Shown here piece by piece: positions 1 to 64,000 of a stretch of 64,000 nucleotides of DNA; position 1 is the stretch's first letter; the number at the start of each line of letters is the position of its first letter. Below the pieces are notes generated by a model. That model worked only from the letters and a program-made list of their open reading frames with translations. It did not search any database and was not told the DNA's origin. The position numbers were made by a program, and so were the translations under genes. Source of the stretch: a bacterium (GTDB lineage Bacteria > Actinomycetota > Acidimicrobiia > Acidimicrobiales > Bin134); contig JAPOVT010000013.1 of NCBI GenBank assembly GCA_026708015.1, forward strand, positions 1-64,000. Reading direction: 5' to 3'.

Positions 1-29
1 CCACATCAAATGAAAACCATCACGACCGG

Positions 30-623
30 TTACACAAAAAAACTGACAGACCCCTTGATTGTTCCGTTTATACGCAATCCGCAGGAATGGGTTTGGCCCG
101 CCGAAATTGCAGTGAACTTGTCCTCGGGAGCGGCTAACTGCCCGTAAGATCGATCCCCCCAACAGTCGATCGTCTCGTCCCAGCGCAATTCCGCCAGATT
201 TGGGAATGCACAATCCCTGCGCAGCACCCCCCAACAGTCAACCGTGCCGTCTTCATGCAGCCCACAGGCAAAGTCCAACCCAACTGAGACCTCGCTCCAC
301 GGGCCATCTGGAATTTCCGCCCAGGGGGGAGTCACCGGCTCCGGGGTTGGGGTCGGCGTAAACCAAGGGGTGGGTGATGGAGGCGGGCTAGGCGCTGGAG
401 TCGAAGTCGGCGCTGATGTAGGCGTCGGAGATACCACCGAAGTGGAAGTAGTTGTTGGGGTCGGAGCAGGAGTCAGTGCCGCAGTCTCAGTAGCGGTTGG
501 CTGAGCGGTGGTGGTTACTTCTTCAAAGGCCGGAAGTAGACCAACCTTCTCTCCATCATCACTTGAGCAAGCCGCTGCCCCAAGCATCACAACTAGCAGC
601 AAACCGGTCCTACGTGCGCGCAC
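30..623 (-). CDS. RCC1-repeat lipoprotein, probably truncated
   Basis: Predicted secreted lipoprotein of 197 aa with a GTG start. An N-terminal hydrophobic segment ends in a lipobox (LGAAAC), so Cys19 would be lipidated and the protein anchored outside the cell. A Thr/Pro/Ser-rich linker of about 70 residues follows. The C-terminal part carries RCC1_2-type beta-propeller repeat units (CGLHEDGTVDCWG, then AISAGQTHSCGLRINGTI). Full RCC1 propellers need about seven blades; here the third unit breaks off before its CWG and ends in an unrelated GSVSFFV tail, so the protein is probably a truncated remnant. A related, more damaged copy lies at 1439-1953. The ligand or partner is unknown. Confidence 0.6.
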   Translation of the reverse strand: MRARRTGLLLVVMLGAAACSSDDGEKVGLLPAFEEVTTTAQPTATETAALTPAPTPTTTSTSVVSPTPTSAPTSTPAPSPPPSPTPWFTPTPTPEPVTPPWAEIPDGPWSEVSVGLDFACGLHEDGTVDCWGVLRRDCAFPNLAELRWDETIDCWGDRSYGQLAAPEDKFTAISAGQTHSCGLRINGTIKGSVSFFV

Positions 624-719
624 CTATCGACCCCTTTGCGAGTACTCGACGCATCACGACCCTATTCGGTTCCCTGTTTCCACCGTCAGTAGGCCAGGAA
701 GCAAATTTGCAGTGCCTTC

Positions 720-748
720 TACGTATATCTATCGCTAATATGTACGTA
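720..748 (+). promoter_or_regulatory. Probable vapBC promoter/operator with TACGTA repeats
   Basis: Two TACGTA hexamers (720-725 and 743-748) flank an AT-rich stretch that contains TAATAT, and the second overlaps the vapB start codon. VapB-type antitoxins usually repress their own promoter through such dyads, so this is a reasonable autoregulatory operator. It was recognised only by symmetry and position. Confidence 0.35.
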
Positions 749-978
749 TGCCGAATCGAACGATCTATCTGCCCGATGAGCTCGACGAGATCAGCCGCCG
801 TGTCGGTCTCAATCTTTCCCGGCTGACCCAGCAGGCGATCCGAGACTTTGTTGCGGAGCACCATGAAACGGCCCTCGAAGCCCGCATAGATGCCATCTCG
901 GCCCGATGTCGGGAGTTGGGAATTGACTGGCCCACGGACTATCTGGATAAGCAACGATCAGAAGCCGGAGAGCGATGA
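748..978 (+). CDS. vapB: VapB-like ribbon-helix-helix antitoxin
   Basis: Small 76 aa protein whose N-terminus (RTIYLPDELDEISRRVGLNLSRLTQQAIRDF) has the beta strand followed by two helices of ribbon-helix-helix/CopG antitoxins. The C-terminal half would wrap the toxin. It sits directly upstream of a PIN-domain gene with a 4-base ATGA overlap, the usual arrangement of a VapBC type II toxin-antitoxin operon, so translation is probably coupled. It would neutralise VapC and, in complex, repress the promoter. It replaces nothing obvious between the two RCC1 lipoprotein genes, so the pair may have inserted there. Confidence 0.8.
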   Translation: MPNRTIYLPDELDEISRRVGLNLSRLTQQAIRDFVAEHHETALEARIDAISARCRELGIDWPTDYLDKQRSEAGER

Positions 979-1367
979 CGATCGTTGTCGACGCCAACAT
1001 CGCCATTGCGATTCTCGACTCACAGCATCAGTTCCATCGAGCCGCGGTTCAGCGCTGCCTAGAGGCCGACGGTGTCGCCATCTTGAACATCACCCACGCC
1101 GAGGCGCTGATCTATCCGAGTCGCATGGAGAAGCTCGATGAGGCGACCACGGTACTTGACCAGCTTGGGTTCAACCCAGAAGTTCTCGACAACGGCGTTG
1201 CCGACCGGGCCAGGGAACTGCGCGCCGAATACGGCAACCGGAATTTTCCAATGGTGGACGCTGCGGTCGTGGCTTTGAGTATTGAACGGGACTGGCCAGT
1301 TGTGACATGCGACACCAAATGGCCAGAGATTGCAGAAGCAGAAATCGAGGTTCTTTCCTCCTCATAA
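975..1367 (+). CDS. vapC: VapC-like PIN-domain ribonuclease toxin
   Basis: PIN-domain protein of 130 aa. The expected acidic Mg-binding residues are visible: Asp6 in TIVVDANIAIAI, Glu in NITHAEALIY, Asp in MVDAAVVALS and Asp in VVTCDTKW near the end. VapC toxins are endoribonucleases that cleave tRNA or rRNA when the antitoxin is degraded; the target here cannot be told from sequence. The gene overlaps vapB by ATGA. Length and motif order are those of an intact toxin. Confidence 0.85.
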   Translation: MTIVVDANIAIAILDSQHQFHRAAVQRCLEADGVAILNITHAEALIYPSRMEKLDEATTVLDQLGFNPEVLDNGVADRARELRAEYGNRNFPMVDAAVVALSIERDWPVVTCDTKWPEIAEAEIEVLSSS

Positions 1368-1392
1368 CACAGGAAGAGTCGAAACTATGACC

Positions 1393-1410
1393 GCCGCCCG
1401 CCTGGGCGGC
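1393..1410 (+). terminator. Hairpin downstream of vapC
   Basis: Perfect 7-bp GC stem, GCCGCCC / GGGCGGC, with a GCCT loop, 25 bases after the vapC stop and before the convergent pseudogene. No U-tract follows, so it may be a weak terminator or an RNA-stabilising hairpin. Confidence 0.3.
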
Positions 1411-1438
1411 CAGCCAAGAGGGAGAAGGCTACGCCTCC

Positions 1439-1953
1439 TCAGGGCATGTCCAGGAGGCTCCTACCACCCCAGCACTCGACGGTCCTGTCCGTGCGCAAAC
1501 CACAGGTGTAGCCCGAGCCGGATGAGACCGCCGACCAAGTGCCGTCCCTGGTAGCTGTCCAAGAACCAGCGACATTGTCGATGATTGTGACGTGGATTGG
1601 AACCGGTTCGGGCGTGGGAGTGGGAGAGGGCTCGGCATCGGGAGTTGATACCGGCACTGCTGTCGGTTCCGGGGTCGGCAACGGCGTGGGCGAAGGCAAC
1701 GGCGTCGGGCTAGGAGTGTTAGGGGGCGATGGTGCTGGAACCGGAGAAGCATCGGCACCGAGGACTGCTACCGCAGTTGGAGTAGGGGCTGGCGCAGGAC
1801 CCGGTGTCGCACTCTCAATTCTTGTTGAGGGGCAGCGGGAATCACATGATCCTTTGCCCGGACAATGCCTTCCCCTTCACTGCTATCGCTTGAGCAGGCC
1901 GTGACCGCTATGGCCACAACCAAGATCAATGCAGTCCAGCGAACGCTCACCAT
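1439..1953 (-). pseudogene. Frameshifted second RCC1-repeat lipoprotein gene
   Basis: The start is good: a GGGGGCG-like ribosome site, then MVSVRWTALILVVAIAVTAC, a lipoprotein signal with Cys20, followed by SSDSSEGEG. In that frame translation stops at 1768. A different frame, open from about 1850 down to 1439, carries a Pro/Thr linker (PAPAPTPT..., PSPTPTPEPVP) and one RCC1-type unit (CGLRTDRTVECWG). At least one frameshift therefore separates signal and body around 1780-1850, and only a single repeat remains. The architecture matches the gene at 30-623, so this is a decayed paralogue. Confidence 0.65.
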
Positions 1954-2010
1954 CGCCCCCTTGCAAGCAATAGACGCTTCTCGACCTAGTTTGGTTCCTA
2001 TTCTTCTGAT

Positions 2011-2991
2011 TCAGAGCCGGAGCAGGCGGGTGGCGTTGGCGTTGAGGGTTTCGGCCAGGTCGGCCACGTCGGGGCCTGTGCCTCGGTCCCAGCCGCCGAA
2101 GTTCGTGCCGTAGACCAGGCGGTCGATGCCGTATTGCTCCAGAGCGAGATTGAGCTCGGCGGGGCCGGTGATGTGGCAGTCGAACCATAGGCGGCTGAGG
2201 GCTCGGTCGAAGGCCCCTGATTCCTTGATCCACTCGGGGGCGGCGGGGCGGCGCTCGGCCAGCTTGCGGAGCTTGGACAGGACGATGGGGGTGGTGCCGC
2301 CGCCGTGGGACAGGCACAGATCCAGATCAGGGTGGCGTTCGGTGACCCCGCCGAACACCAGGGTGGCCACCGCCACCGTCTCCTCATAGGAGTACTCCAA
2401 CACTAGGTCCAGGTCCCAGCGGCGCAGCCGGGGATCGAGCAGCGGGCCGTCGATGCCCGACTGGGTGGGATGCAGAAAGTGGGGCACGTCGAGCTCCGTA
2501 CACAGCGACCAGAGCTGGTCGAGGGCCGGGTCGTCCAGCGGGGTGCCGAAGTCGGTGCCGGTGTAGCCGGCCAGGAGGCCCAAGTCTCGCACAGCTCGCT
2601 CCAGTTCGGCGCAGGCCGCGTCGAGGTCCTGCATGGGCAGCGCAGCCAGACCGACGAAGCGATCGGGACGGGCAGCCACAGCGGCGGCCAGATCATCGTT
2701 GTGGCGGCGGCAGAAGTCGATGGCCAACTGAGGCTCGATGAAGTGGAGATAGGTGAGCGGGTTAGGCGACAGGGCCTGCACTGCTATCCCCTGGGCGTCC
2801 ATGGCCTCGAGGCGCATATCCAACTCGGTAAATAGAGACCCTCGGTAGGCCACCCCGTTGAGCTGGTAGCCGCCTACCCGAAACCAGGGGGTGCCGTCGT
2901 CGTGGGCACCGATCTCGGGGCCGCACGGGCCGGCCGCGCCCATAGTGCCCTCCAGCACGATGTGGGCGTGGACATCGATGAGCCCGGTCAT
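2011..2991 (-). CDS. Amidohydrolase (ACMSD-like, amidohydrolase 2 family)
   Basis: Metal-dependent TIM-barrel hydrolase/decarboxylase of 326 aa. The start at 2991 is chosen because it gives MTGLIDVHAHIV, with the metal-binding HxH at residues 8 and 10, preceded by GGAGG nine bases upstream; the 23-residue extension to 3060 is untypical. Other family marks are HFLHPT, LSHGGGTTPI and an acidic residue in GTNFGGWD near the end. Related enzymes decarboxylate or hydrolyse aromatic ring-cleavage intermediates. It ends a leftward operon with a CMD-family protein, an SDR and an acyl-CoA dehydrogenase, so a role in degrading a ring or branched carboxylic acid is likely; the substrate is unknown. Confidence 0.75.
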   Translation of the reverse strand: MTGLIDVHAHIVLEGTMGAAGPCGPEIGAHDDGTPWFRVGGYQLNGVAYRGSLFTELDMRLEAMDAQGIAVQALSPNPLTYLHFIEPQLAIDFCRRHNDDLAAAVAARPDRFVGLAALPMQDLDAACAELERAVRDLGLLAGYTGTDFGTPLDDPALDQLWSLCTELDVPHFLHPTQSGIDGPLLDPRLRRWDLDLVLEYSYEETVAVATLVFGGVTERHPDLDLCLSHGGGTTPIVLSKLRKLAERRPAAPEWIKESGAFDRALSRLWFDCHITGPAELNLALEQYGIDRLVYGTNFGGWDRGTGPDVADLAETLNANATRLLRL

Positions 2992-3034
2992 GGGGGTGAG
3001 CCTCCGCTGCCTGCCTTGGAGGTGGCGGGCAAAC

Positions 3035-3793
3035 CTATTGGCGGCCTTCCATGATCCCATCGGCGCCGGGCAGCCAGGAGGCCACGCCGGAGATGGGGAT
3101 GGCGCACACCACCGCCTCGGTGATCTCGGCCTCGGAGGCTCCGGCGTTGCGGGCGCCGTTGGCGTGGATGTTCACGAACCGGCTGGAGAACTCCGCGGCG
3201 TTGATGGTGCACAGCAGCAGCTCAACGTGCTTGGCGTCGAGCATGTTCTCGGCCAGCGACCACTGGCGCATCAATACATAGCCCTCCAAGGCTCGAGGGG
3301 CATGGTCGGCCATCACCTCGATGTAGTCGGGCACGAAACCGAAGTAGCTCTGGAAGTAGTCCAGCGCCGCCTGGCGATCGAGGGTGAAATCGGGAATCGG
3401 CTCGGTGGACTGGTCGGCAGCGATGTCGAACGCCTGGTCAATGGCCCGGGCGAAGGCGTTGTAGGTGGCTTCGCCCCGGGAGATGAGCACGGCCAGCGAT
3501 GCGCCCCGGGCGTCGCTCAGGCTCAACCCCAGCTCGCGAGACCGGGTCATCTCCCTAAGGGCTTGCTCCGGCTGGCACCGAACCGCGGCGGCGCAGGCCA
3601 TGTACAGCGCCTTGGCCCACGCGGGGCAGGCCCCGTCGCGGTCGGTCACGTCGCGGATGCGGGCGTAGCCCTCGGCAAACTTGGGGGAGATGGCGGCCAG
3701 TTCGCCGCCAGCCAGTGCAGGACTGCCCAACTCGCTGTGGACCGCGTTGTTGGACCCAGCTTGCGCATCTCTTGCAGCGGCTTGCATGGTCAT
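3035..3793 (-). CDS. Carboxymuconolactone decarboxylase/AhpD-like protein
   Basis: Protein of 252 aa that resembles two tandem carboxymuconolactone decarboxylase (CMD) folds. The first spans roughly residues 45-115 (FAEGYARIRD...ACAAAVRCQPEQALREM) and the second roughly residues 150-245 (YFGFVPDYIEVM...LLLCTINAAEFSSRFVNIHANGARNAGASEAEITEAV). The AhpD CxxC pair is absent, which argues for a decarboxylase-like or lactone-processing role rather than peroxidase. It lies 42 bases after the SDR gene and 43 bases before the amidohydrolase, in one operon. The exact reaction is unknown. Confidence 0.65.
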   Translation of the reverse strand: MTMQAAARDAQAGSNNAVHSELGSPALAGGELAAISPKFAEGYARIRDVTDRDGACPAWAKALYMACAAAVRCQPEQALREMTRSRELGLSLSDARGASLAVLISRGEATYNAFARAIDQAFDIAADQSTEPIPDFTLDRQAALDYFQSYFGFVPDYIEVMADHAPRALEGYVLMRQWSLAENMLDAKHVELLLCTINAAEFSSRFVNIHANGARNAGASEAEITEAVVCAIPISGVASWLPGADGIMEGRQ

Positions 3794-3835
3794 CTCTTGC
3801 CTCCCTTGGCCATTTTCATTGTCAGAGCTTCATCA

Positions 3836-4594
3836 TCAAAGCTTGGACGCTTCTCCGCCGTCGATCACGAAACACGAACCGGTAACGAACCCGGACGCCT
3901 CCGATGCTAGGTAACAGACCAGCGGTCCGAGCTCATCGGGGTGGCCCATGCGGCGTACAGGTATCTTGCGCAGCCGGGCGGCCAGGGTGTCGGGATCGCC
4001 CAACACCGCGGCCTGGGCATCGGTTTCGAACGCACCGGGGGCGATCACGTTCACCCGGATGTTGTAGCGGGCCCACTCCCCGGCCAGGGCCTCGGTGAGC
4101 CGCAACAGCCCGCCCTTGGAGGCCGAATAGGCGGCCAGGGTCGGCTTGCCCTTGAGCCCCGAAGTAGAGGCCACGTTGATCACCGAGCCGGGCCGGGCAG
4201 CATCGATCCAGTATGTGGCGGCTTGTCGGGCCAAAGCCGCCGGTGCGGCCAGGTTCACGGCCAGCACCTCGTCGAACACATCGTCAGGCTGGTCGACGAA
4301 CTTGGAGGCGGGAGCGATGCCCGCGTTGTTGACCACCGAGTCGAGTCGGTCGAACCGGCTCACCGCCTCATCCACCAGCCCGGCCACTGCGTCTCGGTCC
4401 CGCATGTCGCACGGCACCGCAGCCACCGCGTCGCCCAGTTCGTCGGCCAGCGAGTCCAGGGCATCTGTGGAGCGGGCGGCGGCCACCACCCTGGCCCCTT
4501 CGGCCACCATGGCCCGCACTGCGGCCTCTCCCAACCCCCGGCTGGCCCCGGTCACCACCGTCACGTGGCCGTCAAGGCCCCAATCCACCGCCAT
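3836..4594 (-). CDS. Short-chain dehydrogenase/reductase (SDR)
   Basis: Classical NAD(P)-dependent SDR of 252 aa. The cofactor motif TGASRGLG is at residues 15-22, NNAG near residue 90, the catalytic Ser/Tyr/Lys in NVASTSG and YSASKGG near residues 145-160, and the NVIAPG turn follows. The C-terminus (GFVTGSCFVIDGGEASKL) is typical of 3-oxoacyl/alcohol dehydrogenase-type SDRs. Only three bases separate it from the upstream acyl-CoA dehydrogenase, so the two are co-translated. It probably oxidises a hydroxyacyl or alcohol intermediate in this catabolic operon. Confidence 0.85.
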   Translation of the reverse strand: MAVDWGLDGHVTVVTGASRGLGEAAVRAMVAEGARVVAAARSTDALDSLADELGDAVAAVPCDMRDRDAVAGLVDEAVSRFDRLDSVVNNAGIAPASKFVDQPDDVFDEVLAVNLAAPAALARQAATYWIDAARPGSVINVASTSGLKGKPTLAAYSASKGGLLRLTEALAGEWARYNIRVNVIAPGAFETDAQAAVLGDPDTLAARLRKIPVRRMGHPDELGPLVCYLASEASGFVTGSCFVIDGGEASKL

Positions 4595-4597
4595 TGC

Positions 4598-5752
4598 CTA
4601 CTCCCCCTCCTCGCCCTGTCGGTCGGCCGCTTCGTCGCACAGCCGGCTGGCGATGCCCAGCCGGAGCACTTCGGAGGCCCCCTCGTAGATGCGCATGGGT
4701 CGGGCCTGGCGGTAGTAGCGCTCAATGTCGGAGCCCCGAATGAGCCCCCATCGGCCCATCACCTGCACGCAGCGGTCAACCACCCGGCTGGCCGCCTCGG
4801 TGGCGGCCAGCTTGGCCAGCGACGACCGGTCGAGGTGGGCCGACGGATCCTCCCGGGCGGCCTCGGCGGTGGCGTAGGCCAACAGCCGGGTGGCCTCCAA
4901 CTCGGCCCAAGAGTCGGCCAGCAGGCCCGCGACTGGTCCCAGCCGCACCAGTGGCCGGCCGAACTGTTCGCGGACCGCCGCGTGGTTTGCCGCGCAGGTC
5001 AGCGCCCCGTCCATCAGCCCCACCGCGGCCCCGGCCACTGAGATGCGAAACACCGACAAGGTGGCCAGAACATGGCGGAATCCGGCGCCGGGTTCGCCCA
5101 ATCGAGCCGAAGCCGGCAGGCGCACCCGGTCGAAGGTCACCTCGCCCAGCACATGGGGGGCGATGATCTCCGGAGAGGGCTCGATCGACACACCAGGAGC
5201 ATCGGCGGGCACCAACACCAGCGAGAACCGGTTCTCCTCCCGGGCCATGGTGGTGTAGAACCCAGCCGCCCCGGCATTGGAGATGAACGACTTGGCCCCG
5301 TTTAATTCCACTTCATCGTCGTGGTCGGTCAGCGTGGTCTCGATTCCCCGCAGATCGGATCCCGCCACCGGCTCGGTGAGGGCCAAAGCAGCCAGCACCT
5401 CAGCGTTGGCCACCTTGGGCAGCCACTGCTCCCGTTGCTCATCAGTGCCGGCCACGGCAATGGCGTAGCTGCCGATGCCTTGGAGGGCGAACAACGAGTC
5501 CAAGTGCGACGAAGCCCGCATAAGGGCCTCCCGAACCACGCACACCGCCAGCGGGTCCACTCGCTCGTAGCGACCGCCATAAGCAGCGGGCACCATCAGC
5601 GAGCAGAGGTCGCTGCCCCGCAGCACATCGAGGGTGGGCTGATGTATGTGGTTGGCCTCGTCGGCCTCCGCGGCGAACGCGGCCACTTGGCGGGCCACCG
5701 CCCGGGCCTCTTCTTGGATTGCCCGTGTGCCGGAGTCGAGCTCGAACGCCAT
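4598..5752 (-). CDS. Acyl-CoA dehydrogenase family protein
   Basis: FAD-dependent acyl-CoA dehydrogenase of 384 aa, the normal family length. Visible features are the N-terminal helical domain, LALTEPVAGSDLRGIET (substrate/FAD contact), the central beta domain, and the C-terminal helical domain with RQARPMRIYEGASEVLRL, which carries the usual catalytic-base region. It is the first gene of the leftward operon and is divergently transcribed from enoyl-CoA hydratase and acyl-CoA ligase genes across a 55-base gap. Together they provide activation, dehydrogenation, hydration and oxidation steps of a beta-oxidation-like route for an unidentified carboxylic acid. Confidence 0.88.
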   Translation of the reverse strand: MAFELDSGTRAIQEEARAVARQVAAFAAEADEANHIHQPTLDVLRGSDLCSLMVPAAYGGRYERVDPLAVCVVREALMRASSHLDSLFALQGIGSYAIAVAGTDEQREQWLPKVANAEVLAALALTEPVAGSDLRGIETTLTDHDDEVELNGAKSFISNAGAAGFYTTMAREENRFSLVLVPADAPGVSIEPSPEIIAPHVLGEVTFDRVRLPASARLGEPGAGFRHVLATLSVFRISVAGAAVGLMDGALTCAANHAAVREQFGRPLVRLGPVAGLLADSWAELEATRLLAYATAEAAREDPSAHLDRSSLAKLAATEAASRVVDRCVQVMGRWGLIRGSDIERYYRQARPMRIYEGASEVLRLGIASRLCDEAADRQGEEGE

Positions 5753-5807
5753 ACGATGCCGGACAGTACGCGCTAGGAATTAATCGCGCTACAGCAGGGG
5801 GACCACC
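5753..5807. promoter_or_regulatory. Divergent promoter region of the acyl-CoA operons
   Basis: This short gap must hold promoters for both operons. It contains a direct repeat GCGCTA at 5770-5775 and 5786-5791 (16-base period) around an AT-rich GGAATTAAT core, possibly a binding site for a shared regulator. The rightward GTG start at 5808 is preceded by AGGGGG. Confidence 0.35.
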
Positions 5808-6578
5808 GTGAGCGACATAATCGTTGAGCGAAACGACCGAGTCGTCTGGCTGAGGCTGAACCGCCCCGAGCGATTGAACTCCTACGACCGCAACACCATC
5901 GACGAGATCATCGCCGCCTTCCGGGAGCACGTCGACGCCGGGGTGGTGGTGATCACCGGGCAAGGGCGGGCGTTTTGCGCGGGGGGATATCTGGCCAATT
6001 TGGCCGAAGCGAACTTCTATGAGCTGCGGACGATGTTCTACGGCTCGCTGGAGCTGTTCGACGCCATTCGCAACGCCCCCATGCCGGTGATCGCCGCGGT
6101 GAATGGGCCGGCCTTCGGCGGCGGCAACGAGTTGGTGGTGGCCTGCGACTTCGCCATAGCCGCCGAGTCGGCCGAGCTGGGCCAGACCGGGGTCAAGGTG
6201 GGCAGCGCCCCAGTGCTTGGGGGCACCAACCTGTTGGCCATGACCGTCGGGGAGAAGCGGGCCAAAGAAGTGGCCTTTTTGTGCCGCAAATACACCGCTC
6301 AGCAAGCCTGCGACATGGGCTGGATAAACGCAGTGGTGCCCGACGAGGAGCTGGAGAACGAGGTGCTGCGGTGGTGCGATGAGCTGCTGGCCATGAGCCC
6401 CCGCTATCTGGAAGCGGCCAAGATCAGCTCCAATGTGTACTGGAACCAGCTGCGCGACAACATGGCCTCGGGGCTGGGGATGCTGGCCCAGGCCATCGGG
6501 TCGCCCGACATGATCGAGGGCGCCACCGCGTTCATGGAGAAGCGCCGCCCGCAATTCCCCCCGAGAACCGCCCGATGA
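5808..6578 (+). CDS. Enoyl-CoA hydratase/isomerase family protein
   Basis: Crotonase-fold protein of 256 aa with a GTG start. N-terminal LRLNRPERLNSYD, the first oxyanion-hole segment GQGRAFCAGGYLAN near residue 55 and the second, NGPAFGGGNELVVACDFAIAA, near residue 95-115 are all present. A catalytic Glu lies in GGGNELV; the second position reads AELGQTGVKVG instead of the usual PEhxxG, so hydratase versus isomerase or another crotonase chemistry cannot be fixed. It heads the rightward operon and partners the acyl-CoA ligase 31 bases downstream. Confidence 0.85.
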   Translation: MSDIIVERNDRVVWLRLNRPERLNSYDRNTIDEIIAAFREHVDAGVVVITGQGRAFCAGGYLANLAEANFYELRTMFYGSLELFDAIRNAPMPVIAAVNGPAFGGGNELVVACDFAIAAESAELGQTGVKVGSAPVLGGTNLLAMTVGEKRAKEVAFLCRKYTAQQACDMGWINAVVPDEELENEVLRWCDELLAMSPRYLEAAKISSNVYWNQLRDNMASGLGMLAQAIGSPDMIEGATAFMEKRRPQFPPRTAR

Positions 6579-6609
6579 GTTTGCGCTGCCCCAGCCACAG
6601 GCCTGTGCC

Positions 6610-8280
6610 GTGACCCGCTACTACGACCAGTACCGGCCCACCTTCGACGACAAGGGGCTGTGGAGCGCGCCGGCAGTGCTGGCCGAACGGGCCCGAACCC
6701 ACGGCGACAAGACCTACTTGGAGGTGGGCTGGACCTCCGAGCGGTTCACCTATGCCCATAGCCACGAGATCGCCCAGCGGGTGGGGCGGGGGCTGCTGGC
6801 CGGGGGGGCCGCTCCCGGCGACCGGCTGCTCATCATGGCGCCCAACTCGGCGGCCTACATCTGGAGCTGGCTGGGTTCGGCAGTGGCCGGGATGGCCGAG
6901 GTGCCGATCAACACCGCCTATCGGGGATCGTTCCTCGAACACCAGACCACCACAGTGTCGCCGTCAGCAGCGGTGATCCACGCCGACTACGCCGACCGGT
7001 TTGTTGAGCTGCCCGACGCGGTGGGCTCCATCGGCTGCTTCTACCTGCTGGGCGACGACGGCAAGATCGCCAAGGGCGGACGGGTGCTGGACGAGGCCGG
7101 TCTGCGGTGGCAGCGCTGGGACACCCTGCTGAGCGACGGCAACGCCGATCAAGCCCTGCCCGAGGTGTCGTATCGGGACCTGGGGTCGGTGTTTTTCACG
7201 TCAGGCACCACCGGGCTGTCCAAAGGGGTGATGATGCCCCACGCCCACATGCACCTGTTCGCCGATGAGTGCGTGTCGCTCACCCGGCTGACCAACGCCG
7301 ATGCCTATATGTCGTGCGGGCCGCTGTTCCACGGCAACTCGCACTTTCTGGCCGCCTATCCGGCGCTGATCGCCGGGGCCCGCTACGTGCTCCAAGAGCG
7401 GTTCTCGGCCAGCCATTGGCTCGAGCAGGTGCGGCACAGCGGGGCCACCGTCACCAACTTCGTCGGGGTGATGATGGACTTCGTGTGGCAGCAGCCCCCC
7501 ACCGAAGCCGATGCCGACAACCAGCTTCGGTGCGTGTTCGCCGCTCCCACCATGTCGAGCGTGCTGGATGAGTTCAAGGCCCGATTCGGCATCGATGCGT
7601 TCGTGGAGGTGTTCGGGCTAACCGAGACGTGCATGCCCATCCTCACCCCCTACGGGGAGGATCGCCCGGCGGGAGCGGCCGGGCTCTTGAACCGGGACTG
7701 GTTCGACATCCGCCTGGTGGACCCCGACACCGACGAGGAGGTGCCGGTGGGAGAGGTTGGCGAGCTGGTGGTGCGCTCCCGGGTTCCGTGGACCACATGC
7801 ATGGGCTATTACGGCATGGCCGAGCAGACCTGGGACGCGTTCAGGAATCTGTGGTTCCACACCGGCGACGGACTCCGCCGGGACGCCGAGGGCTGGTACT
7901 ACTTCGTCGACCGCCTCAAAGACGCCATCCGCCGCCGGGGGGAGAACATCAGCTCGTTCGAGGTGGAGCAGGCCTTGACAGGCCACGAGGCCATTGCCGA
8001 GGTGGCGGTGGTGGCAGTACCCGCCGACCAGGAAGCCGGAGAGGACGAGGTGCTGGCCGCGGTGGTTCTAGAGCCCGACGCCGCCCTCAGCGCCGATGAA
8101 TTCTGGGCGTACGCCGACCGTCGGCTGCCCTATTTCGCGGTGCCTCGCTACGTGCGCTTCACCCCTGAGCTGCCCAAGACCCCGTCAGAAAAGGTGCGGA
8201 AAGTGGAGCTGCGAGACCAGGGGGTGGACGATCAGACATTCGACCGAGGCCCCATCAGCCGACCGAAGGATCGCCGGTGA
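6610..8280 (+). CDS. AMP-forming acyl-CoA synthetase/ligase
   Basis: Adenylate-forming enzyme of 556 aa with a GTG start. The P-loop VFFTSGTTGLSKGVMMPH is near residue 200, the A5 region VEVFGLTETCMP follows, then the hinge region WFHTGDGLRRD...FVDRLKDAIRRRGENISSFEVE, and the C-terminal catalytic lysine is in LPKTPSEKVRKVEL. It would activate a carboxylic acid to its CoA thioester using ATP. Its place between the enoyl-CoA hydratase and the divergent acyl-CoA dehydrogenase suggests that it supplies the substrate of this pathway. Chain type (fatty, aromatic, carnitine-like) is not evident. Confidence 0.88.
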   Translation: MTRYYDQYRPTFDDKGLWSAPAVLAERARTHGDKTYLEVGWTSERFTYAHSHEIAQRVGRGLLAGGAAPGDRLLIMAPNSAAYIWSWLGSAVAGMAEVPINTAYRGSFLEHQTTTVSPSAAVIHADYADRFVELPDAVGSIGCFYLLGDDGKIAKGGRVLDEAGLRWQRWDTLLSDGNADQALPEVSYRDLGSVFFTSGTTGLSKGVMMPHAHMHLFADECVSLTRLTNADAYMSCGPLFHGNSHFLAAYPALIAGARYVLQERFSASHWLEQVRHSGATVTNFVGVMMDFVWQQPPTEADADNQLRCVFAAPTMSSVLDEFKARFGIDAFVEVFGLTETCMPILTPYGEDRPAGAAGLLNRDWFDIRLVDPDTDEEVPVGEVGELVVRSRVPWTTCMGYYGMAEQTWDAFRNLWFHTGDGLRRDAEGWYYFVDRLKDAIRRRGENISSFEVEQALTGHEAIAEVAVVAVPADQEAGEDEVLAAVVLEPDAALSADEFWAYADRRLPYFAVPRYVRFTPELPKTPSEKVRKVELRDQGVDDQTFDRGPISRPKDRR

Positions 8281-8332
8281 ACAATGGGTCGAGCAGGATC
8301 GAGCTGTCGCCAATGAACCCAGGGGAGAGTCG

Positions 8333-9175
8333 ATGAGCCAGAGCGCAGACAAGCAGACCGAGGTGCTGGCCTCGGCACGGGGCCGGGTGGTGTGCATGGA
8401 CTCGGCCTACGACGTGGACGAGACCAATCGCGGCCAGGACGTGTGCGTCAACTCGTCGTATTGCGGCGTGCTGCCCGCCCGATTCATCGCCGAGCACCGG
8501 CCCCGGGCGGCCATTGGGATGGACTGCGGCGTGGGGCCGGAGGGATCGGCCATAGCCGGACTGTGGTACCTGGAGGCCCTGGGCATTCCCGCCGCGGTGG
8601 CTGACGTGATGACCGCCCATTTGGGCGACGGCGTGCATCTCTACAACAACGGGGTGGTCAGCTTCGTCAACCAGCTCGCTCTGGACTGCGGGGTGAGCGC
8701 GGGCATGTCAGTGCGGGAGGCGGCTGCGGCCTTGCTGGACAACGATCCGGAGGCTGCCGCGGCGGCGGAGATCACCAACCGCACCGTGATGGAAACCGCC
8801 TCCGACGGGCGCTGCGTGGTGGCCGCCGACTCCATCGCCTTCGGTGCCGCCGAGGACACCGACCGCAATGTGCTGGTCACCGCGGGCCACACCGGCCGCT
8901 CGGCGGTGCCCTACCTGCGCCGGTGCCGACCGTTCGGGTTCATATGCTCCGACGGCGGACGGGGCATGGACGACTCCGGCATGGCCGGGCTCTACATCGT
9001 GGAGGCCGACGGCCTGGCCGGCGCCACCGTCGACGCCCGCCGAGCCCGCATGGGAAGCGGCCTGTCCCACTACCACGACGGCATCATCTCCGCCGCCAAT
9101 GCCCCTGCCTCCGCCGCCGGCGTCGAGGTCGGCATGCCTTGCCCCCAAGCCGCCAGCCTGCTGCTGAATCGGTAG
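8333..9175 (+). CDS. Conserved-looking protein of unknown function
   Basis: Protein of 280 aa that I do not recognise. The ATG at 8333 follows AGGGGAGAG and gives MSQSADKQTEV; the frame is open further upstream but overlaps the ligase. It is rich in Gly, Asp and Cys near the N-terminus (VVCMDSAYD, DVCVNSSYCGV, GMDCGVG), has alternating alpha/beta segments, and shows motifs that look active-site-like: HLGDGVHLYNNGVVS, TAGHTGRSAVP, CSDGGRGMDDSG, SHYHDGIISAANAPA. No signal peptide or membrane segment is visible. It sits 52 bases after the acyl-CoA ligase, so it may act in the same catabolic route. Confidence 0.6.
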   Translation: MSQSADKQTEVLASARGRVVCMDSAYDVDETNRGQDVCVNSSYCGVLPARFIAEHRPRAAIGMDCGVGPEGSAIAGLWYLEALGIPAAVADVMTAHLGDGVHLYNNGVVSFVNQLALDCGVSAGMSVREAAAALLDNDPEAAAAAEITNRTVMETASDGRCVVAADSIAFGAAEDTDRNVLVTAGHTGRSAVPYLRRCRPFGFICSDGGRGMDDSGMAGLYIVEADGLAGATVDARRARMGSGLSHYHDGIISAANAPASAAGVEVGMPCPQAASLLLNR

Positions 9176-9216
9176 GACGTCACTAGAGTGACCACCGACA
9201 TGCAAGCAGCACTCCG

Positions 9217-10206
9217 ATGAGCATCTTGGCAACGGCCGATCTGCTAGCGCAGTCGTCGGACGACTCGATCATCGACGAGGCCCTGACCGTGTCCGACTGG
9301 GTGCAGGCCGGGATCATCGTGGCGGCCACGATTGTTGTGGCGGTGATCGCCGCTCGCCTGGTGCGAAGGGTGCTGATCCATGTGGTGGGGCCGGGCTTCG
9401 CAGCGATCGTTACCGCCAGGCTGGCGGGCTATCTCCTCTTCCTGGTCGGGCTGTTCTACGCGCTGACCAGCCTGGGGGTCCAGGTTGGGCCGCTGATCGG
9501 CGCCATCGGCCTGGGTGGCTTGGTCCTGGCCCTGGCATTGCAGAAGCTGGTGGAGAACTTCTTCTCCGGATTGATCCTTCAGGCCCGTCGGCCCTTCAGG
9601 GTGGGCGACACGGTGCTGCTGGGCGACCACCTCGGCGTCGCCGCCGACATCGACTCCCGCACCACCGTGCTGCGCGGCCTCGACGGATCGGCGGTGCGGG
9701 TTCCCAACAGCGAGGTGGCCGCCGGGCCCATCGTCAATCTCACCAACGAAGCTCTGCGACGCAGCGAATTGGAAGTAGGCGTCGCCTATGACACCAACCT
9801 GCAAGCAGCCACTGAGTGCCTGATCGAAGCGCTCGCGCGGGTGGAGCGGGTTAGCGCTGAGCCGCCAGCCCAAGCGCTGCTGACCCGCTTCGGGTCGTCA
9901 AGCATCGATTTCACGCTGTACTACTGGCACGGCAGCGACGTGCCGACAGAGCTGGCCACCCGCCACGACGTGATCTTGTCGGTCCACCAGAGCCTGGCCG
10001 CCGCGGGCATCACCATCGCCTTCCCGCAGGTGGTGGTGTGGCCTGGCCATGAGGAGGACGCACAGCCCTACCGCGGTCGCTCTGGCACCATCGCCGCGAC
10101 CCCGACTCCGGGCATCCAGCCAACCACGCCACCCGCCCTGGTCCGCCAGCTCACTCGGTGGCGAGTCCGCTCCGGTATCCTGCGCCGCTTCAAGCAGGGC
10201 GGCTGA
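9217..10206 (+). CDS. Small-conductance mechanosensitive channel (MscS family)
   Basis: Membrane protein of 329 aa. Hydrophobic helices are near residues 28-50, 60-85 and 88-108; the last is Gly/Ala-rich (AIGLGGLVLALALQKLVENFFSGLIL), as in the MscS pore helix. The beta domain follows with RPFRVGDTVLLGD and VRVPNSEVA, then a cytoplasmic alpha/beta domain. Such channels release solutes on hypo-osmotic shock. The region after about residue 275 is a basic tail rich in Thr/Arg. It lies 41 bases after the unknown gene and may or may not be functionally tied to the acyl-CoA operon. Confidence 0.85.
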   Translation: MSILATADLLAQSSDDSIIDEALTVSDWVQAGIIVAATIVVAVIAARLVRRVLIHVVGPGFAAIVTARLAGYLLFLVGLFYALTSLGVQVGPLIGAIGLGGLVLALALQKLVENFFSGLILQARRPFRVGDTVLLGDHLGVAADIDSRTTVLRGLDGSAVRVPNSEVAAGPIVNLTNEALRRSELEVGVAYDTNLQAATECLIEALARVERVSAEPPAQALLTRFGSSSIDFTLYYWHGSDVPTELATRHDVILSVHQSLAAAGITIAFPQVVVWPGHEEDAQPYRGRSGTIAATPTPGIQPTTPPALVRQLTRWRVRSGILRRFKQGG

Positions 10207-10231
10207 CTCCGCCTGCCGGCGACCGCGAACA

Positions 10232-11041
10232 ATGCTGGTAGTGACCGATCTGGATCGGACCTTTTGGGGGCTGGACTGTGTAGCACCGCTAGCCCACTTG
10301 GATGCGTTGGCCGAGCTGGAGGCCGCAGGGCATGTCGTTCTGGCGGCTACCGGTCGTCGATTGCGGAACATATCCCGATTGTTCGACTTGAACGGCCTCG
10401 AATTGCCCGCGGTTGCGCTTGACGGATCAATCGGGGTGGATTTCGCTGCAAAGGAGCGCTTCCACCGCGTCTCGTTCGAGCCCGGCATGTTCTGGAAGAC
10501 CCAAACGACCCTGGACGGCATGGGCATCCGACCCTGCCTATACATCGACGACCGAGAGGAGGCCGGGGGCGACGTGGTAATGCCCAACAACCCGACCTCG
10601 GTTCAGACTCACTTGGAGTTTCTCGACGAAGACGTCAACCACACCCTCAGCCCCAGCGATGTGGAGCACGATGTGCTGGAACTGGTGTTGACCGGTCTGC
10701 CCTCGGACCTCGCCCATGAGGCAGCAAGAGCAGTCCACTCCCAGTCATTGGGCATCGCCCGCGTCGACGAACCCGACCCCCTCTACGGAGGCAGCCGGCT
10801 GACGGTGTCGCCCCCCGGGGTATCCAAAGTGTCCGGCGTCGAGGCCTTCTGCCGCTGGAAGGGACTCGACATCGAATTCGCCGCCGTCGGCGACGGGGTG
10901 AACGACCTCGAACTCCTAGCAGCCGCCTCCATCAGCATCGCCATCGCCAACAGCCACGCAGCCCAAGCCGCCACGCCCGACCACATCATCCCTCCCCCCG
11001 AACAATCCGGCTGGGCCTCCGTCCCCAAGCTCGCGGGTTGA
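10232..11041 (+). CDS. HAD-superfamily phosphatase (Cof-like)
   Basis: HAD hydrolase of 269 aa. The ATG at 10232 gives MLVVTDLDRTFWG, where the DxD nucleophile motif is at residues 6-8; a 61-residue longer frame overlaps the MscS gene and is Arg/Ser-rich, so it is rejected. Motif II is in VLAATGRRLRNI. The C-terminal AAVGDGVNDLELLAAASISIAIANS is motif IV of class IIB (Cof/sucrose-phosphatase) HADs. It probably dephosphorylates a sugar phosphate or a small phosphomonoester. The start is 25 bases after the MscS stop. Confidence 0.8.
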   Translation: MLVVTDLDRTFWGLDCVAPLAHLDALAELEAAGHVVLAATGRRLRNISRLFDLNGLELPAVALDGSIGVDFAAKERFHRVSFEPGMFWKTQTTLDGMGIRPCLYIDDREEAGGDVVMPNNPTSVQTHLEFLDEDVNHTLSPSDVEHDVLELVLTGLPSDLAHEAARAVHSQSLGIARVDEPDPLYGGSRLTVSPPGVSKVSGVEAFCRWKGLDIEFAAVGDGVNDLELLAAASISIAIANSHAAQAATPDHIIPPPEQSGWASVPKLAG

Positions 11042-11163
11042 AGCACGGCGAGTGCAGGGGCATGGGTAAGTGTCACACCAGCGTGCAATGCCGAAGGGAG
11101 CAACAAGCTCTGCGGGATGTCAACAGCTAACCTGTATGTGTCTGCTACTGATTGGGTGACTTC

Positions 11164-11793
11164 ATGTCTATGAACAGCTCCGAGCCATCTGTGACGACCC
11201 ATTCGGAGTTGCGGACCGTCTATCGAGAGCCGCTGCCCCGGGCCTCGCAGAAAGTGCTCGATCATCTTGATGTCCACTGCCGCAGGTTCATCGAGATGTC
11301 GCCGTTCTGCGTGCTCAGCTCCACGGGTGTCAACGGCCGGGCCGACGCCTCGCCTCGCGGCGACCCGCCTGGGTTCGTGAAAGTCCTCGACGAGCACACG
11401 TTGTTGATTCCCGATCGTCCGGGCAACAACCAGGTCGACACCATGCAGAACATCCTCAACCACCCCGTGGTGGGGCTGCTGTTCTTGGTGCCGGGCATGA
11501 ACGAGACCCTGCGTGTATGCGGCTCGGCCGAGATCGTCACCGATGAGGAGGCCCTCAAACCGCTGACCGTGGACGGCAAAGCACCTCGATCAGGCCTCAA
11601 GATCACCATCGAAGACGCATTCCTGCATTGCGGCCGGGCATTGCTCCGCTCCCGCCTATGGGACCCTGAGGTCCAAATCGACCGCTCGCTCTACCCCACT
11701 TACGGCCAAGTCTTGGCAGATCAGATCGCTGGCGCCGACGCCAAGGCAATTGACGCCGACGAGGACGAAGCCAACCGCAACCAGCTCTACTAG
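11164..11793 (+). CDS. Pyridoxamine 5'-phosphate oxidase-fold protein
   Basis: Flavin-binding split-barrel protein of 209 aa from ATG 11164; a TTG at 11152 is an alternative start. The motif PFCVLSSTGVNGRADASPRGDPPGFVKVLDEHTLLIPDRPGNNQVDTMQNI is that of the PNPOx-like MSMEG_1061 group, which binds FMN or F420 and reduces or oxidises unknown small molecules. It contains the usual GxxNPxxGLLFxxPG-like strand (HPVVGLLFLVPG). It stands alone with about 120 bases of upstream sequence, and its stop overlaps the convergent MazF/PemK relic. Confidence 0.8.
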   Translation: MSMNSSEPSVTTHSELRTVYREPLPRASQKVLDHLDVHCRRFIEMSPFCVLSSTGVNGRADASPRGDPPGFVKVLDEHTLLIPDRPGNNQVDTMQNILNHPVVGLLFLVPGMNETLRVCGSAEIVTDEEALKPLTVDGKAPRSGLKITIEDAFLHCGRALLRSRLWDPEVQIDRSLYPTYGQVLADQIAGADAKAIDADEDEANRNQLY

Positions 11794-11930
11794 TGGATCA
11801 GGCAGCGGCGGGGGATGGTGGCATTGATGGTGTCGATCCAGGCCAACTGTGAGCTATCGCGCGACAGAACGACTACGGGACGGCGCGGCAGATCAGGGGT
11901 CTCACACCACCAGACCTCGCCGTAGCGGAG
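11790..11930 (-). pseudogene. MazF/PemK-like toxin relic
   Basis: A 46-codon frame reads RYGEVWWCETPD..LPRRPVVVLSRD, the unmistakable N-terminal strand pair of MazF/PemK endoribonucleases (RGEVWxVxxP...RRPVVVLSRD). It then runs out into SSQLAWIDTINATIPRR and a stop, well short of the roughly 110 residues needed. There is no start codon. The frame is exactly continuous with the LLM oxidoreductase gene upstream: only that gene's TAG stop (11931-11933) separates them. This is a decayed toxin fragment, not a working gene. Confidence 0.6.
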
Positions 11931-12824
11931 CTAGCTGATCATTTGGGCGAGAGCATCGACGTGGTTGCGCCATTCGTCGGGGGAGAGAGCTAGGGGGACA
12001 AGCAGTACGTGCTCAAGGCCGGCGGCGATGTAGAGGGCCAGGGTTTCGGCGACATGGTCAACATCACCGATCACCATTTCCCGGTCGCCATAGCCGTCGC
12101 CTACTACTGACCAGCGGCCGGCGCTGTCGAGCGGGTTGCCGAGTCTCAGCTCCATGTGGATGGAGATTGTGGTTTCTTCTGGAGCGCGACCTAGTCGGCT
12201 CTGTTCGGCTCGCAATACATCAAGGCGCTCGGCGAAGACTTCGGGGGGTGCCCAAGTCCCCATCCAGCCATCACACCTTGCGGCTCGGCGGAGGGCTCCG
12301 GGGGACGATCCGCCGATCCAAATGGGGATCGGCGCTGCCGGCTGGGGGTTGATCCGCACCCCCGTGAAGCTGAAAAATTCGCTCTGAAACTCAGTGGCCC
12401 CCGACCAGGCGGCCCGCCACCCAGCGATGTAGTCGTCCAGCCGCTGCGCCCGATGCACTATGGGCACGCCGCAAGCCTCGAATTCCGGCTCTAGCCATCC
12501 GGCCCCCACTCCGAGGGTGGTGCGGCCGGGAGCTAGCCAGTCGAGGGTGGCCCATTGCTTGGCGAACTGCATGGGGTTTCGGTAGGCGGGGATCAGCACC
12601 GACGTGCCCAGACCCACCCGCTGAGTGTGGGCCGCCACCGCCGACAACAACGGCACCGGCTCGGGGAAGAACGACGGCATCCCCTCCAGGTCGATGGGCA
12701 CGGCCACGTGGTCGGCGGTCCACACGTCGTCGAACCCGACGGCCTCGGCTTGCTGGGCAATCTCCACCAGAAGCTCTAGAGAGGCAGCCCGCCCTAGCTG
12801 GGGCAGGTGGATGCCCCATCTCAT
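11931..12824 (-). CDS. LLM-class F420-dependent oxidoreductase
   Basis: Luciferase-like monooxygenase-fold protein of 297 aa. MRWGIHLPQLGRAAS at the start, AVGFDDVWTADHVAVP, LGTSVLIPAYRNPMQFAKQWATLDWLAPGRTTLGVGAGWLEPEFEACG and PIPIWIGGSSPGALRRAARCDGWMG are typical of the TIGR03619-type F420-dependent group common in mycobacteria and Acidimicrobiia. It would use the deazaflavin F420 to reduce or oxidise an unknown substrate. The F420 assignment rests on the family, not on a direct assay. The upstream gene at 12867 is 42 bases away on the same strand, so the two may be co-transcribed. Confidence 0.85.
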   Translation of the reverse strand: MRWGIHLPQLGRAASLELLVEIAQQAEAVGFDDVWTADHVAVPIDLEGMPSFFPEPVPLLSAVAAHTQRVGLGTSVLIPAYRNPMQFAKQWATLDWLAPGRTTLGVGAGWLEPEFEACGVPIVHRAQRLDDYIAGWRAAWSGATEFQSEFFSFTGVRINPQPAAPIPIWIGGSSPGALRRAARCDGWMGTWAPPEVFAERLDVLRAEQSRLGRAPEETTISIHMELRLGNPLDSAGRWSVVGDGYGDREMVIGDVDHVAETLALYIAAGLEHVLLVPLALSPDEWRNHVDALAQMIS

Positions 12825-12866
12825 TTGCTTGCTGCCGCTCTGATCAAGGCCGCGTCCATGGCTTGC

Positions 12867-13871
12867 TCAGTACCGATACCGGGGCCAGGGCGGATGGATT
12901 GAATACTCCACCACTCCGTAGCCCCGCTCGCCAGTCTCCAGCACTTCGAAGTCGAAGAAAGGCTCGTGGCAGTCCAGTCGCACCTCGGCGTCGTTCTCGT
13001 CCCGCATGAGCCCGTTGCGGGTGTGGGCGTGCTTGCGTCCGGTGCGCACGGTGAGCACCTCGCCGTCTGTGGTCTCAAAGGTCATGTCGAAAGCCATGAC
13101 GGTGCGCTGGTCCTCCTCCAGCCTGGGTACGCACGTAGACGACCGCAGCGCACGGGTGCCGTCGGCGTCGCCGATCCACCCGCCCACCGAAGGGGTGTCA
13201 CCAGGCAGCGGCTGCGTCGGACTCATCCAGCCAAAGGAGTTCAAGTGCCGATCGGGCAGTTGCACCGAGGGCCAGAAATGCCCCCACGACTCGGCTTGGG
13301 TGCGGCGATGGCGCACATCCCAAGGCCCAGGCCGCTCGAATCGATGGGTCCAGGAGTGGTCCCGATGCGACCAGCAGTCGATGGCCCGCCGCTCCCCCGA
13401 CCGGGGCCCGCCGCGGGACTCAAAATCGCCCCGGCACACTAAGGCCTGCTCGTAGTGCCCGCCATAGCCCTCATAGGCCCCCAGGGGGTTTCCTCCGAAA
13501 CAGTCGTTGTAGTCGAACACGCCAAATCGGTCTTCGAAGGTCAGATCGAATCCGAAACGGGGGGCGTCAAGTTGCCAGCGGTACCGGCTGAACGGCTCCT
13601 CCACGGAGTAGGACACCCGGCCGTCGCCTAGAACAGAGAACTCCAGCTCCTCTCCAAGCGGCTGACGAGAACCCCACTGCACCGGGACACCATCAATGAC
13701 GTAGAACGCGCTGGCCCGCAGGTACCCGTGCGACAGGCTGGCGTGGATGTGGTTGATGCCGAATACATCGGCGTCCCGGTCGCACACCGAGAACCAGAAG
13801 TTGTCGCTCCACAGGGCATCAGAACCAGGTGGCGGAGCGTGGAGGTATTCGTCGGAAGTGCTAAGCGGCAT
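12867..13871 (-). CDS. DUF7064/7065-like beta-rich protein
   Basis: Protein of 334 aa from ATG 13871; a TTG at 13883 is possible. It is rich in Trp, Asp and aromatic residues, with strand-like segments and conserved-looking motifs such as CWSHRDHSWTHR, WGHFWPSVQLPDRHLNSFGWM and GRKHAHTRNGLM. The pattern resembles the CrtC/tocopherol-cyclase-like two-lipocalin fold of DUF7064/DUF7065 proteins, which often sit beside P450 and acyl-CoA genes in Actinobacteria. No signal peptide is seen. It is divergent from the P450 gene across 69 bases. The function is unknown, possibly modification or binding of a hydrophobic substrate. Confidence 0.5.
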   Translation of the reverse strand: MPLSTSDEYLHAPPPGSDALWSDNFWFSVCDRDADVFGINHIHASLSHGYLRASAFYVIDGVPVQWGSRQPLGEELEFSVLGDGRVSYSVEEPFSRYRWQLDAPRFGFDLTFEDRFGVFDYNDCFGGNPLGAYEGYGGHYEQALVCRGDFESRGGPRSGERRAIDCWSHRDHSWTHRFERPGPWDVRHRRTQAESWGHFWPSVQLPDRHLNSFGWMSPTQPLPGDTPSVGGWIGDADGTRALRSSTCVPRLEEDQRTVMAFDMTFETTDGEVLTVRTGRKHAHTRNGLMRDENDAEVRLDCHEPFFDFEVLETGERGYGVVEYSIHPPWPRYRY

Positions 13872-13940
13872 CGGGGACGACAATAGGCTTTGGGCTCGAA
13901 GGGTAGGAAAACAGGCCCGAAGCGAATAGAAATTACCCCC

Positions 13941-15227
13941 ATGGCCGATCTGCCTCTCATCACCCCAATGCCTCGGGTAGCCGACTGCGTGCTTCCCTGG
14001 GACGGGCCGGTCAGTGACACCGTGGCGGCCATCAGCGCCGCCCGGTCTGCTTGCGGCGATACCTTCGTGATTGACGGCGGCGACGACCGCTACCTGTTCT
14101 TGTTCTCACCCGCTGGCCTCAGAGACTTTTACGCCGTCCCTGAGCAGCAGGCCAGCAAGGGCATTGCCGACTGGAAGATGCTGGTCCGCAAGCTGCCCGA
14201 CGAGCTCTTTGACGGACGGCGGACCCTGCCCCATGAGCTGTTTACTCGGCCCAATGTGACCGGCTACCTCGAAGCACTGGAGGAGGCCATCTCGATCCAG
14301 CTTTCCGAGCTGCGTCCCGGAAATGAGATCGACCTGTTCGATTTCACCCGCCGCCTCGGCCACCGCATGGGCCTGGCCAGCTGGGGCGGGCGCGAGATCC
14401 TGCACTCCGACCGATTCGACGAATTGGTCGAAGCGCTCGATGTGCTCGACGGCTCAGAGGCGTTTGTGGCTCCCACCCGGATGCAAGAAGTGGCCCAGAC
14501 GGAAAAGGCTGCCGAACGCGAGGCCATGGCCAAGGCCGAACAGATCCTGGCCCACTCCATCGCCGCCCGCCGGAGTCCCGCCGGCGACCTGCTGGACATG
14601 ATCCTGGAACGGTGGGCCGACACCTCTGGCCTTGAACGCCTCACCGGAGTGGCCCGAGACGTGATCCTGGTCCACATCGGATCGATGTCCAACCTGTTCG
14701 CGGCACTGGGATGGTCGCTGGTCCATCTGGTGCAGCATCCCGATGTGCTGGCCCGAGTGCGGGCCAAGCAGGACGCCGACCACGACTTGGTATCGCGCTG
14801 TGCGCTGGAATCCACCCGGATCGGCCAGCGATCCATCATGCTTCGCACGGTGCTCGAGCCCGTGACCATCGACGATGGCTCTCAGACCTACGAAGTTTCC
14901 CCCGGGGCCTCGCTGGCCACTTTCCTGCCGCTCACCAACATGGAAAGCGGTCCCGGATTGGATCGCTACGACCCCGACCGATGGAAGGGGCCCCGCCTGG
15001 TGTCGCCCCCGGGGCTGCCCTCTGAGCTGGTTATCACCTTCGGCGTCGGTCCCCACGCCTGTCCGGCCCGGCCCTTCTCGGTCACGGCAATGTCCCGGGT
15101 AATCGAGCGGCTGTTCGAGGCCTACGATCTCGAACCCCGGTTCGACAATCCCAAGCCCCGCCCCGACCAGATCGGCGGTGTGGCTCGGGCCGCCGACCCC
15201 TGCCCAGTGGCGGTTCGGGCCCGCTAG
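13941..15227 (+). CDS. Cytochrome P450
   Basis: Cytochrome P450 of 428 aa from ATG 13941. The heme-thiolate loop is ITFGVGPHACPARPFS, the proximal Cys being near residue 382. The K-helix ExxR is in ALESTRIGQRS. The I-helix region (VILVHIGSMSNLFAALGWSLVHLVQHPDVLARV) lacks the usual acid-Thr pair for oxygen activation, so the chemistry may be atypical. The start is eight bases after a TAGAAA -10-like box, suggesting a leaderless mRNA. The divergent DUF7064/7065-like gene may act on the same lipid-like substrate. Confidence 0.82.
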   Translation: MADLPLITPMPRVADCVLPWDGPVSDTVAAISAARSACGDTFVIDGGDDRYLFLFSPAGLRDFYAVPEQQASKGIADWKMLVRKLPDELFDGRRTLPHELFTRPNVTGYLEALEEAISIQLSELRPGNEIDLFDFTRRLGHRMGLASWGGREILHSDRFDELVEALDVLDGSEAFVAPTRMQEVAQTEKAAEREAMAKAEQILAHSIAARRSPAGDLLDMILERWADTSGLERLTGVARDVILVHIGSMSNLFAALGWSLVHLVQHPDVLARVRAKQDADHDLVSRCALESTRIGQRSIMLRTVLEPVTIDDGSQTYEVSPGASLATFLPLTNMESGPGLDRYDPDRWKGPRLVSPPGLPSELVITFGVGPHACPARPFSVTAMSRVIERLFEAYDLEPRFDNPKPRPDQIGGVARAADPCPVAVRAR

Positions 15228-15233
15228 AGCCCG

Positions 15234-16295
15234 CTAAGAATCGCTTTGGGCGAACTCACCCACGAGGTGAACCTGGCCATCACCCTTCTCGATCTCTCCC
15301 ACCACGGTGGCTCGATGCCCGCCAGTTCGCAGAATGTCGATGGCCTTGGTGGCGTCTTTGTCCCTCACGGCCACGATCATGCCCAACCCGAGGTTGAATA
15401 CCTTGGCCATCTCCTCATCGCCCACATCGCCAATGCGCTGCAACTCGGCGAACACCCGAGGTTGCTCCCAACTGCTTCGATCGACCAAGGCATCAACTTT
15501 GTCGGGCAGCACCCGCTCCAGGTTGCCGACAATGCCCCCGCCGGTCACGTGGGCGATGGCCTGTGCCTCCACCTTGGCCAGCATGTCTCGCACTGCTGGG
15601 GCGTAGATCACCGACGGCAGCAGCAGCTCATCGGCCACCGAGTGGGAGCTCCCCTCCCAGGCGGGGTCATCCAAACCCCGCTTGGCCACCTCGAAATAGA
15701 GACGGCGGGCCAGGGAATAGCCGTTGCTCCGCAAGCCGGGCGACGGCAGCCCGATCAGCGTGTCGCCGGGGCGCACGTCGGCCCCGGTGATCAGCCGCGA
15801 TCGCTCCACCACCCCCACGGCAAACCCCACCAGTTCAAACTGATTGTCTAACTCGTCTTCTCTAGCAGGGTGCTCCGCCATTTCGCCCCCGATGAGCGCG
15901 CAGTCCGCTTGGCGGCAGCCCTCCACCACCCCCACTACCAGTTGCTCGATCCGATCGGGGTCAAGCTTGTGTACCGATATGTAGTCCAACATGAACAGCG
16001 GCTCGGCCCCCTGGCACACCAGGTCGTCCACGCACATGGCCACCAGATCGATACCGATGGTGTTGTACCGGCCAGCCGCCGAAGCCACATACGCCTTTGT
16101 CCCCACCCCATCGGTGGTCGACACCAATACCGGCTTCTTGTAGCCGTGACGGGTGAAGTCGAACAGCCCTCCGAACCCGCCGATCTCGCCAATCGCCTCC
16201 GGTCGAAACGTTGAGCGCACATGCTCCTTGATGCGCTGCACCGCCTCTTCGCCCGCGGCGATATCCACCCCTGACGACTCGTAGGTCTCAACCAT
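15234..16295 (-). CDS. purM: Phosphoribosylformylglycinamidine cyclo-ligase
   Basis: AIR synthetase, 353 aa, the usual length. It converts FGAM to aminoimidazole ribotide with ATP in step five of purine synthesis. Key features are STTDGVGTKAYVA near residue 60, ALIGGEMAEHPA, LPSPGLRSNGYSLAR, AHVTGGGIVGNLERVLP and VFNLGLGMIV. It lies 29 bases downstream of purF, the last gene of the leftward purine cluster, and ends seven bases from the convergent P450 stop. Confidence 0.95.
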   Translation of the reverse strand: MVETYESSGVDIAAGEEAVQRIKEHVRSTFRPEAIGEIGGFGGLFDFTRHGYKKPVLVSTTDGVGTKAYVASAAGRYNTIGIDLVAMCVDDLVCQGAEPLFMLDYISVHKLDPDRIEQLVVGVVEGCRQADCALIGGEMAEHPAREDELDNQFELVGFAVGVVERSRLITGADVRPGDTLIGLPSPGLRSNGYSLARRLYFEVAKRGLDDPAWEGSSHSVADELLLPSVIYAPAVRDMLAKVEAQAIAHVTGGGIVGNLERVLPDKVDALVDRSSWEQPRVFAELQRIGDVGDEEMAKVFNLGLGMIVAVRDKDATKAIDILRTGGHRATVVGEIEKGDGQVHLVGEFAQSDS

Positions 16296-16324
16296 CAGTG
16301 GATGCCACCCCCTCCGTCGAAAGC

Positions 16325-17818
16325 TCAGCCGCCGCCGGTGGCCCAGAGCGACGGCGCGGACTCCTCGTCGGCGTCGGCGAACTGCGCGGCACTGCGCTGA
16401 TAGGAGATCGAGCCGGGCGGCGCCACTGGCACCTCCACCGGATATTCGCCGGTGAGGCAGGCGTTGCAGAATCCGGCCCCCACCGCCCCAGTGGCCTCGG
16501 TCAAACCCTCCATGTCGATGAACGCCAGCGTGTCGGCCCCCACGTAATCACACATCTCGGCCACACTGAGGTGGGCCGCCAACAATTCCGTGCGGTCGCC
16601 GGTGTCCATGCCGAAATAGCAGGGCCAGCGATAGGGAGGCGAGCTGATGCGGAGGTGAACCTCGGCGGCGCCCGCTTCCCGCAGCATGGTGACCAAAGCC
16701 CTCGTTGTGGTGCCTCGCACGATCGAGTCGTCCACCACCACCAGGCGGTTGCCCTCGGTGCTGTCTCGCAGGGGGTTGAGCTTCATGCGCACCCCCATCG
16801 ACCGCATCTGCTGGCTGGGGGCGATGAACGTGCGGCCGATGTAGCGGTTCTTCACCAGCCCCTGGCCATAGGGGATGCCGCTGGCCCGTGAGAATCCCTC
16901 GGCCGCGGGCAGTCCCGATTCGGGCACCCCCATCACCAAGTCGGCATCCACCGGGGACTGTTTGGCCAGCATCTCCCCCATGCGCACCCGGGCGTGGTGC
17001 ACGCTTTGGCCATAGATCACCGAGTCGGGGCGGGAGAAGTACACGAACTCGAAGATGCACAACCGGGGATCTACCCGCTCCTCCGGGAAGGGGCGCACCG
17101 AGCGCACGCCTTCGCCGTTGATCACCACCATCTCCCCCGGGGCGAGCTCCCGCAAAAAGTGGGCCCCCACGATGTCGAGGGCGGGTGTCTCCGAAGCCAG
17201 CACCCAGCCCCGATCCAGACGGCCCAGGCACAAAGGGCGGAAGCCGTTGGGGTCGCGCACACCGATCACCCGCTTCTCGTCGGCCAGGACCAGCGAGAAG
17301 GCCCCTTCGAGCCGGGGCAGCACTCCTTCCAATGCCCGTTCGAGAACTTTGCCCTCCGATCGGCTCGACGGGGGCATCGCGGAGATCTCGATGGCCAGCA
17401 GCTCAGCAATCAAATCGCTGTCGGAGCCAACCATGCCGGGCAGGATCGAAGTCTCCTCGGCCAATTTCGCGGTGTTGGTGAGGTTGCCGTTGTGGCCCAA
17501 CACAAACTGGTGGTCGCCTGTGCTGCGGTACACGGGCTGGGCGTTGCGCCACGAGCTCGATCCCGCGGTGGAATAGCGGGTGTGGCCGATGCCCAGACGG
17601 CCCTCAAGGGTGGCCAAGGTGCGGTCGTCGAACACAGTGGCAACCAAGCCCATGTCCTTGACCACGGTGATGTTCTCTCCGTCGCTCACCGCGATGCCAG
17701 CCGATTCCTGGCCTCGGTGCTGCAACGCGTACAGGGCCAGATAATTCAGATGGGCGACGGGATCATGGGGTGCGTAGATGCCAACGACCCCGCAGGCCTC
17801 CCGGGGAGAGTCGTCCAT
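16325..17818 (-). CDS. purF: Amidophosphoribosyltransferase
   Basis: Glutamine PRPP amidotransferase, 497 aa from the ATG at 17818; a GTG at 17830 overlaps the purL stop. It makes phosphoribosylamine, the committed purine step. An N-terminal propeptide (MDDSPREA) precedes CGVVGIYAPHDPVAHLNY, whose Cys becomes the Ntn nucleophile after processing. The glutaminase domain (ALQHRGQESAGI, GIGHTRYSTAG, LGHNGNLTN) is followed by the phosphoribosyltransferase domain with RLVVVDDSIVRGTTTRALV, the PRPP loop. C-terminal Cys residues could ligate the Fe-S cluster found in the Bacillus-type enzyme. Translation is closely linked to purL. Confidence 0.95.
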   Translation of the reverse strand: MDDSPREACGVVGIYAPHDPVAHLNYLALYALQHRGQESAGIAVSDGENITVVKDMGLVATVFDDRTLATLEGRLGIGHTRYSTAGSSSWRNAQPVYRSTGDHQFVLGHNGNLTNTAKLAEETSILPGMVGSDSDLIAELLAIEISAMPPSSRSEGKVLERALEGVLPRLEGAFSLVLADEKRVIGVRDPNGFRPLCLGRLDRGWVLASETPALDIVGAHFLRELAPGEMVVINGEGVRSVRPFPEERVDPRLCIFEFVYFSRPDSVIYGQSVHHARVRMGEMLAKQSPVDADLVMGVPESGLPAAEGFSRASGIPYGQGLVKNRYIGRTFIAPSQQMRSMGVRMKLNPLRDSTEGNRLVVVDDSIVRGTTTRALVTMLREAGAAEVHLRISSPPYRWPCYFGMDTGDRTELLAAHLSVAEMCDYVGADTLAFIDMEGLTEATGAVGAGFCNACLTGEYPVEVPVAPPGSISYQRSAAQFADADEESAPSLWATGGG

Positions 17819-17822
17819 GGGA

Positions 17823-20021
17823 TCAGCCACTGTTTAAGTCTGACATGGGCGAGCGCCAGCGGTCGGAAATGGCGGCCAAATCAAGATCCAGCAGCCCTTT
17901 GATGGCGAAGCGGTCGCCGGTAGCCAATCCGACTCGGGCGACGGTTACCCCGGTGGCCGCCGCCGCCGCCTCCACCTCGGGAAGCAGCTCGGGGTCTACT
18001 GCCGCTACCACGCGAGAGGGCGCCTCGCTGAACAGCTCAGCGTGGTCGTGAATGCGAGCCCCTCGAAAGCCCACGCCGGACACAGCAGCCATCTCAGCCA
18101 GTGCTACTCCCAAACCGCCGCCGGACACATCGTGAACGGCTGACAACCGGTTATCGGCCACCAGACCGGCTACAAGACCGGCCACTCGCCGATGCTGCTC
18201 GTAGTCCAGCTCGGGCAGCCGGCCCCGCTTGTGCCCGGCTGTGGTCGCGGCCCACTGCGAGCCCGACAGTCCGGCACCGGCCTCACCCAGCACGATCACC
18301 CGGTCGCCCTCCCGCCATGCCAGCCCGGGGGGAATCCGCGTCAAACTGTCGATCAACCCCAGCAGGCCGATCACTGGGGTGGGATCGATGTTGTGACCGT
18401 TGGACTCGTTGTACAGGCTCACGTTGCCGCCCACCACCGGAATACCGAAGGCATCGCAGGCCTCGGCCATGCCGTCCACCGCCTCGGAGAACTGCCACAT
18501 CACTTCAGGATGCTCGGGGCTGCCGAAGTTCAAGCAGTTGACCAAGGCCAGCGGTCGAGCCCCGACACAGGCCAGGTTGAGCACCGACTCGGCCACGGTC
18601 AACGCAGTGCCGGCCCGGGGGTCGACCGCACACCAGCGATTGTTGCCATCGGTGGTGAGGGCCAAGGCCCGGCCGGTGTCGGCTCCGGTGGCGGGATGCT
18701 TGAGCCGCAGCACGGTGGCGTCGCCCCCGGGACCCGCCACGGTGTTGCAGAACAGCATGTGGTCGTACTGCCTGTACACCCATGAAGGGTTGGCCAGGAG
18801 ATCCAAGAGATCGGCTGCCAGGTCTGCGGGCGGCGGCAGTAGATCCGCGGTATCGGCTCTGGCCGCTTCCCAGTCTGCTGGCGGATGGCGAGGCCGGTCA
18901 TAAAGAGGCGCTTCTTCGTGCAAAGAAGCCGCCGGCAACTCTCCCAGCACCGGGCCGTCGAATCCGTCCCGTACCCGAAGCTGCCCGCTGTCAGTCACCC
19001 GACCTACCACCGCGGCCTGCACATCCCAGCGATCGCAAATGGCCAGCACTTCGGCCAACCCGTCCGGAGCCACTATGGCCAGCATCCGCTCCTGCGACTC
19101 GCTGGTGAGGACCTCGAAGGGCTCCATACCCGGCTCACGGCGGGGGACGGCAGCCACGTCCACATCCATCCCCACGCCTCCCCGAGAGGCGGTCTCGCTA
19201 GTGGCACAAGTGAGGCCAGCCCCTCCGAGATCCTGGATGCCCACCACCAGCCCGGCGTCCAACAGGGCCAAACAGGCCTCAATGAGGCGCTTCTCTTCAA
19301 ATGGATCGCCCACCTGTACGCTGGGCCGCTTCTCTGCCTCTTCCTCCTCGTCGCCGAAAGACGCCGAGGCCAGCACGCTCACCCCTCCAATGCCGTCGCG
19401 CCCGGTGGACGCCCCCAACAGCACCGCCAGGTTGCCCTCCCCGCTGGCCCGGCCCAGCACCAGCCGATCAACCGGCATCAAGCCGAGGCAGAGCACGTTC
19501 ACCAGGGGATTGCCGGTATAGGTCTCGTCGAAGACGGTCTCGCCCCCCACCGTCGGCACCCCCACCGCGTTGCCGTACCCGGAGATGCCCGACACCACAC
19601 CTTCGGCAATCCAGCGGCTGCGGGGATCGCTGGGGAGGCCAAACCGCAATGAGTCCATTACCGCAATCGGGCGAGCGCCCATGGTGAAAATGTCCCGCAG
19701 GATTCCGCCCACGCCGGTTGCCGCCCCCTGATAGGGCTCTATGGCCGAAGGGTGATTGTGGCTCTCAATCCGAATGGCAGCGGCAATTCCGTCGCCCACA
19801 TCTACGACTCCGGCATTCTCACCGGGGCCGACCAATACCCAAGGGGCTTCAGTGGGCAGTCGGCGCAAATGCAACCGAGACGATTTATATGAGCAATGTT
19901 CCGACCACATGACTGCATACATGGCCAATTCGAGATGGTTCGGCGGACGATTCAATATCTTCTCGATGGCTTTTGCCTCGTCGTCTGTCAGGCCAAGCAA
20001 CCGATGCAGCGGTTCGCTCAT
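17823..20021 (-). CDS. purL: FGAM synthase, large subunit
   Basis: Phosphoribosylformylglycinamidine synthase II, 732 aa from ATG 20021 ([17 protein letters not shown]). It is the small-PurL type that needs PurQ and PurS, both encoded just upstream at 20553-21510. Visible marks are [53 protein letters not shown], and repeated AIRS-type ATP domains with DLGGAGLTC and [14 protein letters not shown]. It is separated from purQ by a 500-base stretch that carries a gene on the other strand, so it probably has its own promoter within 20022-20157. Confidence 0.95.
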
Positions 20022-20157
20022 TTCAATTTGCCCTATCAAACAGTGGGGGTGCATGCTCAGGATGCAGACCAGATTGAGTCTTGAACTTGAACAAACGAGC
20101 AGTGCATAGTTGAATTGATCGAATCCAATAGCCCATCAAGAGGAAAAGAGGGTAAAA

Positions 20158-20556
20158 GTGGTATCTGAAGAAGCCAAAGCCGCACGCGCAGCCGGACAGG
20201 CTCAAGGGCGCACGGTCAGCCGTTATCTGACGGCGCTTGACTCGACCAAACCCAAGCGAGGCCGACAGCGCTCCACCGAAAAGATGCAGGCCCGCGTCGC
20301 GGAGCTTCCCGATGAGATCGCGCACGCCAAGCCGCTGAAGAGAGTTCATTTGATCCAAGAGCTCATGGACTTGGAAGCCGAGCTCGCCAAAGAAGAAGAA
20401 ACGGTGGACATCAGCGGCGTTGAAAGCGAATTCATCGCGATTGCCGCTGAGTACAGCGATCGCAAGGGCATTTCCCACGCGGCATGGCGTGAGGTCGGGG
20501 TTCCGGCCAGCGTGTTGAAAGCAGCCGGAGTGAGCCGCACTCGCTCAACTGACTAG
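20158..20556 (+). CDS. Small conserved-type hypothetical protein
   Basis: Protein of 132 aa with a GTG start and a strong AAGAGGAAAAGAGG ribosome site 8-20 bases upstream. It is highly charged with coiled-coil-like heptads in the middle (MQARVAELPDEIAHAKPLKRVHLIQELMDLEAELAKEEE) after a basic N-terminal region (RYLTALDSTKPKRGRQRS). The C-terminal half has a small helix-turn-helix-like stretch (YSDRKGISHAAWREVGVPASVLKAAGVSRT), which could contact DNA. It lies inside the purine cluster on the opposite strand, and its stop overlaps that of purQ at a CTAG. Function unknown. Confidence 0.7.
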   Translation: MVSEEAKAARAAGQAQGRTVSRYLTALDSTKPKRGRQRSTEKMQARVAELPDEIAHAKPLKRVHLIQELMDLEAELAKEEETVDISGVESEFIAIAAEYSDRKGISHAAWREVGVPASVLKAAGVSRTRSTD

Positions 20557-21215
20557 TCAATACCGATCAGTCCTTTCAGCATTAGGGCACCATCGGTGCT
20601 CCCCAGCAACGGGTGAGCAGCACGCTCAGGGTGGGGCATCAGCCCCACAACGTTGCCTCCTTCATTGCGAATCCCTGCTATGTCGGCAGTTGCCCCATTT
20701 GGATTGTCTAGGTAGGTGAACACGATTAAGTTGTTTTCCCGCAACTTTGCGAGGGTTTCTTCAGAGCAGACGTAGTTGCCTTCAAAGTGATTGATGGGGA
20801 TACTCAGCTGATCGCCCAAATTCAACCTTCGTGTCAGCACTGAGTCCGTCGACTCCACCTTCAACATCGCAGGCTGGCACAAGAACTTCAGTCCTTGATT
20901 CTTGTATAGGGCTCCCGGAAGCAACTGAGCCTCGGTGAGAATCTGAAAACCATTGCAAATCCCAACCACCGGTCCGCCGTCATTGGCGAATCGAGCCACT
21001 GCGTCCATGATCGGGGAGAAACGGGCCATCGCCCCGGTGCGGAGATAGTCGCCATGGGCAAAGCCGCCGGGCAGCACCACTGCGTCGATATTGCCCAGCG
21101 TTTTGTCTTTGTGCCAGAGAAGCTCGCCAGAACCGCCTACCGAGTCGACCGCCTCCACCACGTCGTGCTCGCAATTTGAACCGGGGAATACCACCACGCC
21201 GACTTTGGCGGTCAT
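20553..21215 (-). CDS. purQ: FGAM synthase, glutaminase subunit
   Basis: Glutamine amidotransferase subunit of FGAM synthase, 220 aa from ATG 21215 (MTAKVGVVVFPGSNCEHDVV). The class I triad is clear: nucleophile Cys in VVGICNGFQILTEA, and His and Glu in GLMPHPERAAHP. It delivers ammonia to PurL through the PurQ-PurS-PurL complex. It follows purS by 34 bases. Its stop overlaps the stop of the convergent gene at 20158-20556. Confidence 0.95.
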   Translation of the reverse strand: MTAKVGVVVFPGSNCEHDVVEAVDSVGGSGELLWHKDKTLGNIDAVVLPGGFAHGDYLRTGAMARFSPIMDAVARFANDGGPVVGICNGFQILTEAQLLPGALYKNQGLKFLCQPAMLKVESTDSVLTRRLNLGDQLSIPINHFEGNYVCSEETLAKLRENNLIVFTYLDNPNGATADIAGIRNEGGNVVGLMPHPERAAHPLLGSTDGALMLKGLIGID

Positions 21216-21249
21216 GCGCACCCCCAGCACGAGTCAACCGAGGACACTG

Positions 21250-21510
21250 TCATGCCGACGGGCCCAGGGTGATGTTCACATCCTCAATCACGGGGTTGGC
21301 CAAGAAGCGCTCGCACATGGACTCCACCTGGCTACGGGCCTCGGGCTCATCAGCAGCCTCCACCACGAACCGCAGGCTCTTTCCCACCCGAACATCGCTC
21401 ACGCCGTTGAAGCCCAGCGCCGGCAGCGCCCGCTCGATGGTCAGGCCCTCGGGATCGGCAATCCCCTCGCGGAGGCTCACCTCCACGATCACATCGAACT
21501 CGGTGCTCAT
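21250..21510 (-). CDS. purS: FGAM synthase, PurS subunit
   Basis: Small subunit of 86 aa (MSTEFDVIVEVSLREGIADPEG...) with the PurS fold marks GLTIERALPALGF, VRVGKSLRFVVEA and MCERFLANPVIEDV. PurS bridges PurQ and PurL in Gram-positive-type FGAM synthase. The ATG at 21510 overlaps the purC stop (ATGA), indicating coupled translation. The frame is open upstream to 21717, but that part is a shadow of purC. Confidence 0.93.
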   Translation of the reverse strand: MSTEFDVIVEVSLREGIADPEGLTIERALPALGFNGVSDVRVGKSLRFVVEAADEPEARSQVESMCERFLANPVIEDVNITLGPSA

Positions 21511-22397
21511 GAGCTTCCGGGCCAGTCGGCGAAGCTGCGGCCGGTGATGATCTCGTATGCGCTGACATAGCGGTCTGCGCTGGCCTCTACTACCTCGTCG
21601 GGCAACGGCGGCGGCGGGTACTGCTTGTCCCAATCCAAGGTGCTGAGATAGTCGCGCACTGGCTGTTTGTCGTACGACGGCGGAGTAGCCCCCGGCGCCC
21701 AGCTGTCCACCGGCCAAAAGCGGGAGGAGTCGGGGGTAAGCACCTCGTCGGCCACCACCAGGGTTCCGTTCACCATGCCCATCTCGAATTTGGTGTCGGC
21801 GATGATGATGCCCTTTTCTGCGGCGGCCTCGGATGCCCGGCCGTATAGCTCCAGGGATGCGTCGCGGGCCTGCTCGGCCAGACCAGGGCCCACCAGCTCC
21901 ACCGCCTGGTCGTAGGAGATGTTCTCGTCGTGGCCCGACTCGGCCTTGGTGGAGGGAGTGAACACCGGCTCGGGCAATTTGTCGGATTCCCGGAGTCCTT
22001 CAGGAAGCGCTTGGCCGTGCATGGTGCCCTGGGCCTTGTACTCTTTCCAGGCCGAACCGCTCAAGTATCCCCTCACGATGCACTCGATGGGCAGCATCTC
22101 GGCCCGCCTACACAGCATTGCCCGCCCGGCCACCCCGTTCGCCTGGGCCTCGGGGGGGAAGTCGGCCACGTCGGTGGAGATGAGGTGGCTGGGCAGCACA
22201 TCGGCCAGGGTCTCGAACCAATAGGCCGACATGGCGGTCAGCACTCTTCCCTTCTCGGGGACGGGCTCGTCCATCACCACGTCAAACGCCGAGATGCGGT
22301 CGGACGCGACCATCAAAAGCCGGCCATCGCCGGCGTCGAAGATGTCGCGGACCTTGCCGGAATGAACGGGGGGCAGGGTGATGTTCTCGGTGCTCAT
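21507..22397 (-). CDS. purC: SAICAR synthase
   Basis: Phosphoribosylaminoimidazole-succinocarboxamide synthase, 296 aa. It joins CAIR and aspartate with ATP. Motifs: HSGKVRDIFDAGDGRLLMVASDRISAFD at the start, CIVRGYLSGSAWKEYKAQGTMHG, PVFTPSTKAESGHDENISYDQ, IIIADTKFEMGM and VADEVLTPDSSRFWP. This is the longer form seen in Actinobacteria and yeast. It overlaps purS and purB by four bases each (ATGA), so three enzymes are translated as a chain. Confidence 0.95.
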   Translation of the reverse strand: MSTENITLPPVHSGKVRDIFDAGDGRLLMVASDRISAFDVVMDEPVPEKGRVLTAMSAYWFETLADVLPSHLISTDVADFPPEAQANGVAGRAMLCRRAEMLPIECIVRGYLSGSAWKEYKAQGTMHGQALPEGLRESDKLPEPVFTPSTKAESGHDENISYDQAVELVGPGLAEQARDASLELYGRASEAAAEKGIIIADTKFEMGMVNGTLVVADEVLTPDSSRFWPVDSWAPGATPPSYDKQPVRDYLSTLDWDKQYPPPPLPDEVVEASADRYVSAYEIITGRSFADWPGSS

Positions 22398-23794
22398 AGG
22401 ATCGACTCCGGCTGGTAGGCGGCAGCATTGGGATTTTGGACAGCCATCTCTTGGGCCCCGGCCGCAAAGGCTCGGGCTTGGCCAGAAGCTGCTCCGGTCA
22501 GCGCCAAGGGCTGGCTCTTGATCTGGCCGACGTCGATAGCCGATACCGGCAACCTCTCGTCATTGGCAATAGCCGAGAAGAACCCGTCTCCCTTGGAGAC
22601 ATGCTCAGAGATGATGCGATGGGCTTCTTCGCGGCCCGCTCCGGCGGCCACCGAGGCCATCAGCACCCGAGTGGCGGTGAGTGTCGGCAGGTTGGCGCTC
22701 AGCTCTGCGGCGACCGCACCTTCGAATACCACAAGCTCATTGAGCACCACCAGCACCGCCTCAAGCTGGCCGTCGAGGGCCAAGAACGCTCCAGGCAGGG
22801 CCACTCGACGCACCACCGAGCAGCTCACATCGCCCTCGTTCCACTGGTCGCCCACCAGGGAGGAAACCATGTCGGCGAAACCCCGCACCACCGCGGACAG
22901 CCCGCAAATGCGCTCAGATGTCCGGGCGTTGCGCTTGCCGGGCATGGCCGACGAGCCCACCTGGCCGGCCTTGAAGCCCTCAGAAATCAAGCCGTGGCCA
23001 GCCATCAGCCGAATGGCCTGGGCCAGGTTGGCCGGCGCCGAAGACGCCTGCACCAAGGCGGAGACCACGTCGTAGTCCAGCGACCGGGGATACACCTGCC
23101 CCACGCTGCCCATCGTGGCCGCGAACCCAAGGCTTGCGGCCATGCCTTGTTCCAGTTCTGCCACCTTGCCCGCGTCGCCGAGAACCAGATCAAGCTGATC
23201 TTGCTGGGTGCCCACCGGACCCTTTAGACCTCGCAGCCGATAGCGGCCCAGCAAATCCTCCATGCGGTCCAGGGCCACCAGCGCCTCTTCGCCATAGTTG
23301 GCGAACCGCTTTCCCAGGGTGGTGGCCTGAGCGGGCACGTTGTGGGAGCGGCCCACCATCACCAGCTCGGCATGGACATCGGCCTGTCGGCCCAGGGCGC
23401 ACACCACCGCCACCAGCTTGTCCCGCACCAACCGCAGAGAGTCGCGTATCTGGAGCTGCTCGATGTTCTCGGTGAGGTCGCGCGACGTCATCCCCTTGTG
23501 GATGTGCTCGTGTCCGGCCAGGGCGCAGAACTCCTCGATGCGGGCCTTCACATCGTGGCGAGTCACCCGCTCTCGCTGTCGGATGGATTCCAAGTCGACT
23601 TGGTCGATCACCGACCGATAAGCCTCGACCACCCCGCCGGGCACCTCAATCCCGAGGTTCCGCTGGGCTTCCAGTACCGCCACCCACAGGCGGCGCTCGG
23701 CTTTGACCTTGCCCTCCGGCGACCAGATGGCCGCCATGGCCGCGCTGGCGTAGCGGTCGGCCAGAACGTCGGGGATCTGGTCCTTGTCAGCCAC
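22394..23794 (-). CDS. purB: Adenylosuccinate lyase
   Basis: Fumarase-superfamily lyase of 466 aa that removes fumarate from SAICAR and adenylosuccinate. The family signature is present as VGSSAMPGKRNARTSE near residue 285 (usual form SSAMPYKRNP, so Tyr to Gly here). TSRDLTENIEQLQIRDSL and GRSHNVPAQATTLGKRFANYGEE supply the other active-site regions with the catalytic histidine. It overlaps purE (8 bases) and purC (4 bases). Confidence 0.92.
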   Translation of the reverse strand: MADKDQIPDVLADRYASAAMAAIWSPEGKVKAERRLWVAVLEAQRNLGIEVPGGVVEAYRSVIDQVDLESIRQRERVTRHDVKARIEEFCALAGHEHIHKGMTSRDLTENIEQLQIRDSLRLVRDKLVAVVCALGRQADVHAELVMVGRSHNVPAQATTLGKRFANYGEEALVALDRMEDLLGRYRLRGLKGPVGTQQDQLDLVLGDAGKVAELEQGMAASLGFAATMGSVGQVYPRSLDYDVVSALVQASSAPANLAQAIRLMAGHGLISEGFKAGQVGSSAMPGKRNARTSERICGLSAVVRGFADMVSSLVGDQWNEGDVSCSVVRRVALPGAFLALDGQLEAVLVVLNELVVFEGAVAAELSANLPTLTATRVLMASVAAGAGREEAHRIISEHVSKGDGFFSAIANDERLPVSAIDVGQIKSQPLALTGAASGQARAFAAGAQEMAVQNPNAAAYQPESIL

Positions 23795-24242
23795 CGGCCA
23801 TCTCAGCGCGATGGGCGGCCAGCTTGTCGGCCAGCGCCGCGTCGGTCACCGCCAGAATCTGAACGGCCAGAAGAGCGGCGTTCATAGCGCCGTTGATGGC
23901 CACCGTGGCCACCGGGATCCCCTTGGGCATCTGCACCGTGGAATACAGGGAGTCCACCCCGTTCAATGCTCCCCCCGCCAAGGGGACGCCGATCACCGGC
24001 AAGGTGGTTTGGGCCGCGGTCGCGCCGGCCAGGTGAGCTGCCATGCCCGCACCGCATATGACGACCCCGAACCCAGCATCGCGGGCCCCGGCCACAAACT
24101 GGCGGACTTTCTCCGGCGTGCGATGGGCCGACATGACCTCCCAATGGCACTCCACGCCAAACTGCTCCAACGTGGCGCGGGCCGGAGCCATGGTGTCCTC
24201 GTCGCTTGACGAACCCATGATGACAGCGACTTTCAAGCTCAT
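23787..24242 (-). CDS. purE: N5-CAIR mutase
   Basis: Protein of 151 aa with [23 protein letters not shown] and [27 protein letters not shown], the class I PurE motifs. It carries out the N5-CAIR to CAIR rearrangement and normally works with PurK, which is not in this window. It overlaps purD by four bases (ATGA) and purB by eight. It is intact, so PurK is likely encoded elsewhere. Confidence 0.94.
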
Positions 24243-25519
24243 GCCGATTCCCTCTGTGAAGCGCTCTCAACCGCCGCGGCGGCGATGTCAAAGCGAACGT
24301 AGCGGCCCGGCCAATCAATGTGGGTGACCCCGGCGTAAGCCCGCTCTCGGGCGGTGGCCAAGTCGGGTCCCTGACCGGTGACGTTGAGCACCCGGCCGCC
24401 TGCCGTGACCAGCTCTTTACCGTTCTGACCAGCAGAAATAGCACCAACTCCGCCTTCAGTAGCTGATGCCACTCCAGCGCAGAACACCGTCACGCCCTCC
24501 ACCGCGTTGGCCGCCTCAATGCCGGCAATTGGATCGCCGGTGCGGGGGGAGGCGGGATAGCCCTCCGAGGCGCACACCACCGTCACCGCGGCGTCATCGC
24601 CGAACACCGGGTCGTCCTCCAGTGATCCGGCCGCCGCGGCGGCGAGCAGGTCGGCCAAGTCGGACTTCAGCCGGGGCAGCACCACCTGGGCCTCGGGGTC
24701 GCCGAAGCGCACGTTGTACTCCAGCACCTTGATTCCCTGGGGAGTGAGCATCAGCCCGGCATAGAGCACGCCCCGATAGTCGATGCCCTGCCGTCGGAGC
24801 TCGCCCAGCGTGGGCAGAACCGCCAGATCCATCACCTCTTGCACCACGTCGGCGCCGGCCACCGGCACGGGGGAATAAGCGCCCATGCCCCCGGTGTTGG
24901 GACCGACATCCCCCTCGCCGATGCGCTTGAAGTCCTGGGCCGGAGCCAACGGCACCGCCCGATGGCCATCGCACACCGCCAGCACCGACAGCTCGGGTCC
25001 GGTGAGACCCTCTTCGATCACCACCCGGCGCCCGGCGTGGCCGAAGGCCTCCCCCGACAGGTAGGCCCGCACCGCGTCGTCGGCCTCCGCCCGATTCTCG
25101 GTAACCAGCACCCCCTTGCCGGCGGCCAATCCATCGGTCTTGATCACAAACAGGTCGCCCATGTCGTCAAGAAAGCGGAGAGCCGGTTCAACTTCAGTGA
25201 ACGATCCGTGACCCGCAGTGGGCACACCGGCGGCTACCAGCAGTTCCTTCATCCACGCCTTCGATCCTTCCAAGAGGGCTCCGTCGGCCCCAGGGCCGAA
25301 CACCAGCCGGCCCGCAGCTCTCAATTCGTCGGCCAACCCGTCCACCAACGGGGCCTCGGGGCCAATCACATACAGGTCGGCGTCGATCTCGGTTGCTGGT
25401 ACGGCCACAGAGCCGGGAATGCCGGGATTGCCCGGTGTAACCACCACATCGCTCGACCGGCCGAGCACATGGGCCAAGGCGTGCTCCCGGCCCCCGCTGC
25501 CAACAACGCAGACCCTCAC
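24239..25519 (-). CDS. purD: Phosphoribosylamine-glycine ligase
   Basis: GAR synthetase of 426 aa from the GTG at 25519 (VRVCVVGSGGREHALAHVLGRS), the canonical N-terminus; the 15-residue extension to 25564 is not family-like. ATP-grasp features: FVIKTDGLAAGKGVLVTE, VVIEEGLTGPELSVLAVCDG, GDVGPNTGGMGAYSPVPV and VLEYNVRFGDPEAQVVLPRL. It catalyses step two of purine synthesis. It is 64 bases downstream of purA and overlaps purE. Confidence 0.94.
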   Translation of the reverse strand: MRVCVVGSGGREHALAHVLGRSSDVVVTPGNPGIPGSVAVPATEIDADLYVIGPEAPLVDGLADELRAAGRLVFGPGADGALLEGSKAWMKELLVAAGVPTAGHGSFTEVEPALRFLDDMGDLFVIKTDGLAAGKGVLVTENRAEADDAVRAYLSGEAFGHAGRRVVIEEGLTGPELSVLAVCDGHRAVPLAPAQDFKRIGEGDVGPNTGGMGAYSPVPVAGADVVQEVMDLAVLPTLGELRRQGIDYRGVLYAGLMLTPQGIKVLEYNVRFGDPEAQVVLPRLKSDLADLLAAAAAGSLEDDPVFGDDAAVTVVCASEGYPASPRTGDPIAGIEAANAVEGVTVFCAGVASATEGGVGAISAGQNGKELVTAGGRVLNVTGQGPDLATARERAYAGVTHIDWPGRYVRFDIAAAAVESASQRESA

Positions 25520-25583
25520 GGGACTGATCCTGATTGGCCAACAGCCACAGCTGATCCTGTGCACCGAACCATGGCAGGGACTC

Positions 25584-26870
25584 TCACGGGACCGGACTGA
25601 AGGAGATGAACTGGTCCCGCCCGGGACCCACGCCGACCAGGGTGGCGGGCACGCCGGCCTGCTCCTCTATGAACCGCAGATAGTCCTCAGCCTCCTGGGG
25701 CAGTTCCGAGCGACCGATGACCTCGCTCAGATCGGTACACCATCCGGGCAGTTCCTCATAGATCGGCACCGCCCGGTGGATCTCCGACTGGTGGTAGGGC
25801 ATCGAGTCGCGGCGCTCGCCGTCCACCTCGTAGGCCACGCACACCTTGATGGGATCGAGGACATCGAGCACGTCGAGCTTGGTAATGGCCAAATCAGACA
25901 GGGAGTTCACCCGCACCGCGTGGCGCAGCATCACAGTGTCGAGCCAGCCGCACCGGCGGCGGCGCTTGGTGTTGGTGCCGTACTCCCGACCCACATCCAC
26001 CAAGTGGTCGCCAATCTCGTCGGTCAGCTCGCTGGGAAACGGTCCGGAGCCCACCCGGCTGATGTACGCCTTGGTCACCCCGATCACCCGGTCGATGTGT
26101 CGGGGTCCGATCCCTGCTCCCACGCAGGCTCCACCGGCCACCGGGTTGGAGGAGGTGACGAACGGATAGGTCCCGTGGTCCAAGTCCAAGAACATGGCCT
26201 GGGCCCCCTCGAACAGCACGTTCTGGCCCCCTTCCAGGGCATCGTGGAGCAGCCCCACCGTGTCGGCGATGTGGGACTCCAGGCGGGGACGGCACTCCTC
26301 TAGGTACTGGTGGGCCAGCGTCTCGACGTCGAACGGCAGCCGGTTGTACACCTTGGCCAACAGCGGGTTCTTCTCGTGCAGCACCACGCCGAGCTTTTCC
26401 CGGAAGATCTTGGGATCGAGCAGATCCTGCACCCGCAGCCCTACTCGGGCCGCCTTGTCGGCGTAGGCCGGGCCGATACCCCGCTTGGTAGTGCCCAGCT
26501 TGTTGCGCCCCAGATGCCGCTCGGCCACCACGTCCAGCGTCTGGTGGTAGGGCAAGATGAGGTGGGCGTTGCCGCTGATCTTGAGCCGCCCGCAGTCCAC
26601 GCCCGCCGCAGTCAGGCGGTCCATCTCGTCGATGAGCACCCTGGGGTCGATCACCACCCCGTTGCCGATCATCGGAGTCACATGGGGATAGAGAACACCG
26701 CTGGGAACGAGTTGGAGCTTGAAAGTCTCGCCCTCCACTACCAGGGTGTGCCCGGCGTTGTGGCCGCCCTGATAGCGCACCACCATGTCCATGTCGCGGG
26801 CTAGGAGGTCGGTGAACTTGCCCTTGCCCTCGTCACCCCATTGCGTCCCGACGACCACGGTTGCTGGCAA
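25584..26870 (-). CDS. purA: Adenylosuccinate synthetase
   Basis: GTP-dependent enzyme of 428 aa that converts IMP to adenylosuccinate, the first step to AMP. Motifs: [16 protein letters not shown] (P-loop and catalytic Asp), GGHNAGHTL (catalytic His), [44 protein letters not shown] and [13 protein letters not shown] at the C-terminus. The start appears to be TTG (26870), giving LPATVVVG; a GTG four codons later is an alternative. It begins the purine part of the leftward gene train. The 110-base gap to egtD shows no convincing terminator. Confidence 0.94.
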
Positions 26871-26980
26871 AGCGCTACCCCATCAGCGTGGCTTACGAAC
26901 TGACACTACTCGCGCCCAACCGGGGATTGACGAGCAATAAAGGGCATTTGGATAGGCATGGAGCAGCCCACCCAGGAGGA

Positions 26981-27961
26981 TTATCGCCCTGCCACCATGC
27001 GGGACATGGTCAGCGCGTAATCGCCTCGGGCGTCGGTCCACAAGCGCTCCATAGCCAATCCCACACTGGCCAGTTCCGGGCCGATGTTCTCGGGTCGGAA
27101 TTTGGCGCTGATCTCTGTCCGCATGCGCTCGCCCTGGGCGAAATCCACGGTCATTCCCAGACCGCCGATAGTCGCCTGCTGGGCACAGCGGGAGCGCAGC
27201 CACATCTCGATCCACTCCTCTTCGGGGTCGAATCGGGCTTCATGCTCAAACTGGTCCAGATCGAAATCGGCGTCGAGGCGGTGATTGATCACCGACAGCA
27301 CGTTCCGGTTGAACGCCGCGGTCACGCCCTCGGGGTCGTCGTAGGCCGCGATAAGCCGATCGTGGCCTTTGACCAGGTCGAAGCCCAGCAAAAAGGTGTC
27401 CCCCGGCACCATGGCATCGGCCACGGCGGCCAGGAAGTCCTTGCGCGGTGCAGGGGGGAAGTTGCCAATCGTGCCTCCCAAAAGCATCAACAGCCGACAA
27501 CCGCCATCGGGAATGTGCCCCAGGTGGTGCTCGAAATCGCCCACTACCCCGTGGACCACCAACCCCTCATAGGCCTGGGCCAATTCGGCGGCTGCGGTCC
27601 TAAGGGTAGCCTCGCTGTTGTCGAACGGGACATAGCGGCGAAGCCGCCCGGTGGCCGCTAGGGCATCCAGCACAATCCGGGTCTTCTCCGAAGTGCCCGA
27701 CCCCAGCTCCACCACAGTGTCGGCTCCCGACCGCTCGGCGATCACGTCCACCTCGCGCTCGAGGATCTCCCGCTCCCGCCGGGTGGGGTAGTAGTCGGGC
27801 AGCCGGGTGATCTGGTCGAACAATTCGCTGCCCCGGTCGTCGTAGAACCACTTGGGAGGGAGCTCCTTGGGTTGGGAGGCGAGTCCTTCGGCCACGTCGG
27901 CCCGGAGTGCTCCATCGATCCACGCGCGATCCAAATGGATGTCGACAACCGGCTCGATCAT
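26981..27961 (-). CDS. egtD: L-histidine N-alpha-methyltransferase
   Basis: SAM-dependent methyltransferase of 326 aa from ATG 27961 (MIEPVVDIHLDRAW). It makes hercynine, the first ergothioneine intermediate, by trimethylating histidine. Family motifs: LPPKWFYDDRGSELFDQITRLPDYYPTRRE, VVELGSGTSEKTRIVLDAL (SAM site), LLMLLGGTIGNFPP and LLGFDLVKGHDRLIAAYDD. The ATG overlaps the egtB stop (ATGA), so the two genes are coupled. The longer frame to 28228 is a shadow of egtB. Confidence 0.94.
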   Translation of the reverse strand: MIEPVVDIHLDRAWIDGALRADVAEGLASQPKELPPKWFYDDRGSELFDQITRLPDYYPTRREREILEREVDVIAERSGADTVVELGSGTSEKTRIVLDALAATGRLRRYVPFDNSEATLRTAAAELAQAYEGLVVHGVVGDFEHHLGHIPDGGCRLLMLLGGTIGNFPPAPRKDFLAAVADAMVPGDTFLLGFDLVKGHDRLIAAYDDPEGVTAAFNRNVLSVINHRLDADFDLDQFEHEARFDPEEEWIEMWLRSRCAQQATIGGLGMTVDFAQGERMRTEISAKFRPENIGPELASVGLAMERLWTDARGDYALTMSRMVAGR

Positions 27962-29238
27962 TGGGCTAGGCGAACGCCAGAGAAGTGCCAGCGGGTGTGG
28001 GGATGGAAGAAGTTGCGGTAGGTGGCTCGGATGTGGCCCGGAGGAGTCACACAGGCGCCGCCCCGGAGCACGAATTGATTGACCATGAATTTGCCGTTGT
28101 ACTCGCCCACCGCGCCCGGTGCGGGCCGGAACCCGGGATAGGAGCCGTAGGGGCTGGACGTCCACTCCCACACGTCTCCAAAAAGCTGGCGGAGGCCGTT
28201 GCCGGGCGGGGCAGCCGCGGGATGCCATCGGCCCTGGTCGCCCAAGTTACCCTCGGGCCTCTGCTCAGCCGCAGCCTGCTCCCATTCGGCCTCGGTAGGG
28301 AGCCTGGCACCGGCCCAGCGGGCGAAGGCATCGGCCTCGTAATAGGAAAGATGGCACACCGGTTCGTCGGGTGACAGCGGTTGAAGGCCGTGGAGGGTGA
28401 ACACCCGCCAGCCCTCGTCGGAGTGGAAGTCCCAGTAGGAGGGCGCGTCCCAGCCATTTTCCTGTCGCTGGTGCCAGCCGTCCGACAGCCACAGGGTCGG
28501 GGTGTCGTAGCCGCCATCGGCCATGAACTCCAACCACTGTCGGCAAGTAACTAGCCGGTTGGCCAGCCGGTACGGGGGCAGGATGGTCCGGTGGCGAGGA
28601 CTCTCATTGTCGAAGGCGAAGCCGACGCCATCGTGGCCCACCCAAACCTCTCCGCCGTCGAAACTGGTCCAGTCGGCCGCCGGTTGGCCGTTGTCCGACG
28701 AGGCGGCCAGCATTGGAGGAAGCTCGTGATAGGCCGGCCACATCGCCCGATTGGTCGACAGAACATGCTTGATGTCCATGAGCAGCAGCTCCTGATGCTG
28801 TTGCTCATGATTCAGGCCCAAAACCACCAGTTCGGCGGTGCCATCGTCTATTGGGTCAGCGTCCATTGGGTCAGCCAGCAACTCAGCCATGGCCCGATCC
28901 ACGTGGGCGCGGTAGGCGGCCACTTCCTCGCACGACGGACGGGAAAGGTTGCCCCGCTCAGGCCGGGGGTGTCTCTCCCCGACCGCCTCATAGTAGGAGT
29001 TGAACAGGAAGCCGAACGCCGGGTGGTACTCGTGATAGCCCTTCAGGCAGGGCTTGAGCAAGAAGGTCTCGAAGAACCAGGTGGCGTGGGCCCGATGCCA
29101 CTTGGTGGGGCTGACATCGGGCATCGACTGAATGCACTGGTCTTCGCTGCTCAGCGGAGCGGCGAGCGCGTCGGTGTAGGAGCGGACGGATTGATAGCCC
29201 ACCAAGAGGTCGGAAGCGAGAGTCGGTGTCACAGTCAC
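27958..29238 (-). CDS. egtB: Hercynylcysteine sulfoxide synthase-type EgtB
   Basis: Nonheme-iron sulfoxide synthase of 426 aa with a GTG start. The N-terminal DinB-like domain holds the iron histidines (KWHRAHATWFFETFLL near residue 50 and HEQQHQELLLMD near residue 145). The C-terminal FGE-sulfatase domain ends with LFGDVWEWTSSPYGSYPGFRPAPG and LRGGACVTPPGHIRATYRNFF. It attaches a cysteine-derived sulfur to hercynine. Whether it uses gamma-Glu-Cys or Cys cannot be told; no egtA, egtC or egtE is nearby. It lies 49 bases after hspR, so it may be read from the heat-shock promoter. Confidence 0.92.
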   Translation of the reverse strand: MTVTPTLASDLLVGYQSVRSYTDALAAPLSSEDQCIQSMPDVSPTKWHRAHATWFFETFLLKPCLKGYHEYHPAFGFLFNSYYEAVGERHPRPERGNLSRPSCEEVAAYRAHVDRAMAELLADPMDADPIDDGTAELVVLGLNHEQQHQELLLMDIKHVLSTNRAMWPAYHELPPMLAASSDNGQPAADWTSFDGGEVWVGHDGVGFAFDNESPRHRTILPPYRLANRLVTCRQWLEFMADGGYDTPTLWLSDGWHQRQENGWDAPSYWDFHSDEGWRVFTLHGLQPLSPDEPVCHLSYYEADAFARWAGARLPTEAEWEQAAAEQRPEGNLGDQGRWHPAAAPPGNGLRQLFGDVWEWTSSPYGSYPGFRPAPGAVGEYNGKFMVNQFVLRGGACVTPPGHIRATYRNFFHPHTRWHFSGVRLAQ

Positions 29239-29287
29239 AAAGGTGGCAGGGCTGAACTTTACCCGCCCCGGTTCTTACTCTTCGACC

Positions 29288-29620
29288 TCAGACTCTTCGA
29301 TACAACACAATGTCGGCCCGCTTTGACTCGAGCTCACGGGTGAGACGAGCCACTTGCTCCCTGAGCCGAACCACCTCGGCTTCGAGGGCCAACACCCGCT
29401 CCACGCCGTCGAGGTTCATGCCCTCGCTGGTGAGTTCGTGTACCCGGCGGAGCTTCTCGATGTCGGCATCGCTGTAGCGCCGGCTGCCCCCGCCGGTGCG
29501 GGCCGGTTGCACCAGGCCCCGGCGGTCGTAGATCCGGAGGGTCTGGGGATGGATCCCGGCCAACTCGGCGGCCACCGAGATGACATACACCGCCCGATCG
29601 CGGCCTCGAGGATCGATCAT
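29288..29620 (-). CDS. hspR: Heat-shock repressor HspR (MerR family)
   Basis: MerR-type regulator of 110 aa. The helix-turn-helix region YVISVAAELAGIHPQTLRIYDRRGLVQPARTGGGSRRYSDADIEKLRRV is nearly canonical for HspR, followed by a coiled coil (ALEAEVVRLREQVARLTRELESK). HspR binds HAIR operators and represses dnaK operons, with DnaK as co-repressor. A HAIR-like site is present at 33068-33088 upstream of dnaK, so the operon is autoregulated. The ATG overlaps the dnaJ stop by four bases. Confidence 0.93.
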   Translation of the reverse strand: MIDPRGRDRAVYVISVAAELAGIHPQTLRIYDRRGLVQPARTGGGSRRYSDADIEKLRRVHELTSEGMNLDGVERVLALEAEVVRLREQVARLTRELESKRADIVLYRRV

Positions 29621-30516
29621 GGTCCTGCCTCCATAGCTTTCTCGAATGCCGCCAGGGCTTGGCGCTGCTCGTCGCTCAGCTCGGTGGGGACTTCTAGGGC
29701 CACCGTCACCAGCAGATCGCCGGTTCCCTTGGCGGTCTCCACCCCCTTCCCCCGTACTCGCAGCACCTGGCCGGGCTGGCTGCCGGGAGAGAGGCGCAAT
29801 GTCACCGGGTCGCCCTCGAAGGTGGGCACTGAGATCTCAGCGCCCAGTGCGGCCTGGGCGAAGGTCACCGGCACGGTGACGGTGAGGTTCTTGCCCTGGC
29901 GGCCGAACACCGGGTGCGGATTGACCTTGACCCTCACGTACAGGTCGCCGGGCGGGCCTCCGTTTACCCCCGGCTCTCCCTTGCCGGCCAGCTTGATCCT
30001 CTGGCCGTTGGCCACCCCGGCGGGGATGCGCACCGAGAGGGAGCGCCCGGTCCGAGCGGTGTCACCGCTCAGCGTCAAGTCGGTGGTCGTACCCCGCACC
30101 GCCTCGGCGAAGTCCAGAGACAGCTGGGCGCTTAGATCATGCCCCCGCACCGGGCGGGTTTGCCCTCCGAAGGGGGGGCCGCCCCGATCGAATCGTCCGC
30201 CGCCCATGAAGGCCGAGAAGATGTCGGCCATATCGCCTTCCATGGTGAAGCCGCCTGGACCGGCCTGGAAGTTCATCGGCCCCATGTGGCGAACCTGATC
30301 GTATTGGGACCGGCGCTCGCCATCGCCCAGCACGTCGTAGGCCGCCGACACCTCCTTGAACCGCTCCTCGGCCTTGGCATCGTCGGGGTTGGCGTCGGGG
30401 TGAAGCTTGCGGGCCAGCTTCCGGTAGGCCTTGGTGATCTCCTTGTCTGAGGCCGATGGGGAGACGCCGAGGACCTTGTAGTAGTCGGTCTCCAGCCATT
30501 CCCGCTTCACGTCCAT
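29617..30516 (-). CDS. dnaJ: DnaJ-type co-chaperone without zinc finger (CbpA-like)
   Basis: J-domain protein of 299 aa. The J domain (DYYKVLGVSPSASDKEITKAYRKLARKLHPDANP) includes HPD. A Gly/Phe-rich region (GPMNFQAGPGGFTMEGDMADIFSAFMGGG) follows, then the C-terminal peptide-binding beta domains. The four CxxCxGxG zinc repeats of classical DnaJ are missing, so it is a type II/CbpA-like form. It stimulates DnaK ATPase. It sits between grpE (18-base gap) and hspR (4-base overlap). Confidence 0.92.
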   Translation of the reverse strand: MDVKREWLETDYYKVLGVSPSASDKEITKAYRKLARKLHPDANPDDAKAEERFKEVSAAYDVLGDGERRSQYDQVRHMGPMNFQAGPGGFTMEGDMADIFSAFMGGGRFDRGGPPFGGQTRPVRGHDLSAQLSLDFAEAVRGTTTDLTLSGDTARTGRSLSVRIPAGVANGQRIKLAGKGEPGVNGGPPGDLYVRVKVNPHPVFGRQGKNLTVTVPVTFAQAALGAEISVPTFEGDPVTLRLSPGSQPGQVLRVRGKGVETAKGTGDLLVTVALEVPTELSDEQRQALAAFEKAMEAGP

Positions 30517-30534
30517 GCTGCGATCGCCTCCGTC

Positions 30535-31095
30535 CTACCCCCGGACCTTCACCATGGCGGGTCTCAGAACACGGCTGTTCCATACGTAGCCGGCCCGCAG
30601 GACCTCGGCGATCACCGCCTCTCCCTCCCCCGGCTCATGCGCCACAGCCTCATGGCAAGTGGGGTCGAACGGGGTGCCGGGATCGTCCAGCTTGGCCAAG
30701 CCCTCCTTCTCCAGCGCGCCGAACAGCGCGTCTCGAATGGGAATGACATCCTCGGCCCCTTGGGCCACCGCGGCGTCGCAGGCGTCCAGCACCGGCAGCA
30801 CTTTCTCCACGATGTCGGCTGCGGCCATGGCCACCGTCTCCTGCTGGCGCTCGGCTGCTTTGCGGCGGTAGTTGGCAAACTCGGCGGTCACCCGCTGGAG
30901 GTCGTTGAGATAGCCATCCCGCTGGGCCAACAGCTCATCCATCGAGGGCGCGGGCTCCTGAGGATCGCCAGTCTCCTGAAGCTGCTCGCCTGTGGCCTGC
31001 TCGTCGCCAGCCTGCCTTTCAGCAGCCTGCTCATCAGCAACCTCTTCAACGGCCTGGTCCTCATCGGCCAGGTCAGCTAGGGGCTCCTCGCTCAC
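30535..31095 (-). CDS. grpE: Nucleotide exchange factor GrpE
   Basis: GrpE of 186 aa. An acidic Glu/Gln-rich N-terminal tail ([23 protein letters not shown]) precedes the long coiled-coil helix ([31 protein letters not shown]) and the beta-wing domain ([43 protein letters not shown]). It releases ADP from DnaK. Its ATG overlaps the dnaK stop by four bases. Confidence 0.93.
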
Positions 31096-32948
31096 TGGGA
31101 ACTTCCGTCTTCTTCGTCTTCAACGATCTCGGCGTCGACGATGCTGTCATCATCGGCGGCATCAGCCCCGGGGTCCCCGGCGAAATCGCCCGGAGCATCG
31201 CCCGCCGCGGCAGCAGCATGCTCGTACATGGCCGCGCCGATCTGCTGGCTGATGGCCGACAGCTCCTCGGTGGCCGAGCGGATGCGGTCCACATCCTTCT
31301 CGTCGACGGCCGACTTCAGCTCGCCCAGCTTGGCCTCAACCTCTGAGCGTTGGTCGGCGTCCACCGAGTCGCCGGCCTCGGACAGCAGCTTCTCCACCTG
31401 GTACACCAGGCTGTCGGCGTTGTTGAGAGCTTCGGCCTCCTCCCGGCGGCGGGCGTCTTCGGCGGCGTGGGCCTCGGCGTCGGCGACCATCTGGTCGATG
31501 GTGTCCTTATCCAGCGAGGTCTGGCCGGTGATGGTGATGGACTGCTCTTTGCCGGTGGCCCGGTCTTTGGCCGACACGTGGACAATGCCGTTGGCGTCAA
31601 TGTCGAAGGTCACCTCGATCTGGGGCACGCCCCGCGGCGCGGGCGGCAGATCCACCAGCTGGAACTTGCCCAGCGTCTTGTTGTAGGCGGCCATCTCCCG
31701 CTCGCCCTGGAGCACATGGATCTCCACCGTGGGCTGGTTGTCGTCCGCGGTGGTGAAAACCTCGGTGCGGCGGGTGGGGATGGTGGTGTTGCGCTCGATG
31801 AGCCGGGTCATCACCCCGCCCTTGGTCTCGATGCCCAGCGACAGCGGGGTCACATCCAACAGCAGCACATCTTTGACCTCGCCCTTGAGCACACCGGCCT
31901 GCACCGCGGCGCCCACCGCCACCACCTCGTCGGGGTTGACTCCCTGATGGGGCTGGGTTCCGGTCATGCCGGTCACCAGGTCCACCACCGCAGGCATCCG
32001 GGTGGAACCGCCCACCAGGATCACGTGGTCCATGTCGCCCGCCGACAGGCCGGCGTCAGAAAGGGCCTGTTCAAAGGGCTTGCGGCACCGGTCCAGCAGG
32101 TCGCTGGTGAGGTCTTGGAACTTGGCCCGGCTCAGCTCGTAGTCCATATGGAGTGGCCCCGCATCGGTGGCGGTGATGAAGGGCAGGTTCACATTGGTGC
32201 TCTGGGTTTGCGACAACTCGATCTTGGCCCGCTCCGCGCCCTCCTTGAGCCGCTGCATGGCCATGTTGTCCTTGCTCAGGTCTACCCCGTGGTCGTTGCG
32301 GAACGAGTCCACCAGCCAGCCGATCACCCGGTCGTCCCAGTCGTCGCCGCCCAGGGCGGTGTCGCCGCTGGTGGACTTGACCTCGAACACCCCGTCGCCA
32401 ATCTCCAAGATGGACACGTCGAAGGTGCCCCCGCCCAGGTCGAAAACCAGAATGGTCTGATCGGTGTCGCCCTTGTCGAGGCCGTAGGCCAGGGCGGCTG
32501 CGGTGGGTTCGTTGATGATCCGCAGCACCTCGAGGCCGGCGATGGTGCCGGCCTCTTTGGTGGCGGTGCGCTGGGCGTCGTCGAAGTAGGCCGGGACGGT
32601 GATAACCGCCTCGGTGACGTCAGTGCCCAGATAGGTCTCGGCGTCCCGCTTCAGCTTTTGCAGTACCCGGGCCGAGATCTCCTGGCTGCTATAGGCCTTG
32701 CCGTCGATGCTCTCCGACCAGTCAGTGCCCACGTGGCGCTTGACCGAGCGGATGGTGCGATCGGGGTTGGTGATGGCTTGGCGCTTGGCCACTTCCCCCA
32801 CCAGCACCTCTCCCTCCTTGGAGAAGGCCACCACCGACGGGGTGGTGCGAAAGCCCTCAGTGTTGGCGATGACCGTGGGCTCACCGCCTTCGAGCACTGC
32901 AACCACGCTGTTGGTGGTGCCCAAATCAATGCCGACAACTCTGGCCAT
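31092..32948 (-). CDS. dnaK: Chaperone DnaK (Hsp70)
   Basis: Hsp70 of 618 aa from ATG 32948 ([22 protein letters not shown]), which is preceded by AAAGGGAG; the frame extends to 33083 but that region is the A/C-rich leader. Nucleotide-binding signatures are [27 protein letters not shown] and [18 protein letters not shown]. The substrate-binding domain begins after [17 protein letters not shown], and a variable acidic/Ala-Gly tail closes the protein. First gene of the dnaK-grpE-dnaJ-hspR operon, controlled by a promoter and HAIR-like operator at 33037-33088. Confidence 0.96.
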
Positions 32949-32980
32949 TTTGTTCGACTCCCTTTTTGTTGTTGTTTTTT

Positions 32981-33016
32981 GGTTGAAGTTTGGTTTTTGG
33001 GTTGAAGTTTGGTTTT
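32981..33016 (-). repeat. Tandem repeat in the dnaK leader
   Basis: Two copies of GGTTGAAGTTTGGTTTT (plus-strand reading; 32981-32997 and 33000-33016) with a 19-base period. In the mRNA this makes a G-poor, A/C-rich leader of about 80 bases that should be unstructured, just before the AAGGGAG ribosome site. It may favour heat-independent ribosome loading. Confidence 0.75.
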
Positions 33017-33036
33017 GAGGATTATCTTCGACCCTC

Positions 33037-33065
33037 AGGATACCCCCCAAATTGTCATATCCCAA
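33037..33065 (-). promoter_or_regulatory. Predicted dnaK promoter
   Basis: On the minus strand TTGGGA (33060-33065) and TATCCT (33037-33042) are separated by exactly 17 bases, each matching four of six consensus bases of a vegetative promoter. It would give an mRNA leader of about 80 bases. The HAIR-like operator lies directly upstream of the -35 box. Confidence 0.55.
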
Positions 33066-33067
33066 AA

Positions 33068-33088
33068 CTTGAGTGCGGAGCACTAAGG
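33068..33088. promoter_or_regulatory. HAIR-like HspR operator
   Basis: CTTGAGT-N7-ACTAAGG compared with the actinobacterial HAIR consensus CTTGAGT-N7-ACTCAAG: the first arm is exact, spacing is exact, and the second arm matches five of seven. hspR is the last gene of the adjacent operon. The site also lies 25 bases upstream of gpmA, so that gene could be affected too. Confidence 0.65.
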
Positions 33089-33112
33089 GTTAGAGCCGCT
33101 ACGCTGCCCAGG

Positions 33113-33871
33113 GTGAGTCCAGCAACACTGATCCTGCTTCGCCACGGGCAAAGCCAGTGGAACGCCTCCAACCAGTTCACCGGCTGGTACGACTGCGACC
33201 TCACGGAACAAGGAGAGGCCGAGGCTCGAGCTGGCGGGCAGGCGCTGGCTGAGGCCGAACTGCTGCCCGATGTCGTACACACCTCGGTGCAGACTCGGGC
33301 CATCCGCACTGGGGAATTGGCCCTGGCCGAGATGGGTCGGGCATCAGTGCCGATGAAGCAGCATTGGCGGCTGAACGAGCGCCACTACGGTGACCTCACC
33401 GGGTTGGACAAGTCCGAGACCCGACAGCGCTATGGCGACGAGCAGCTCAACGCCTGGCGCCGGGGCTACCGCACCCCACCACCCCTTATTGCCGATGACA
33501 ACCCGTGGAATCCCAATGGCGACCCCCGCTACGCCCATATCCCTCCGGAGCTGCTGCCCAAGAGCGAGTGCCTGGCCGATGTGGTGGAACGGCTGATGCC
33601 CTACTGGTATGACGAGATTGTCCCTGATCTGCAAGCCGGGCAGTTGGTGTTGATCTCGGCCCACGGCAACAGCCTGCGGGCGCTGGCCAAGCACCTCGAT
33701 CAGATCGACGAGCGTGCCATCGCCGAGCTCAACATCCCCACCGGGATGCCGCTTGTGTACGAGCTGGGACCGGACATGATGCCCATCGAGGCCAAAACGA
33801 CGCTCGCCCGCTCGCTCGACCCCGCCGCAGCGGCCGAGGCTGCCGCGGCGGTGGCCAAACAAGCGGGCTGA
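33113..33871 (+). CDS. gpmA: 2,3-bisphosphoglycerate-dependent phosphoglycerate mutase
   Basis: dPGM of 252 aa from the GTG at 33113 (VSPATLILLRHGQSQWNASNQFTGWYDCDLT). The catalytic His is in LLRHGQSQWN; RLNERHYGDLTGLDKSETRQRYG and ISAHGNSLRALAKHLD hold the remaining active-site residues. It interconverts 3- and 2-phosphoglycerate in glycolysis. It is divergent from dnaK, and its promoter must overlap the HAIR region, so heat-shock regulation is possible. Confidence 0.93.
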   Translation: MSPATLILLRHGQSQWNASNQFTGWYDCDLTEQGEAEARAGGQALAEAELLPDVVHTSVQTRAIRTGELALAEMGRASVPMKQHWRLNERHYGDLTGLDKSETRQRYGDEQLNAWRRGYRTPPPLIADDNPWNPNGDPRYAHIPPELLPKSECLADVVERLMPYWYDEIVPDLQAGQLVLISAHGNSLRALAKHLDQIDERAIAELNIPTGMPLVYELGPDMMPIEAKTTLARSLDPAAAAEAAAAVAKQAG

Positions 33872-33892
33872 GCGCCCAATGGGTTGTGGTCA

Positions 33893-33917
33893 GTGGGCTG
33901 TAGGAGTGTCAGCCCAC
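33893..33917. terminator. Hairpin between gpmA and the ammonium transporter gene
   Basis: Perfect 7-bp stem GTGGGCT / AGCCCAC with an 11-base loop, located between convergent genes and overlapping the transporter stop. No U-tract on either side, so termination is uncertain. Confidence 0.35.
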
Positions 33918-34940
33918 AGATGTGGAGGTGTCCGGGCCGTAGCCGGGAACTCCGTGCTCGTGGAGGTCGAGACCACCAATCTCTTCCTCACGAGACACCC
34001 GTAGACCCATCGTCTTCTTCATGACAGCGAACAAGATGCCGGTTGTTATGGTCACCCAGGCAAACACCAGCACCACGCCGATGAGCTGGACCACCAACTG
34101 GTCGATTCCTCCGCCGTAGAAGAGTCCGGCGTTGTCTTGGCCCACAAACGCATCGTCATAGCGGGAGAACAGGCCCACGGCCAGCGTCCCCCACACGCCG
34201 CACACACCGTGAACCGAAATGGCACCCACCGGGTCGTCGATTCGGACCCGGTCGAAGAACAGCACCGAGTACACCACGATGACTCCGGCGATAGCGCCGG
34301 TCACCACTGCGCCCAGTGGGTTCATGGTTCCGTTGCCAGCGGTTATACCCACTAAACCAGCCAGTACGCCGTTGCCGGTCATGGCCACATCCAGCGAGCC
34401 GGCCTTGCGCCAGATGACCGCCCCGGCGGTCAGGCCACCGGCAGCCGCGGCCAGCAGCGTGGTTACCGCAGCACGCATCACGAAGTCGTCCGCAGCCAGC
34501 TCCGAGCCGGGATTGAATCCGAACCAGCCGAACCACAGGATGAACACGCCCAGCACTACAAAGGCGATGTTGTGTCCGGGCATAGCCCGAGGGTTGCCGC
34601 TCTCGTCGTACTTGCCGATGCGGGGTCCGAGGAAGATGGCACCCATTAGGGCGGCCCAGCCGCCGGTGCTATGCACGATGGTGGAACCGGCGAAATCGCC
34701 GAACCGGGCGTCGCCGATCTTCAGATCCGACAGCAGGCCGTCGCCGTGCCAGAAGGAGTGGACCACCACCGGATAGATCAGCGCGGTCATGAAGAAGCTG
34801 AACACCAAGTACGCGGAGAACTTGGTCCGCTCGGCCATGGCCCCCGAGGCGATCGTCACCGCGGTAGCCGCGAAAACCACCTGGAAGAAGAACCGGCCTC
34901 GTAGTGCCAGCTTGAGTACGGAACCGGGGGATGTCAACAA
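33909..34940 (-). pseudogene. amt: Ammonium transporter lacking its N-terminal third
   Basis: Amt/MEP/Rh-family channel sequence beginning in the middle of the fold. LRGRFFFQVVFAATAVTIASGAMAERTKFSAY corresponds to the fourth helix region, so about 100 residues (the first helices and periplasmic gate) are missing; intact Amt proteins have about 400-450 residues. The rest is well kept: the tryptophan in VVVHSFWHGD, the twin pore histidines in STIVHSTGGW and AISVHGVCGVWG, and the final helix ITTGILFAVMKK. Only a TTG exists at the 5' end, and it overlaps the divergent Fe-S gene region. It is either a recent truncation or a rearrangement joint. Confidence 0.75.
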
Positions 34941-34957
34941 CTAGGTTTGGAGTCGCC

Positions 34958-37627
34958 ATGGACCCAAAGCGCCTGCGTCCCTTCCACATAGTCCTCGGCC
35001 TCGGGCTGGGCTTCGCCGCCTTCACCATTGCTTCAGGCATCGCCTCGGCCATTACCGAGTTCAAGAACCCGGCCGAAATCACCCGTCACCCCTGGGAAAA
35101 CATCCCCAGCGGGTGGAAGGCCGCCTTCTACACCATCATCCCCATTTTCTTGGTGTGGGCTTCTTGGGAGTTCGCCAAGCGGGTGAAGAACTGGGAGCGG
35201 GGCGGCCCTGACAACCGGCGCACCACTCTTTCCAACGCCAAGACCCGCCTCGAAGACCTCCGACGGGGCATGTACATGCGTACCTTGCTGCGGGAGCCCG
35301 GCGCTGGCGTCATGCACACCATGATCTACGTGGGGTTCATCATCTTGTTGGGCGTCACCACCACCCTGGAGATCGACGAGCAACTACCCGACGGGGCCAA
35401 GTTCCTCCACGGCCGGGTGTACCAGGTGTACTCCGCAGTGGGCGACATTGCGGGGGCCATCTTCCTGGTGGGGGTGATGTGGGCCATCGTGCGCCGCTAC
35501 GGCCCCCGACGACTGCGCCCCTACCGCATCCGCATCAAGTCGCGGCCCGAGCACGCGGTGATCTTGGGCACGTTCTTCGCCATCGGAGTCACCGGATTCG
35601 GCGCTGAAGTGTTCCGCATCGCCGACCACGGAGTGCCCGACTTCGAGAAGTGGTCGGTGCTCGGCTATCAGGTTGCTACCCAAATGCGGGGACTGGAGGG
35701 GCTCGACCACTGGCACCAGTTCTGGTGGGCGGGACACGTGATCGCTTTCGTGGCCTTCTTGGTGCTGCTGCCCATCACCATGCTGCGTCACATGTTCACC
35801 TCCCCGCTGAACATGTACCTGCGGGACAAAGACCGGCCCAAGGGGGCCATGAAGCCCATGCCCAACCTGATGGAGACTGACTTGGAGTCGTTCGGGGCAG
35901 CCACCGTGGAGGACTTCACCTGGAAGCAGCTGCTGGACACCGACGCCTGCACCATGTGCGGTCGGTGTACATCGGTGTGCCCCGCCCACGCCACCGGCAA
36001 GCCGCTCGACCCCCGGGAGATCGTGCTCAAGACCGGCGAGGTCATGGCCGCCACCGGCGAGCCGGCCACCACCCCGCCGCTGGGCACCGTGCCGGAGATC
36101 AAGGTTGAGGCCAACTCGCTGTTCGAGCGGATCACCGGCGAGGAGATCTGGGCGTGTACGTCCTGCAAGGCGTGCGACGAGATCTGCCCGGTGAACATCG
36201 AGATCCTCGACAAGATCCTCGACATGCGCCGATACCTGTCGCTGATGGAGTCGGACTTCCCCAGCGAGCTGGGCCAGGCCTATCGGTCGATGGAGAACTC
36301 GGGTAACCCGTGGGGCATGTCCCAGGGGGACCGCGGCGCCTGGGCTACCGATTTTGAAGGCATCGCCGTGCTCGACGGGGGCGACCCGCTGGAGTCGGAA
36401 TACCTCTACTGGGTGGGCTGCGCCGGCTCGTTCGACGACAAGAACCGCAAGGTCACCCAGGCGGTGGCCAAGCTGCTCCAGCGGGCCGGGATCAGCTTCT
36501 CCATCCTGGGGCCGGCTGAAAACTGCACCGGCGACCCGGCCCGGCGCTCGGGCAACGAGTACATCTTCCAGATGCTGGCCATGCAGAACATCGAGACCCT
36601 CAATGAGATGGGGGTCAAGAAGATCGTCACCCAGTGCCCCCACTGTTTCAACACCCTGGCCAACGAGTACCCCCAGCTTGGCGGGCACTACGAGGTGGTT
36701 CACCACACCCAGTTCCTGGAGGCGCTGATCGACGACGGCCGCCTGGACATGACCGGCGCCCGCCTCGACGAGCGGGTGGTGTATCACGACTCCTGCTACC
36801 TGGGCCGCCACAACGACGTGTACCTGGCCCCTCGCCGGGTGGTGGGATCGCTGGGCGGGGTCGAGGTGGTGGAGGCCGAGCGCAACGGCACCAAGGGAAT
36901 GTGCTGCGGCGCCGGTGGGGCCCGAATGTGGATGGAGGAGACCATCGGCAAGCAGGTGAATGTGGAGCGCTCCCAGGAGCTGCTAGCCACCGGGGCCGAC
37001 CGGATCGCCACCGCCTGCCCGTTCTGCTACATCATGATCGACGACGGCATCAAGGCCGAGGGCGCCGACGACGACGTGGTGGTGGGCGACATCTCCATGC
37101 ACCTGCTGGAGGCCCTAGAGAACCGCGACGCCGCAGTGGAGGAAGCCCGCCAGTCCGAGCTGCTCACCATCCGCTCTCCAGCCCCTGCGGCCGGGGCAGT
37201 TGCGGTGGCCGAGCCCCAGGCCGCCGCGGATGTTGAGACCGAGCCTGAAGCAGCTCCCGAAGCCGCGATGGCGACTCCCCCAGTAGAAGCCGAGGCGGAA
37301 GTCGAGGAAGCGCCGGCTCCGGAGACCGAGGCTGAACCAGAGCCCGAACCGCAACCAGAGCCGCAACCCGAAGCGCCTGCCCCCGCGGCCAAGCCCTCGG
37401 CGCCAACCCAGCGACCAGACGACTTCACCCGGATCATGGGAACCGACCCCGCCCTGGCCCGGGCGCTGCCCGAACACGGCATCGTCACCTACGAAGACCT
37501 GGCCGCCCTCGACGACGCCGGCGTACAGGCGCTAGAAGCAGCTTTGGAGATCCCCGGTCGCATCAGCAAGTGGAAATGGCCCACCCAGGCCGCCGCCCTC
37601 ATCGCCGAGCGCGACGAATCCGACTGA
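34958..37627 (+). CDS. Membrane heterodisulfide-reductase-like Fe-S oxidoreductase
   Basis: Protein of 889 aa from ATG 34958, which has GGAG five bases upstream; an ATG at 34931 is less likely. The N-terminal 290 residues carry five to six membrane helices with histidines suited to b-heme (NarI-like). Two 4Fe-4S motifs follow (CTMCGRCTSVCP, CTSCKACDEICP), then two CCG domains (YWVGCAGS...CPHCFNTL and YHDSCYLGRH...CCGAGGARMW...CPFCYIM). A long Ala/Glu/Pro linker ends in a small helical-hairpin domain. It resembles the actinobacterial ETF/FadE-associated Fe-S reductase that passes electrons from acyl-CoA oxidation to menaquinone. Confidence 0.85.
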   Translation: MDPKRLRPFHIVLGLGLGFAAFTIASGIASAITEFKNPAEITRHPWENIPSGWKAAFYTIIPIFLVWASWEFAKRVKNWERGGPDNRRTTLSNAKTRLEDLRRGMYMRTLLREPGAGVMHTMIYVGFIILLGVTTTLEIDEQLPDGAKFLHGRVYQVYSAVGDIAGAIFLVGVMWAIVRRYGPRRLRPYRIRIKSRPEHAVILGTFFAIGVTGFGAEVFRIADHGVPDFEKWSVLGYQVATQMRGLEGLDHWHQFWWAGHVIAFVAFLVLLPITMLRHMFTSPLNMYLRDKDRPKGAMKPMPNLMETDLESFGAATVEDFTWKQLLDTDACTMCGRCTSVCPAHATGKPLDPREIVLKTGEVMAATGEPATTPPLGTVPEIKVEANSLFERITGEEIWACTSCKACDEICPVNIEILDKILDMRRYLSLMESDFPSELGQAYRSMENSGNPWGMSQGDRGAWATDFEGIAVLDGGDPLESEYLYWVGCAGSFDDKNRKVTQAVAKLLQRAGISFSILGPAENCTGDPARRSGNEYIFQMLAMQNIETLNEMGVKKIVTQCPHCFNTLANEYPQLGGHYEVVHHTQFLEALIDDGRLDMTGARLDERVVYHDSCYLGRHNDVYLAPRRVVGSLGGVEVVEAERNGTKGMCCGAGGARMWMEETIGKQVNVERSQELLATGADRIATACPFCYIMIDDGIKAEGADDDVVVGDISMHLLEALENRDAAVEEARQSELLTIRSPAPAAGAVAVAEPQAAADVETEPEAAPEAAMATPPVEAEAEVEEAPAPETEAEPEPEPQPEPQPEAPAPAAKPSAPTQRPDDFTRIMGTDPALARALPEHGIVTYEDLAALDDAGVQALEAALEIPGRISKWKWPTQAAALIAERDESD

Positions 37628-37649
37628 TCAGCGCCAGCCCATTCTCCGA

Positions 37650-37844
37650 ATGGAGCTGTCAATCGAGCATCATGACGCGCTCACCGAGGGGCCAAAAGTC
37701 CAGGTAACCGAGCTAGCTCCGGGCGTCAGCTTCACGGTCAACGATGTCCAGGTGTCCACCGCAGCCACCACACTGGCGCCGGAGGCTCACCCAATAGCGG
37801 AGCTACCTGCCGGAGCTAACAACCTCTATGGGCGGAACATCTAG
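37650..37844 (+). pseudogene. Fragment of an MBL-fold hydrolase gene
   Basis: A 64-codon frame whose middle matches the internal part of the intact MBL-fold gene at 58472-59314: IEHHDALTEGPKVQVTEL against IEHHDVLTRGPNVEVTEV, and VNDVQVSTAAT identical in both. The HxHxDH metal site and everything downstream are missing. It is a relic of a second copy, not a functional protein. Confidence 0.7.
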
Positions 37845-37876
37845 CCGCCTGACCATTTCGGTCACACCGCTGGTTG

Positions 37877-38052
37877 CTACTTGGCCTCGTGTTGCTTCAG
37901 AAAGCTGATCCAAGCATCAACAGGGATGCCAGCCAAGGGCTCTCCTAGTATTTCTTAGACCCATTCATCCATTTGGTCCGAGGGTCATTCGGGTCAAGCT
38001 GAGGAGGCTCTGGGGCAGGCACCTCCCCTTGTTGCACCGACTGGTTGTTCAT
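37877..38052 (-). pseudogene. Small frameshifted ORF behind the DNA methyltransferase
   Basis: Starting at ATG 38052, 17 bases after the methyltransferase stop, a 35-codon frame reads MNNQSVQQGEVPAPEPPQ...DPRTKWMNGSKKY and stops at 37945. In the next frame, from an AAGAAATA run onward, EILGEPLAGIPVDAWISFL continues to a stop at 37877. Joining the two by one base shift yields a coherent protein of about 58 residues. Either a broken small gene or two unrelated frames; no family recognised. Confidence 0.3.
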
Positions 38053-38068
38053 CGAGCTTGGAGCGTAG

Positions 38069-39091
38069 TCAGGATTCAGCAGATCTGATACGCTCAATGG
38101 CCAAGTCGGCAAAGTGGTCTACTGTCTCCGCCGCGTAGCCGCGTCGCCCAGCCTTGACGGCAGCCACCACCGCGCTGCACAGTCCCCCAAAGGGCTCCCA
38201 AACAGCGTCGCCGGGCTCGGTAGCAGCTTTGATGATTCGGTGCATGAACTCCAGTGGCTTCTGATTGAGGTGGACAGCGGCGTTGCGGCCTGGCTTGTAC
38301 ACCCGCGGCGCCGAGCGAACCCCGTTGCCCTTGTAGCGCTCCTGCCCGTTCAACGGCGGTGCTGACCACACGTTTGTGAGGCCATGCGTGTGATTCCACT
38401 GGTCTCGCATCCTGGCCCACTCCCCTGCCGTGATCGGAGTGACACCGTCTAGGGAGTAGTAGGGGGCACCAGCCGCAATGCCATGCTCATTGGCGTAGCA
38501 CACTAGGCGCTCCATCATTTCGGGTGGCGGGAAATACCAGAGCCAGTCTTGGGTGAGGTATTTGCGTGTGGCGGCATTCGCCACTCCACATGCCTCGTTT
38601 GCTCGATAAAGGGGTAAACCAGCTCGCTGCCACTCATACCGCAGCCATTGCCGAGCCGTCATCACGCCATCTGGCGTCGGGAATTCCAAACGGCGTCGAT
38701 AGAACACGCAAACCTCGGTTACCACCGGAAAGCGACGGATGGTGTCCCCGTTGACGTTGCCTGCGATGTGTCCAATCCCCTTGTCCCACACGATCGTTTG
38801 GACATAATCCCAGCCGAATTCGGCCAAGAGCGGATGAACTGTGGCCCAACCGATCTCGGTATTCCAAAACCACAGCGTCGACGACGGCAGTGAGTGCTTA
38901 GACCACGCCTCAACATGGGGTGCGTACCATTCGGCCAGATCTTCTGGCGTGCGCGGATCGCCGGGGAACCCACCAACCCCGTAGGCACCATCAGAGACAA
39001 TGGCCGAGGGGGATGGCCAAACAGGATAGGCGTCGAGCGCGTCTCCCATATGGACCGACCAGGCTCGTCGGTCGTCATTGACAGCAGACAC
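38069..39091 (-). CDS. Orphan DNA methyltransferase with unusual catalytic motif
   Basis: Amino-methyltransferase of 340 aa from the GTG at 39091, which has a GGAGGAGG ribosome site. Motif IV near residue 28 is SDGAYGVGGFPGDP rather than (D/S)PPY. The C-terminal part has HLNQKPLEFMHRIIKAATEPGDAVWEPFGGLCSAVVAAVKAGRRGYAAE, which is motif X plus the SAM-binding motif I (F-G-G) in beta-class order. WDKGIGHIAGNVNGDTIRRFPVVTEVCVFYRR lies between. It probably methylates adenine N6 or cytosine N4; the recognition site is unknown. No restriction endonuclease was found beside it; the flanks are gene relics. Confidence 0.75.
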   Translation of the reverse strand: MSAVNDDRRAWSVHMGDALDAYPVWPSPSAIVSDGAYGVGGFPGDPRTPEDLAEWYAPHVEAWSKHSLPSSTLWFWNTEIGWATVHPLLAEFGWDYVQTIVWDKGIGHIAGNVNGDTIRRFPVVTEVCVFYRRRLEFPTPDGVMTARQWLRYEWQRAGLPLYRANEACGVANAATRKYLTQDWLWYFPPPEMMERLVCYANEHGIAAGAPYYSLDGVTPITAGEWARMRDQWNHTHGLTNVWSAPPLNGQERYKGNGVRSAPRVYKPGRNAAVHLNQKPLEFMHRIIKAATEPGDAVWEPFGGLCSAVVAAVKAGRRGYAAETVDHFADLAIERIRSAES

Positions 39092-39346
39092 AATTCCTCC
39101 TCCGCAGGCACCAAATGGGAGCCTGCGATTGGCCTCCCTTGGAAATGATCCCATGCCGCACCTCGCGCGTTGGTGGATGCTTGGGCGGCATGGTATGGAG
39201 CCGCGACTGGCGACGACATTACTGGGATTCGGTGACAGATTCGCCCATCATCCGGTTGCGCCAATCTTCGCTCATGCCGCCGACTCGGACTGGCTCCCCG
39301 GCGTAGCAGCGGGACTTTAGGTGTGAGAGGGCCGTACCGGACCTGC

Positions 39347-39650
39347 TCAGGCGGCTGTTCGATGGCGGTGGTGATGGTGTTGGTGGGGAGGTTGAGCCGG
39401 GGCTGCCCGGCTGGGCCGATGGAACTGATCGAGTCGGTATCGCCCGGCTTCGGGGTCATGTCGAATGGTGTGGCCGTGTTTGTGAACTTTGGTGTGGCAC
39501 TTGGGGCACAACAGCACCAGGTTGGTGATGTCGGTGGGTCCGTTGTGTTCCCAGGGCAAGATGTGGTGGGCATCGCAAGCCTGTGGGCGGATGCCGCAGC
39601 CTATGCAGCCTCGGTCTCTGCGGTATAGGTGCGGCGATGTCTTCGCAGCG
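39347..39650 (-). pseudogene. HNH nuclease C-terminal relic
   Basis: Frame with GCIGCGIRPQACDAHHILPWEHNGPTDITNLVLLCPKCHTKVHKHGH, the HNH/zinc module found at the end of DUF222-type HNH endonucleases that are abundant in Actinobacteria. The upstream DUF222 body is absent: within about 15 codons the frame runs into the DUF2855 relic. No start codon suits it. It is a 3' remnant only. Confidence 0.65.
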
Positions 39651-39661
39651 TGTCTTGCGAT

Positions 39662-39760
39662 ATGGAGACCACAAAGCCCACCGAGGGATCGGACCGGGAC
39701 CCTCGACGAAGGCGAGGTTGCGGGCCGACGAACTCAGTCCCATTGCCGGGATTCGCCCCA
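39662..39760 (-). pseudogene. Collapsed relic of a DUF2855 gene
   Basis: Three short blocks match, in the same order, separated parts of the intact DUF2855 gene at 44046-45125. 39662-39696 matches 44069-44103 (30 of 35 bases; SDPSVGFVVS against SDPSMGFVAS). 39700-39730 matches 44500-44530 (29 of 31; SARNLAFVEG against SARNRAFVEG). 39737-39760 matches 44914-44937 (21 of 24; GRIPAMGL in both). Two internal deletions of roughly 400 bases each have collapsed a gene of about 1080 bases into under 100. Confidence 0.7.
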
Positions 39761-39784
39761 AGGCGACTCGGCGGCTGGGACTCC

Positions 39785-42508
39785 CTACCCGGTGTTTCTG
39801 AGGCCGGCGGCTATGCCGTTTACGGTGAGCAGCAGGGCTCGCTGAATGCGTCGGGCGTCTTCGGGGGAATCGACCCCGGCCCGTGATCGGGCCAAGAGCT
39901 CTACCTGCAAGACGCTGATGGGATCCAGATAGGCGTCGCGCACTGCCAGAGTCCGCTTAAGCACAGGAAGATCGCTGAGCAGATCGCCGCCGGTCAGCTT
40001 GGCGATGTGAGCCACCGCGAGGTCGTGCTCATCAGCGATGGCAGCGAAGAAGTGGTGGAGTTCGGGGGCGACAAGGCGGTTGACGTAGTGGCGGGCAATA
40101 GCGAGATCGGTCTTCACCAGGGTCATCTCGACGTTGGAGACAAACGTGCGGAAGAATTGCCAGTCCTCGTACATTTCCTGGATCTGCTCTGCGTAGCCGG
40201 CTTGCTGGGCCGTCTCCAAAGCGGTGCCCACTCCGAACCAGCCGGGGATGATCTGGCGCGACTGGGTCCAGCCGAACACCCAGGGGATGGCCCGGAGGCG
40301 CTCGATGCCCTCAGCCGAGCCGGAGCGGCGGGCCGGTCGCGAGCCGATGTTCATGGCCGCCAGTTCTTCCACCGGTGTGGAGGTCTGGAAATACTCCGCG
40401 AACCCAGGGGTATCGAGCAGGCTGCGATAGGCCTCATAGGCCCGGGCCGACATCAGGTCCATGACGTCGTTCCAGGCATCGACGCCGCCATGGCCGTGAC
40501 GGGGACGCCGGTGGGCGAGCGTGGCCTCCAGCACGGCTGAAAGAGCCAGGTCGAGGTTGCGCTGGGCCAAGCCAGGCAGGCCGTACTTGTCGGCGATCAC
40601 CTCGCCCTGCTCGGTGATCTTCATCGCCCCAGCCACCACCCCGGCCGGTTGCGACAAGATGGCGGCATTCGTTGGGCCGCCGCCTCGCCCTACCGTGCCC
40701 CCCCGACCGTGGAACACCACGACCTGGATGCCGGTCTCCGCCGAGACTTCGGCGATCTCACGCAGCGCCTTGTGGATCTCCCACTGCGAGGTGGTTATGC
40801 CGCCGTCTTTGTTGGAGTCGGAATATCCGACCATCACCTCTTGCCTGGCGCCCCTGAGTTGAACCAGCCGACGGTAGGCAGGAATGGCGAATAGCTCCCG
40901 GAGCATGGGCCCGACTCCTCGGAGATCATCGATGGTCTCAAACAGCGGGACGAAGCCCATTCGGGCGACGCCTCCGGGTATGTCCACCAGGCCGACCTCC
41001 CGGGCCAGGACCGCAGGGGCCAGCACATCGTCCACGCCCTGGGTCATGGAGACGATATAGCTCTCGATCACCCCGTCGCCGTGGCGGTCGAGAGCTCGGC
41101 GCAGGGCAGCGAACAGAGCCAGCGAGCCCTGGGCACTCGACCCCGCGGGAGGGGCCAGGGGGCGGCGGCTTTCCAGTTCTGCGGCCAACAGGGCGGTGCG
41201 GTCGGGGCGCTTCAGGGAGCGGTATTCGGTTCCCAATTCGGCGAATAGCTCGTCCAGGGCCTCGTGATGGGCCGCGGCGCTCTCGCGGATGTCGAGGGTG
41301 GCGAGGTGGAACCCGACCATGGCCAGGATTCGCCAGACGCGGGCCAAGCGGCCGCTTGCCATCAGCGATCCCCCGTTGACCTCGAGCGATCGGGCCATGG
41401 CGGCCAAGTCGGCCTCCATGTCGGAGGGCGACCAATAGGCCCTCGGGCCGGGAGGCTGAGCTGCGGCTTCCAAGAGGCGCTGGTGAATCACCGAACAGCG
41501 CTGCCGGTAGGGCTCGCCCGCGCTCAACTTGCTGAAACGGGATACCACGTCGGGAAAGTCGTGGCAGTCGGCTTCGATTTGGGCCTGCAATTCAGGGGTA
41601 ATGGCGGTGACGGCGGTGCTCACCGACAGTTCCGACGACAACTCCTCGACCTCGGCCACCAGCAGGCGCAGCGCCCGTCCCCGCTGAAAGTTCAGCACCT
41701 CCAGCGTTGTCTCGGGGGTGACATTGGGGTTGCCATCGCGATCGCCGCCCACCCACGACCCGAAGCGGACCGGCACCTGGGGCCCGTCCAGCGACCCACC
41801 GATGTTTCGCAGCACGGCATCGACGTCGTCGAACAGCTCGGGCACCCCGTCAGCCGCGATCTCAGTGAGGAAGTAGAGGATGGAGCGGGCCTCGTCAACG
41901 GGATCGGGCCGCTCTCGGCGCAGCTCATCGGTTTGCCAGATGGCGTCGATGAGCTCGTCGATGCGGCGGTCGATCCGGTTCCGATCGGCCGGGCCGCTGC
42001 CGGCCTCGCTGCGACGTTCAATGAGCACGGCGATCTCGTTGAGCTTGTCGAGTATCGACCGGCGGGAGGCCTCGGTGGGATGAGCGGTGAACACCGGGCG
42101 GAGATCGGCACCTCGGGTGGCGGCCACGATCTCAGCCGGGTCGATGCCAAGATCCCGGAGCTTGGCCACCGTGTCAGCGAAGCGGAGGCTGCCGGCAAGA
42201 CCACCGGCGTTGAGATCCTCGATGCGGTGGACCTGCTCGGCGGTGTTGGCCAGGTGAAAGTAGACCGTGAATGCCCTAACCAGGCGGATGGCCTCCACCA
42301 CATCTACATCGTCGAGCACCTCGGACAAGGCTGCGCCGGATTCCTCGTCGCGCCGCAGGCCCCGGGCCATGGTCCGCACCTGCTCCACACGCTCGAGCAA
42401 CTCAGGACCGTGCTGGCGTACCAAGGCATCGCCAAGTTGGTTGCCCAGCCGCCTGATGTCGTTGCGAAGCGCCGAGTCGATTTCGTCCAAATGGTCCGCT
42501 GAAGCCAT
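39785..42508 (-). CDS. ppc: Phosphoenolpyruvate carboxylase
   Basis: PEPC of 907 aa, normal bacterial length. It carboxylates PEP to oxaloacetate and refills the TCA cycle. Motifs: VFTAHPTEASRRS (catalytic His), GSWVGGDRDGNPNVTPETTLEV, MVGYSDSNKDGGITTSQWEIHKAL, VVFHGRGGTVGRGGGPTNAAI (catalytic His/Arg loop) and the C-terminal GLRNTG, the usual xNTG end. It appears monocistronic, with 34 bases to the upstream pseudogene on the same strand. Confidence 0.95.
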   Translation of the reverse strand: MASADHLDEIDSALRNDIRRLGNQLGDALVRQHGPELLERVEQVRTMARGLRRDEESGAALSEVLDDVDVVEAIRLVRAFTVYFHLANTAEQVHRIEDLNAGGLAGSLRFADTVAKLRDLGIDPAEIVAATRGADLRPVFTAHPTEASRRSILDKLNEIAVLIERRSEAGSGPADRNRIDRRIDELIDAIWQTDELRRERPDPVDEARSILYFLTEIAADGVPELFDDVDAVLRNIGGSLDGPQVPVRFGSWVGGDRDGNPNVTPETTLEVLNFQRGRALRLLVAEVEELSSELSVSTAVTAITPELQAQIEADCHDFPDVVSRFSKLSAGEPYRQRCSVIHQRLLEAAAQPPGPRAYWSPSDMEADLAAMARSLEVNGGSLMASGRLARVWRILAMVGFHLATLDIRESAAAHHEALDELFAELGTEYRSLKRPDRTALLAAELESRRPLAPPAGSSAQGSLALFAALRRALDRHGDGVIESYIVSMTQGVDDVLAPAVLAREVGLVDIPGGVARMGFVPLFETIDDLRGVGPMLRELFAIPAYRRLVQLRGARQEVMVGYSDSNKDGGITTSQWEIHKALREIAEVSAETGIQVVVFHGRGGTVGRGGGPTNAAILSQPAGVVAGAMKITEQGEVIADKYGLPGLAQRNLDLALSAVLEATLAHRRPRHGHGGVDAWNDVMDLMSARAYEAYRSLLDTPGFAEYFQTSTPVEELAAMNIGSRPARRSGSAEGIERLRAIPWVFGWTQSRQIIPGWFGVGTALETAQQAGYAEQIQEMYEDWQFFRTFVSNVEMTLVKTDLAIARHYVNRLVAPELHHFFAAIADEHDLAVAHIAKLTGGDLLSDLPVLKRTLAVRDAYLDPISVLQVELLARSRAGVDSPEDARRIQRALLLTVNGIAAGLRNTG

Positions 42509-42541
42509 GACTCTGAGACCTTTATTCTACGCGGAAAGGGG

Positions 42542-43218
42542 TCAGGAGCCTCCGGCGGTGAACACCAATGCCTCAGGGTCGAAGAACCCGACCATGGCGG
42601 GTGCATCAGAGACGTCGAATTTGCCGGCACCGAGCGAGCTGGCCACCAATCCGGTTACCTCAATGGGGCCAAAGCCCTCCGCGGCGGCGGCAAATGACTC
42701 GGTGGTCAGCTCGGGGCCTGCCGCACGGGCCACCGCGGCAAAGATATCGATGACCTGACACGCCAAGAGGGTGGGAACCAGGTTGTCCGGGCCGTCATCG
42801 GCCTGATCGATGTTGACAACCTCACCTGAGGCAGACTCGAAGCGGTCGAGGCAGTCGGCGACTCCGGCGATATTTTCGGGGTACAGCGAGGCTGGATCGA
42901 CATCGCGCACGAGGACCACGGCGAGTTCGAGTGGAGCAAGGCTGTAGCCAAAGGAATCCCGCATCAGCGACGGCACCACGTGGGTGTTCTCCGGCAAGAG
43001 CATGGGCAAGTCGATGCCCCGGCGCTCATACGCCCCGACAAAGTCCAGGCCTGATTCGGGCGAGCTTCCCAGAACCGCCTCTGCGCCGCTGGCCAGATCG
43101 GAGTTGAATCCGGCTCTGTCGGAGCCGCGCCGGATTCACCTTCGGATGATCCAGAGCACCCCATCGCAAACAGGGCGGCAACCAAGAGAACAGCACATCG
43201 GCGGGCCAGCTTTGACAT
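42542..43218 (-). pseudogene. Substrate-binding lipoprotein with internal deletion
   Basis: ATG 43218 begins MSKLARRCAVLLVAALFAMGC, a lipoprotein signal peptide with Cys20, then SSEGESGAAPTEPDST. After about 43110 the sensible sequence continues in another frame: DLASGAEAVLGSSPESGLDFVGAYERRGIDLPMLLPENTH, followed by a C-terminal lobe to GGS at 42542. This resembles the second half of a periplasmic-binding (LivK-like ABC) protein. Most of the first lobe, probably more than 150 residues, is missing at the frame change. A non-functional deletion derivative; no transporter genes are adjacent. Confidence 0.65.
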
Positions 43219-43312
43219 GGTGTTCGACCTCCAAGGCGATCGGGATGGATCACCAGATATACGGCCGTGGCCGCATTTGGTGCGGATGATGAGCAGCCGA
43301 TGTGAGTATAGT

Positions 43313-43333
43313 TTTGCCAGTATTGATGTCAAT
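43313..43333 (+). promoter_or_regulatory. Dyad site A upstream of 43377
   Basis: TTTGC-N11-TCAAT with CAGT following the first arm, the weakest of four related sites. It lies 25 bases (start to start) upstream of site B, so the pair could bind two dimers. It also holds the palindrome TATTGA-TG-TCAATA (43321-43334). Confidence 0.5.
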
Positions 43334-43337
43334 ACCT

Positions 43338-43358
43338 TATGCCAGTGTTAAGCGCAAT
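43338..43358 (+). promoter_or_regulatory. Dyad site B upstream of 43377
   Basis: TATGC-N11-GCAAT beginning TGCCAGTGTTAAG. Shares TGCCAGT, spacing and the GCAA arm with sites at 45154 and 57776. The ATGCCA element could double as a -35 box; it lies 38 bases before the start codon of the 43377 gene. Confidence 0.6.
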
Positions 43359-43376
43359 TAATTTGGAGGATCGGCG

Positions 43377-43958
43377 ATGCGAATCGGCGATGTGGTGAAG
43401 GCTCTCGGTTCAGTGGCAGCGGCACCGCTTCAGGTGCGGCGTCACCCACCCCAGCCCCCGGTCGGGAGCGAGCACTACCTCCTGCCGGAGTTGGCACCAG
43501 ATCTCCAGTCGACTTCTACCAAAGCGGTCGACTTGCCGGTTGTCCGAACGCCCCCCGGCCGGTGGCGGGAGTGGCCGCCGCTGGTTCTGGCCGGTTGCGA
43601 CGAGCCGCTGGCCGACGGTGCCCCTGACCTTCGCGGCGTATGGCAGGTGTACCGGGGACCGCTGAAGGGCCACATCGAACGCAACGAGCAGGCCGGCAAC
43701 CGAGTGGTAATCACCGCGGCTGGAATTATTCACGACATGTTCGCCGACGGCACCCTTGATGGAGGCGTGCGCGACGAGGGGGTCGGCGGTGTTCAGATCG
43801 AAGTGGCGGCCCGGTTCGAAGAGGGTCGTCTGAACCTCTATTTGCGGGGCAAGCGCCTGGTGGTCACCCGCTATCGCGACGGAGACGATCTCGTCTGGCG
43901 ATATGGCCCCTACAAGAACCGTCTTCGCCGCCTAGCCTCGCCCGACGACGCGGCTTAG
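43377..43958 (+). CDS. Hypothetical protein under the shared dyad motif
   Basis: Protein of 193 aa, not recognised. GGAGG sits nine bases before the ATG. The N-terminal 60 residues are Pro-rich and polar. The remaining 130 residues look like a small beta-barrel (DLRGVWQVYRGPLKGHIERNEQAGNRVVITAAGIIHDMFADGT and VQIEVAARFEEGRLNLYLRGKRLVVTRYRDGDDLVWRYGPYKNRLRRL), possibly lipocalin-like. No signal peptide. It faces the DUF2855 gene convergently. The dyad motif at its promoter suggests it is co-regulated with the dehalogenase operon. Confidence 0.65.
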   Translation: MRIGDVVKALGSVAAAPLQVRRHPPQPPVGSEHYLLPELAPDLQSTSTKAVDLPVVRTPPGRWREWPPLVLAGCDEPLADGAPDLRGVWQVYRGPLKGHIERNEQAGNRVVITAAGIIHDMFADGTLDGGVRDEGVGGVQIEVAARFEEGRLNLYLRGKRLVVTRYRDGDDLVWRYGPYKNRLRRLASPDDAA

Positions 43959-44045
43959 GCCGCGGTCTCAGGCCCGTCCATGATCACCACGATGTCCATG
44001 GCTAGACCGGGCCGCCCTTTTCACGGTCGAGCAAGATGGGGCAGG

Positions 44046-45125
44046 TCACCGCAGCGCGCCTCCCAGCATGGAAGCCACAAAACCCATCGAGGGGTCGGAC
44101 CGGCCCTCGAGCAAATCGTGATACACCGCCGCGGTCTCCTGGGGCCCAAAACGGTGGACGACGGTAAGCCAGCGATCGGTGTCGTTGAGAAGCTCGTGCC
44201 ACGCGGCGGCAATTCGTCTCGTCAATTCGGCGGCTCCCCACTCCTGGGAGCGCTTGGCAATCTGGGCGGGAGCGAAGAAGAACTTGGGCAACGGACCGGG
44301 CAACTCAGTCCCACCCGATGCTGTGTCCTCCCAGTGGGTGACGCCAACGGTCAAGGAGAAGCGAAGAGCCTCGCCGAAGTGGGCATGCACCCCCGACCGC
44401 ACGGTGTCGCTGCCAGCCATGTCAACCAGCCCCGAAGCGGCCTTGGGGTCGAGTTGGTTGATTTCTTCGTAGACGATCACCTCGTCGTACAGGCCGAGAC
44501 CTTCGACGAAGGCGCGGTTGCGGGCCGACGTAAGACCCACGCTGCGGTGCCCGCGTCGAGCCAGACACGCGGCCAGACAGATCGAGGTCTTCGATGAAGC
44601 ACTGGTAACCAGGGTCTGCGAGGCGCCATGGAACCCGTGGTCGCCCAGGTAATCGTCGGCCAGAAACGACGTCATGAACAGCCCGCGGAGCAAGAGGAAC
44701 TCGTCGACCCGGTCATCACGGAACATGATGTCGGCGGCAACATCGCTGAAATCGGTGTAGACCGCAGCGTGGTTGGCCCGGTGGACCCCGACGTCGGTGA
44801 ACGCGTCTCCCTTGGGCTCAGCGGTGATGACCACTTCGGTCGACATGGGATAGAAGCCGAAGAAGCGGCCGCCGGTCCCGATGTCGGGATGGGCGGATTC
44901 GACCACCGAGCCCAGCCCCATGGCCGGGATCCGCCCCCAGGGTGCCTCCGTAGGGAAGAAGCCCCAATAGTCGAGCATGTCGCCGGCAACCGCATAGGTC
45001 ACGTTGTTTGCGGTCAGCGCGAATCTCTCCACGGCCAGCCGGATCTGCCCCGGTGTGAGTTTGGCCGGTGACGAGTCAACTGTCCGGGTGTCGCGAAAGT
45101 CCTGGCGGTTGACCTCGAATTCCAT
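44046..45125 (-). CDS. DUF2855 family protein
   Basis: Protein of 359 aa of the DUF2855 family, distant relatives of medium-chain dehydrogenases (MDR fold). Typical parts are FALTANNVTYAVAGDMLDYWGFFP near residue 35, WGRIPAMGLGSVVES, FLADDYLGDHGFHGASQTLVTSASSKTSICLAACLARRGHRSVGLTSARNRAFVEGLGLYDEVI, and GVTHWED. A nucleotide-binding Rossmann part is plausible, but the substrate is unknown. A collapsed second copy lies at 39662-39760. It is divergent from the 45191 operon, with dyad site C in the 65-base gap. Confidence 0.82.
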   Translation of the reverse strand: MEFEVNRQDFRDTRTVDSSPAKLTPGQIRLAVERFALTANNVTYAVAGDMLDYWGFFPTEAPWGRIPAMGLGSVVESAHPDIGTGGRFFGFYPMSTEVVITAEPKGDAFTDVGVHRANHAAVYTDFSDVAADIMFRDDRVDEFLLLRGLFMTSFLADDYLGDHGFHGASQTLVTSASSKTSICLAACLARRGHRSVGLTSARNRAFVEGLGLYDEVIVYEEINQLDPKAASGLVDMAGSDTVRSGVHAHFGEALRFSLTVGVTHWEDTASGGTELPGPLPKFFFAPAQIAKRSQEWGAAELTRRIAAAWHELLNDTDRWLTVVHRFGPQETAAVYHDLLEGRSDPSMGFVASMLGGALR

Positions 45126-45153
45126 AGCGGAACCCTAACGGTCGCCCCAAACT

Positions 45154-45174
45154 ATTGCCAGTGAAAGGCGCAAT
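45154..45174 (+). promoter_or_regulatory. Dyad site C between DUF2855 and the dehalogenase operon
   Basis: ATTGC-N11-GCAAT, perfect in both arms, with CAGT after the first. TTGCCA (45155-45160) and TATAAG (45177-45182) form a -35/-10 pair with a 16-base spacer. Transcription would start at or next to the ATG at 45191, so a repressor bound here would cover the core promoter. The DUF2855 start is 29 bases away on the other side. Confidence 0.65.
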
Positions 45175-45190
45175 ACTATAAGGTCCGCCC

Positions 45191-45907
45191 ATGCCCCGGT
45201 ATGGAGCGCTGAACGACACCTACGTGGCCTCCTGGTTCGAGCGAGAAGAGCCCGGCGGGCCGATGTGGGCGCTCAATCTGATGAAGTACCGAGCCGTCGC
45301 CGATTACGGGGATGGCCGGACCTCCACGCTCACCGGCGTCGAGGCCGACGATGTCTATGCACCCCACGAGCAGCTGAAGGCGGTGGGCGCCCGCATCATC
45401 CTGGTCGCACCGGTGGTCCATCAGCTGCTGGGCGACGATACCGAGTGGGACCGTATCGCCATCGCGCAGTACCCCTACCGCGCCGCCATAGCCGAGATGA
45501 CCATGCGCGAGGACTTCCAGGAGTCTCACGTCCACAAGGACGCGGGAATGGAGTTCACCATTGTCATGGCGACCTTCCCGGCAGAAGACGACCCGTTACC
45601 GCCACAGGCGTCTGGAGCCGACTCCGAACAACTCCTGCTTCTCCAAGTTGTGGCCGACGCCTCGAATCCCGATCTGGCCGAGGCGATCGAATCGACCCGC
45701 ATCGGCCGGTTCTGGGTCGAAGACCGGTTCCTCGGCGATCACCGGACCTTTGCCGAAGCCCGATTCGACTTGATCTCCCCGGCAACGGCCCAAGAGCTGG
45801 CGGCCGGCGGGACCACCCACGACGAGGCCAACTACGCAGTGATCGCCGACCCGCTCCTCGACGACGTGGCCCGGTCGCTGACTGACCCCACCCGGGTGTT
45901 GTTCTAG
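45191..45907 (+). CDS. Dimeric alpha-beta barrel protein (DUF1330/EthD-like)
   Basis: Protein of 238 aa that reads as two ferredoxin-like alpha-beta halves. The first contains GPMWALNLMKYR...YAPHEQLKAVGARIILVAPVVHQLLGDDTEWDRIAIAQYPYRAAIAEMTMREDFQESHVHKDAGMEFTIVMATF, similar to DUF1330/Dabb proteins; the second half (EQLLLLQVVADAS...IGRFWVEDRFLGDHRTFAEARFDLI) looks like a divergent repeat. Such proteins bind or isomerise small hydrophobic compounds. First gene of the dehalogenase-GST-TetR operon; its stop shares one base with the next GTG. Confidence 0.65.
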   Translation: MPRYGALNDTYVASWFEREEPGGPMWALNLMKYRAVADYGDGRTSTLTGVEADDVYAPHEQLKAVGARIILVAPVVHQLLGDDTEWDRIAIAQYPYRAAIAEMTMREDFQESHVHKDAGMEFTIVMATFPAEDDPLPPQASGADSEQLLLLQVVADASNPDLAEAIESTRIGRFWVEDRFLGDHRTFAEARFDLISPATAQELAAGGTTHDEANYAVIADPLLDDVARSLTDPTRVLF

Positions 45908-46842
45908 TGCGCATTCTCCGCACTCCCGACGATGCGGCCGATGGCCTGGCCGACTATCCGATCGAGCGCCGCTACATCTCGATTCCCTCCGGGAACGGCC
46001 AAGAGCTGCGCGTGCACTTCGTCGACACCGGCGACTCCGACGCCGCGCCGGTGGTCTTCCTCCACGGCAACCCGTCGTGGTCATTTATCTGGCGGCACCA
46101 GATCAATGCGGTCGCCTCGGCCGGCTGGCGTGCCATCGCTCCCGATCTGGTGGGCATGGGCATGTCTGACAAGCCGTCGGAGATGGCCGACTACACGCTG
46201 GACCGACACATCGACTGGATGCGGTCGCTGCTGTTCGATCATCTCGACCTCGCCGATATCACGTTCGTGCTGCACGACTGGGGCGGCATCATAGGCATGC
46301 GCCTGGCGGCCGAACAGCCCGACCGGGTCGGTCGCATGGTCATCTCCAACACCGGCCTCCCCTGGCGGAACATCAATGAACCGCTCCCCGAGGTGATCGA
46401 GGCATCCGGCCCCTTGGCCGACTTCCAGGCCTTCGCGGCAGCAGCCCTGGTGTGGGAGCCGTGGACCCTGCTTCCCATGGTCATGGTGACCGAGCCCACC
46501 GCCGATCTTGTGTCTGCCTACCGGGCGCCCTATCCCGACCAGGAACTCACCGTGGGGAGCCGGGCCTTCACCCAGCTGCTGCCCACCCGCCCCGACAACC
46601 CCATGTATCCCACCAACTACGAGGCGTGGAAGGTGCTGGAGCGGTTCGACCGACCGGTGCTCACCATATTCAGCGACCTCGACGCGGTGGCCCCCGACGG
46701 CTGGAAGCCGATCACTGCTCGGATTCCCGGAGCCGCCGGCCAGCCCCACACGATTCTCAACGGCGGTGGCCACTTCCTTCAAGAAGACCTGCCCGACCAG
46801 TACACACAAGCCCTGTTGACCTGGCTGGGGGTTCCGACATGA
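45907..46842 (+). CDS. Haloalkane dehalogenase-like alpha/beta hydrolase
   Basis: Hydrolase of 311 aa with a GTG start overlapping the previous stop. The N-terminus MRILRTPDDAADGLADYPIERRYI is that of DhlA-type haloalkane dehalogenases. The oxyanion region is FLHGNPSWSFIWRHQI, the nucleophile Asp is in VLHDWGGIIGMRLA, the acid is probably in IFSDLDAVAP and the base His in GGGHFLQEDLP. The halide-stabilising Trp beside the nucleophile (DWGG) and the Asn/Trp of HGNPSW are present. It likely cleaves carbon-halogen bonds, or is a close epoxide-hydrolase relative. It is translated together with the GST downstream (ATGA overlap). Confidence 0.8.
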   Translation: MRILRTPDDAADGLADYPIERRYISIPSGNGQELRVHFVDTGDSDAAPVVFLHGNPSWSFIWRHQINAVASAGWRAIAPDLVGMGMSDKPSEMADYTLDRHIDWMRSLLFDHLDLADITFVLHDWGGIIGMRLAAEQPDRVGRMVISNTGLPWRNINEPLPEVIEASGPLADFQAFAAAALVWEPWTLLPMVMVTEPTADLVSAYRAPYPDQELTVGSRAFTQLLPTRPDNPMYPTNYEAWKVLERFDRPVLTIFSDLDAVAPDGWKPITARIPGAAGQPHTILNGGGHFLQEDLPDQYTQALLTWLGVPT

Positions 46843-48008
46843 CCAGTCCTTATACGCTCTATGGCGCCCCGGTGTCGCTCTTCACCGGCAAGGCGCGCTC
46901 CTACCTGCGCAAGCAGGGAATCGACTTCGTCGAGGTCTCACCAGGCAGCGACCGCTATCTGAACTACATCGTGCCAACGGTGGGCCGGTGGATCATACCG
47001 GTCATGGAAACGCCCGACGGGCGGATCATTCAGGACGGCGCCGACATCATCGACCACTTCGAGAAGGGCGACGGCCAGCCGTTGCGCCGGATGTCGGTGT
47101 ACCCCGAATCGCCTGTGCTCCTGGCCATCAGCCACCTGTTCGAGAACTTCGGAGGGGAAGGGCTGATGCGGCCGGCCATGCACTACCGGTGGAACTTCGA
47201 CCGCGAGAACCTGGACTATCTGCGGTCGGAATTCGCCCTCGTGGCGCCACCGGCCGCCTCGCCGGAGGAGGAGGAGAGAGTATTCCTGCACAACAGCGGG
47301 CGCATGCGCAAGGCGACGGTGAAGTTCGGAGCCACCCCAGAGACCGCTCCACTAATCGAGCAGGCCTTCCACCAATGGCTCGATCTCTTCAACACCCACC
47401 TCGCCCACCATCCCTACCTGCTCGGCGGACAACCCACCATCGGCGATTTCGGACTAATAGCCGCCATGTGGGCCCATCTGTTCCGCGATCCGGTGCCGCA
47501 GTCGCTGATCAAGGCTCACGCGCCCCGGGTGGGGCGGTGGGTCGAGCGCATGGCCACCAGCGAGCCCTACGCCCACGAGTACGACGCCGAAACCGACATG
47601 ATTTCCGACAACGACGTCCCCGAGACGCTGAAATCGATGATGCGCCATGTGGCCGATGAATGGCTGCCCGAGATCGCGGCCCACTACGAACACGCCAACC
47701 AGTGGCTAGCCGAACGGCCCGACTTGGTTACCGGCACCAACGGCAAAGACAACCCGGCCAGCCGCAACATTGGCGAGGCCGTTTTCGAGTGGCGGGGGAC
47801 GCGCATCACCACCGTCGTCCAGCCCTACCGCTTCTGGCTGCTCCAACGCCTTCATGACGATCTGGCCACCGCCGAACCCTCCGATCAGGCTCGGGTTCGC
47901 CAACTCTTCCGCGACACGGGCGTCGAGGCCCTGCTCGACCTTCGGACCATTCGACGGGTCGAGCGGGTGCACCATCTCGAGGTCTGGGGCCCAGTCAGCG
48001 ACGACTGA
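46839..48008 (+). CDS. Glutathione S-transferase-fold protein
   Basis: Protein of 389 aa from ATG 46839. N-terminal thioredoxin-like domain: YTLYGAPVSLFTGKARSYLRKQGIDFVEV, IIPVMETPDGRIIQDGADIIDHFE. C-terminal helical GST domain: LGGQPTIGDFGLIAAMWAHLFRDPVP, then a unique extension of about 130 residues. Actinobacteria usually lack glutathione, so the thiol may be another one (mycothiol, ergothioneine) or the protein may act without it. It could conjugate or reductively dehalogenate the substrate of the neighbouring dehalogenase. The long frame starting at 46452 is a shadow. Confidence 0.78.
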   Translation: MTSPYTLYGAPVSLFTGKARSYLRKQGIDFVEVSPGSDRYLNYIVPTVGRWIIPVMETPDGRIIQDGADIIDHFEKGDGQPLRRMSVYPESPVLLAISHLFENFGGEGLMRPAMHYRWNFDRENLDYLRSEFALVAPPAASPEEEERVFLHNSGRMRKATVKFGATPETAPLIEQAFHQWLDLFNTHLAHHPYLLGGQPTIGDFGLIAAMWAHLFRDPVPQSLIKAHAPRVGRWVERMATSEPYAHEYDAETDMISDNDVPETLKSMMRHVADEWLPEIAAHYEHANQWLAERPDLVTGTNGKDNPASRNIGEAVFEWRGTRITTVVQPYRFWLLQRLHDDLATAEPSDQARVRQLFRDTGVEALLDLRTIRRVERVHHLEVWGPVSDD

Positions 48009-48040
48009 GACGCTCAAGTGACTGCTACCGTCAAACCGCG

Positions 48041-48649
48041 ATGACCGACGTGGACCGCACCGACGCATCCGTCGACGGGCGGGTCGCCCGCCGAGAGCGC
48101 AACATCAACGCCGCTCTCGACACCGTCCTCGAAATGTTTGGCGAGGAGTCGCTCTTCCCGACCATCGAGCAGGTCTCCAAGCGGTCTGGACTTTCCCTGC
48201 GATCCCTCTACCGATACTTCGCCGATCCCGGCGAGCTCGTCGAATCCGCCATCCATCGCCATCGCGAGCTCATGAGGGACGCTGGCCACCTCCACAAGAT
48301 CGGCCAAGGACCGCTCGACCGCCGTATTGACGACTTCGCGGCCATGCGGCTCCGACTCTATGAGAGAGCCGGCTCGGTGTATCGGGCTGCGGTACACAAT
48401 GCTCCCAACCACCCCCGGGTTCGCGACTGGCTGGCCGTAGCCCGCGACGACCTCCGCGACCAGTTCCAACTCCAGTTCGCTCCCGAGTTGGGTGCCGTGA
48501 AGACATCCGATCGTCAGGCCGTTCTATCCGCCGGCGACGTCCTTTTCCAGTTCGACACCATCGACTACCTGCGCCGCCATCGCCGATGCACCATCGCCGA
48601 GACCGAGGCCGTGCTTCGGGCCGCGCTAGAGGCAATCCTCCGGCCCTGA
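48041..48649 (+). CDS. TetR-family transcriptional regulator
   Basis: Regulator of 202 aa. N-terminal helix-turn-helix: RRERNINAALDTVLEMFGEESLFPTIEQVSKRSGLSLRSLYRYFADPGELVESAI. The C-terminal helical domain would bind a ligand. It is the last gene of the 45191-48649 operon (32-base gap), so its own expression would depend on dyad site C. The dyad motif (5-bp arms around 11 bases) has a size suited to a TetR dimer, making this protein the best candidate to bind sites A-D. Confidence 0.85.
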   Translation: MTDVDRTDASVDGRVARRERNINAALDTVLEMFGEESLFPTIEQVSKRSGLSLRSLYRYFADPGELVESAIHRHRELMRDAGHLHKIGQGPLDRRIDDFAAMRLRLYERAGSVYRAAVHNAPNHPRVRDWLAVARDDLRDQFQLQFAPELGAVKTSDRQAVLSAGDVLFQFDTIDYLRRHRRCTIAETEAVLRAALEAILRP

Positions 48650-48840
48650 ACGGGAGGCGCTAGCCGCCTGCTGGACCAACGAGCTCTGGGGATAGCTCTC
48701 CGAACACAGATCAGGTACGCCTCGTCTGCGGTTGACTAGGAAGCGGTTGTCCCGTCCGCTGGTAGTGTTGCCATCGTGTTCGCTTGGGGGGATGGGTTAG
48801 CGGGAGCGCGGGGCCTGGGCGTAGAAGCCATCTCGCTTCC

Positions 48841-51800
48841 ATGATGGCGAGCGAGATGACCGGCGATGCCAGTGCTGTTCTTGATGGAGCGGTATCCAAG
48901 CTCGAATCGCATGCCTATGAGCAGACTGACGGAGTATGGCTTGAAGTTCTGACCGCTGAAGTGGCTCCGCACATCCGCGACTGGAATATCGGTGACTGCT
49001 GGCGCTGGTCGGAATGGCCCGATAGAGACGAAGTGATGCCCGAAGGCACGCCGTCCGTCGACGTCGGTATTGACCTTGTGGCCCGCCGACGCGATGACGG
49101 GAAGTGGGTGGCGATCCAGGCGAAGGCCCGACAGCTTGACGAGATGGGTGAGGGTGCCCCGATTCTCTCGCGGGAAATGAACAAGTTTCTGTCCGCAGCG
49201 GCGGACAAGGACATTTGGGCCGAACGGTGGCTGGCGGTCAACGGAAACGTCCCTATCAGCGGGCACTCACCTGGCAAGGTCGCCATGTCGGGCACCCCTG
49301 TCAAGTTGGTGAACGTTGCCCAAGCCGTTGAGAGGCAAAGGGCAGCGCTGGATGCGGCATCAGAGTTCGACCAATCCCCTAGTGGCAGCGCTGGGACTGG
49401 GCGCAAGCCTGCTGATGATGGTGAGCCATTCTCACAGACGCGTTCTGATATGCAGCGGGAAGCCGTTGACTTGGCTGTGGAGCGGCTGAGAGACAATGAG
49501 CAGGCCGAAGAGGTGGGTATCCCAAGAGGCGAGGCCCGAGGGCGCATCGTCCTGCCCTGTGGTGCTGGGAAGACGAGGATTGCTCTGCGGATCGTCGAAA
49601 AATTGACCTACCAGGGCGAATTGTCTGTGGTGCTGTGCCCGTCGATAGCGCTTGTGGCGCAGATACGCCGCGAATTCCTAGAGCACGCCGAGCTTTCGCT
49701 GAGGTCAATGGCGGTTTGCTCTGACCAGGGCGTCGCGGCTGATGAGGAGAAGGTGGCCAACGCCGATGACGCCACCCTGGACAGGGGTTTGGAGACTGTT
49801 GAAACGCTGAAGGGCTGCCCCGTCACGACCGATCCGTCCGAAATCGCCGACTGGATAAGAGAAAGGCGCACAGGTCCCGCTAGCGAGATGGTGAGCATCA
49901 TTTTCGGCACTTACCAGTCGGCCAGGCGAGTGTCGGATGGCATCAAGCAGGCCGACGCGGCTGATGCCTTCAAGGTGCTGATCTGCGACGAAGCCCACCG
50001 CACTGCGGGAGTGCGACGCCGCAAGCGCAGCACTGCCGCTGATGTGATGCTGAGCGACTTCACTCTTTGCCACGACCGCGACGCATTCCCTGCGACCTAC
50101 CGCGTCTATCAGACAGCTACCCCGCGCATCTACGGCGACAGCGCCCTGGCTGAGACAGCAGGCCGCTCTGACAAGCATGACTTTGTGGTCAGACATATGG
50201 ACGACCAGTCTGTTTTCGGGGTGGAGCTTTACCGCCGCTCCTACGTAGATGCCGTCAGCAACGGGTGGCTGTCGGACTATCGGATCATCGCCATGGGCAT
50301 CGGTGACCAGGCGGCAATCGACCTCGCCAACCTGCTGGTCCGCCAAGCTGACGAGGAGGCAGCGCGCCAAGCGGAAGCGGCAGCGACCGGGGGGAAGCCT
50401 CAGTCGCGATCCAGGCGTGGGGAGATGCTCCCTACCACTGGCGATTATCTCAAGGGAATGGCTTTCGCGTTGGCGATGGGAGGGGGAGCCGTATCAAAGG
50501 ACGGAAGCTACGTTCCGATCAAGTCGTGCATCGGGTTCCTGAACACCATCGCCCGCAGCAAAGCCATGACCGATGTTCTGCAATCCGATGCGGTGAAGGA
50601 ATGGATCGCCGCCGAGGTGGGGGAATCAATTTCCGATTTCAAGTTGGAGCATCTTGACGCGTCTACGCCTGTTGCTGGGCGCGACGAGGCTAAACGCCAC
50701 CTGGCCAAAGCCACCTCCGATAATCCGCATGCCGTTCTCAACGTCGGGATATTCGGCGAGGGCACCGACTCCCCGTCGCTGTCGGCCGTAGCCTTCCTGG
50801 AACCGCGCAAATCCTCCATCGACGTGGTTCAAGCAGTCGGGCGGGCAATGCGCCGCGCTCAGGGCAAAGACCTCGGCTACATCGTGGTCCCCGTGGTCAT
50901 CCCCCCGGGCGTGGACGCTGAGCGGCATCTCGCCACCAGCGACAGGCACGAGGGCTGGCGAGAACTCGGCGACATACTCCAGGCGCTTCGCGCCCACGAC
51001 AAGCGGATCGAGGACTCGCTGCCCGAGATGCTGACCATCTCATTGCCCTCTAACCAGCCGCCGCCGTTGGAGATGCGAACAGTCGTGGCAGTGGGCAGAC
51101 CCAGCCAAAGGAACCTCTCATATGCCGTCGTGAAGGGCAGCAGAGACGATGCCGAAGACATCGCCCGCGCCGCGGTGAAGCAAGATCGCCCGCTGCTCGA
51201 CTTCGACGACGCCGAGCCCTTCGCCAAGGCACTGTGGTCAGAGCTCAAAGATCAGCCGACTGCGATGATCGTCCACGTCGAGCGTCCCGACGGCAGCACA
51301 GAGACACGCGAGGACGCAGTGGTACGCCACAAGCCGAAACCCAGCCAAGAGATTGGAGATGTCAACGAGAGGCAGACCAAGCGGCGAGCAGGCAAAATGG
51401 CGAACGGCGAACGCGGCAGACCAGTCCCGAATCCCGCTGAACGCGAGCGACAGCGCAAAGAGCAAGAAGCCCAGAAGAAGGCCGTGTTCGAAGAGCACAT
51501 CCAAGGGGTGCTGCTCGACTTGTCGGAGCAGATGGGCGGCGCCATCGCCATGAACCTGCTGGAGAAGTCGGGTCTGACGGGCAACAAGGTCCAACGCGAC
51601 TTGAACCTGCTCAGAGGCACAGTGAATGAGGCGGCCAGGTACATCCACGAAGAGTCCGAGCTGTCGGTGGCGCTGAACGCCCACTTCGGGCTCGACCAGT
51701 TGTCGGCACCCAAACAGAACAAGCCGAGGGCTGATGGCGCGACCATCGCCGCCTTGCTGTGGATGAACGCGGCGATGCTGCATCAGAGAATCCACTCTGG

Positions 51801-54117
51801 CGGATGGCTCGGACACAGGGGGATAGAAGCCCTCGCAGATGTCAAGGCAGCACCCGAGCCGGACGAGATGTTCCGCGACTCGTGGCAAGCCATCACCAGG
51901 CAGGACTTCCTGCCTGTTATCGAACCAGCGGTGGAAGCCCTGACAGCAGCGAAGAGGACGGGGATGCTCGGCGGGTTTCGCCGCGCCCTTCGACACATAG
52001 CGGGCGAGGCGGAGATGATCGCCGAGACCTACGCCGATATGGGCACAGACCACGCCGGGGCGCTGTTCAATGAGGTCATGGGAGACCAGTCATCTGATGG
52101 CGCGTTTTTTACCCGCCCTGTAGCAGCGGACATAGCAGCGTGGCTGGCATTGGATGCCGTTGACCCTGACAACGATTTGGACTGGTCTGACAGCGATGTC
52201 TGGCGTGCCCACAAGACCGTTGACTTGGCGTGCGGATCGGGCACACTGCTCGCTGCTGTGATGGCCGAGATGAAGCGCCGAGCAAGACTTCACTGCGCTG
52301 ACGACGAACGGTCAGCCAACTTGCAGAAAGTCGCAGTCGAAGAGGTGCTCAAAGGCCTCGACGTGAACCCCGTGTCCCTCCAACTGGCGGCCACCCAGCT
52401 CATGTCGGGCAACGCCGACGTGAAATACCGAAAGATGGGCCTCCACCTGATGCCCTACGGGCCGCAACCCGGTGGTGGATCCGCCGCAGGCACCCTCGAA
52501 CTGTTGGCCAGAAGCGAGATCATCGACTCGGGGCGGCTTTTTGACGATGCAGCCGAATCTGTCACCATCAAGACTGGAGCCGAGACAACACTTGAAGGCC
52601 CCGAAATGGACGACGCGGCAGCAGCAGCCGCGAATGCTCGCATCGTCATTATGAATCCGCCATTCACAAATCGGTCCAAAGCAGGCGAGAAGTTTGATCA
52701 GGATGACCAGAGGGCGCTGCGCAGCAGAATGGACGCTCTTGAAGGAATGCTGGTCAATGCCGATCTTTCGCTGGATGGAGTTCTTGATAAGAACTCCATC
52801 CAGCCAATGTTTGAAACATTGGCCGGATATTGCCTGGCCAAGGACGGCGCAGGGGTCATCGTGATGATCGCTCCAATGGTAATCGCAACGGCAGCGTCAG
52901 CAGAGGTGATGCGCTTATGGATGGCAGAGAGGTTCCATGTCCACACCATCTTGACGAACTTCGCCACCCGTGACGGAAACCTGTCTCAGAACACGGAGAT
53001 AAACGAGAGCATCTTTGTGTTCACCCGCTACGAGGGTTCCCAACACCCGTCACGGATCATCCGTTGGACCGATTCCCCACCAATGAGCAGGAAACCGAGA
53101 CACTGCACACCCTCCTGCGGTCAGCCGATGCGGGAAGACTGCCCGACGGATGGGGCGAAATCTCATACTGGCCTGCCGAGAGGGTCACCGCCGGCGACTG
53201 GACCGCTGCTGTGCTGCGCTCACCTGTTCTCGCATCAGCGGCCGCGGAATTCGCCGATTCCGATGACCTGGCAGCGTTGCAGAGAGAGAGAGAGAGAGAG
53301 AGACGAACCGTCCACAAAACCAACCCGTTGCTCAGCGCCCAATACCGCAGAGCGAAGAGCAAGTGAGACAGGGCAACGTGATGGTTCACACCACGCTTCA
53401 ACCGCTAAACGCCAACTACCGCAGGACGGGACGTCGTCCAGAAGCGATGACGTAGCGGTACACGCGACAGGACAAGCAATGCGCGACGACTACAGCAAGC
53501 AGGACACTGGCGAATTCGAAACTTTCCCTGTGCTGCAATCCAAAGGGGCAGACGGCCAGCAGCGGATCGAGGCGGTGCCCGACGCATATTGGGAGTGGAA
53601 GAAGCCAGGTAAACCCCCAATTTTAGAAAAGGCTGGGCATCTGCTGGTCTCAATGGGTCATCAGCTTTCGACGGCCCGCCTCACCGCGGTCGCCTCTGAC
53701 GAGCGCTATGTCGGACAGGGCTGGATGCCCGTCACAGGCCTCGACCCAGAGGAATCGAAGGCAACTGCCGTGTTCTTGAACTCCACACCAGGACGTTTGC
53801 TGATCCTGCGGTGTCCGGGAAAGACACTGAGATTCCCGTTCTACAACCCCGCCGTCTGGCGCGACCTCCCGATCCCCGACCTCGAAGACGAGCGTATCCG
53901 CGAGACACTGGCGGCCTGTTGGGAGTCGACCCGCCATGTGGAAGTGCCACAGTTCCGTGAAGGCTACTGCGACGTGCGCCGTCAGTGGGACGAGGCGGTT
54001 GCCGATGCGCTCGGCTGGGATGCCGCTCACTTGGCCGAGCTCGGCGGCCTGATTGCCCAAGAACCGCCTGTGAGAGGACTTGCTTACGGGCAGTACGGCG
54101 ACGGAACCGACGAGTAA
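48841..54117 (+). CDS. Type ISP-like restriction-modification enzyme with frame-broken region
   Basis: Single polypeptide of about 1758 aa. N-terminal PD-(D/E)xK nuclease (GIDLVARR...WVAIQAKA, residues 75-96). SF2 translocase: PCGAGKT near 239, ICDEAHRTAG near 382, QTATPRIY near 424, QAVGRAMRR near 664. Gamma-class N6-adenine methyltransferase: DLACGSGT near 1127, IMNPPFTN near 1270. Target-recognition C-terminus. This is the LlaGI/LlaBIII layout. From a C4 run at 53075 to about 53460 the open frame gives nonsense-like sequence; the sensible protein (NEQETETLHTLLRSADAGRLPDGWGE...AAEFADSDDLAALQ) is in another frame that leads into (AG)11 and stops at 53366. The good frame resumes at YSKQDTGEFETF. 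Working state is therefore uncertain. Confidence 0.8.
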   Translation: MMASEMTGDASAVLDGAVSKLESHAYEQTDGVWLEVLTAEVAPHIRDWNIGDCWRWSEWPDRDEVMPEGTPSVDVGIDLVARRRDDGKWVAIQAKARQLDEMGEGAPILSREMNKFLSAAADKDIWAERWLAVNGNVPISGHSPGKVAMSGTPVKLVNVAQAVERQRAALDAASEFDQSPSGSAGTGRKPADDGEPFSQTRSDMQREAVDLAVERLRDNEQAEEVGIPRGEARGRIVLPCGAGKTRIALRIVEKLTYQGELSVVLCPSIALVAQIRREFLEHAELSLRSMAVCSDQGVAADEEKVANADDATLDRGLETVETLKGCPVTTDPSEIADWIRERRTGPASEMVSIIFGTYQSARRVSDGIKQADAADAFKVLICDEAHRTAGVRRRKRSTAADVMLSDFTLCHDRDAFPATYRVYQTATPRIYGDSALAETAGRSDKHDFVVRHMDDQSVFGVELYRRSYVDAVSNGWLSDYRIIAMGIGDQAAIDLANLLVRQADEEAARQAEAAATGGKPQSRSRRGEMLPTTGDYLKGMAFALAMGGGAVSKDGSYVPIKSCIGFLNTIARSKAMTDVLQSDAVKEWIAAEVGESISDFKLEHLDASTPVAGRDEAKRHLAKATSDNPHAVLNVGIFGEGTDSPSLSAVAFLEPRKSSIDVVQAVGRAMRRAQGKDLGYIVVPVVIPPGVDAERHLATSDRHEGWRELGDILQALRAHDKRIEDSLPEMLTISLPSNQPPPLEMRTVVAVGRPSQRNLSYAVVKGSRDDAEDIARAAVKQDRPLLDFDDAEPFAKALWSELKDQPTAMIVHVERPDGSTETREDAVVRHKPKPSQEIGDVNERQTKRRAGKMANGERGRPVPNPAERERQRKEQEAQKKAVFEEHIQGVLLDLSEQMGGAIAMNLLEKSGLTGNKVQRDLNLLRGTVNEAARYIHEESELSVALNAHFGLDQLSAPKQNKPRADGATIAALLWMNAAMLHQRIHSGGWLGHRGIEALADVKAAPEPDEMFRDSWQAITRQDFLPVIEPAVEALTAAKRTGMLGGFRRALRHIAGEAEMIAETYADMGTDHAGALFNEVMGDQSSDGAFFTRPVAADIAAWLALDAVDPDNDLDWSDSDVWRAHKTVDLACGSGTLLAAVMAEMKRRARLHCADDERSANLQKVAVEEVLKGLDVNPVSLQLAATQLMSGNADVKYRKMGLHLMPYGPQPGGGSAAGTLELLARSEIIDSGRLFDDAAESVTIKTGAETTLEGPEMDDAAAAAANARIVIMNPPFTNRSKAGEKFDQDDQRALRSRMDALEGMLVNADLSLDGVLDKNSIQPMFETLAGYCLAKDGAGVIVMIAPMVIATAASAEVMRLWMAERFHVHTILTNFATRDGNLSQNTEINESIFVFTRYEGSQHPSRIIRWTDSPPMSRKPRHCTPSCGQPMREDCPTDGAKSHTGLPRGSPPATGPLLCCAHLFSHQRPRNSPIPMTWQRCRERERERDEPSTKPTRCSAPNTAERRASETGQRDGSHHASTAKRQLPQDGTSSRSDDVAVHATGQAMRDDYSKQDTGEFETFPVLQSKGADGQQRIEAVPDAYWEWKKPGKPPILEKAGHLLVSMGHQLSTARLTAVASDERYVGQGWMPVTGLDPEESKATAVFLNSTPGRLLILRCPGKTLRFPFYNPAVWRDLPIPDLEDERIRETLAACWESTRHVEVPQFREGYCDVRRQWDEAVADALGWDAAHLAELGGLIAQEPPVRGLAYGQYGDGTDE
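53281..53302 (+). repeat. (AG)11 dinucleotide tract inside the R-M gene
   Basis: Eleven uninterrupted AG units within coding sequence, coding alternating Arg-Glu. Gain or loss of one unit shifts the frame by two. One more unit, together with one more C in the run at 53075-53078, would put the sensible upstream frame in register with the C-terminal frame. This is the sequence type used for slipped-strand phase variation in other bacteria. Confidence 0.9.
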
Positions 54118-54304
54118 GCCCTCAACGGCAGTTCCGCTGCCTTCCGCTTCGGCATCCTGAAGGCCCAGCCTCCCAAGGAATCGACTGGGACTACCTCCAA
54201 AACCACCGGGTGGAGCAACCCTCAGACTGTCCAGCACCTTGCAAGATCCGTATCCCAAACAAGGGGGGATGACGTTATTGTCATTATGAAGTATATAGTG
54301 AAGT
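54118..54304 (+). other. Intergenic region before the TIGR04255 gene
   Basis: 187 bases without a convincing gene. The last 35 bases turn AT-rich: TATAGT (54294-54299) lies five bases before the ATG at 54305, and GAAGTAT occurs twice. It could be the -10 box of a leaderless transcript; no clear -35 element was found. Confidence 0.4.
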
Positions 54305-55111
54305 ATGGCTACCTGGTCGAAGGCCCCCGACACACCGTTTGGCGCGGCACCCGCGCGCATCCTGCTTGACCCAGATCCGCTGGTCAGAGTTGTCGCGCAG
54401 GTTCGGTTCGCGCCTGTTCTCAGCACAAGGGAGGCACGCTTTATTGCACCTTTCCAAGAAGCGATTCGAGGCGACTATCCCCTGGTCAAGATGGAGCAGC
54501 AACAGCAGGTGGCGTTGGGAGTGCAGGGTGCGCTGACGACCGACGCGTCCGTGCTGTGGCGGTTTTCCGACGCGGACGGTAACTGGCAGTTAACTCTGTC
54601 CGACAGTTTCGTCTCGCTGGACTGTAGCGACTACACCAACCGGCCTGATTTCATGGACAGGCTGAGCAACGCGCTCGCCGCTGTGGCCAAGCACATCCGG
54701 CCCGTGCTCACCAATAGGGTAGGCGTAAGGTACATGGACCGGCTCGCCGATCCCGCCAAACTGGAGCGGCTCGGAGGCTTCATCCGCCCCGAGATGCTCG
54801 GTCTGGGCAGTGCTGGGCTCAGCGGGGGACAAACAACAAGTGAGATGACCCACGCCGAATTCTCTGTAGACCGAGTCAGCCTGCTCGGCCGCTGGGGGCA
54901 CCTCCCGCCGAACAGCACCCATGATCCATCGATCGAGCCCGTCGACGGGCCCAGCTGGATTCTCGACTTGGATGCATACACGGCTGTGACAGCCCCATTC
55001 GAAGCTGCCTTGTGCGCGGAAGAAGCAGAGAAATACGCCAGCATCGTCTACGGTTTCTTCCGATGGGCGGTTTCGGACGAGTTCTTGAGAGCCCATGGAG
55101 CGGCTCTGTGA
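54305..55111 (+). CDS. TIGR04255 family protein
   Basis: Protein of 268 aa with the marks of TIGR04255, a sporadically distributed family of unknown function: PDPLVRVVAQVRFAPVLSTREARFIAPFQEAIRGDYPLV, WRFSDADGNWQLTLSDSFVSLDCSDYTNRPDFMDRLSNALAAV, and NRVGVRYMDRL. No transmembrane segment or known catalytic motif is visible. Its stop overlaps the GTG of the next gene (GTGA), so the two are a coupled pair. The patchy distribution and position beside a restriction enzyme suggest a defence or toxin-antitoxin-like role, which is inference. Confidence 0.75.
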   Translation: MATWSKAPDTPFGAAPARILLDPDPLVRVVAQVRFAPVLSTREARFIAPFQEAIRGDYPLVKMEQQQQVALGVQGALTTDASVLWRFSDADGNWQLTLSDSFVSLDCSDYTNRPDFMDRLSNALAAVAKHIRPVLTNRVGVRYMDRLADPAKLERLGGFIRPEMLGLGSAGLSGGQTTSEMTHAEFSVDRVSLLGRWGHLPPNSTHDPSIEPVDGPSWILDLDAYTAVTAPFEAALCAEEAEKYASIVYGFFRWAVSDEFLRAHGAAL

Positions 55112-55830
55112 GCACCGCTCTCGTACCGGCTGCGGCCGAGCCTGACGCCCATAGCCATGAGGAAAACCCATTTGCCCTGAGCGTGATTCGCGTGCTTGTC
55201 AGCGATCCTTGGCCCGCTGACCAATCCCCCGAACTGGGAGATAGCGCGGCGGAAGTCGCACTCCTTTGGGAAGCCGAAAGCTCGCAGCAAGAACCAGCCT
55301 ACGAGGCGACCTATTTGGCTTGTCTGGCTGGCTTGACCTTCGGCGGCTCCTGGAATGAGTTGGTGGCCCGAGTCGCAGCCGATCTGTCGACTTCGTCGCA
55401 GAGCACTCCCATCAAGGGCATCGGGACCGACCCTCACCCGCAACCAGCCACTGTGTCGCGGGTTCGACGAATCAAGGAGAACAGTGGTCTGACATGGGAC
55501 CAATTCCGACGACTGTTTGGCGTGAGCCAGCGTTCCGTGCATTTATGGGCTAGCGGTGCGCGAATGAGCGCCCGAAACGAAGAGCGCCTCACCCAAATAG
55601 AACAAGTAGTCAGCGCCCTAGGCCTCGCGACACCCCAGCAACGTCGAGACAGCCTGCTGCGATCCCCCGCAGGGGGCGGACGCTCTATCTTCCAACGGCT
55701 CGAAGGCTCCGCGGGCCAGCCAGCACCCGTTGACATCGAGGCACTGACCGAGTCTTCGGGAGCCGGCCCCACCATCCACGGCGAATTCCTCTTCGCTGAG
55801 GAGATTGGCGGCAGCGGGGAAGACCGTTGA
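55108..55830 (+). CDS. XRE-like helix-turn-helix partner of TIGR04255
   Basis: Protein of 240 aa from the GTG at 55108, which overlaps the previous stop. Residues about 110-160 form an XRE/Cro-type helix-turn-helix (VSRVRRIKENSGLTWDQFRRLFGVSQRSVHLWASGARMSARNEERLTQI). The N-terminal 100 residues are acidic and polar; the C-terminal 70 are disordered-looking, rich in Gly/Ser. Tight coupling points to a regulator or antitoxin partner of the TIGR04255 protein. A longer frame to 55012 overlaps that gene and is not favoured. Confidence 0.7.
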   Translation: MSTALVPAAAEPDAHSHEENPFALSVIRVLVSDPWPADQSPELGDSAAEVALLWEAESSQQEPAYEATYLACLAGLTFGGSWNELVARVAADLSTSSQSTPIKGIGTDPHPQPATVSRVRRIKENSGLTWDQFRRLFGVSQRSVHLWASGARMSARNEERLTQIEQVVSALGLATPQQRRDSLLRSPAGGGRSIFQRLEGSAGQPAPVDIEALTESSGAGPTIHGEFLFAEEIGGSGEDR

Positions 55831-55993
55831 TCGGTGGCCGACCCCTCGCCGCTGCCAGGCCTGCTCGATGAAGCACAACTCGGCCAGTGGCGCCAGGGCG
55901 AAGTTGCGCACAGAATGGCTTGAAAAATCCTTCTGAGTCCCTAAAATGAAGGCGAACCACCTAGTTCTCTGTCAAGGGGCTAGGCCCAGCAGG

Positions 55994-56014
55994 AGTCCGC
56001 TTCGGCGGACTTTT
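55994..56014. terminator. UUCG-capped bidirectional terminator
   Basis: AGTCCGC-TTCG-GCGGACT followed by TTT: a perfect 7-bp stem with the stable UUCG tetraloop and a short U-run on the plus strand. It lies between the TIGR04255/XRE operon and the convergent NYN gene, so it can end both transcripts. The 160 bases before it hold no gene. Confidence 0.8.
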
Positions 56015-56019
56015 GCGCG

Positions 56020-56673
56020 CTAGGCCTTCCATTCTTTGGGCTTGTGGATCAGTTTGCCTGCCCGGGTAGTCACCGGGTCGGGGAGCTGGCAGCGCTCAAG
56101 CAGCTTCCGGTTCAATGTCCGCTTGTCACCGCTCAACAAGCGTCGCGGCTGCTGGGTCTGTTTGTGGGGGTTGACCGTGATGACAACTATTCCCTCCTTT
56201 TCGGCCATCGTGACCGGAGTCTGGAGATCGCTGTCGTTCGACAAGACCAACGCGACTTCCATGCTCTTGTGGCAGGCATCCCGCACTAGATGCGCGCCCA
56301 GAGAGACGTCTGATCCCTTCTCCTCCGTGTGTATCACGCGAGCCATCTTGATCTTCCCCTTCCGATGTTCGCGGGCAAGGGGCAGATTCTTCTCCCTGTG
56401 CTTGAATTGACCCAGGTGGATTTCGACTCCGGCATGCTCTTTGAGGGCACGAATGTAAACATCCTGCCGCTGAGCTAGTCCAGAATCATCAGGCCGATCC
56501 TGAACCCTGGCTGTGAAGTACCTGACAGCATCGACGTGGTGCCCCCGCAGCGAACGACTGGCCAATTTGCGATAGTCGAGCCACTTCAGATCCGAATTGC
56601 CTTTGAGGGCTCCGTAATAGAAGTTGAAGCCATCGACGTACACAATGGCGCTCGGTTGAGGCTGCTGAGACAT
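56020..56673 (-). CDS. NYN-domain (LabA/DUF88-type) ribonuclease-like protein
   Basis: Protein of 217 aa with the NYN/PIN-like fold. The first conserved acid is in IVYVDGFNFYYGALKG near residue 14. KGSDVSLGAHLVRDACHKSMEVALVLSNDSDLQTPV near residues 120-155 carries the other catalytic aspartates. A basic C-terminus follows (QQPRRLLSGDKRTLNRKLLERCQ). NYN proteins are predicted metal-dependent RNases; some take part in RNA decay or phage defence. It stands alone, with its 3' end next to a strong terminator, on the edge of the defence-like block. Confidence 0.85.
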   Translation of the reverse strand: MSQQPQPSAIVYVDGFNFYYGALKGNSDLKWLDYRKLASRSLRGHHVDAVRYFTARVQDRPDDSGLAQRQDVYIRALKEHAGVEIHLGQFKHREKNLPLAREHRKGKIKMARVIHTEEKGSDVSLGAHLVRDACHKSMEVALVLSNDSDLQTPVTMAEKEGIVVITVNPHKQTQQPRRLLSGDKRTLNRKLLERCQLPDPVTTRAGKLIHKPKEWKA

Positions 56674-56750
56674 GGCGTATCAGTCTATGGGAGGCACTGA
56701 ACAAAACTTGTGGGGCGCGAGGCGTTAATCCTCGAAGATGGGTGGGGCCG

Positions 56751-57758
56751 TCAGGGCCGCAGCAAGAGCTTGCCGTGGTTTTCGCCGCGAAACAGCATGC
56801 GGAAGCCCTCGGGGAAGCTCTCGATTCCGTCGATGATGTGCTGGCGATGCTTCACCGAGCCATCAGCCGCCCACTCGGCCAGATCGGTCACGGCCTCGGG
56901 AATGCGGTGGAGGTAGTCGAGCATGGTGAACCCCATCATGCGACCGCTCTTGGTGATGAGCTGAAGGTAGTTGTCGGGTCCGGTGGCGTTGGCCATATCC
57001 CCGTACTGCGAGATTCCCCCGCAGAGCACAATGCGGGCGTGTCGGTTGATGTGCCCCAGCACCGCGCCGAGGATCTCGCCGCCGACGTTGTCGAAGTACA
57101 CATCGACCCCGCCGGGCGCGGCGTCCCGCAATCCGTCGACCACCGATTGGGTCGTCGATTTGTAGTCGATGGCGGCATCGAGACCCAGTTCATCGAGCAG
57201 GTAGGCGCACTTGGCCGGACCCCCGGCGATGCCGACAACCCGCGCCCCCTGCCGCTTGGCGATCTGGGCCGCCACGCTGCCAACGGCCCCCGACGCGGCC
57301 GACACCACCACGGTATCGGTGGCTTCAGGACGCCCCAGATCCAGCATGCCGAAGTAGCCGGTGAAACCGGTCATGCCCAAAACGCTCATATGAAGTTCCA
57401 TCGGTGCGAGCGCCATGTCGATCGGGCGCATGGAGCGGGAGTCCACCACCGCACGGGTCTGCACTCCTGTGAACCCGGAGACCACATCGCCTTCCGAGTA
57501 GAAATTGCTGGCGCTGCGCACCACCGGCCCGATTCCGAACGCCCGCATGACGTCGCCCAAGGCCACTGGTTCGATGTAGCTCCGCATGGGTGTCGCCCAC
57601 CCCTTCATCCCCGGATCAATCGAGATCAGCTGCACATCCACCTCGATCTCGCCGTCGCCCAACTCGGGCGGCGAGTCGTGGGTGATCTTCCAGACGTCGT
57701 CGCCGGGAATCCCGGAGGGGTAGGCCACCAGGCGGACCTGCGAAGGTTGCGAGGTCAT
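56751..57758 (-). CDS. NADP-dependent oxidoreductase (zinc-less MDR, enone reductase type)
   Basis: Medium-chain reductase of 335 aa from ATG 57758. It lacks zinc ligands and resembles leukotriene B4 12-hydroxydehydrogenase/CurA: ISIDPGMKGWATPMRSYIEPVALGDVMRAFGIG near the start, LGMTGFTGYFGMLDLG, then the nucleotide motif VVVSAASGAVGSVAAQIAKRQGARVVGIAGG and VDVYFDNVGGEILGAVLGHINRHARIVLCGGISQY. It probably reduces the double bond of an alpha,beta-unsaturated ketone with NADPH. Dyad site D overlaps its promoter, with TTGCCA 37 bases before the start. Confidence 0.87.
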   Translation of the reverse strand: MTSQPSQVRLVAYPSGIPGDDVWKITHDSPPELGDGEIEVDVQLISIDPGMKGWATPMRSYIEPVALGDVMRAFGIGPVVRSASNFYSEGDVVSGFTGVQTRAVVDSRSMRPIDMALAPMELHMSVLGMTGFTGYFGMLDLGRPEATDTVVVSAASGAVGSVAAQIAKRQGARVVGIAGGPAKCAYLLDELGLDAAIDYKSTTQSVVDGLRDAAPGGVDVYFDNVGGEILGAVLGHINRHARIVLCGGISQYGDMANATGPDNYLQLITKSGRMMGFTMLDYLHRIPEAVTDLAEWAADGSVKHRQHIIDGIESFPEGFRMLFRGENHGKLLLRP

Positions 57759-57775
57759 GAGCCGACAGCCTAAGT

Positions 57776-57796
57776 TTTGCGGGTAATACTGGCAAA
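57776..57796 (-). promoter_or_regulatory. Dyad site D between the MDR reductase and 57796 genes
   Basis: TTTGC-N11-GCAAA, perfect arms; on the minus strand it reads TTTGCCAGTATTACCC. It is the fourth example of the motif. It overlaps the rightward -10-like box TAATAC (57784-57789) seven bases before the 57796 ATG, so one bound dimer could block both divergent promoters. Confidence 0.65.
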
Positions 57797-58407
57797 TGAT
57801 CGCCGCCAACGACCAGGAAACCGCCATGGGCAACGTCGACACGCTGAACCTCACCCAAGACTCGCTCTTGCGCCGCATGCGAACCATGCACTCGCTCTAC
57901 TACCAAGCGGTGAGCACCATGGAGCTGCATCACGTGAACCACTTCGAACGGGAAGGAGTACTGCCCATCGCGTTCTCGCTCTTCCACTACACCAACATGC
58001 AGGACGCCACCTTCATGGGCATCTCCGGTGAACTGCCCATCTGGAATGACGATTGGCAGGCCCGAGTGCAGATGGCCATAAACGACCACGGCAAGGAGCG
58101 GCCGGTCAGCGACATGATCCACCAGCGCATCGGCGACTTCGAGGCGTTCAAGGAGTACCAGCGGGCGGTGTTCAACCGGACTGAGGCCTACATCGAGCAC
58201 ATGGATCCCGCCGATTTCGAGCGGGTCATCGTCGCCCCGCCCTATCCGCCCCAGATCGCCAGCACCTACAGTGCGATGTGCGCTGGCCCCCAGGGCATCA
58301 CCGTGCTCGACGCCTTCGAGTGCTGGCACTACCAACACGGGTTGCGCCACATGGGCGAGATCGAGCTGGCTCGGGGCCTGGTGGGCCTGGGCGGCATGAC
58401 GTCTTAA
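57796..58407 (+). CDS. DinB-like four-helix protein
   Basis: Protein of 203 aa. The ATG at 57796 touches dyad site D and would give a leaderless mRNA; an internal ATG at 57826 with AGGA nine bases upstream is a good alternative. Helical, with histidines spaced as possible metal ligands (STMELHHVNHFE near residue 42 and FECWHYQHGLRHMGEIELARGL near the end), as in DinB/mycothiol-dependent enzymes. The family call is tentative. It precedes the MBL hydrolase by 64 bases and likely belongs to the same operon. Confidence 0.55.
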   Translation: MIAANDQETAMGNVDTLNLTQDSLLRRMRTMHSLYYQAVSTMELHHVNHFEREGVLPIAFSLFHYTNMQDATFMGISGELPIWNDDWQARVQMAINDHGKERPVSDMIHQRIGDFEAFKEYQRAVFNRTEAYIEHMDPADFERVIVAPPYPPQIASTYSAMCAGPQGITVLDAFECWHYQHGLRHMGEIELARGLVGLGGMTS

Positions 58408-58471
58408 CCGCCCAGAGGATCCACCGGCGCTCCTCGAGCCAGACGAACCACGCACAGCAAAGGAGCGAGAG

Positions 58472-59314
58472 ATGGAAATCGTGTTGACGGGGACCGGATC
58501 GCCGTTGCCCGACGCCAATCGGGCCGGTCCATCCACGCTGGTGAAGGCGGGCGACACCCACATCCTGGTCGACGCCGGTCGAGGGGTGGTGATGCGCATG
58601 GCCGGGGGAGGTTCGCTGCCGGCGTTTTTGGCTGCCGTCTTGGTGACCCACTTGCACAGCGATCACATCTGCGATCTCAACGACGTCATCACCACGCACT
58701 GGATCATGACTCAGGGCAACGTTGCGCTTCGGGTGTTCGGGCCACCGGGCACCGCCCAGTTCGTGGAACGCCAACTCCATGCTCTAGAAGCCGACATCGG
58801 CTACCGCATTGAGCACCACGATGTCCTCACCAGGGGTCCGAATGTGGAGGTCACCGAGGTGGAGCCGGACGATCAGTTCGCGGTCAACGACGTGCAGGTG
58901 TCCACCGCGGCCACGGTCCACGCACCGGCAAGGCCCACCATCGGCTACCGCCTTGAGCACAACGGCACGACGGTGGCATTGGTGGGCGACACCCTTCCCT
59001 GCACCGGCGTGGACGTTCTGGCCGCCGACGTCGATGCCTACGTGCAGACGGTGATTCGCCGGGATCTGGTGGAGCTCATCCCCAACGACATGGTCCAAGA
59101 CATCCTCGACTATCACTCTGGCGTGGTGGAGGCGGCCCAGACCGCGGCCCGAGTCGGCGCCCGGCGCCTGGTATTGACCCACATGGTGCCTGCCCCCACC
59201 GCCGAGCAGTACCCCGAATGGATCGCCCGGGCCGCTGAGCACTTCGCCGGCGAGATCGTGATCGGCGACGACCTGACCACGGTCGCCACAGCACAGAACA
59301 ACGCTCATGGCTAA
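58472..59314 (+). CDS. MBL-fold metallo-hydrolase (RNase Z-like)
   Basis: Metallo-beta-lactamase-fold enzyme of 280 aa with AAAGGAGCGAG before the ATG. The metal motif HLHSDH is in VLVTHLHSDHICDLND near residues 60-65; further ligands are in ATVHAPARPTIGYRLEH, ALVGDT and LVLTHMVP. The N-terminus (MEIVLTGTGSPLPD) is that of the RNase Z/arylsulfatase-like branch, but the enzyme probably acts on a small ester. Its last eight bases overlap the sulfatase gene, suggesting a shared pathway. A fragment of a second copy lies at 37650-37844. Confidence 0.85.
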   Translation: MEIVLTGTGSPLPDANRAGPSTLVKAGDTHILVDAGRGVVMRMAGGGSLPAFLAAVLVTHLHSDHICDLNDVITTHWIMTQGNVALRVFGPPGTAQFVERQLHALEADIGYRIEHHDVLTRGPNVEVTEVEPDDQFAVNDVQVSTAATVHAPARPTIGYRLEHNGTTVALVGDTLPCTGVDVLAADVDAYVQTVIRRDLVELIPNDMVQDILDYHSGVVEAAQTAARVGARRLVLTHMVPAPTAEQYPEWIARAAEHFAGEIVIGDDLTTVATAQNNAHG

Positions 59315-61589
59315 CCCTTCGACCAAACGCCCGTTCCCCGGCGTGATCGGCAAGACCCTGGCCGACTCCGAGCCGTTCTTCGAGGAGCCACCCCACCCCG
59401 GCGAGGATGCGCCCAACGTGGTCGTCGTGCTGCTCGATGACACCGGCTTCGCCCAATTCGGCTGCTACGGCTCCGACATCGACACCGCCAATGTGGACCG
59501 GCTGGCTGCCGACGGACTCCAGTTCACCAACTTCCACGTCACCCCTCTGTGCTCTCCCACCCGGGCATCGCTTCTGACCGGCCGCTCGCAGCACACGGTG
59601 GGAATGCGGTCGGTGTCGAACCACTGCACTGGCTTCCCCCACCAGCTCGGCCACATCACCAACCACGCCGCCACACTGGCCGAGGTTCTCGGAGCGGAGG
59701 GCTACGCCACGTTCTGCGCGGGCAAGTGGCACCTGGCGCCGTCCCAGGACGCATCGGCGGCTGGCCCGTTCGACCAGTGGCCCCTGGGTCGGGGATTCGA
59801 CCGGTTTTACGGGTTCTTGGAAGGTGAGACCGATCAGTTCCACCCGGAACTCGTAGTCGACAACCACCACATCGACCCACCAGCGGGCCCCGAAGACGGC
59901 TATCACCTGAGCGAAGACCTGGTTGATCAACTGCTCCAGATGATCCGGGACAGCAAGGGTGTTCGACCCGACCGCCCCTTCTTTGCCTATCTGCCCTTCG
60001 GCGCCACCCACGCCCCCCATCAAGCCCCGCCCGCATACCTGGAGAAGTATCGCGGCCGCTACGACGAGGGCTGGGACGTGGTACGACAGCGCTGGTACCA
60101 GCAGCAACTCAAGTCGGGAGTGATACCGCCGGGCACCGAGCTGGCTCCACGAAATGACGGGGTAGAGCCCTGGGACAGCCTGCCGGAGAATCAGAGACTG
60201 CTGGCCTGCCGACTCCAAGAGGCCTTTGCCGCTTTTCTCGACCACACCGACGACCAGATCGGGCGATTTGTGGACGGCCTGCGCGACATCGGCCAACTCG
60301 ACAACTCCATCCTGGTGGTGCTGGCCGACAACGGCGCCTCCCAAGAGGGTGGGCCATTCGGTGTCTTGCACGAGATGAAGTTCTTCACCGGCATACTCGA
60401 AGACCCCGATGAGGCCATCGAGCGCCTTGACGAAATAGGCGGTCCTCACAGCCATACCAACTACCCCTGGGGATGGGCCCAGTGCGGCAACTCGCCGTTC
60501 AAGTGGTACAAGCAGAACACCCACGAGGGCGGCGTCCACGTCCCAATGATCGTCCACTGGCCCGACGGCATCGCGGCCGAACAGTGCGGCACCAAGCGCA
60601 ACCAGTTCATCAACGTTTCCGATCTGGCACCGACGCTGTACGACCTGCTGGGAATAGCGCCGCCGAACACGTTGAACGGCTATGAGCAGCTCCCGGTCAC
60701 CGGCCACTCGTTCGCCACGGTGCTGGGCGACGCCGCCGCCCCGGCAACCAACAGACTCCAGTACTTCGAGATGTTCGGCTCGCGGGCGCTAGTGGTCGAA
60801 CAGGACGGCAAGTGGTGGAAGGCCGTCACCCGGCATATCCATGGCCAGGACTTCGATGATGATCGATGGGAGCTCTACGACCTTTCCTCCGATCCCTCCG
60901 AGTGTTTCGACCTGGCTGACGATCAGCCCAAGGTATTGGAAGAGCTGATTGGCCTGTGGTGGGAGGAGGCCGAACGCCACGGAGTGCTCCCCCTGGACGA
61001 CCGCACGATCGAGCTGTTCGCCGCGAGGCCGAACGACCGCTCGCCCCACCCCACCAGCCGGCGGTATGTGTACCGGCCGCCGATCTCGCCGATCCCGTCG
61101 TCGGCCTCCCCGTCCCCGGGGGGAAGAGCATGGGACTTGGCCGCGGAGATAACCAGGGCTGACGGAGACGACGGGGTTATCTGGGCCTCGGGGAGCGCCA
61201 GCGCAGGGATATCGGTGTTTGTGGAGAACAAACGGCTGGTGGTCGACTACAACGCCTTCATGGATCGCACCATCTTGGAGTCCGAACTGCCAGTGCCCCA
61301 GGGCCGCAGCACTTTGGCGGTGAGCCTCCGTCGTACCAGCCGTACTAGCGGGGTCATGAGTGTCGCCATCGATGGAAGTGTTTGCGGTCGAGCCGAGCTG
61401 CCGCTCATGATGAGGTCGATTTCCCTGCTGAGCGACAGCATCGGATTCGATCATGGTTCGCCGGTCTCGCAGCGCTATGAGGGTTCGTTCCCATTCACCG
61501 GAGAAATCCATGAGGTGGTCATCGAGCTCGGCAGGCAATCAGCCGACGATGTCGAAGCTGCGGCCCGCACCGAGATGGCCCGTCAATAA
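59307..61589 (+). CDS. Arylsulfatase (formylglycine-dependent)
   Basis: Type I sulfatase of 760 aa. VVVLLDDTGFAQFGCYG supplies the calcium aspartates, and LCSPTRASLLTGRSQHTVG near residue 90 is the CxPxR signature whose Cys becomes formylglycine. FCAGKWHLAPSQ, HAPHQAPPAYLEKYRGRYDEGWD and ADNGASQEGG follow. A C-terminal beta domain of about 170 residues (after residue 590) may bind substrate. No signal peptide, so it probably acts in the cytoplasm. Overlaps the MBL gene by eight bases. A dedicated formylglycine-generating enzyme is not in the window; EgtB at 27958 only shares that fold. Confidence 0.9.
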   Translation: MANPSTKRPFPGVIGKTLADSEPFFEEPPHPGEDAPNVVVVLLDDTGFAQFGCYGSDIDTANVDRLAADGLQFTNFHVTPLCSPTRASLLTGRSQHTVGMRSVSNHCTGFPHQLGHITNHAATLAEVLGAEGYATFCAGKWHLAPSQDASAAGPFDQWPLGRGFDRFYGFLEGETDQFHPELVVDNHHIDPPAGPEDGYHLSEDLVDQLLQMIRDSKGVRPDRPFFAYLPFGATHAPHQAPPAYLEKYRGRYDEGWDVVRQRWYQQQLKSGVIPPGTELAPRNDGVEPWDSLPENQRLLACRLQEAFAAFLDHTDDQIGRFVDGLRDIGQLDNSILVVLADNGASQEGGPFGVLHEMKFFTGILEDPDEAIERLDEIGGPHSHTNYPWGWAQCGNSPFKWYKQNTHEGGVHVPMIVHWPDGIAAEQCGTKRNQFINVSDLAPTLYDLLGIAPPNTLNGYEQLPVTGHSFATVLGDAAAPATNRLQYFEMFGSRALVVEQDGKWWKAVTRHIHGQDFDDDRWELYDLSSDPSECFDLADDQPKVLEELIGLWWEEAERHGVLPLDDRTIELFAARPNDRSPHPTSRRYVYRPPISPIPSSASPSPGGRAWDLAAEITRADGDDGVIWASGSASAGISVFVENKRLVVDYNAFMDRTILESELPVPQGRSTLAVSLRRTSRTSGVMSVAIDGSVCGRAELPLMMRSISLLSDSIGFDHGSPVSQRYEGSFPFTGEIHEVVIELGRQSADDVEAAARTEMARQ

Positions 61590-61620
61590 GAGCTGGCAAT
61601 AGGAGAACCACGAAAGAGCC

Positions 61621-62073
61621 ATGGCCGAGATCACCTGCACCAGAGACATAGCCGCCGAACCGGGGGCGGTGTGGGCCGTGCTGGCCGACTTCGGCGCCAT
61701 AAGCGGGTGGACATCCAACGTCGAACACTCTTGTCTGATGAGTGAGCAGGCTGAGGGCGTCGGCACCGTGCGCCGGGTGCAGGTGGGCCGCTCCTCGCTG
61801 GTGGAGCGGGTCGTCGACTGGTCGCCGGGGGTAACGCTGGCCTACTCCATCGAAGGTCTCCCGCCGGTGATCCGATCGGTGGCCAACACCTGGTCGTTGC
61901 GGGAAACGACACGGGGGACCCGGGTTTCGCTGACCAGCCGGGTCAACGCCGGGCCTCGACCGCCTCAGCAGTTGATCGCCGGGATTGTGGCCCGGCGATT
62001 GGCCAAAGCTTCGGAGACCATGCTCGCCGGACTCGATCGGCACATGACCAAAACCGCAGGAGCGGGCCGATGA
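61621..62073 (+). CDS. SRPBCC (START-like) family protein
   Basis: Protein of 150 aa with the polyketide cyclase/SRPBCC pattern: ITCTRDIAAEPGAVWAVLADFGAISGWTSNVEHSCL at the start, GTVRRVQVGRSSLVERVVDWSPGVTLAYSIEGLPP in the middle and a long C-terminal helix (QLIAGIVARRLAKASETMLAGLDRHM). Such proteins bind hydrophobic ligands. It sits between two sulfatases, 31 bases after the first and overlapping the second by ATGA, so it probably handles the same substrate. Confidence 0.82.
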   Translation: MAEITCTRDIAAEPGAVWAVLADFGAISGWTSNVEHSCLMSEQAEGVGTVRRVQVGRSSLVERVVDWSPGVTLAYSIEGLPPVIRSVANTWSLRETTRGTRVSLTSRVNAGPRPPQQLIAGIVARRLAKASETMLAGLDRHMTKTAGAGR

Positions 62074-64000
62074 CCGATCGCCCTGACGTGGTAGTGATCA
62101 TGACCGACCAGGAGCGGGCGGTGCCGCCCTACGAGTCCGACGATCTGCGGGAATGGCGTCGTCAGACCCTCGTCGGCACCCGGTGGTTTGACGACCACGG
62201 GGTCTCGTTCATGCGCCACTACACCGGCTCGCTGGCCTGTGTGCCCAGCCGGCCCACCTTGTTCACCGGGCAGTACCCCGACGTACACGGTGTGACCCAG
62301 ACCGATGGCTTGGGGAAAGTGTGGAACGACTCGCGGATGCGGTGGCTGCGCCCTGGTGAGGTGCCCACGCTGGGCCACTGGTTTCGGGCCGCGGGCTACG
62401 ACACCCACTATCAGGGCAAGTGGCACATGAGCCACGCCGATCTGTTCAACCCGGCAACCGGCGACGCGCTGGCCACCAACGACAGCGACGGTGCCGTCGA
62501 CCAGAAGGCGATCCAGACTTACCTCGATGCCGACCCTCTCGATGCGTTTGGGTTCTCGGGATGGATCGGCCCCGAGCCCCACGGTCCTTCCTTCGCCAAT
62601 ACCGGATTCGTGCGCGACCCGCTGATCGCCGACCGGGTGGTGGCCTGGCTCGAAGACCGGTATGCCCGGCGCCGTGCCGGCGACCCGGAGGCCGCTCGGC
62701 CGTTCTTGCTGGTGGCCAGCTTCGTGAACCCCCACGACATCGTGTTCGCACCTGGGTGGCTGCGACGGGGCAGCCCCCGCACCGCCGGGGTTGAGGATCC
62801 ACCAGCGGTGCCGCCGTCGCCCACCGATGGCGAGGACCTCTCGACCAAGCCAGCCGCTCAAATCGCCTTTCGGGCCTCATATTTGTCGTGCTACGGGCCG
62901 CCGCCTCTCATCGACCGGGCCTACCGGACGCGGGCCCAGGCCTACCGCGATCTCTACTACCGCCTTCACGCCGAGGTCGACGGCCCGCTGGACCGGGTTC
63001 GCCGGGCCGTCACCGACCAAGGATCAGAGAACGCCGTGCTGGTGCGGACGGCCGACCACGGCGAGCTGCTGGGAGCCCACGGCGGGCTCCACCAGAAGTG
63101 GTTCAACCTGTACGACGAGGCCACCCGGATTCCGTTCACCATCGCCCGGGTCGGGCCTGAGGCGACCGGGGGCCGCCAGGTCGACGATGCCCCCACCTCC
63201 CATGTCGATTTCGTACCCACGCTGTTGGCTGCGGCCGGTATCGACCAGGAGTCAACCGCCGAGGCGCTTGGCAAGACCCACACCGAGGTTCATCCCCTGC
63301 CCGGTCGCGATCTCATGCCGGTTGTGGACGGCGCTTCGGCACCCGACGCTGATCGGCCGGTCTATCTGTTGACCCGCGACAACATGCCCGAGGGCGACTC
63401 GAACTTGAGCGCAACGGCTCGGCAAATGCTGCGGTTGGCGAACCCGCCGGCACCACTGCGCATTCAGGTGCCCGCCCACGTCGCCGCCAACTTCGAGGGT
63501 CTCGTGGCCCGGGTGCCGGATACCGACGCGGCCGGCGGTTCGGGCCATTTGTGGAAAATCGTGCGGAGCTTCGACGATCCGGCCACCTGGACCGAGCCCG
63601 GCGTCCGCCACTTGGCTGCCAACGGACCGGCCGGTCCGGTCCACCGCTTCGAGCCGCTCCCCGATCAGTGGGAGCTTTACGACCTCGATACCGATCCGAT
63701 CGAAGCCCAGAACCTGGCCAGCGACCCGGCTTTCGAAGCCGTCTTCGCCCACCTCGCCGGCCAATTGGCTGCCGAACGAACCCGGTGTGTTCCCGACCGC
63801 AATCAGCCCTGGCCTTACGTCGATCGCATCCCCTCGGAGGGTCCAATGAAGAAAAATCCCCCACCTCCCGCCCGCCTGCTGCGCAAGGCACTTCAGCGGG
63901 TCGGCATGCATCCTGAAGACGGCCGGCGCTTTGAGGCAGACCTCAGCGGCCTTCGGGCCCTGGTGGTGGCCACCAACCACGGCATGCTCGACATCGGCAA
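62070..64000 (+). CDS. Sulfatase fused to a DJ-1/PfpI-like domain (partial, runs off the window)
   Basis: ATG 62070 overlaps the previous stop. The frame stays open to the window end (at least 643 codons). Sulfatase domain: VVVIMTDQERAVPPYES, SLACVPSRPTLFTGQYPDVHGV (CxPxR site near residue 68), YQGKWHMSHADLF, VRTADHGELLGAHGGLHQKWFNLYDEATRIPF, WELYDLDTDPIEAQNLASDP. After PWPYVDRIPSEGPMKKNPPP a new segment begins, ADLSGLRALVVATNHGMLDIG, which looks like the first strand of a DJ-1/PfpI domain. If real, the fusion joins a sulfatase to a glyoxalase/chaperone-type domain. Confidence 0.8.
   Translation, partial: MTDRPDVVVIMTDQERAVPPYESDDLREWRRQTLVGTRWFDDHGVSFMRHYTGSLACVPSRPTLFTGQYPDVHGVTQTDGLGKVWNDSRMRWLRPGEVPTLGHWFRAAGYDTHYQGKWHMSHADLFNPATGDALATNDSDGAVDQKAIQTYLDADPLDAFGFSGWIGPEPHGPSFANTGFVRDPLIADRVVAWLEDRYARRRAGDPEAARPFLLVASFVNPHDIVFAPGWLRRGSPRTAGVEDPPAVPPSPTDGEDLSTKPAAQIAFRASYLSCYGPPPLIDRAYRTRAQAYRDLYYRLHAEVDGPLDRVRRAVTDQGSENAVLVRTADHGELLGAHGGLHQKWFNLYDEATRIPFTIARVGPEATGGRQVDDAPTSHVDFVPTLLAAAGIDQESTAEALGKTHTEVHPLPGRDLMPVVDGASAPDADRPVYLLTRDNMPEGDSNLSATARQMLRLANPPAPLRIQVPAHVAANFEGLVARVPDTDAAGGSGHLWKIVRSFDDPATWTEPGVRHLAANGPAGPVHRFEPLPDQWELYDLDTDPIEAQNLASDPAFEAVFAHLAGQLAAERTRCVPDRNQPWPYVDRIPSEGPMKKNPPPPARLLRKALQRVGMHPEDGRRFEADLSGLRALVVATNHGMLDIG

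Follow-up and report, generated by a model that had tools for sequence, protein, structure and literature searches.

Homologous, probably DNA-reading segments in offset reading frames behind slippery repeats: a candidate C-terminal switch in Type ISP-like restriction genes of Acidimicrobiales

A Type ISP-like gene with a perfect AG tract

The window, that is, the whole 64,000-nucleotide stretch analyzed here, belongs to contig 13 of a 67-contig, 3.5 Mb genome of the Acidimicrobiales (G000). At 48784–54117 of its plus strand lies an open reading frame of 1777 amino acids as assembled, open throughout, as the first-pass annotation of this DNA had stated. It encodes an Mrr-type nuclease, an SF2 helicase, a gamma-class adenine methyltransferase and a recognition domain. 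Pfam matches to Mrr_cat_2 (6.9e-11), ResIII (6.6e-18) and Helicase_C place nuclease and helicase in one chain; residues 218–753 match LlaBIII (8e-55), and the helicase is similar to those of LlaBIII and LlaGI. The methyltransferase is recognized by the gamma-class motifs VDLACGSGTLL and NPPF, with a weak Pfam match under the cut-off (MTS, 2.5e-4). The order of nuclease, helicase and methyltransferase is that of LlaGI and LlaBIII (Kulkarni et al., 2016; PMC4872093). Unlike in those enzymes, however, the coupler and Type_ISP_C are undetectable in the window gene: Pfam gave no match to ISP_coupler or Type_ISP_C in the whole protein at E 0.001, nor in the recognition domain alone even at E 1, and the gene is therefore filed as Type ISP-like only.

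The recognition domain of the window family differs from Type_ISP_C, and its predicted fold resembles BrxX, CamA and BpuSI. A predicted model of a relative (L058) resembles CamA, BrxX and M.TaqI in structure comparison, and the family's methyltransferase and recognition domain together match BrxX in Foldseek with E 1.8e-15. This fold is thus shared with BREX PglX/BrxX, CamA, BpuSI and M.TaqI, none of which is known to have frame-offset copies of the kind described below. Other relatives are metagenome-assembled Acidimicrobiia, and a plasmid search returned only Type ISP relatives of less than 60% identity. Near the restriction gene, an NYN-domain protein on the minus strand (56020–56673) matches the candidate defence model HEC-09.

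Within the 3′ part of the gene, a perfect AG repeat of 11.5 units occupies 53281–53303 on the plus strand and encodes (RE)n. This putative slippage switch, already noticed in the first pass as (AG)11, is the sole dinucleotide run of at least five units in the window; from composition, one would predict only about 7e-8 tracts of this kind per 3.5 Mb. It is preceded by a segment at 53079–53280 (plus strand), called "mid" here, which joins the methyltransferase to the recognition domain. In homologues, too, the mid segment stands between the upstream part and the recognition domain, as had been supposed, and most of them have it in frame with the upstream part. In the window its frame is shifted to +2 with respect to that part (position mod 3 = 0), and this frame, correctly taken as the sensible one from 53079, runs through the tract to a TGA at 53364–53366.

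The first frame change had been assigned to a C4 run at 53075, considered a second switch. DNA alignment places it elsewhere: at 53060–53063 (plus strand) the window has ATC-CG for ATCGCG, a one-base deletion in non-repetitive sequence about 14 bases upstream of the C4 run, which is thereby dismissed as a switch. Around 53061, relatives read ATC-GCG-TTG-GAC-CGG (I-A-L-D-R), ATCTCGCTCGAC or ATCAACTTGGAC, without the deletion, while the window reads ATC-CGTTGGACCG; the C-runs of 10–20 that some relatives carry near this place are upstream of ~53061. Either a mutation that inactivates the gene or a mistake in the assembly may account for the deletion, and because it is outside any repeat, it is a separate event of one of these two kinds and not part of the mechanism. 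The frame had also been held to be wrong from the C4 run to about 53460. This stands for ~53062–53280 only, where the mid segment in frame +2 is matched by relatives at 42–77% identity; behind the tract (53304–53460), the present frame is that of L057, in which methyltransferase, tract and recognition domain are read without interruption, and so is, on this comparison, the legitimate one. Adding one base and one AG unit does restore a continuous frame, as had been counted. The two frame changes, at the deletion and at the tract, have unrelated causes, and a "compensated" allele is discarded as a mechanism.

With about 73 residues out of frame ahead of the tract, the window allele probably yields no normal enzyme, unless the deletion is an assembly error. 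For this allele alone, decay into a pseudogene after the deletion might be considered, since the lesion is outside the repeat and absent from relatives. Over 1700 codons, however, the remaining frame is undamaged, and the family pattern is retained around the tract; we regard decay as possible rather than probable.

Three copies of one peptide in three registers

A feature absent from the first-pass annotation is that all three reading frames behind the tract hold a copy of the same peptide, with the consensus [VI]HxTxxxLxxxYRK, one copy per frame. With the tract as long as it is now, the mid frame leads into copy 1 (53310–53366, plus strand; VHKTNPLLSAQYRRAKSK followed by a stop; type HKTGPTLSAGYRR). 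Copy 2 (53381–53455, plus strand; MVHTTLQPLNANYRRTGRRPEAMT followed by a stop; type HATLQTLYADYRK) lies in a different frame, 74 nt from copy 1, and like copy 1 soon reaches its stop. Copy 3 (53458–54117, plus strand; VHATGQAMRDDYSK; type HATGQAMRDDYSK) runs on into the recognition domain. When the window stretch was shuffled 20000 times, the motif occurred once in any frame. Codon comparison among relatives indicates purifying selection, as for each copy pN/pS is lowest in its own frame: 0.55 for copy 1 (0.88 and 1.03 in the shifted frames), 0.25 for copy 2 (1.31 and 2.55) and 0.20 for copy 3, the constraint on copy 1 being weaker than that on the other two. The repeated segment, which corresponds to the Type ISP cassettes described below, stands at the beginning of the recognition domain and is a candidate base-reader.

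The same three copies are found in relatives from several genera and families. Copies are spaced by 65, 68, 71, 74 or 131 nt, which is 2 mod 3 in all 21 spacings measured. There are two exceptions: in L050, where the tract is lost, copies 1 and 2 share a frame, and in L057, with a short tract, a degenerate copy 1 is in the frame of copy 2. Furthermore, a tract at this place accompanies 12 of 13 multi-copy genes and none of six single-copy genes (Fisher 2.6e-4). Some multi-copy loci (L215, L050) lack a recognizable tract at present. The tracts at this site consist of 6–35 units of AG, 10 of AC, or G14. The frame across the tract varies between relatives and all three phases occur, the mid frame leading into each of the three copies about equally often. 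Additional C- or G-runs are present in some relatives at two sites farther upstream, and across these the frame changes as well. A second slippery tract (a C, G or AG run) near residue 213 coincides with frame changes in several relatives (L031, L042, L044, L057).

The family thus presents what characterizes a phase-variable locus mediated by simple sequence repeats, a long repeat within the coding region whose length and frame differ between relatives, and also what characterizes C-terminal phase variation, a tract near the 3′ end with a different C-terminus in each frame. Repeat-driven phase variation of this restriction enzyme, as the first pass had suggested, is well supported by comparison and appears probable from the tract types and lengths, the frames, the occurrence of all phases and the further tracts in defence genes of the same genome. 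The suggested route to altered specificity, through residues read out of frame, is not supported; the tract looks instead like a three-way selector among register-offset copies.

A plainer explanation is ON/OFF translational switching, in which a working enzyme comes from copy 3 alone, the other two copies being remnants of a tandem duplication. Such switching by repeats is the common known case among restriction genes. Indeed, copies 1 and 2 in the window family reach their stops 51–72 nt after the copy start (132 nt in L241), so that the fused recognition domain is lost in these phases. As two of the three phases lose it, ON/OFF switching accounts for much of this family. Against this, both the peptide sequence and the offset of copies 1 and 2 are preserved from family to family. 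A further element is an ATG at 53479 within copy 3, which encodes Met in all 13 multi-copy relatives and is replaced by Leu or another residue in most single-copy ones; it is a possible internal start.

Cassette arrays in true Type ISP genes

The principle is seen more clearly in a paralogue (L010) on contig 48 of the same genome, a true Type ISP gene with (AG)13. It matches ISP_coupler (4e-24) and Type_ISP_C, the latter with positions 4–151 in the large ORF and 166–341 in the next one; the protein is therefore not a single chain but split between positions 151 and 166 of the domain. (AG)13 is followed by five cassettes in tandem, each about 40 codons long and closed by its own stop, which lie in different frames; the remainder of the Type_ISP_C domain forms a separate ORF. 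LlaGI and LlaBIII, by comparison, are single chains with one recognition domain (Kulkarni et al., 2016; PMC4872093). In the paralogue the domain is divided behind Loop VI, and its cassette segment occurs in several frame-offset copies.

A cassette search across the order found arrays in roughly 20 of 397 genomes from five families. Among 396 genomes sampled across the phylum, all matches except those in the window's own genome were weak and single, so that arrays as a general actinobacterial feature are unsupported. In total, 19 array loci from five families, with 86 cassettes, were compared, nearly all of them from uncultured assemblies. Each array has 2–7 frame-offset cassettes, one of which is entered by the large ORF. 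For cassettes out of frame with the large ORF, paired between different loci (193 pairs), pN/pS is 0.33 in their own frame versus 1.24 and 2.00 in the shifted frames. Upstream ATG starts are no commoner for cassettes (14 of 71) than for the other frames (27 of 142), and 69 of 71 cassettes stop within 12 codons. Cassettes must therefore be entered from upstream, and the idea that they are independent small genes was dropped. The constant C-terminal half is a separate ORF. In five loci this ORF precedes the large gene, which means that the split is no annotation effect. These arrays bear also on ON/OFF switching: since every Type ISP cassette ends in a stop and the remainder of the domain is a separate gene, no cassette can be the sole "ON" state. 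ON/OFF switching as the whole explanation is accordingly somewhat doubtful.

The register of the cassettes follows a strict rule. Between neighbors without an intervening repeat, the step is 2 mod 3 in 49 of 50 cases, and the lone exception has a C7 run between the cassettes; the nominal binomial p of 1.4e-22 overstates independence, the loci being related by descent. Across a repeat, the steps are distributed 6:4:5 over the three classes. This pattern would be the expected product of slippage at the repeats plus selection for register elsewhere. Homopolymers and AG runs can also be sites of slippage during transcription or translation, and the nearly constant minus-one register between neighboring cassettes would suit a programmed ribosomal or transcriptional slippage that produces several isoforms at once with no heritable switch in DNA. 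The steps across repeats vary by genome, however, and tracts range over AG 6–35, as a change at the DNA level predicts, which makes programmed slippage rather improbable.

Could the arrays be artefacts of assembly or sequencing, or strain chimeras? Several contigs do end in such tracts (for example GA47, C39–51), poly-G artefacts may explain some of the very long G runs found where contigs end, few G12+ runs occur in single-contig genomes of the genus, and the deletion at 53061 could be an error. Yet the same architecture recurs in independent assemblies and families, and two arrays are present in a single-contig genome (G071), indicating that they do not come only from short-read artefacts. 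Moreover, errors cannot yield purifying selection in out-of-frame copies. As a cause of the architecture, artefact is very unlikely and already largely refuted. In G071, the two arrays, which lie apart at C1:285200–286160 and C1:1094280–1095020 (L204, L205), have nearly the same cassettes in common (peptide identity 100% and 95%), a likeness that suggests exchange between arrays.

What a cassette encodes can be read from its alignment with residues 1365–1374 of LlaGI, that is, Loop VI, the numbering having been checked on N1327, R1329, H1368 and R1286. The (RE)n encoded by the paralogue's AG tract falls between Loop V and the cassette, and the small constant subunit starts after Loop VI. In the LlaGI–DNA structure, H1368, G1372 and Q1373 read target position +3, and in LlaBIII it is N1360 that reads +3 (PMC4872093). 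Within one array, the residue aligned with H1368 varies among cassettes (H, N, A, S, C, K).

Other repeats are found in the same genome, where they were counted by pattern search, including further tracts in defence genes. A Type III restriction subunit gene (L009, G000:C48:112000–124000) has (AG)16 at 5983–6014 (plus strand), where the conserved reading frame shifts, and this allele looks OFF from its sequence. In a DISARM-like locus with DrmMI and DrmD (L011, G000:C53:41000–52000; 1875–7100, plus strand), the 3′ end of the methyltransferase gene contains the runs G13, (TC)8 and G11, and with them recognition-like segments that are homologous to one another and recur in different frames; it is possibly a third system on the same principle. 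A third Type ISP-like gene (L138, G000:C7:1–12000; 6334–6523, plus strand) meets G17 and G46 and resumes in another frame near undetermined bases. The genome has 45 G/C runs of at least 9 and 31 of at least 12, many of them near the starts or upstream of genes for predicted secreted proteins; these are a possible wider set of switch loci, of which those at the end of a contig may stem from sequencing errors. In single-contig genomes of the genus, just one or two long G/C runs occur.

A proposed selector of recognition segments

The tracts, the copies, their strict offset, the purifying selection out of frame, the split genes and the recurrence of the arrangement are direct observations. They point to a reading that we consider likely: slippage picks one of several alternative C-terminal (recognition) segments by reading frame. 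In the window gene, the AG tract would act as a slipped-strand switch in living cells and populations, and the frame would select one of three tandem C-terminal segments offset by one register. With copy 1 or copy 2 in phase, the protein would carry a short segment homologous to the recognition domain's beginning and end soon after it, while with copy 3 the whole domain would be joined. A separate chain, initiated at copy 3's conserved ATG, might complement the two phases that lack the fused domain. In the Type ISP arrays, each phase would give a large subunit ending in a different one of 2–7 cassettes, and the chosen cassette, together with the separately encoded constant subunit that supplies the rest of the domain, would complete the recognition domain and change the base read at +3. 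The more far-reaching proposal, to which we give an even chance, is that of a diversity generator: with loop cassettes stored in alternating frames and slippage choosing one, the locus would cycle heritably through specificities without recombination.

Related systems are known. The nearest is C-terminal phase variation, in which a repeat at the 3′ end switches the C-terminus among three frames with different ends, as described for Helicobacter canadensis (Snyder et al., 2010; PMC2823697) and Neisseria gonorrhoeae (Zelewska et al., 2016; PMC5320596). In the parts of these two reports on which we draw, the ends differ in length and sequence and homologous copies are not reported; here, in contrast, the ends are homologous to each other, follow one another in tandem with an offset in register and evolve under purifying selection, and those of the Type ISP genes form part of a split recognition domain. 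In pathogens, the switching of restriction genes by repeats is well known, as a literature search confirmed, and stochastic switching of a restriction-modification gene by repeats is shared with the phasevarions (Type III mod genes and hsdS of pathogens). Those loci are switched ON and OFF, or their recognition domains are shuffled by recombination, whereas here a frame shift would choose among tandem segments. Switching had been thought notable in actinobacteria; variation of homopolymeric tracts is not wholly new there, Propionibacterium acnes being the subject of a species-wide study of indels and homopolymeric tracts (PMC4746626). In the open-licence literature searched, no report of tandem frame-offset homologous recognition cassettes was found. 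The arrangement is both widespread and unusual.

If the proposal is true, alternative DNA-reading segments are stored in different registers of one gene and switched by copying errors at a repeat, with no recombinase. The host genus and related actinobacteria presumably live in sponges, as the genus name suggests, and phase variation of restriction enzymes would then extend to uncultured sponge symbionts of the Actinomycetota. The cassettes would furthermore be a natural set of swappable variants of Type ISP Loop VI, with a predicted effect at target position +3, and may thus bear on the re-engineering of restriction specificity.
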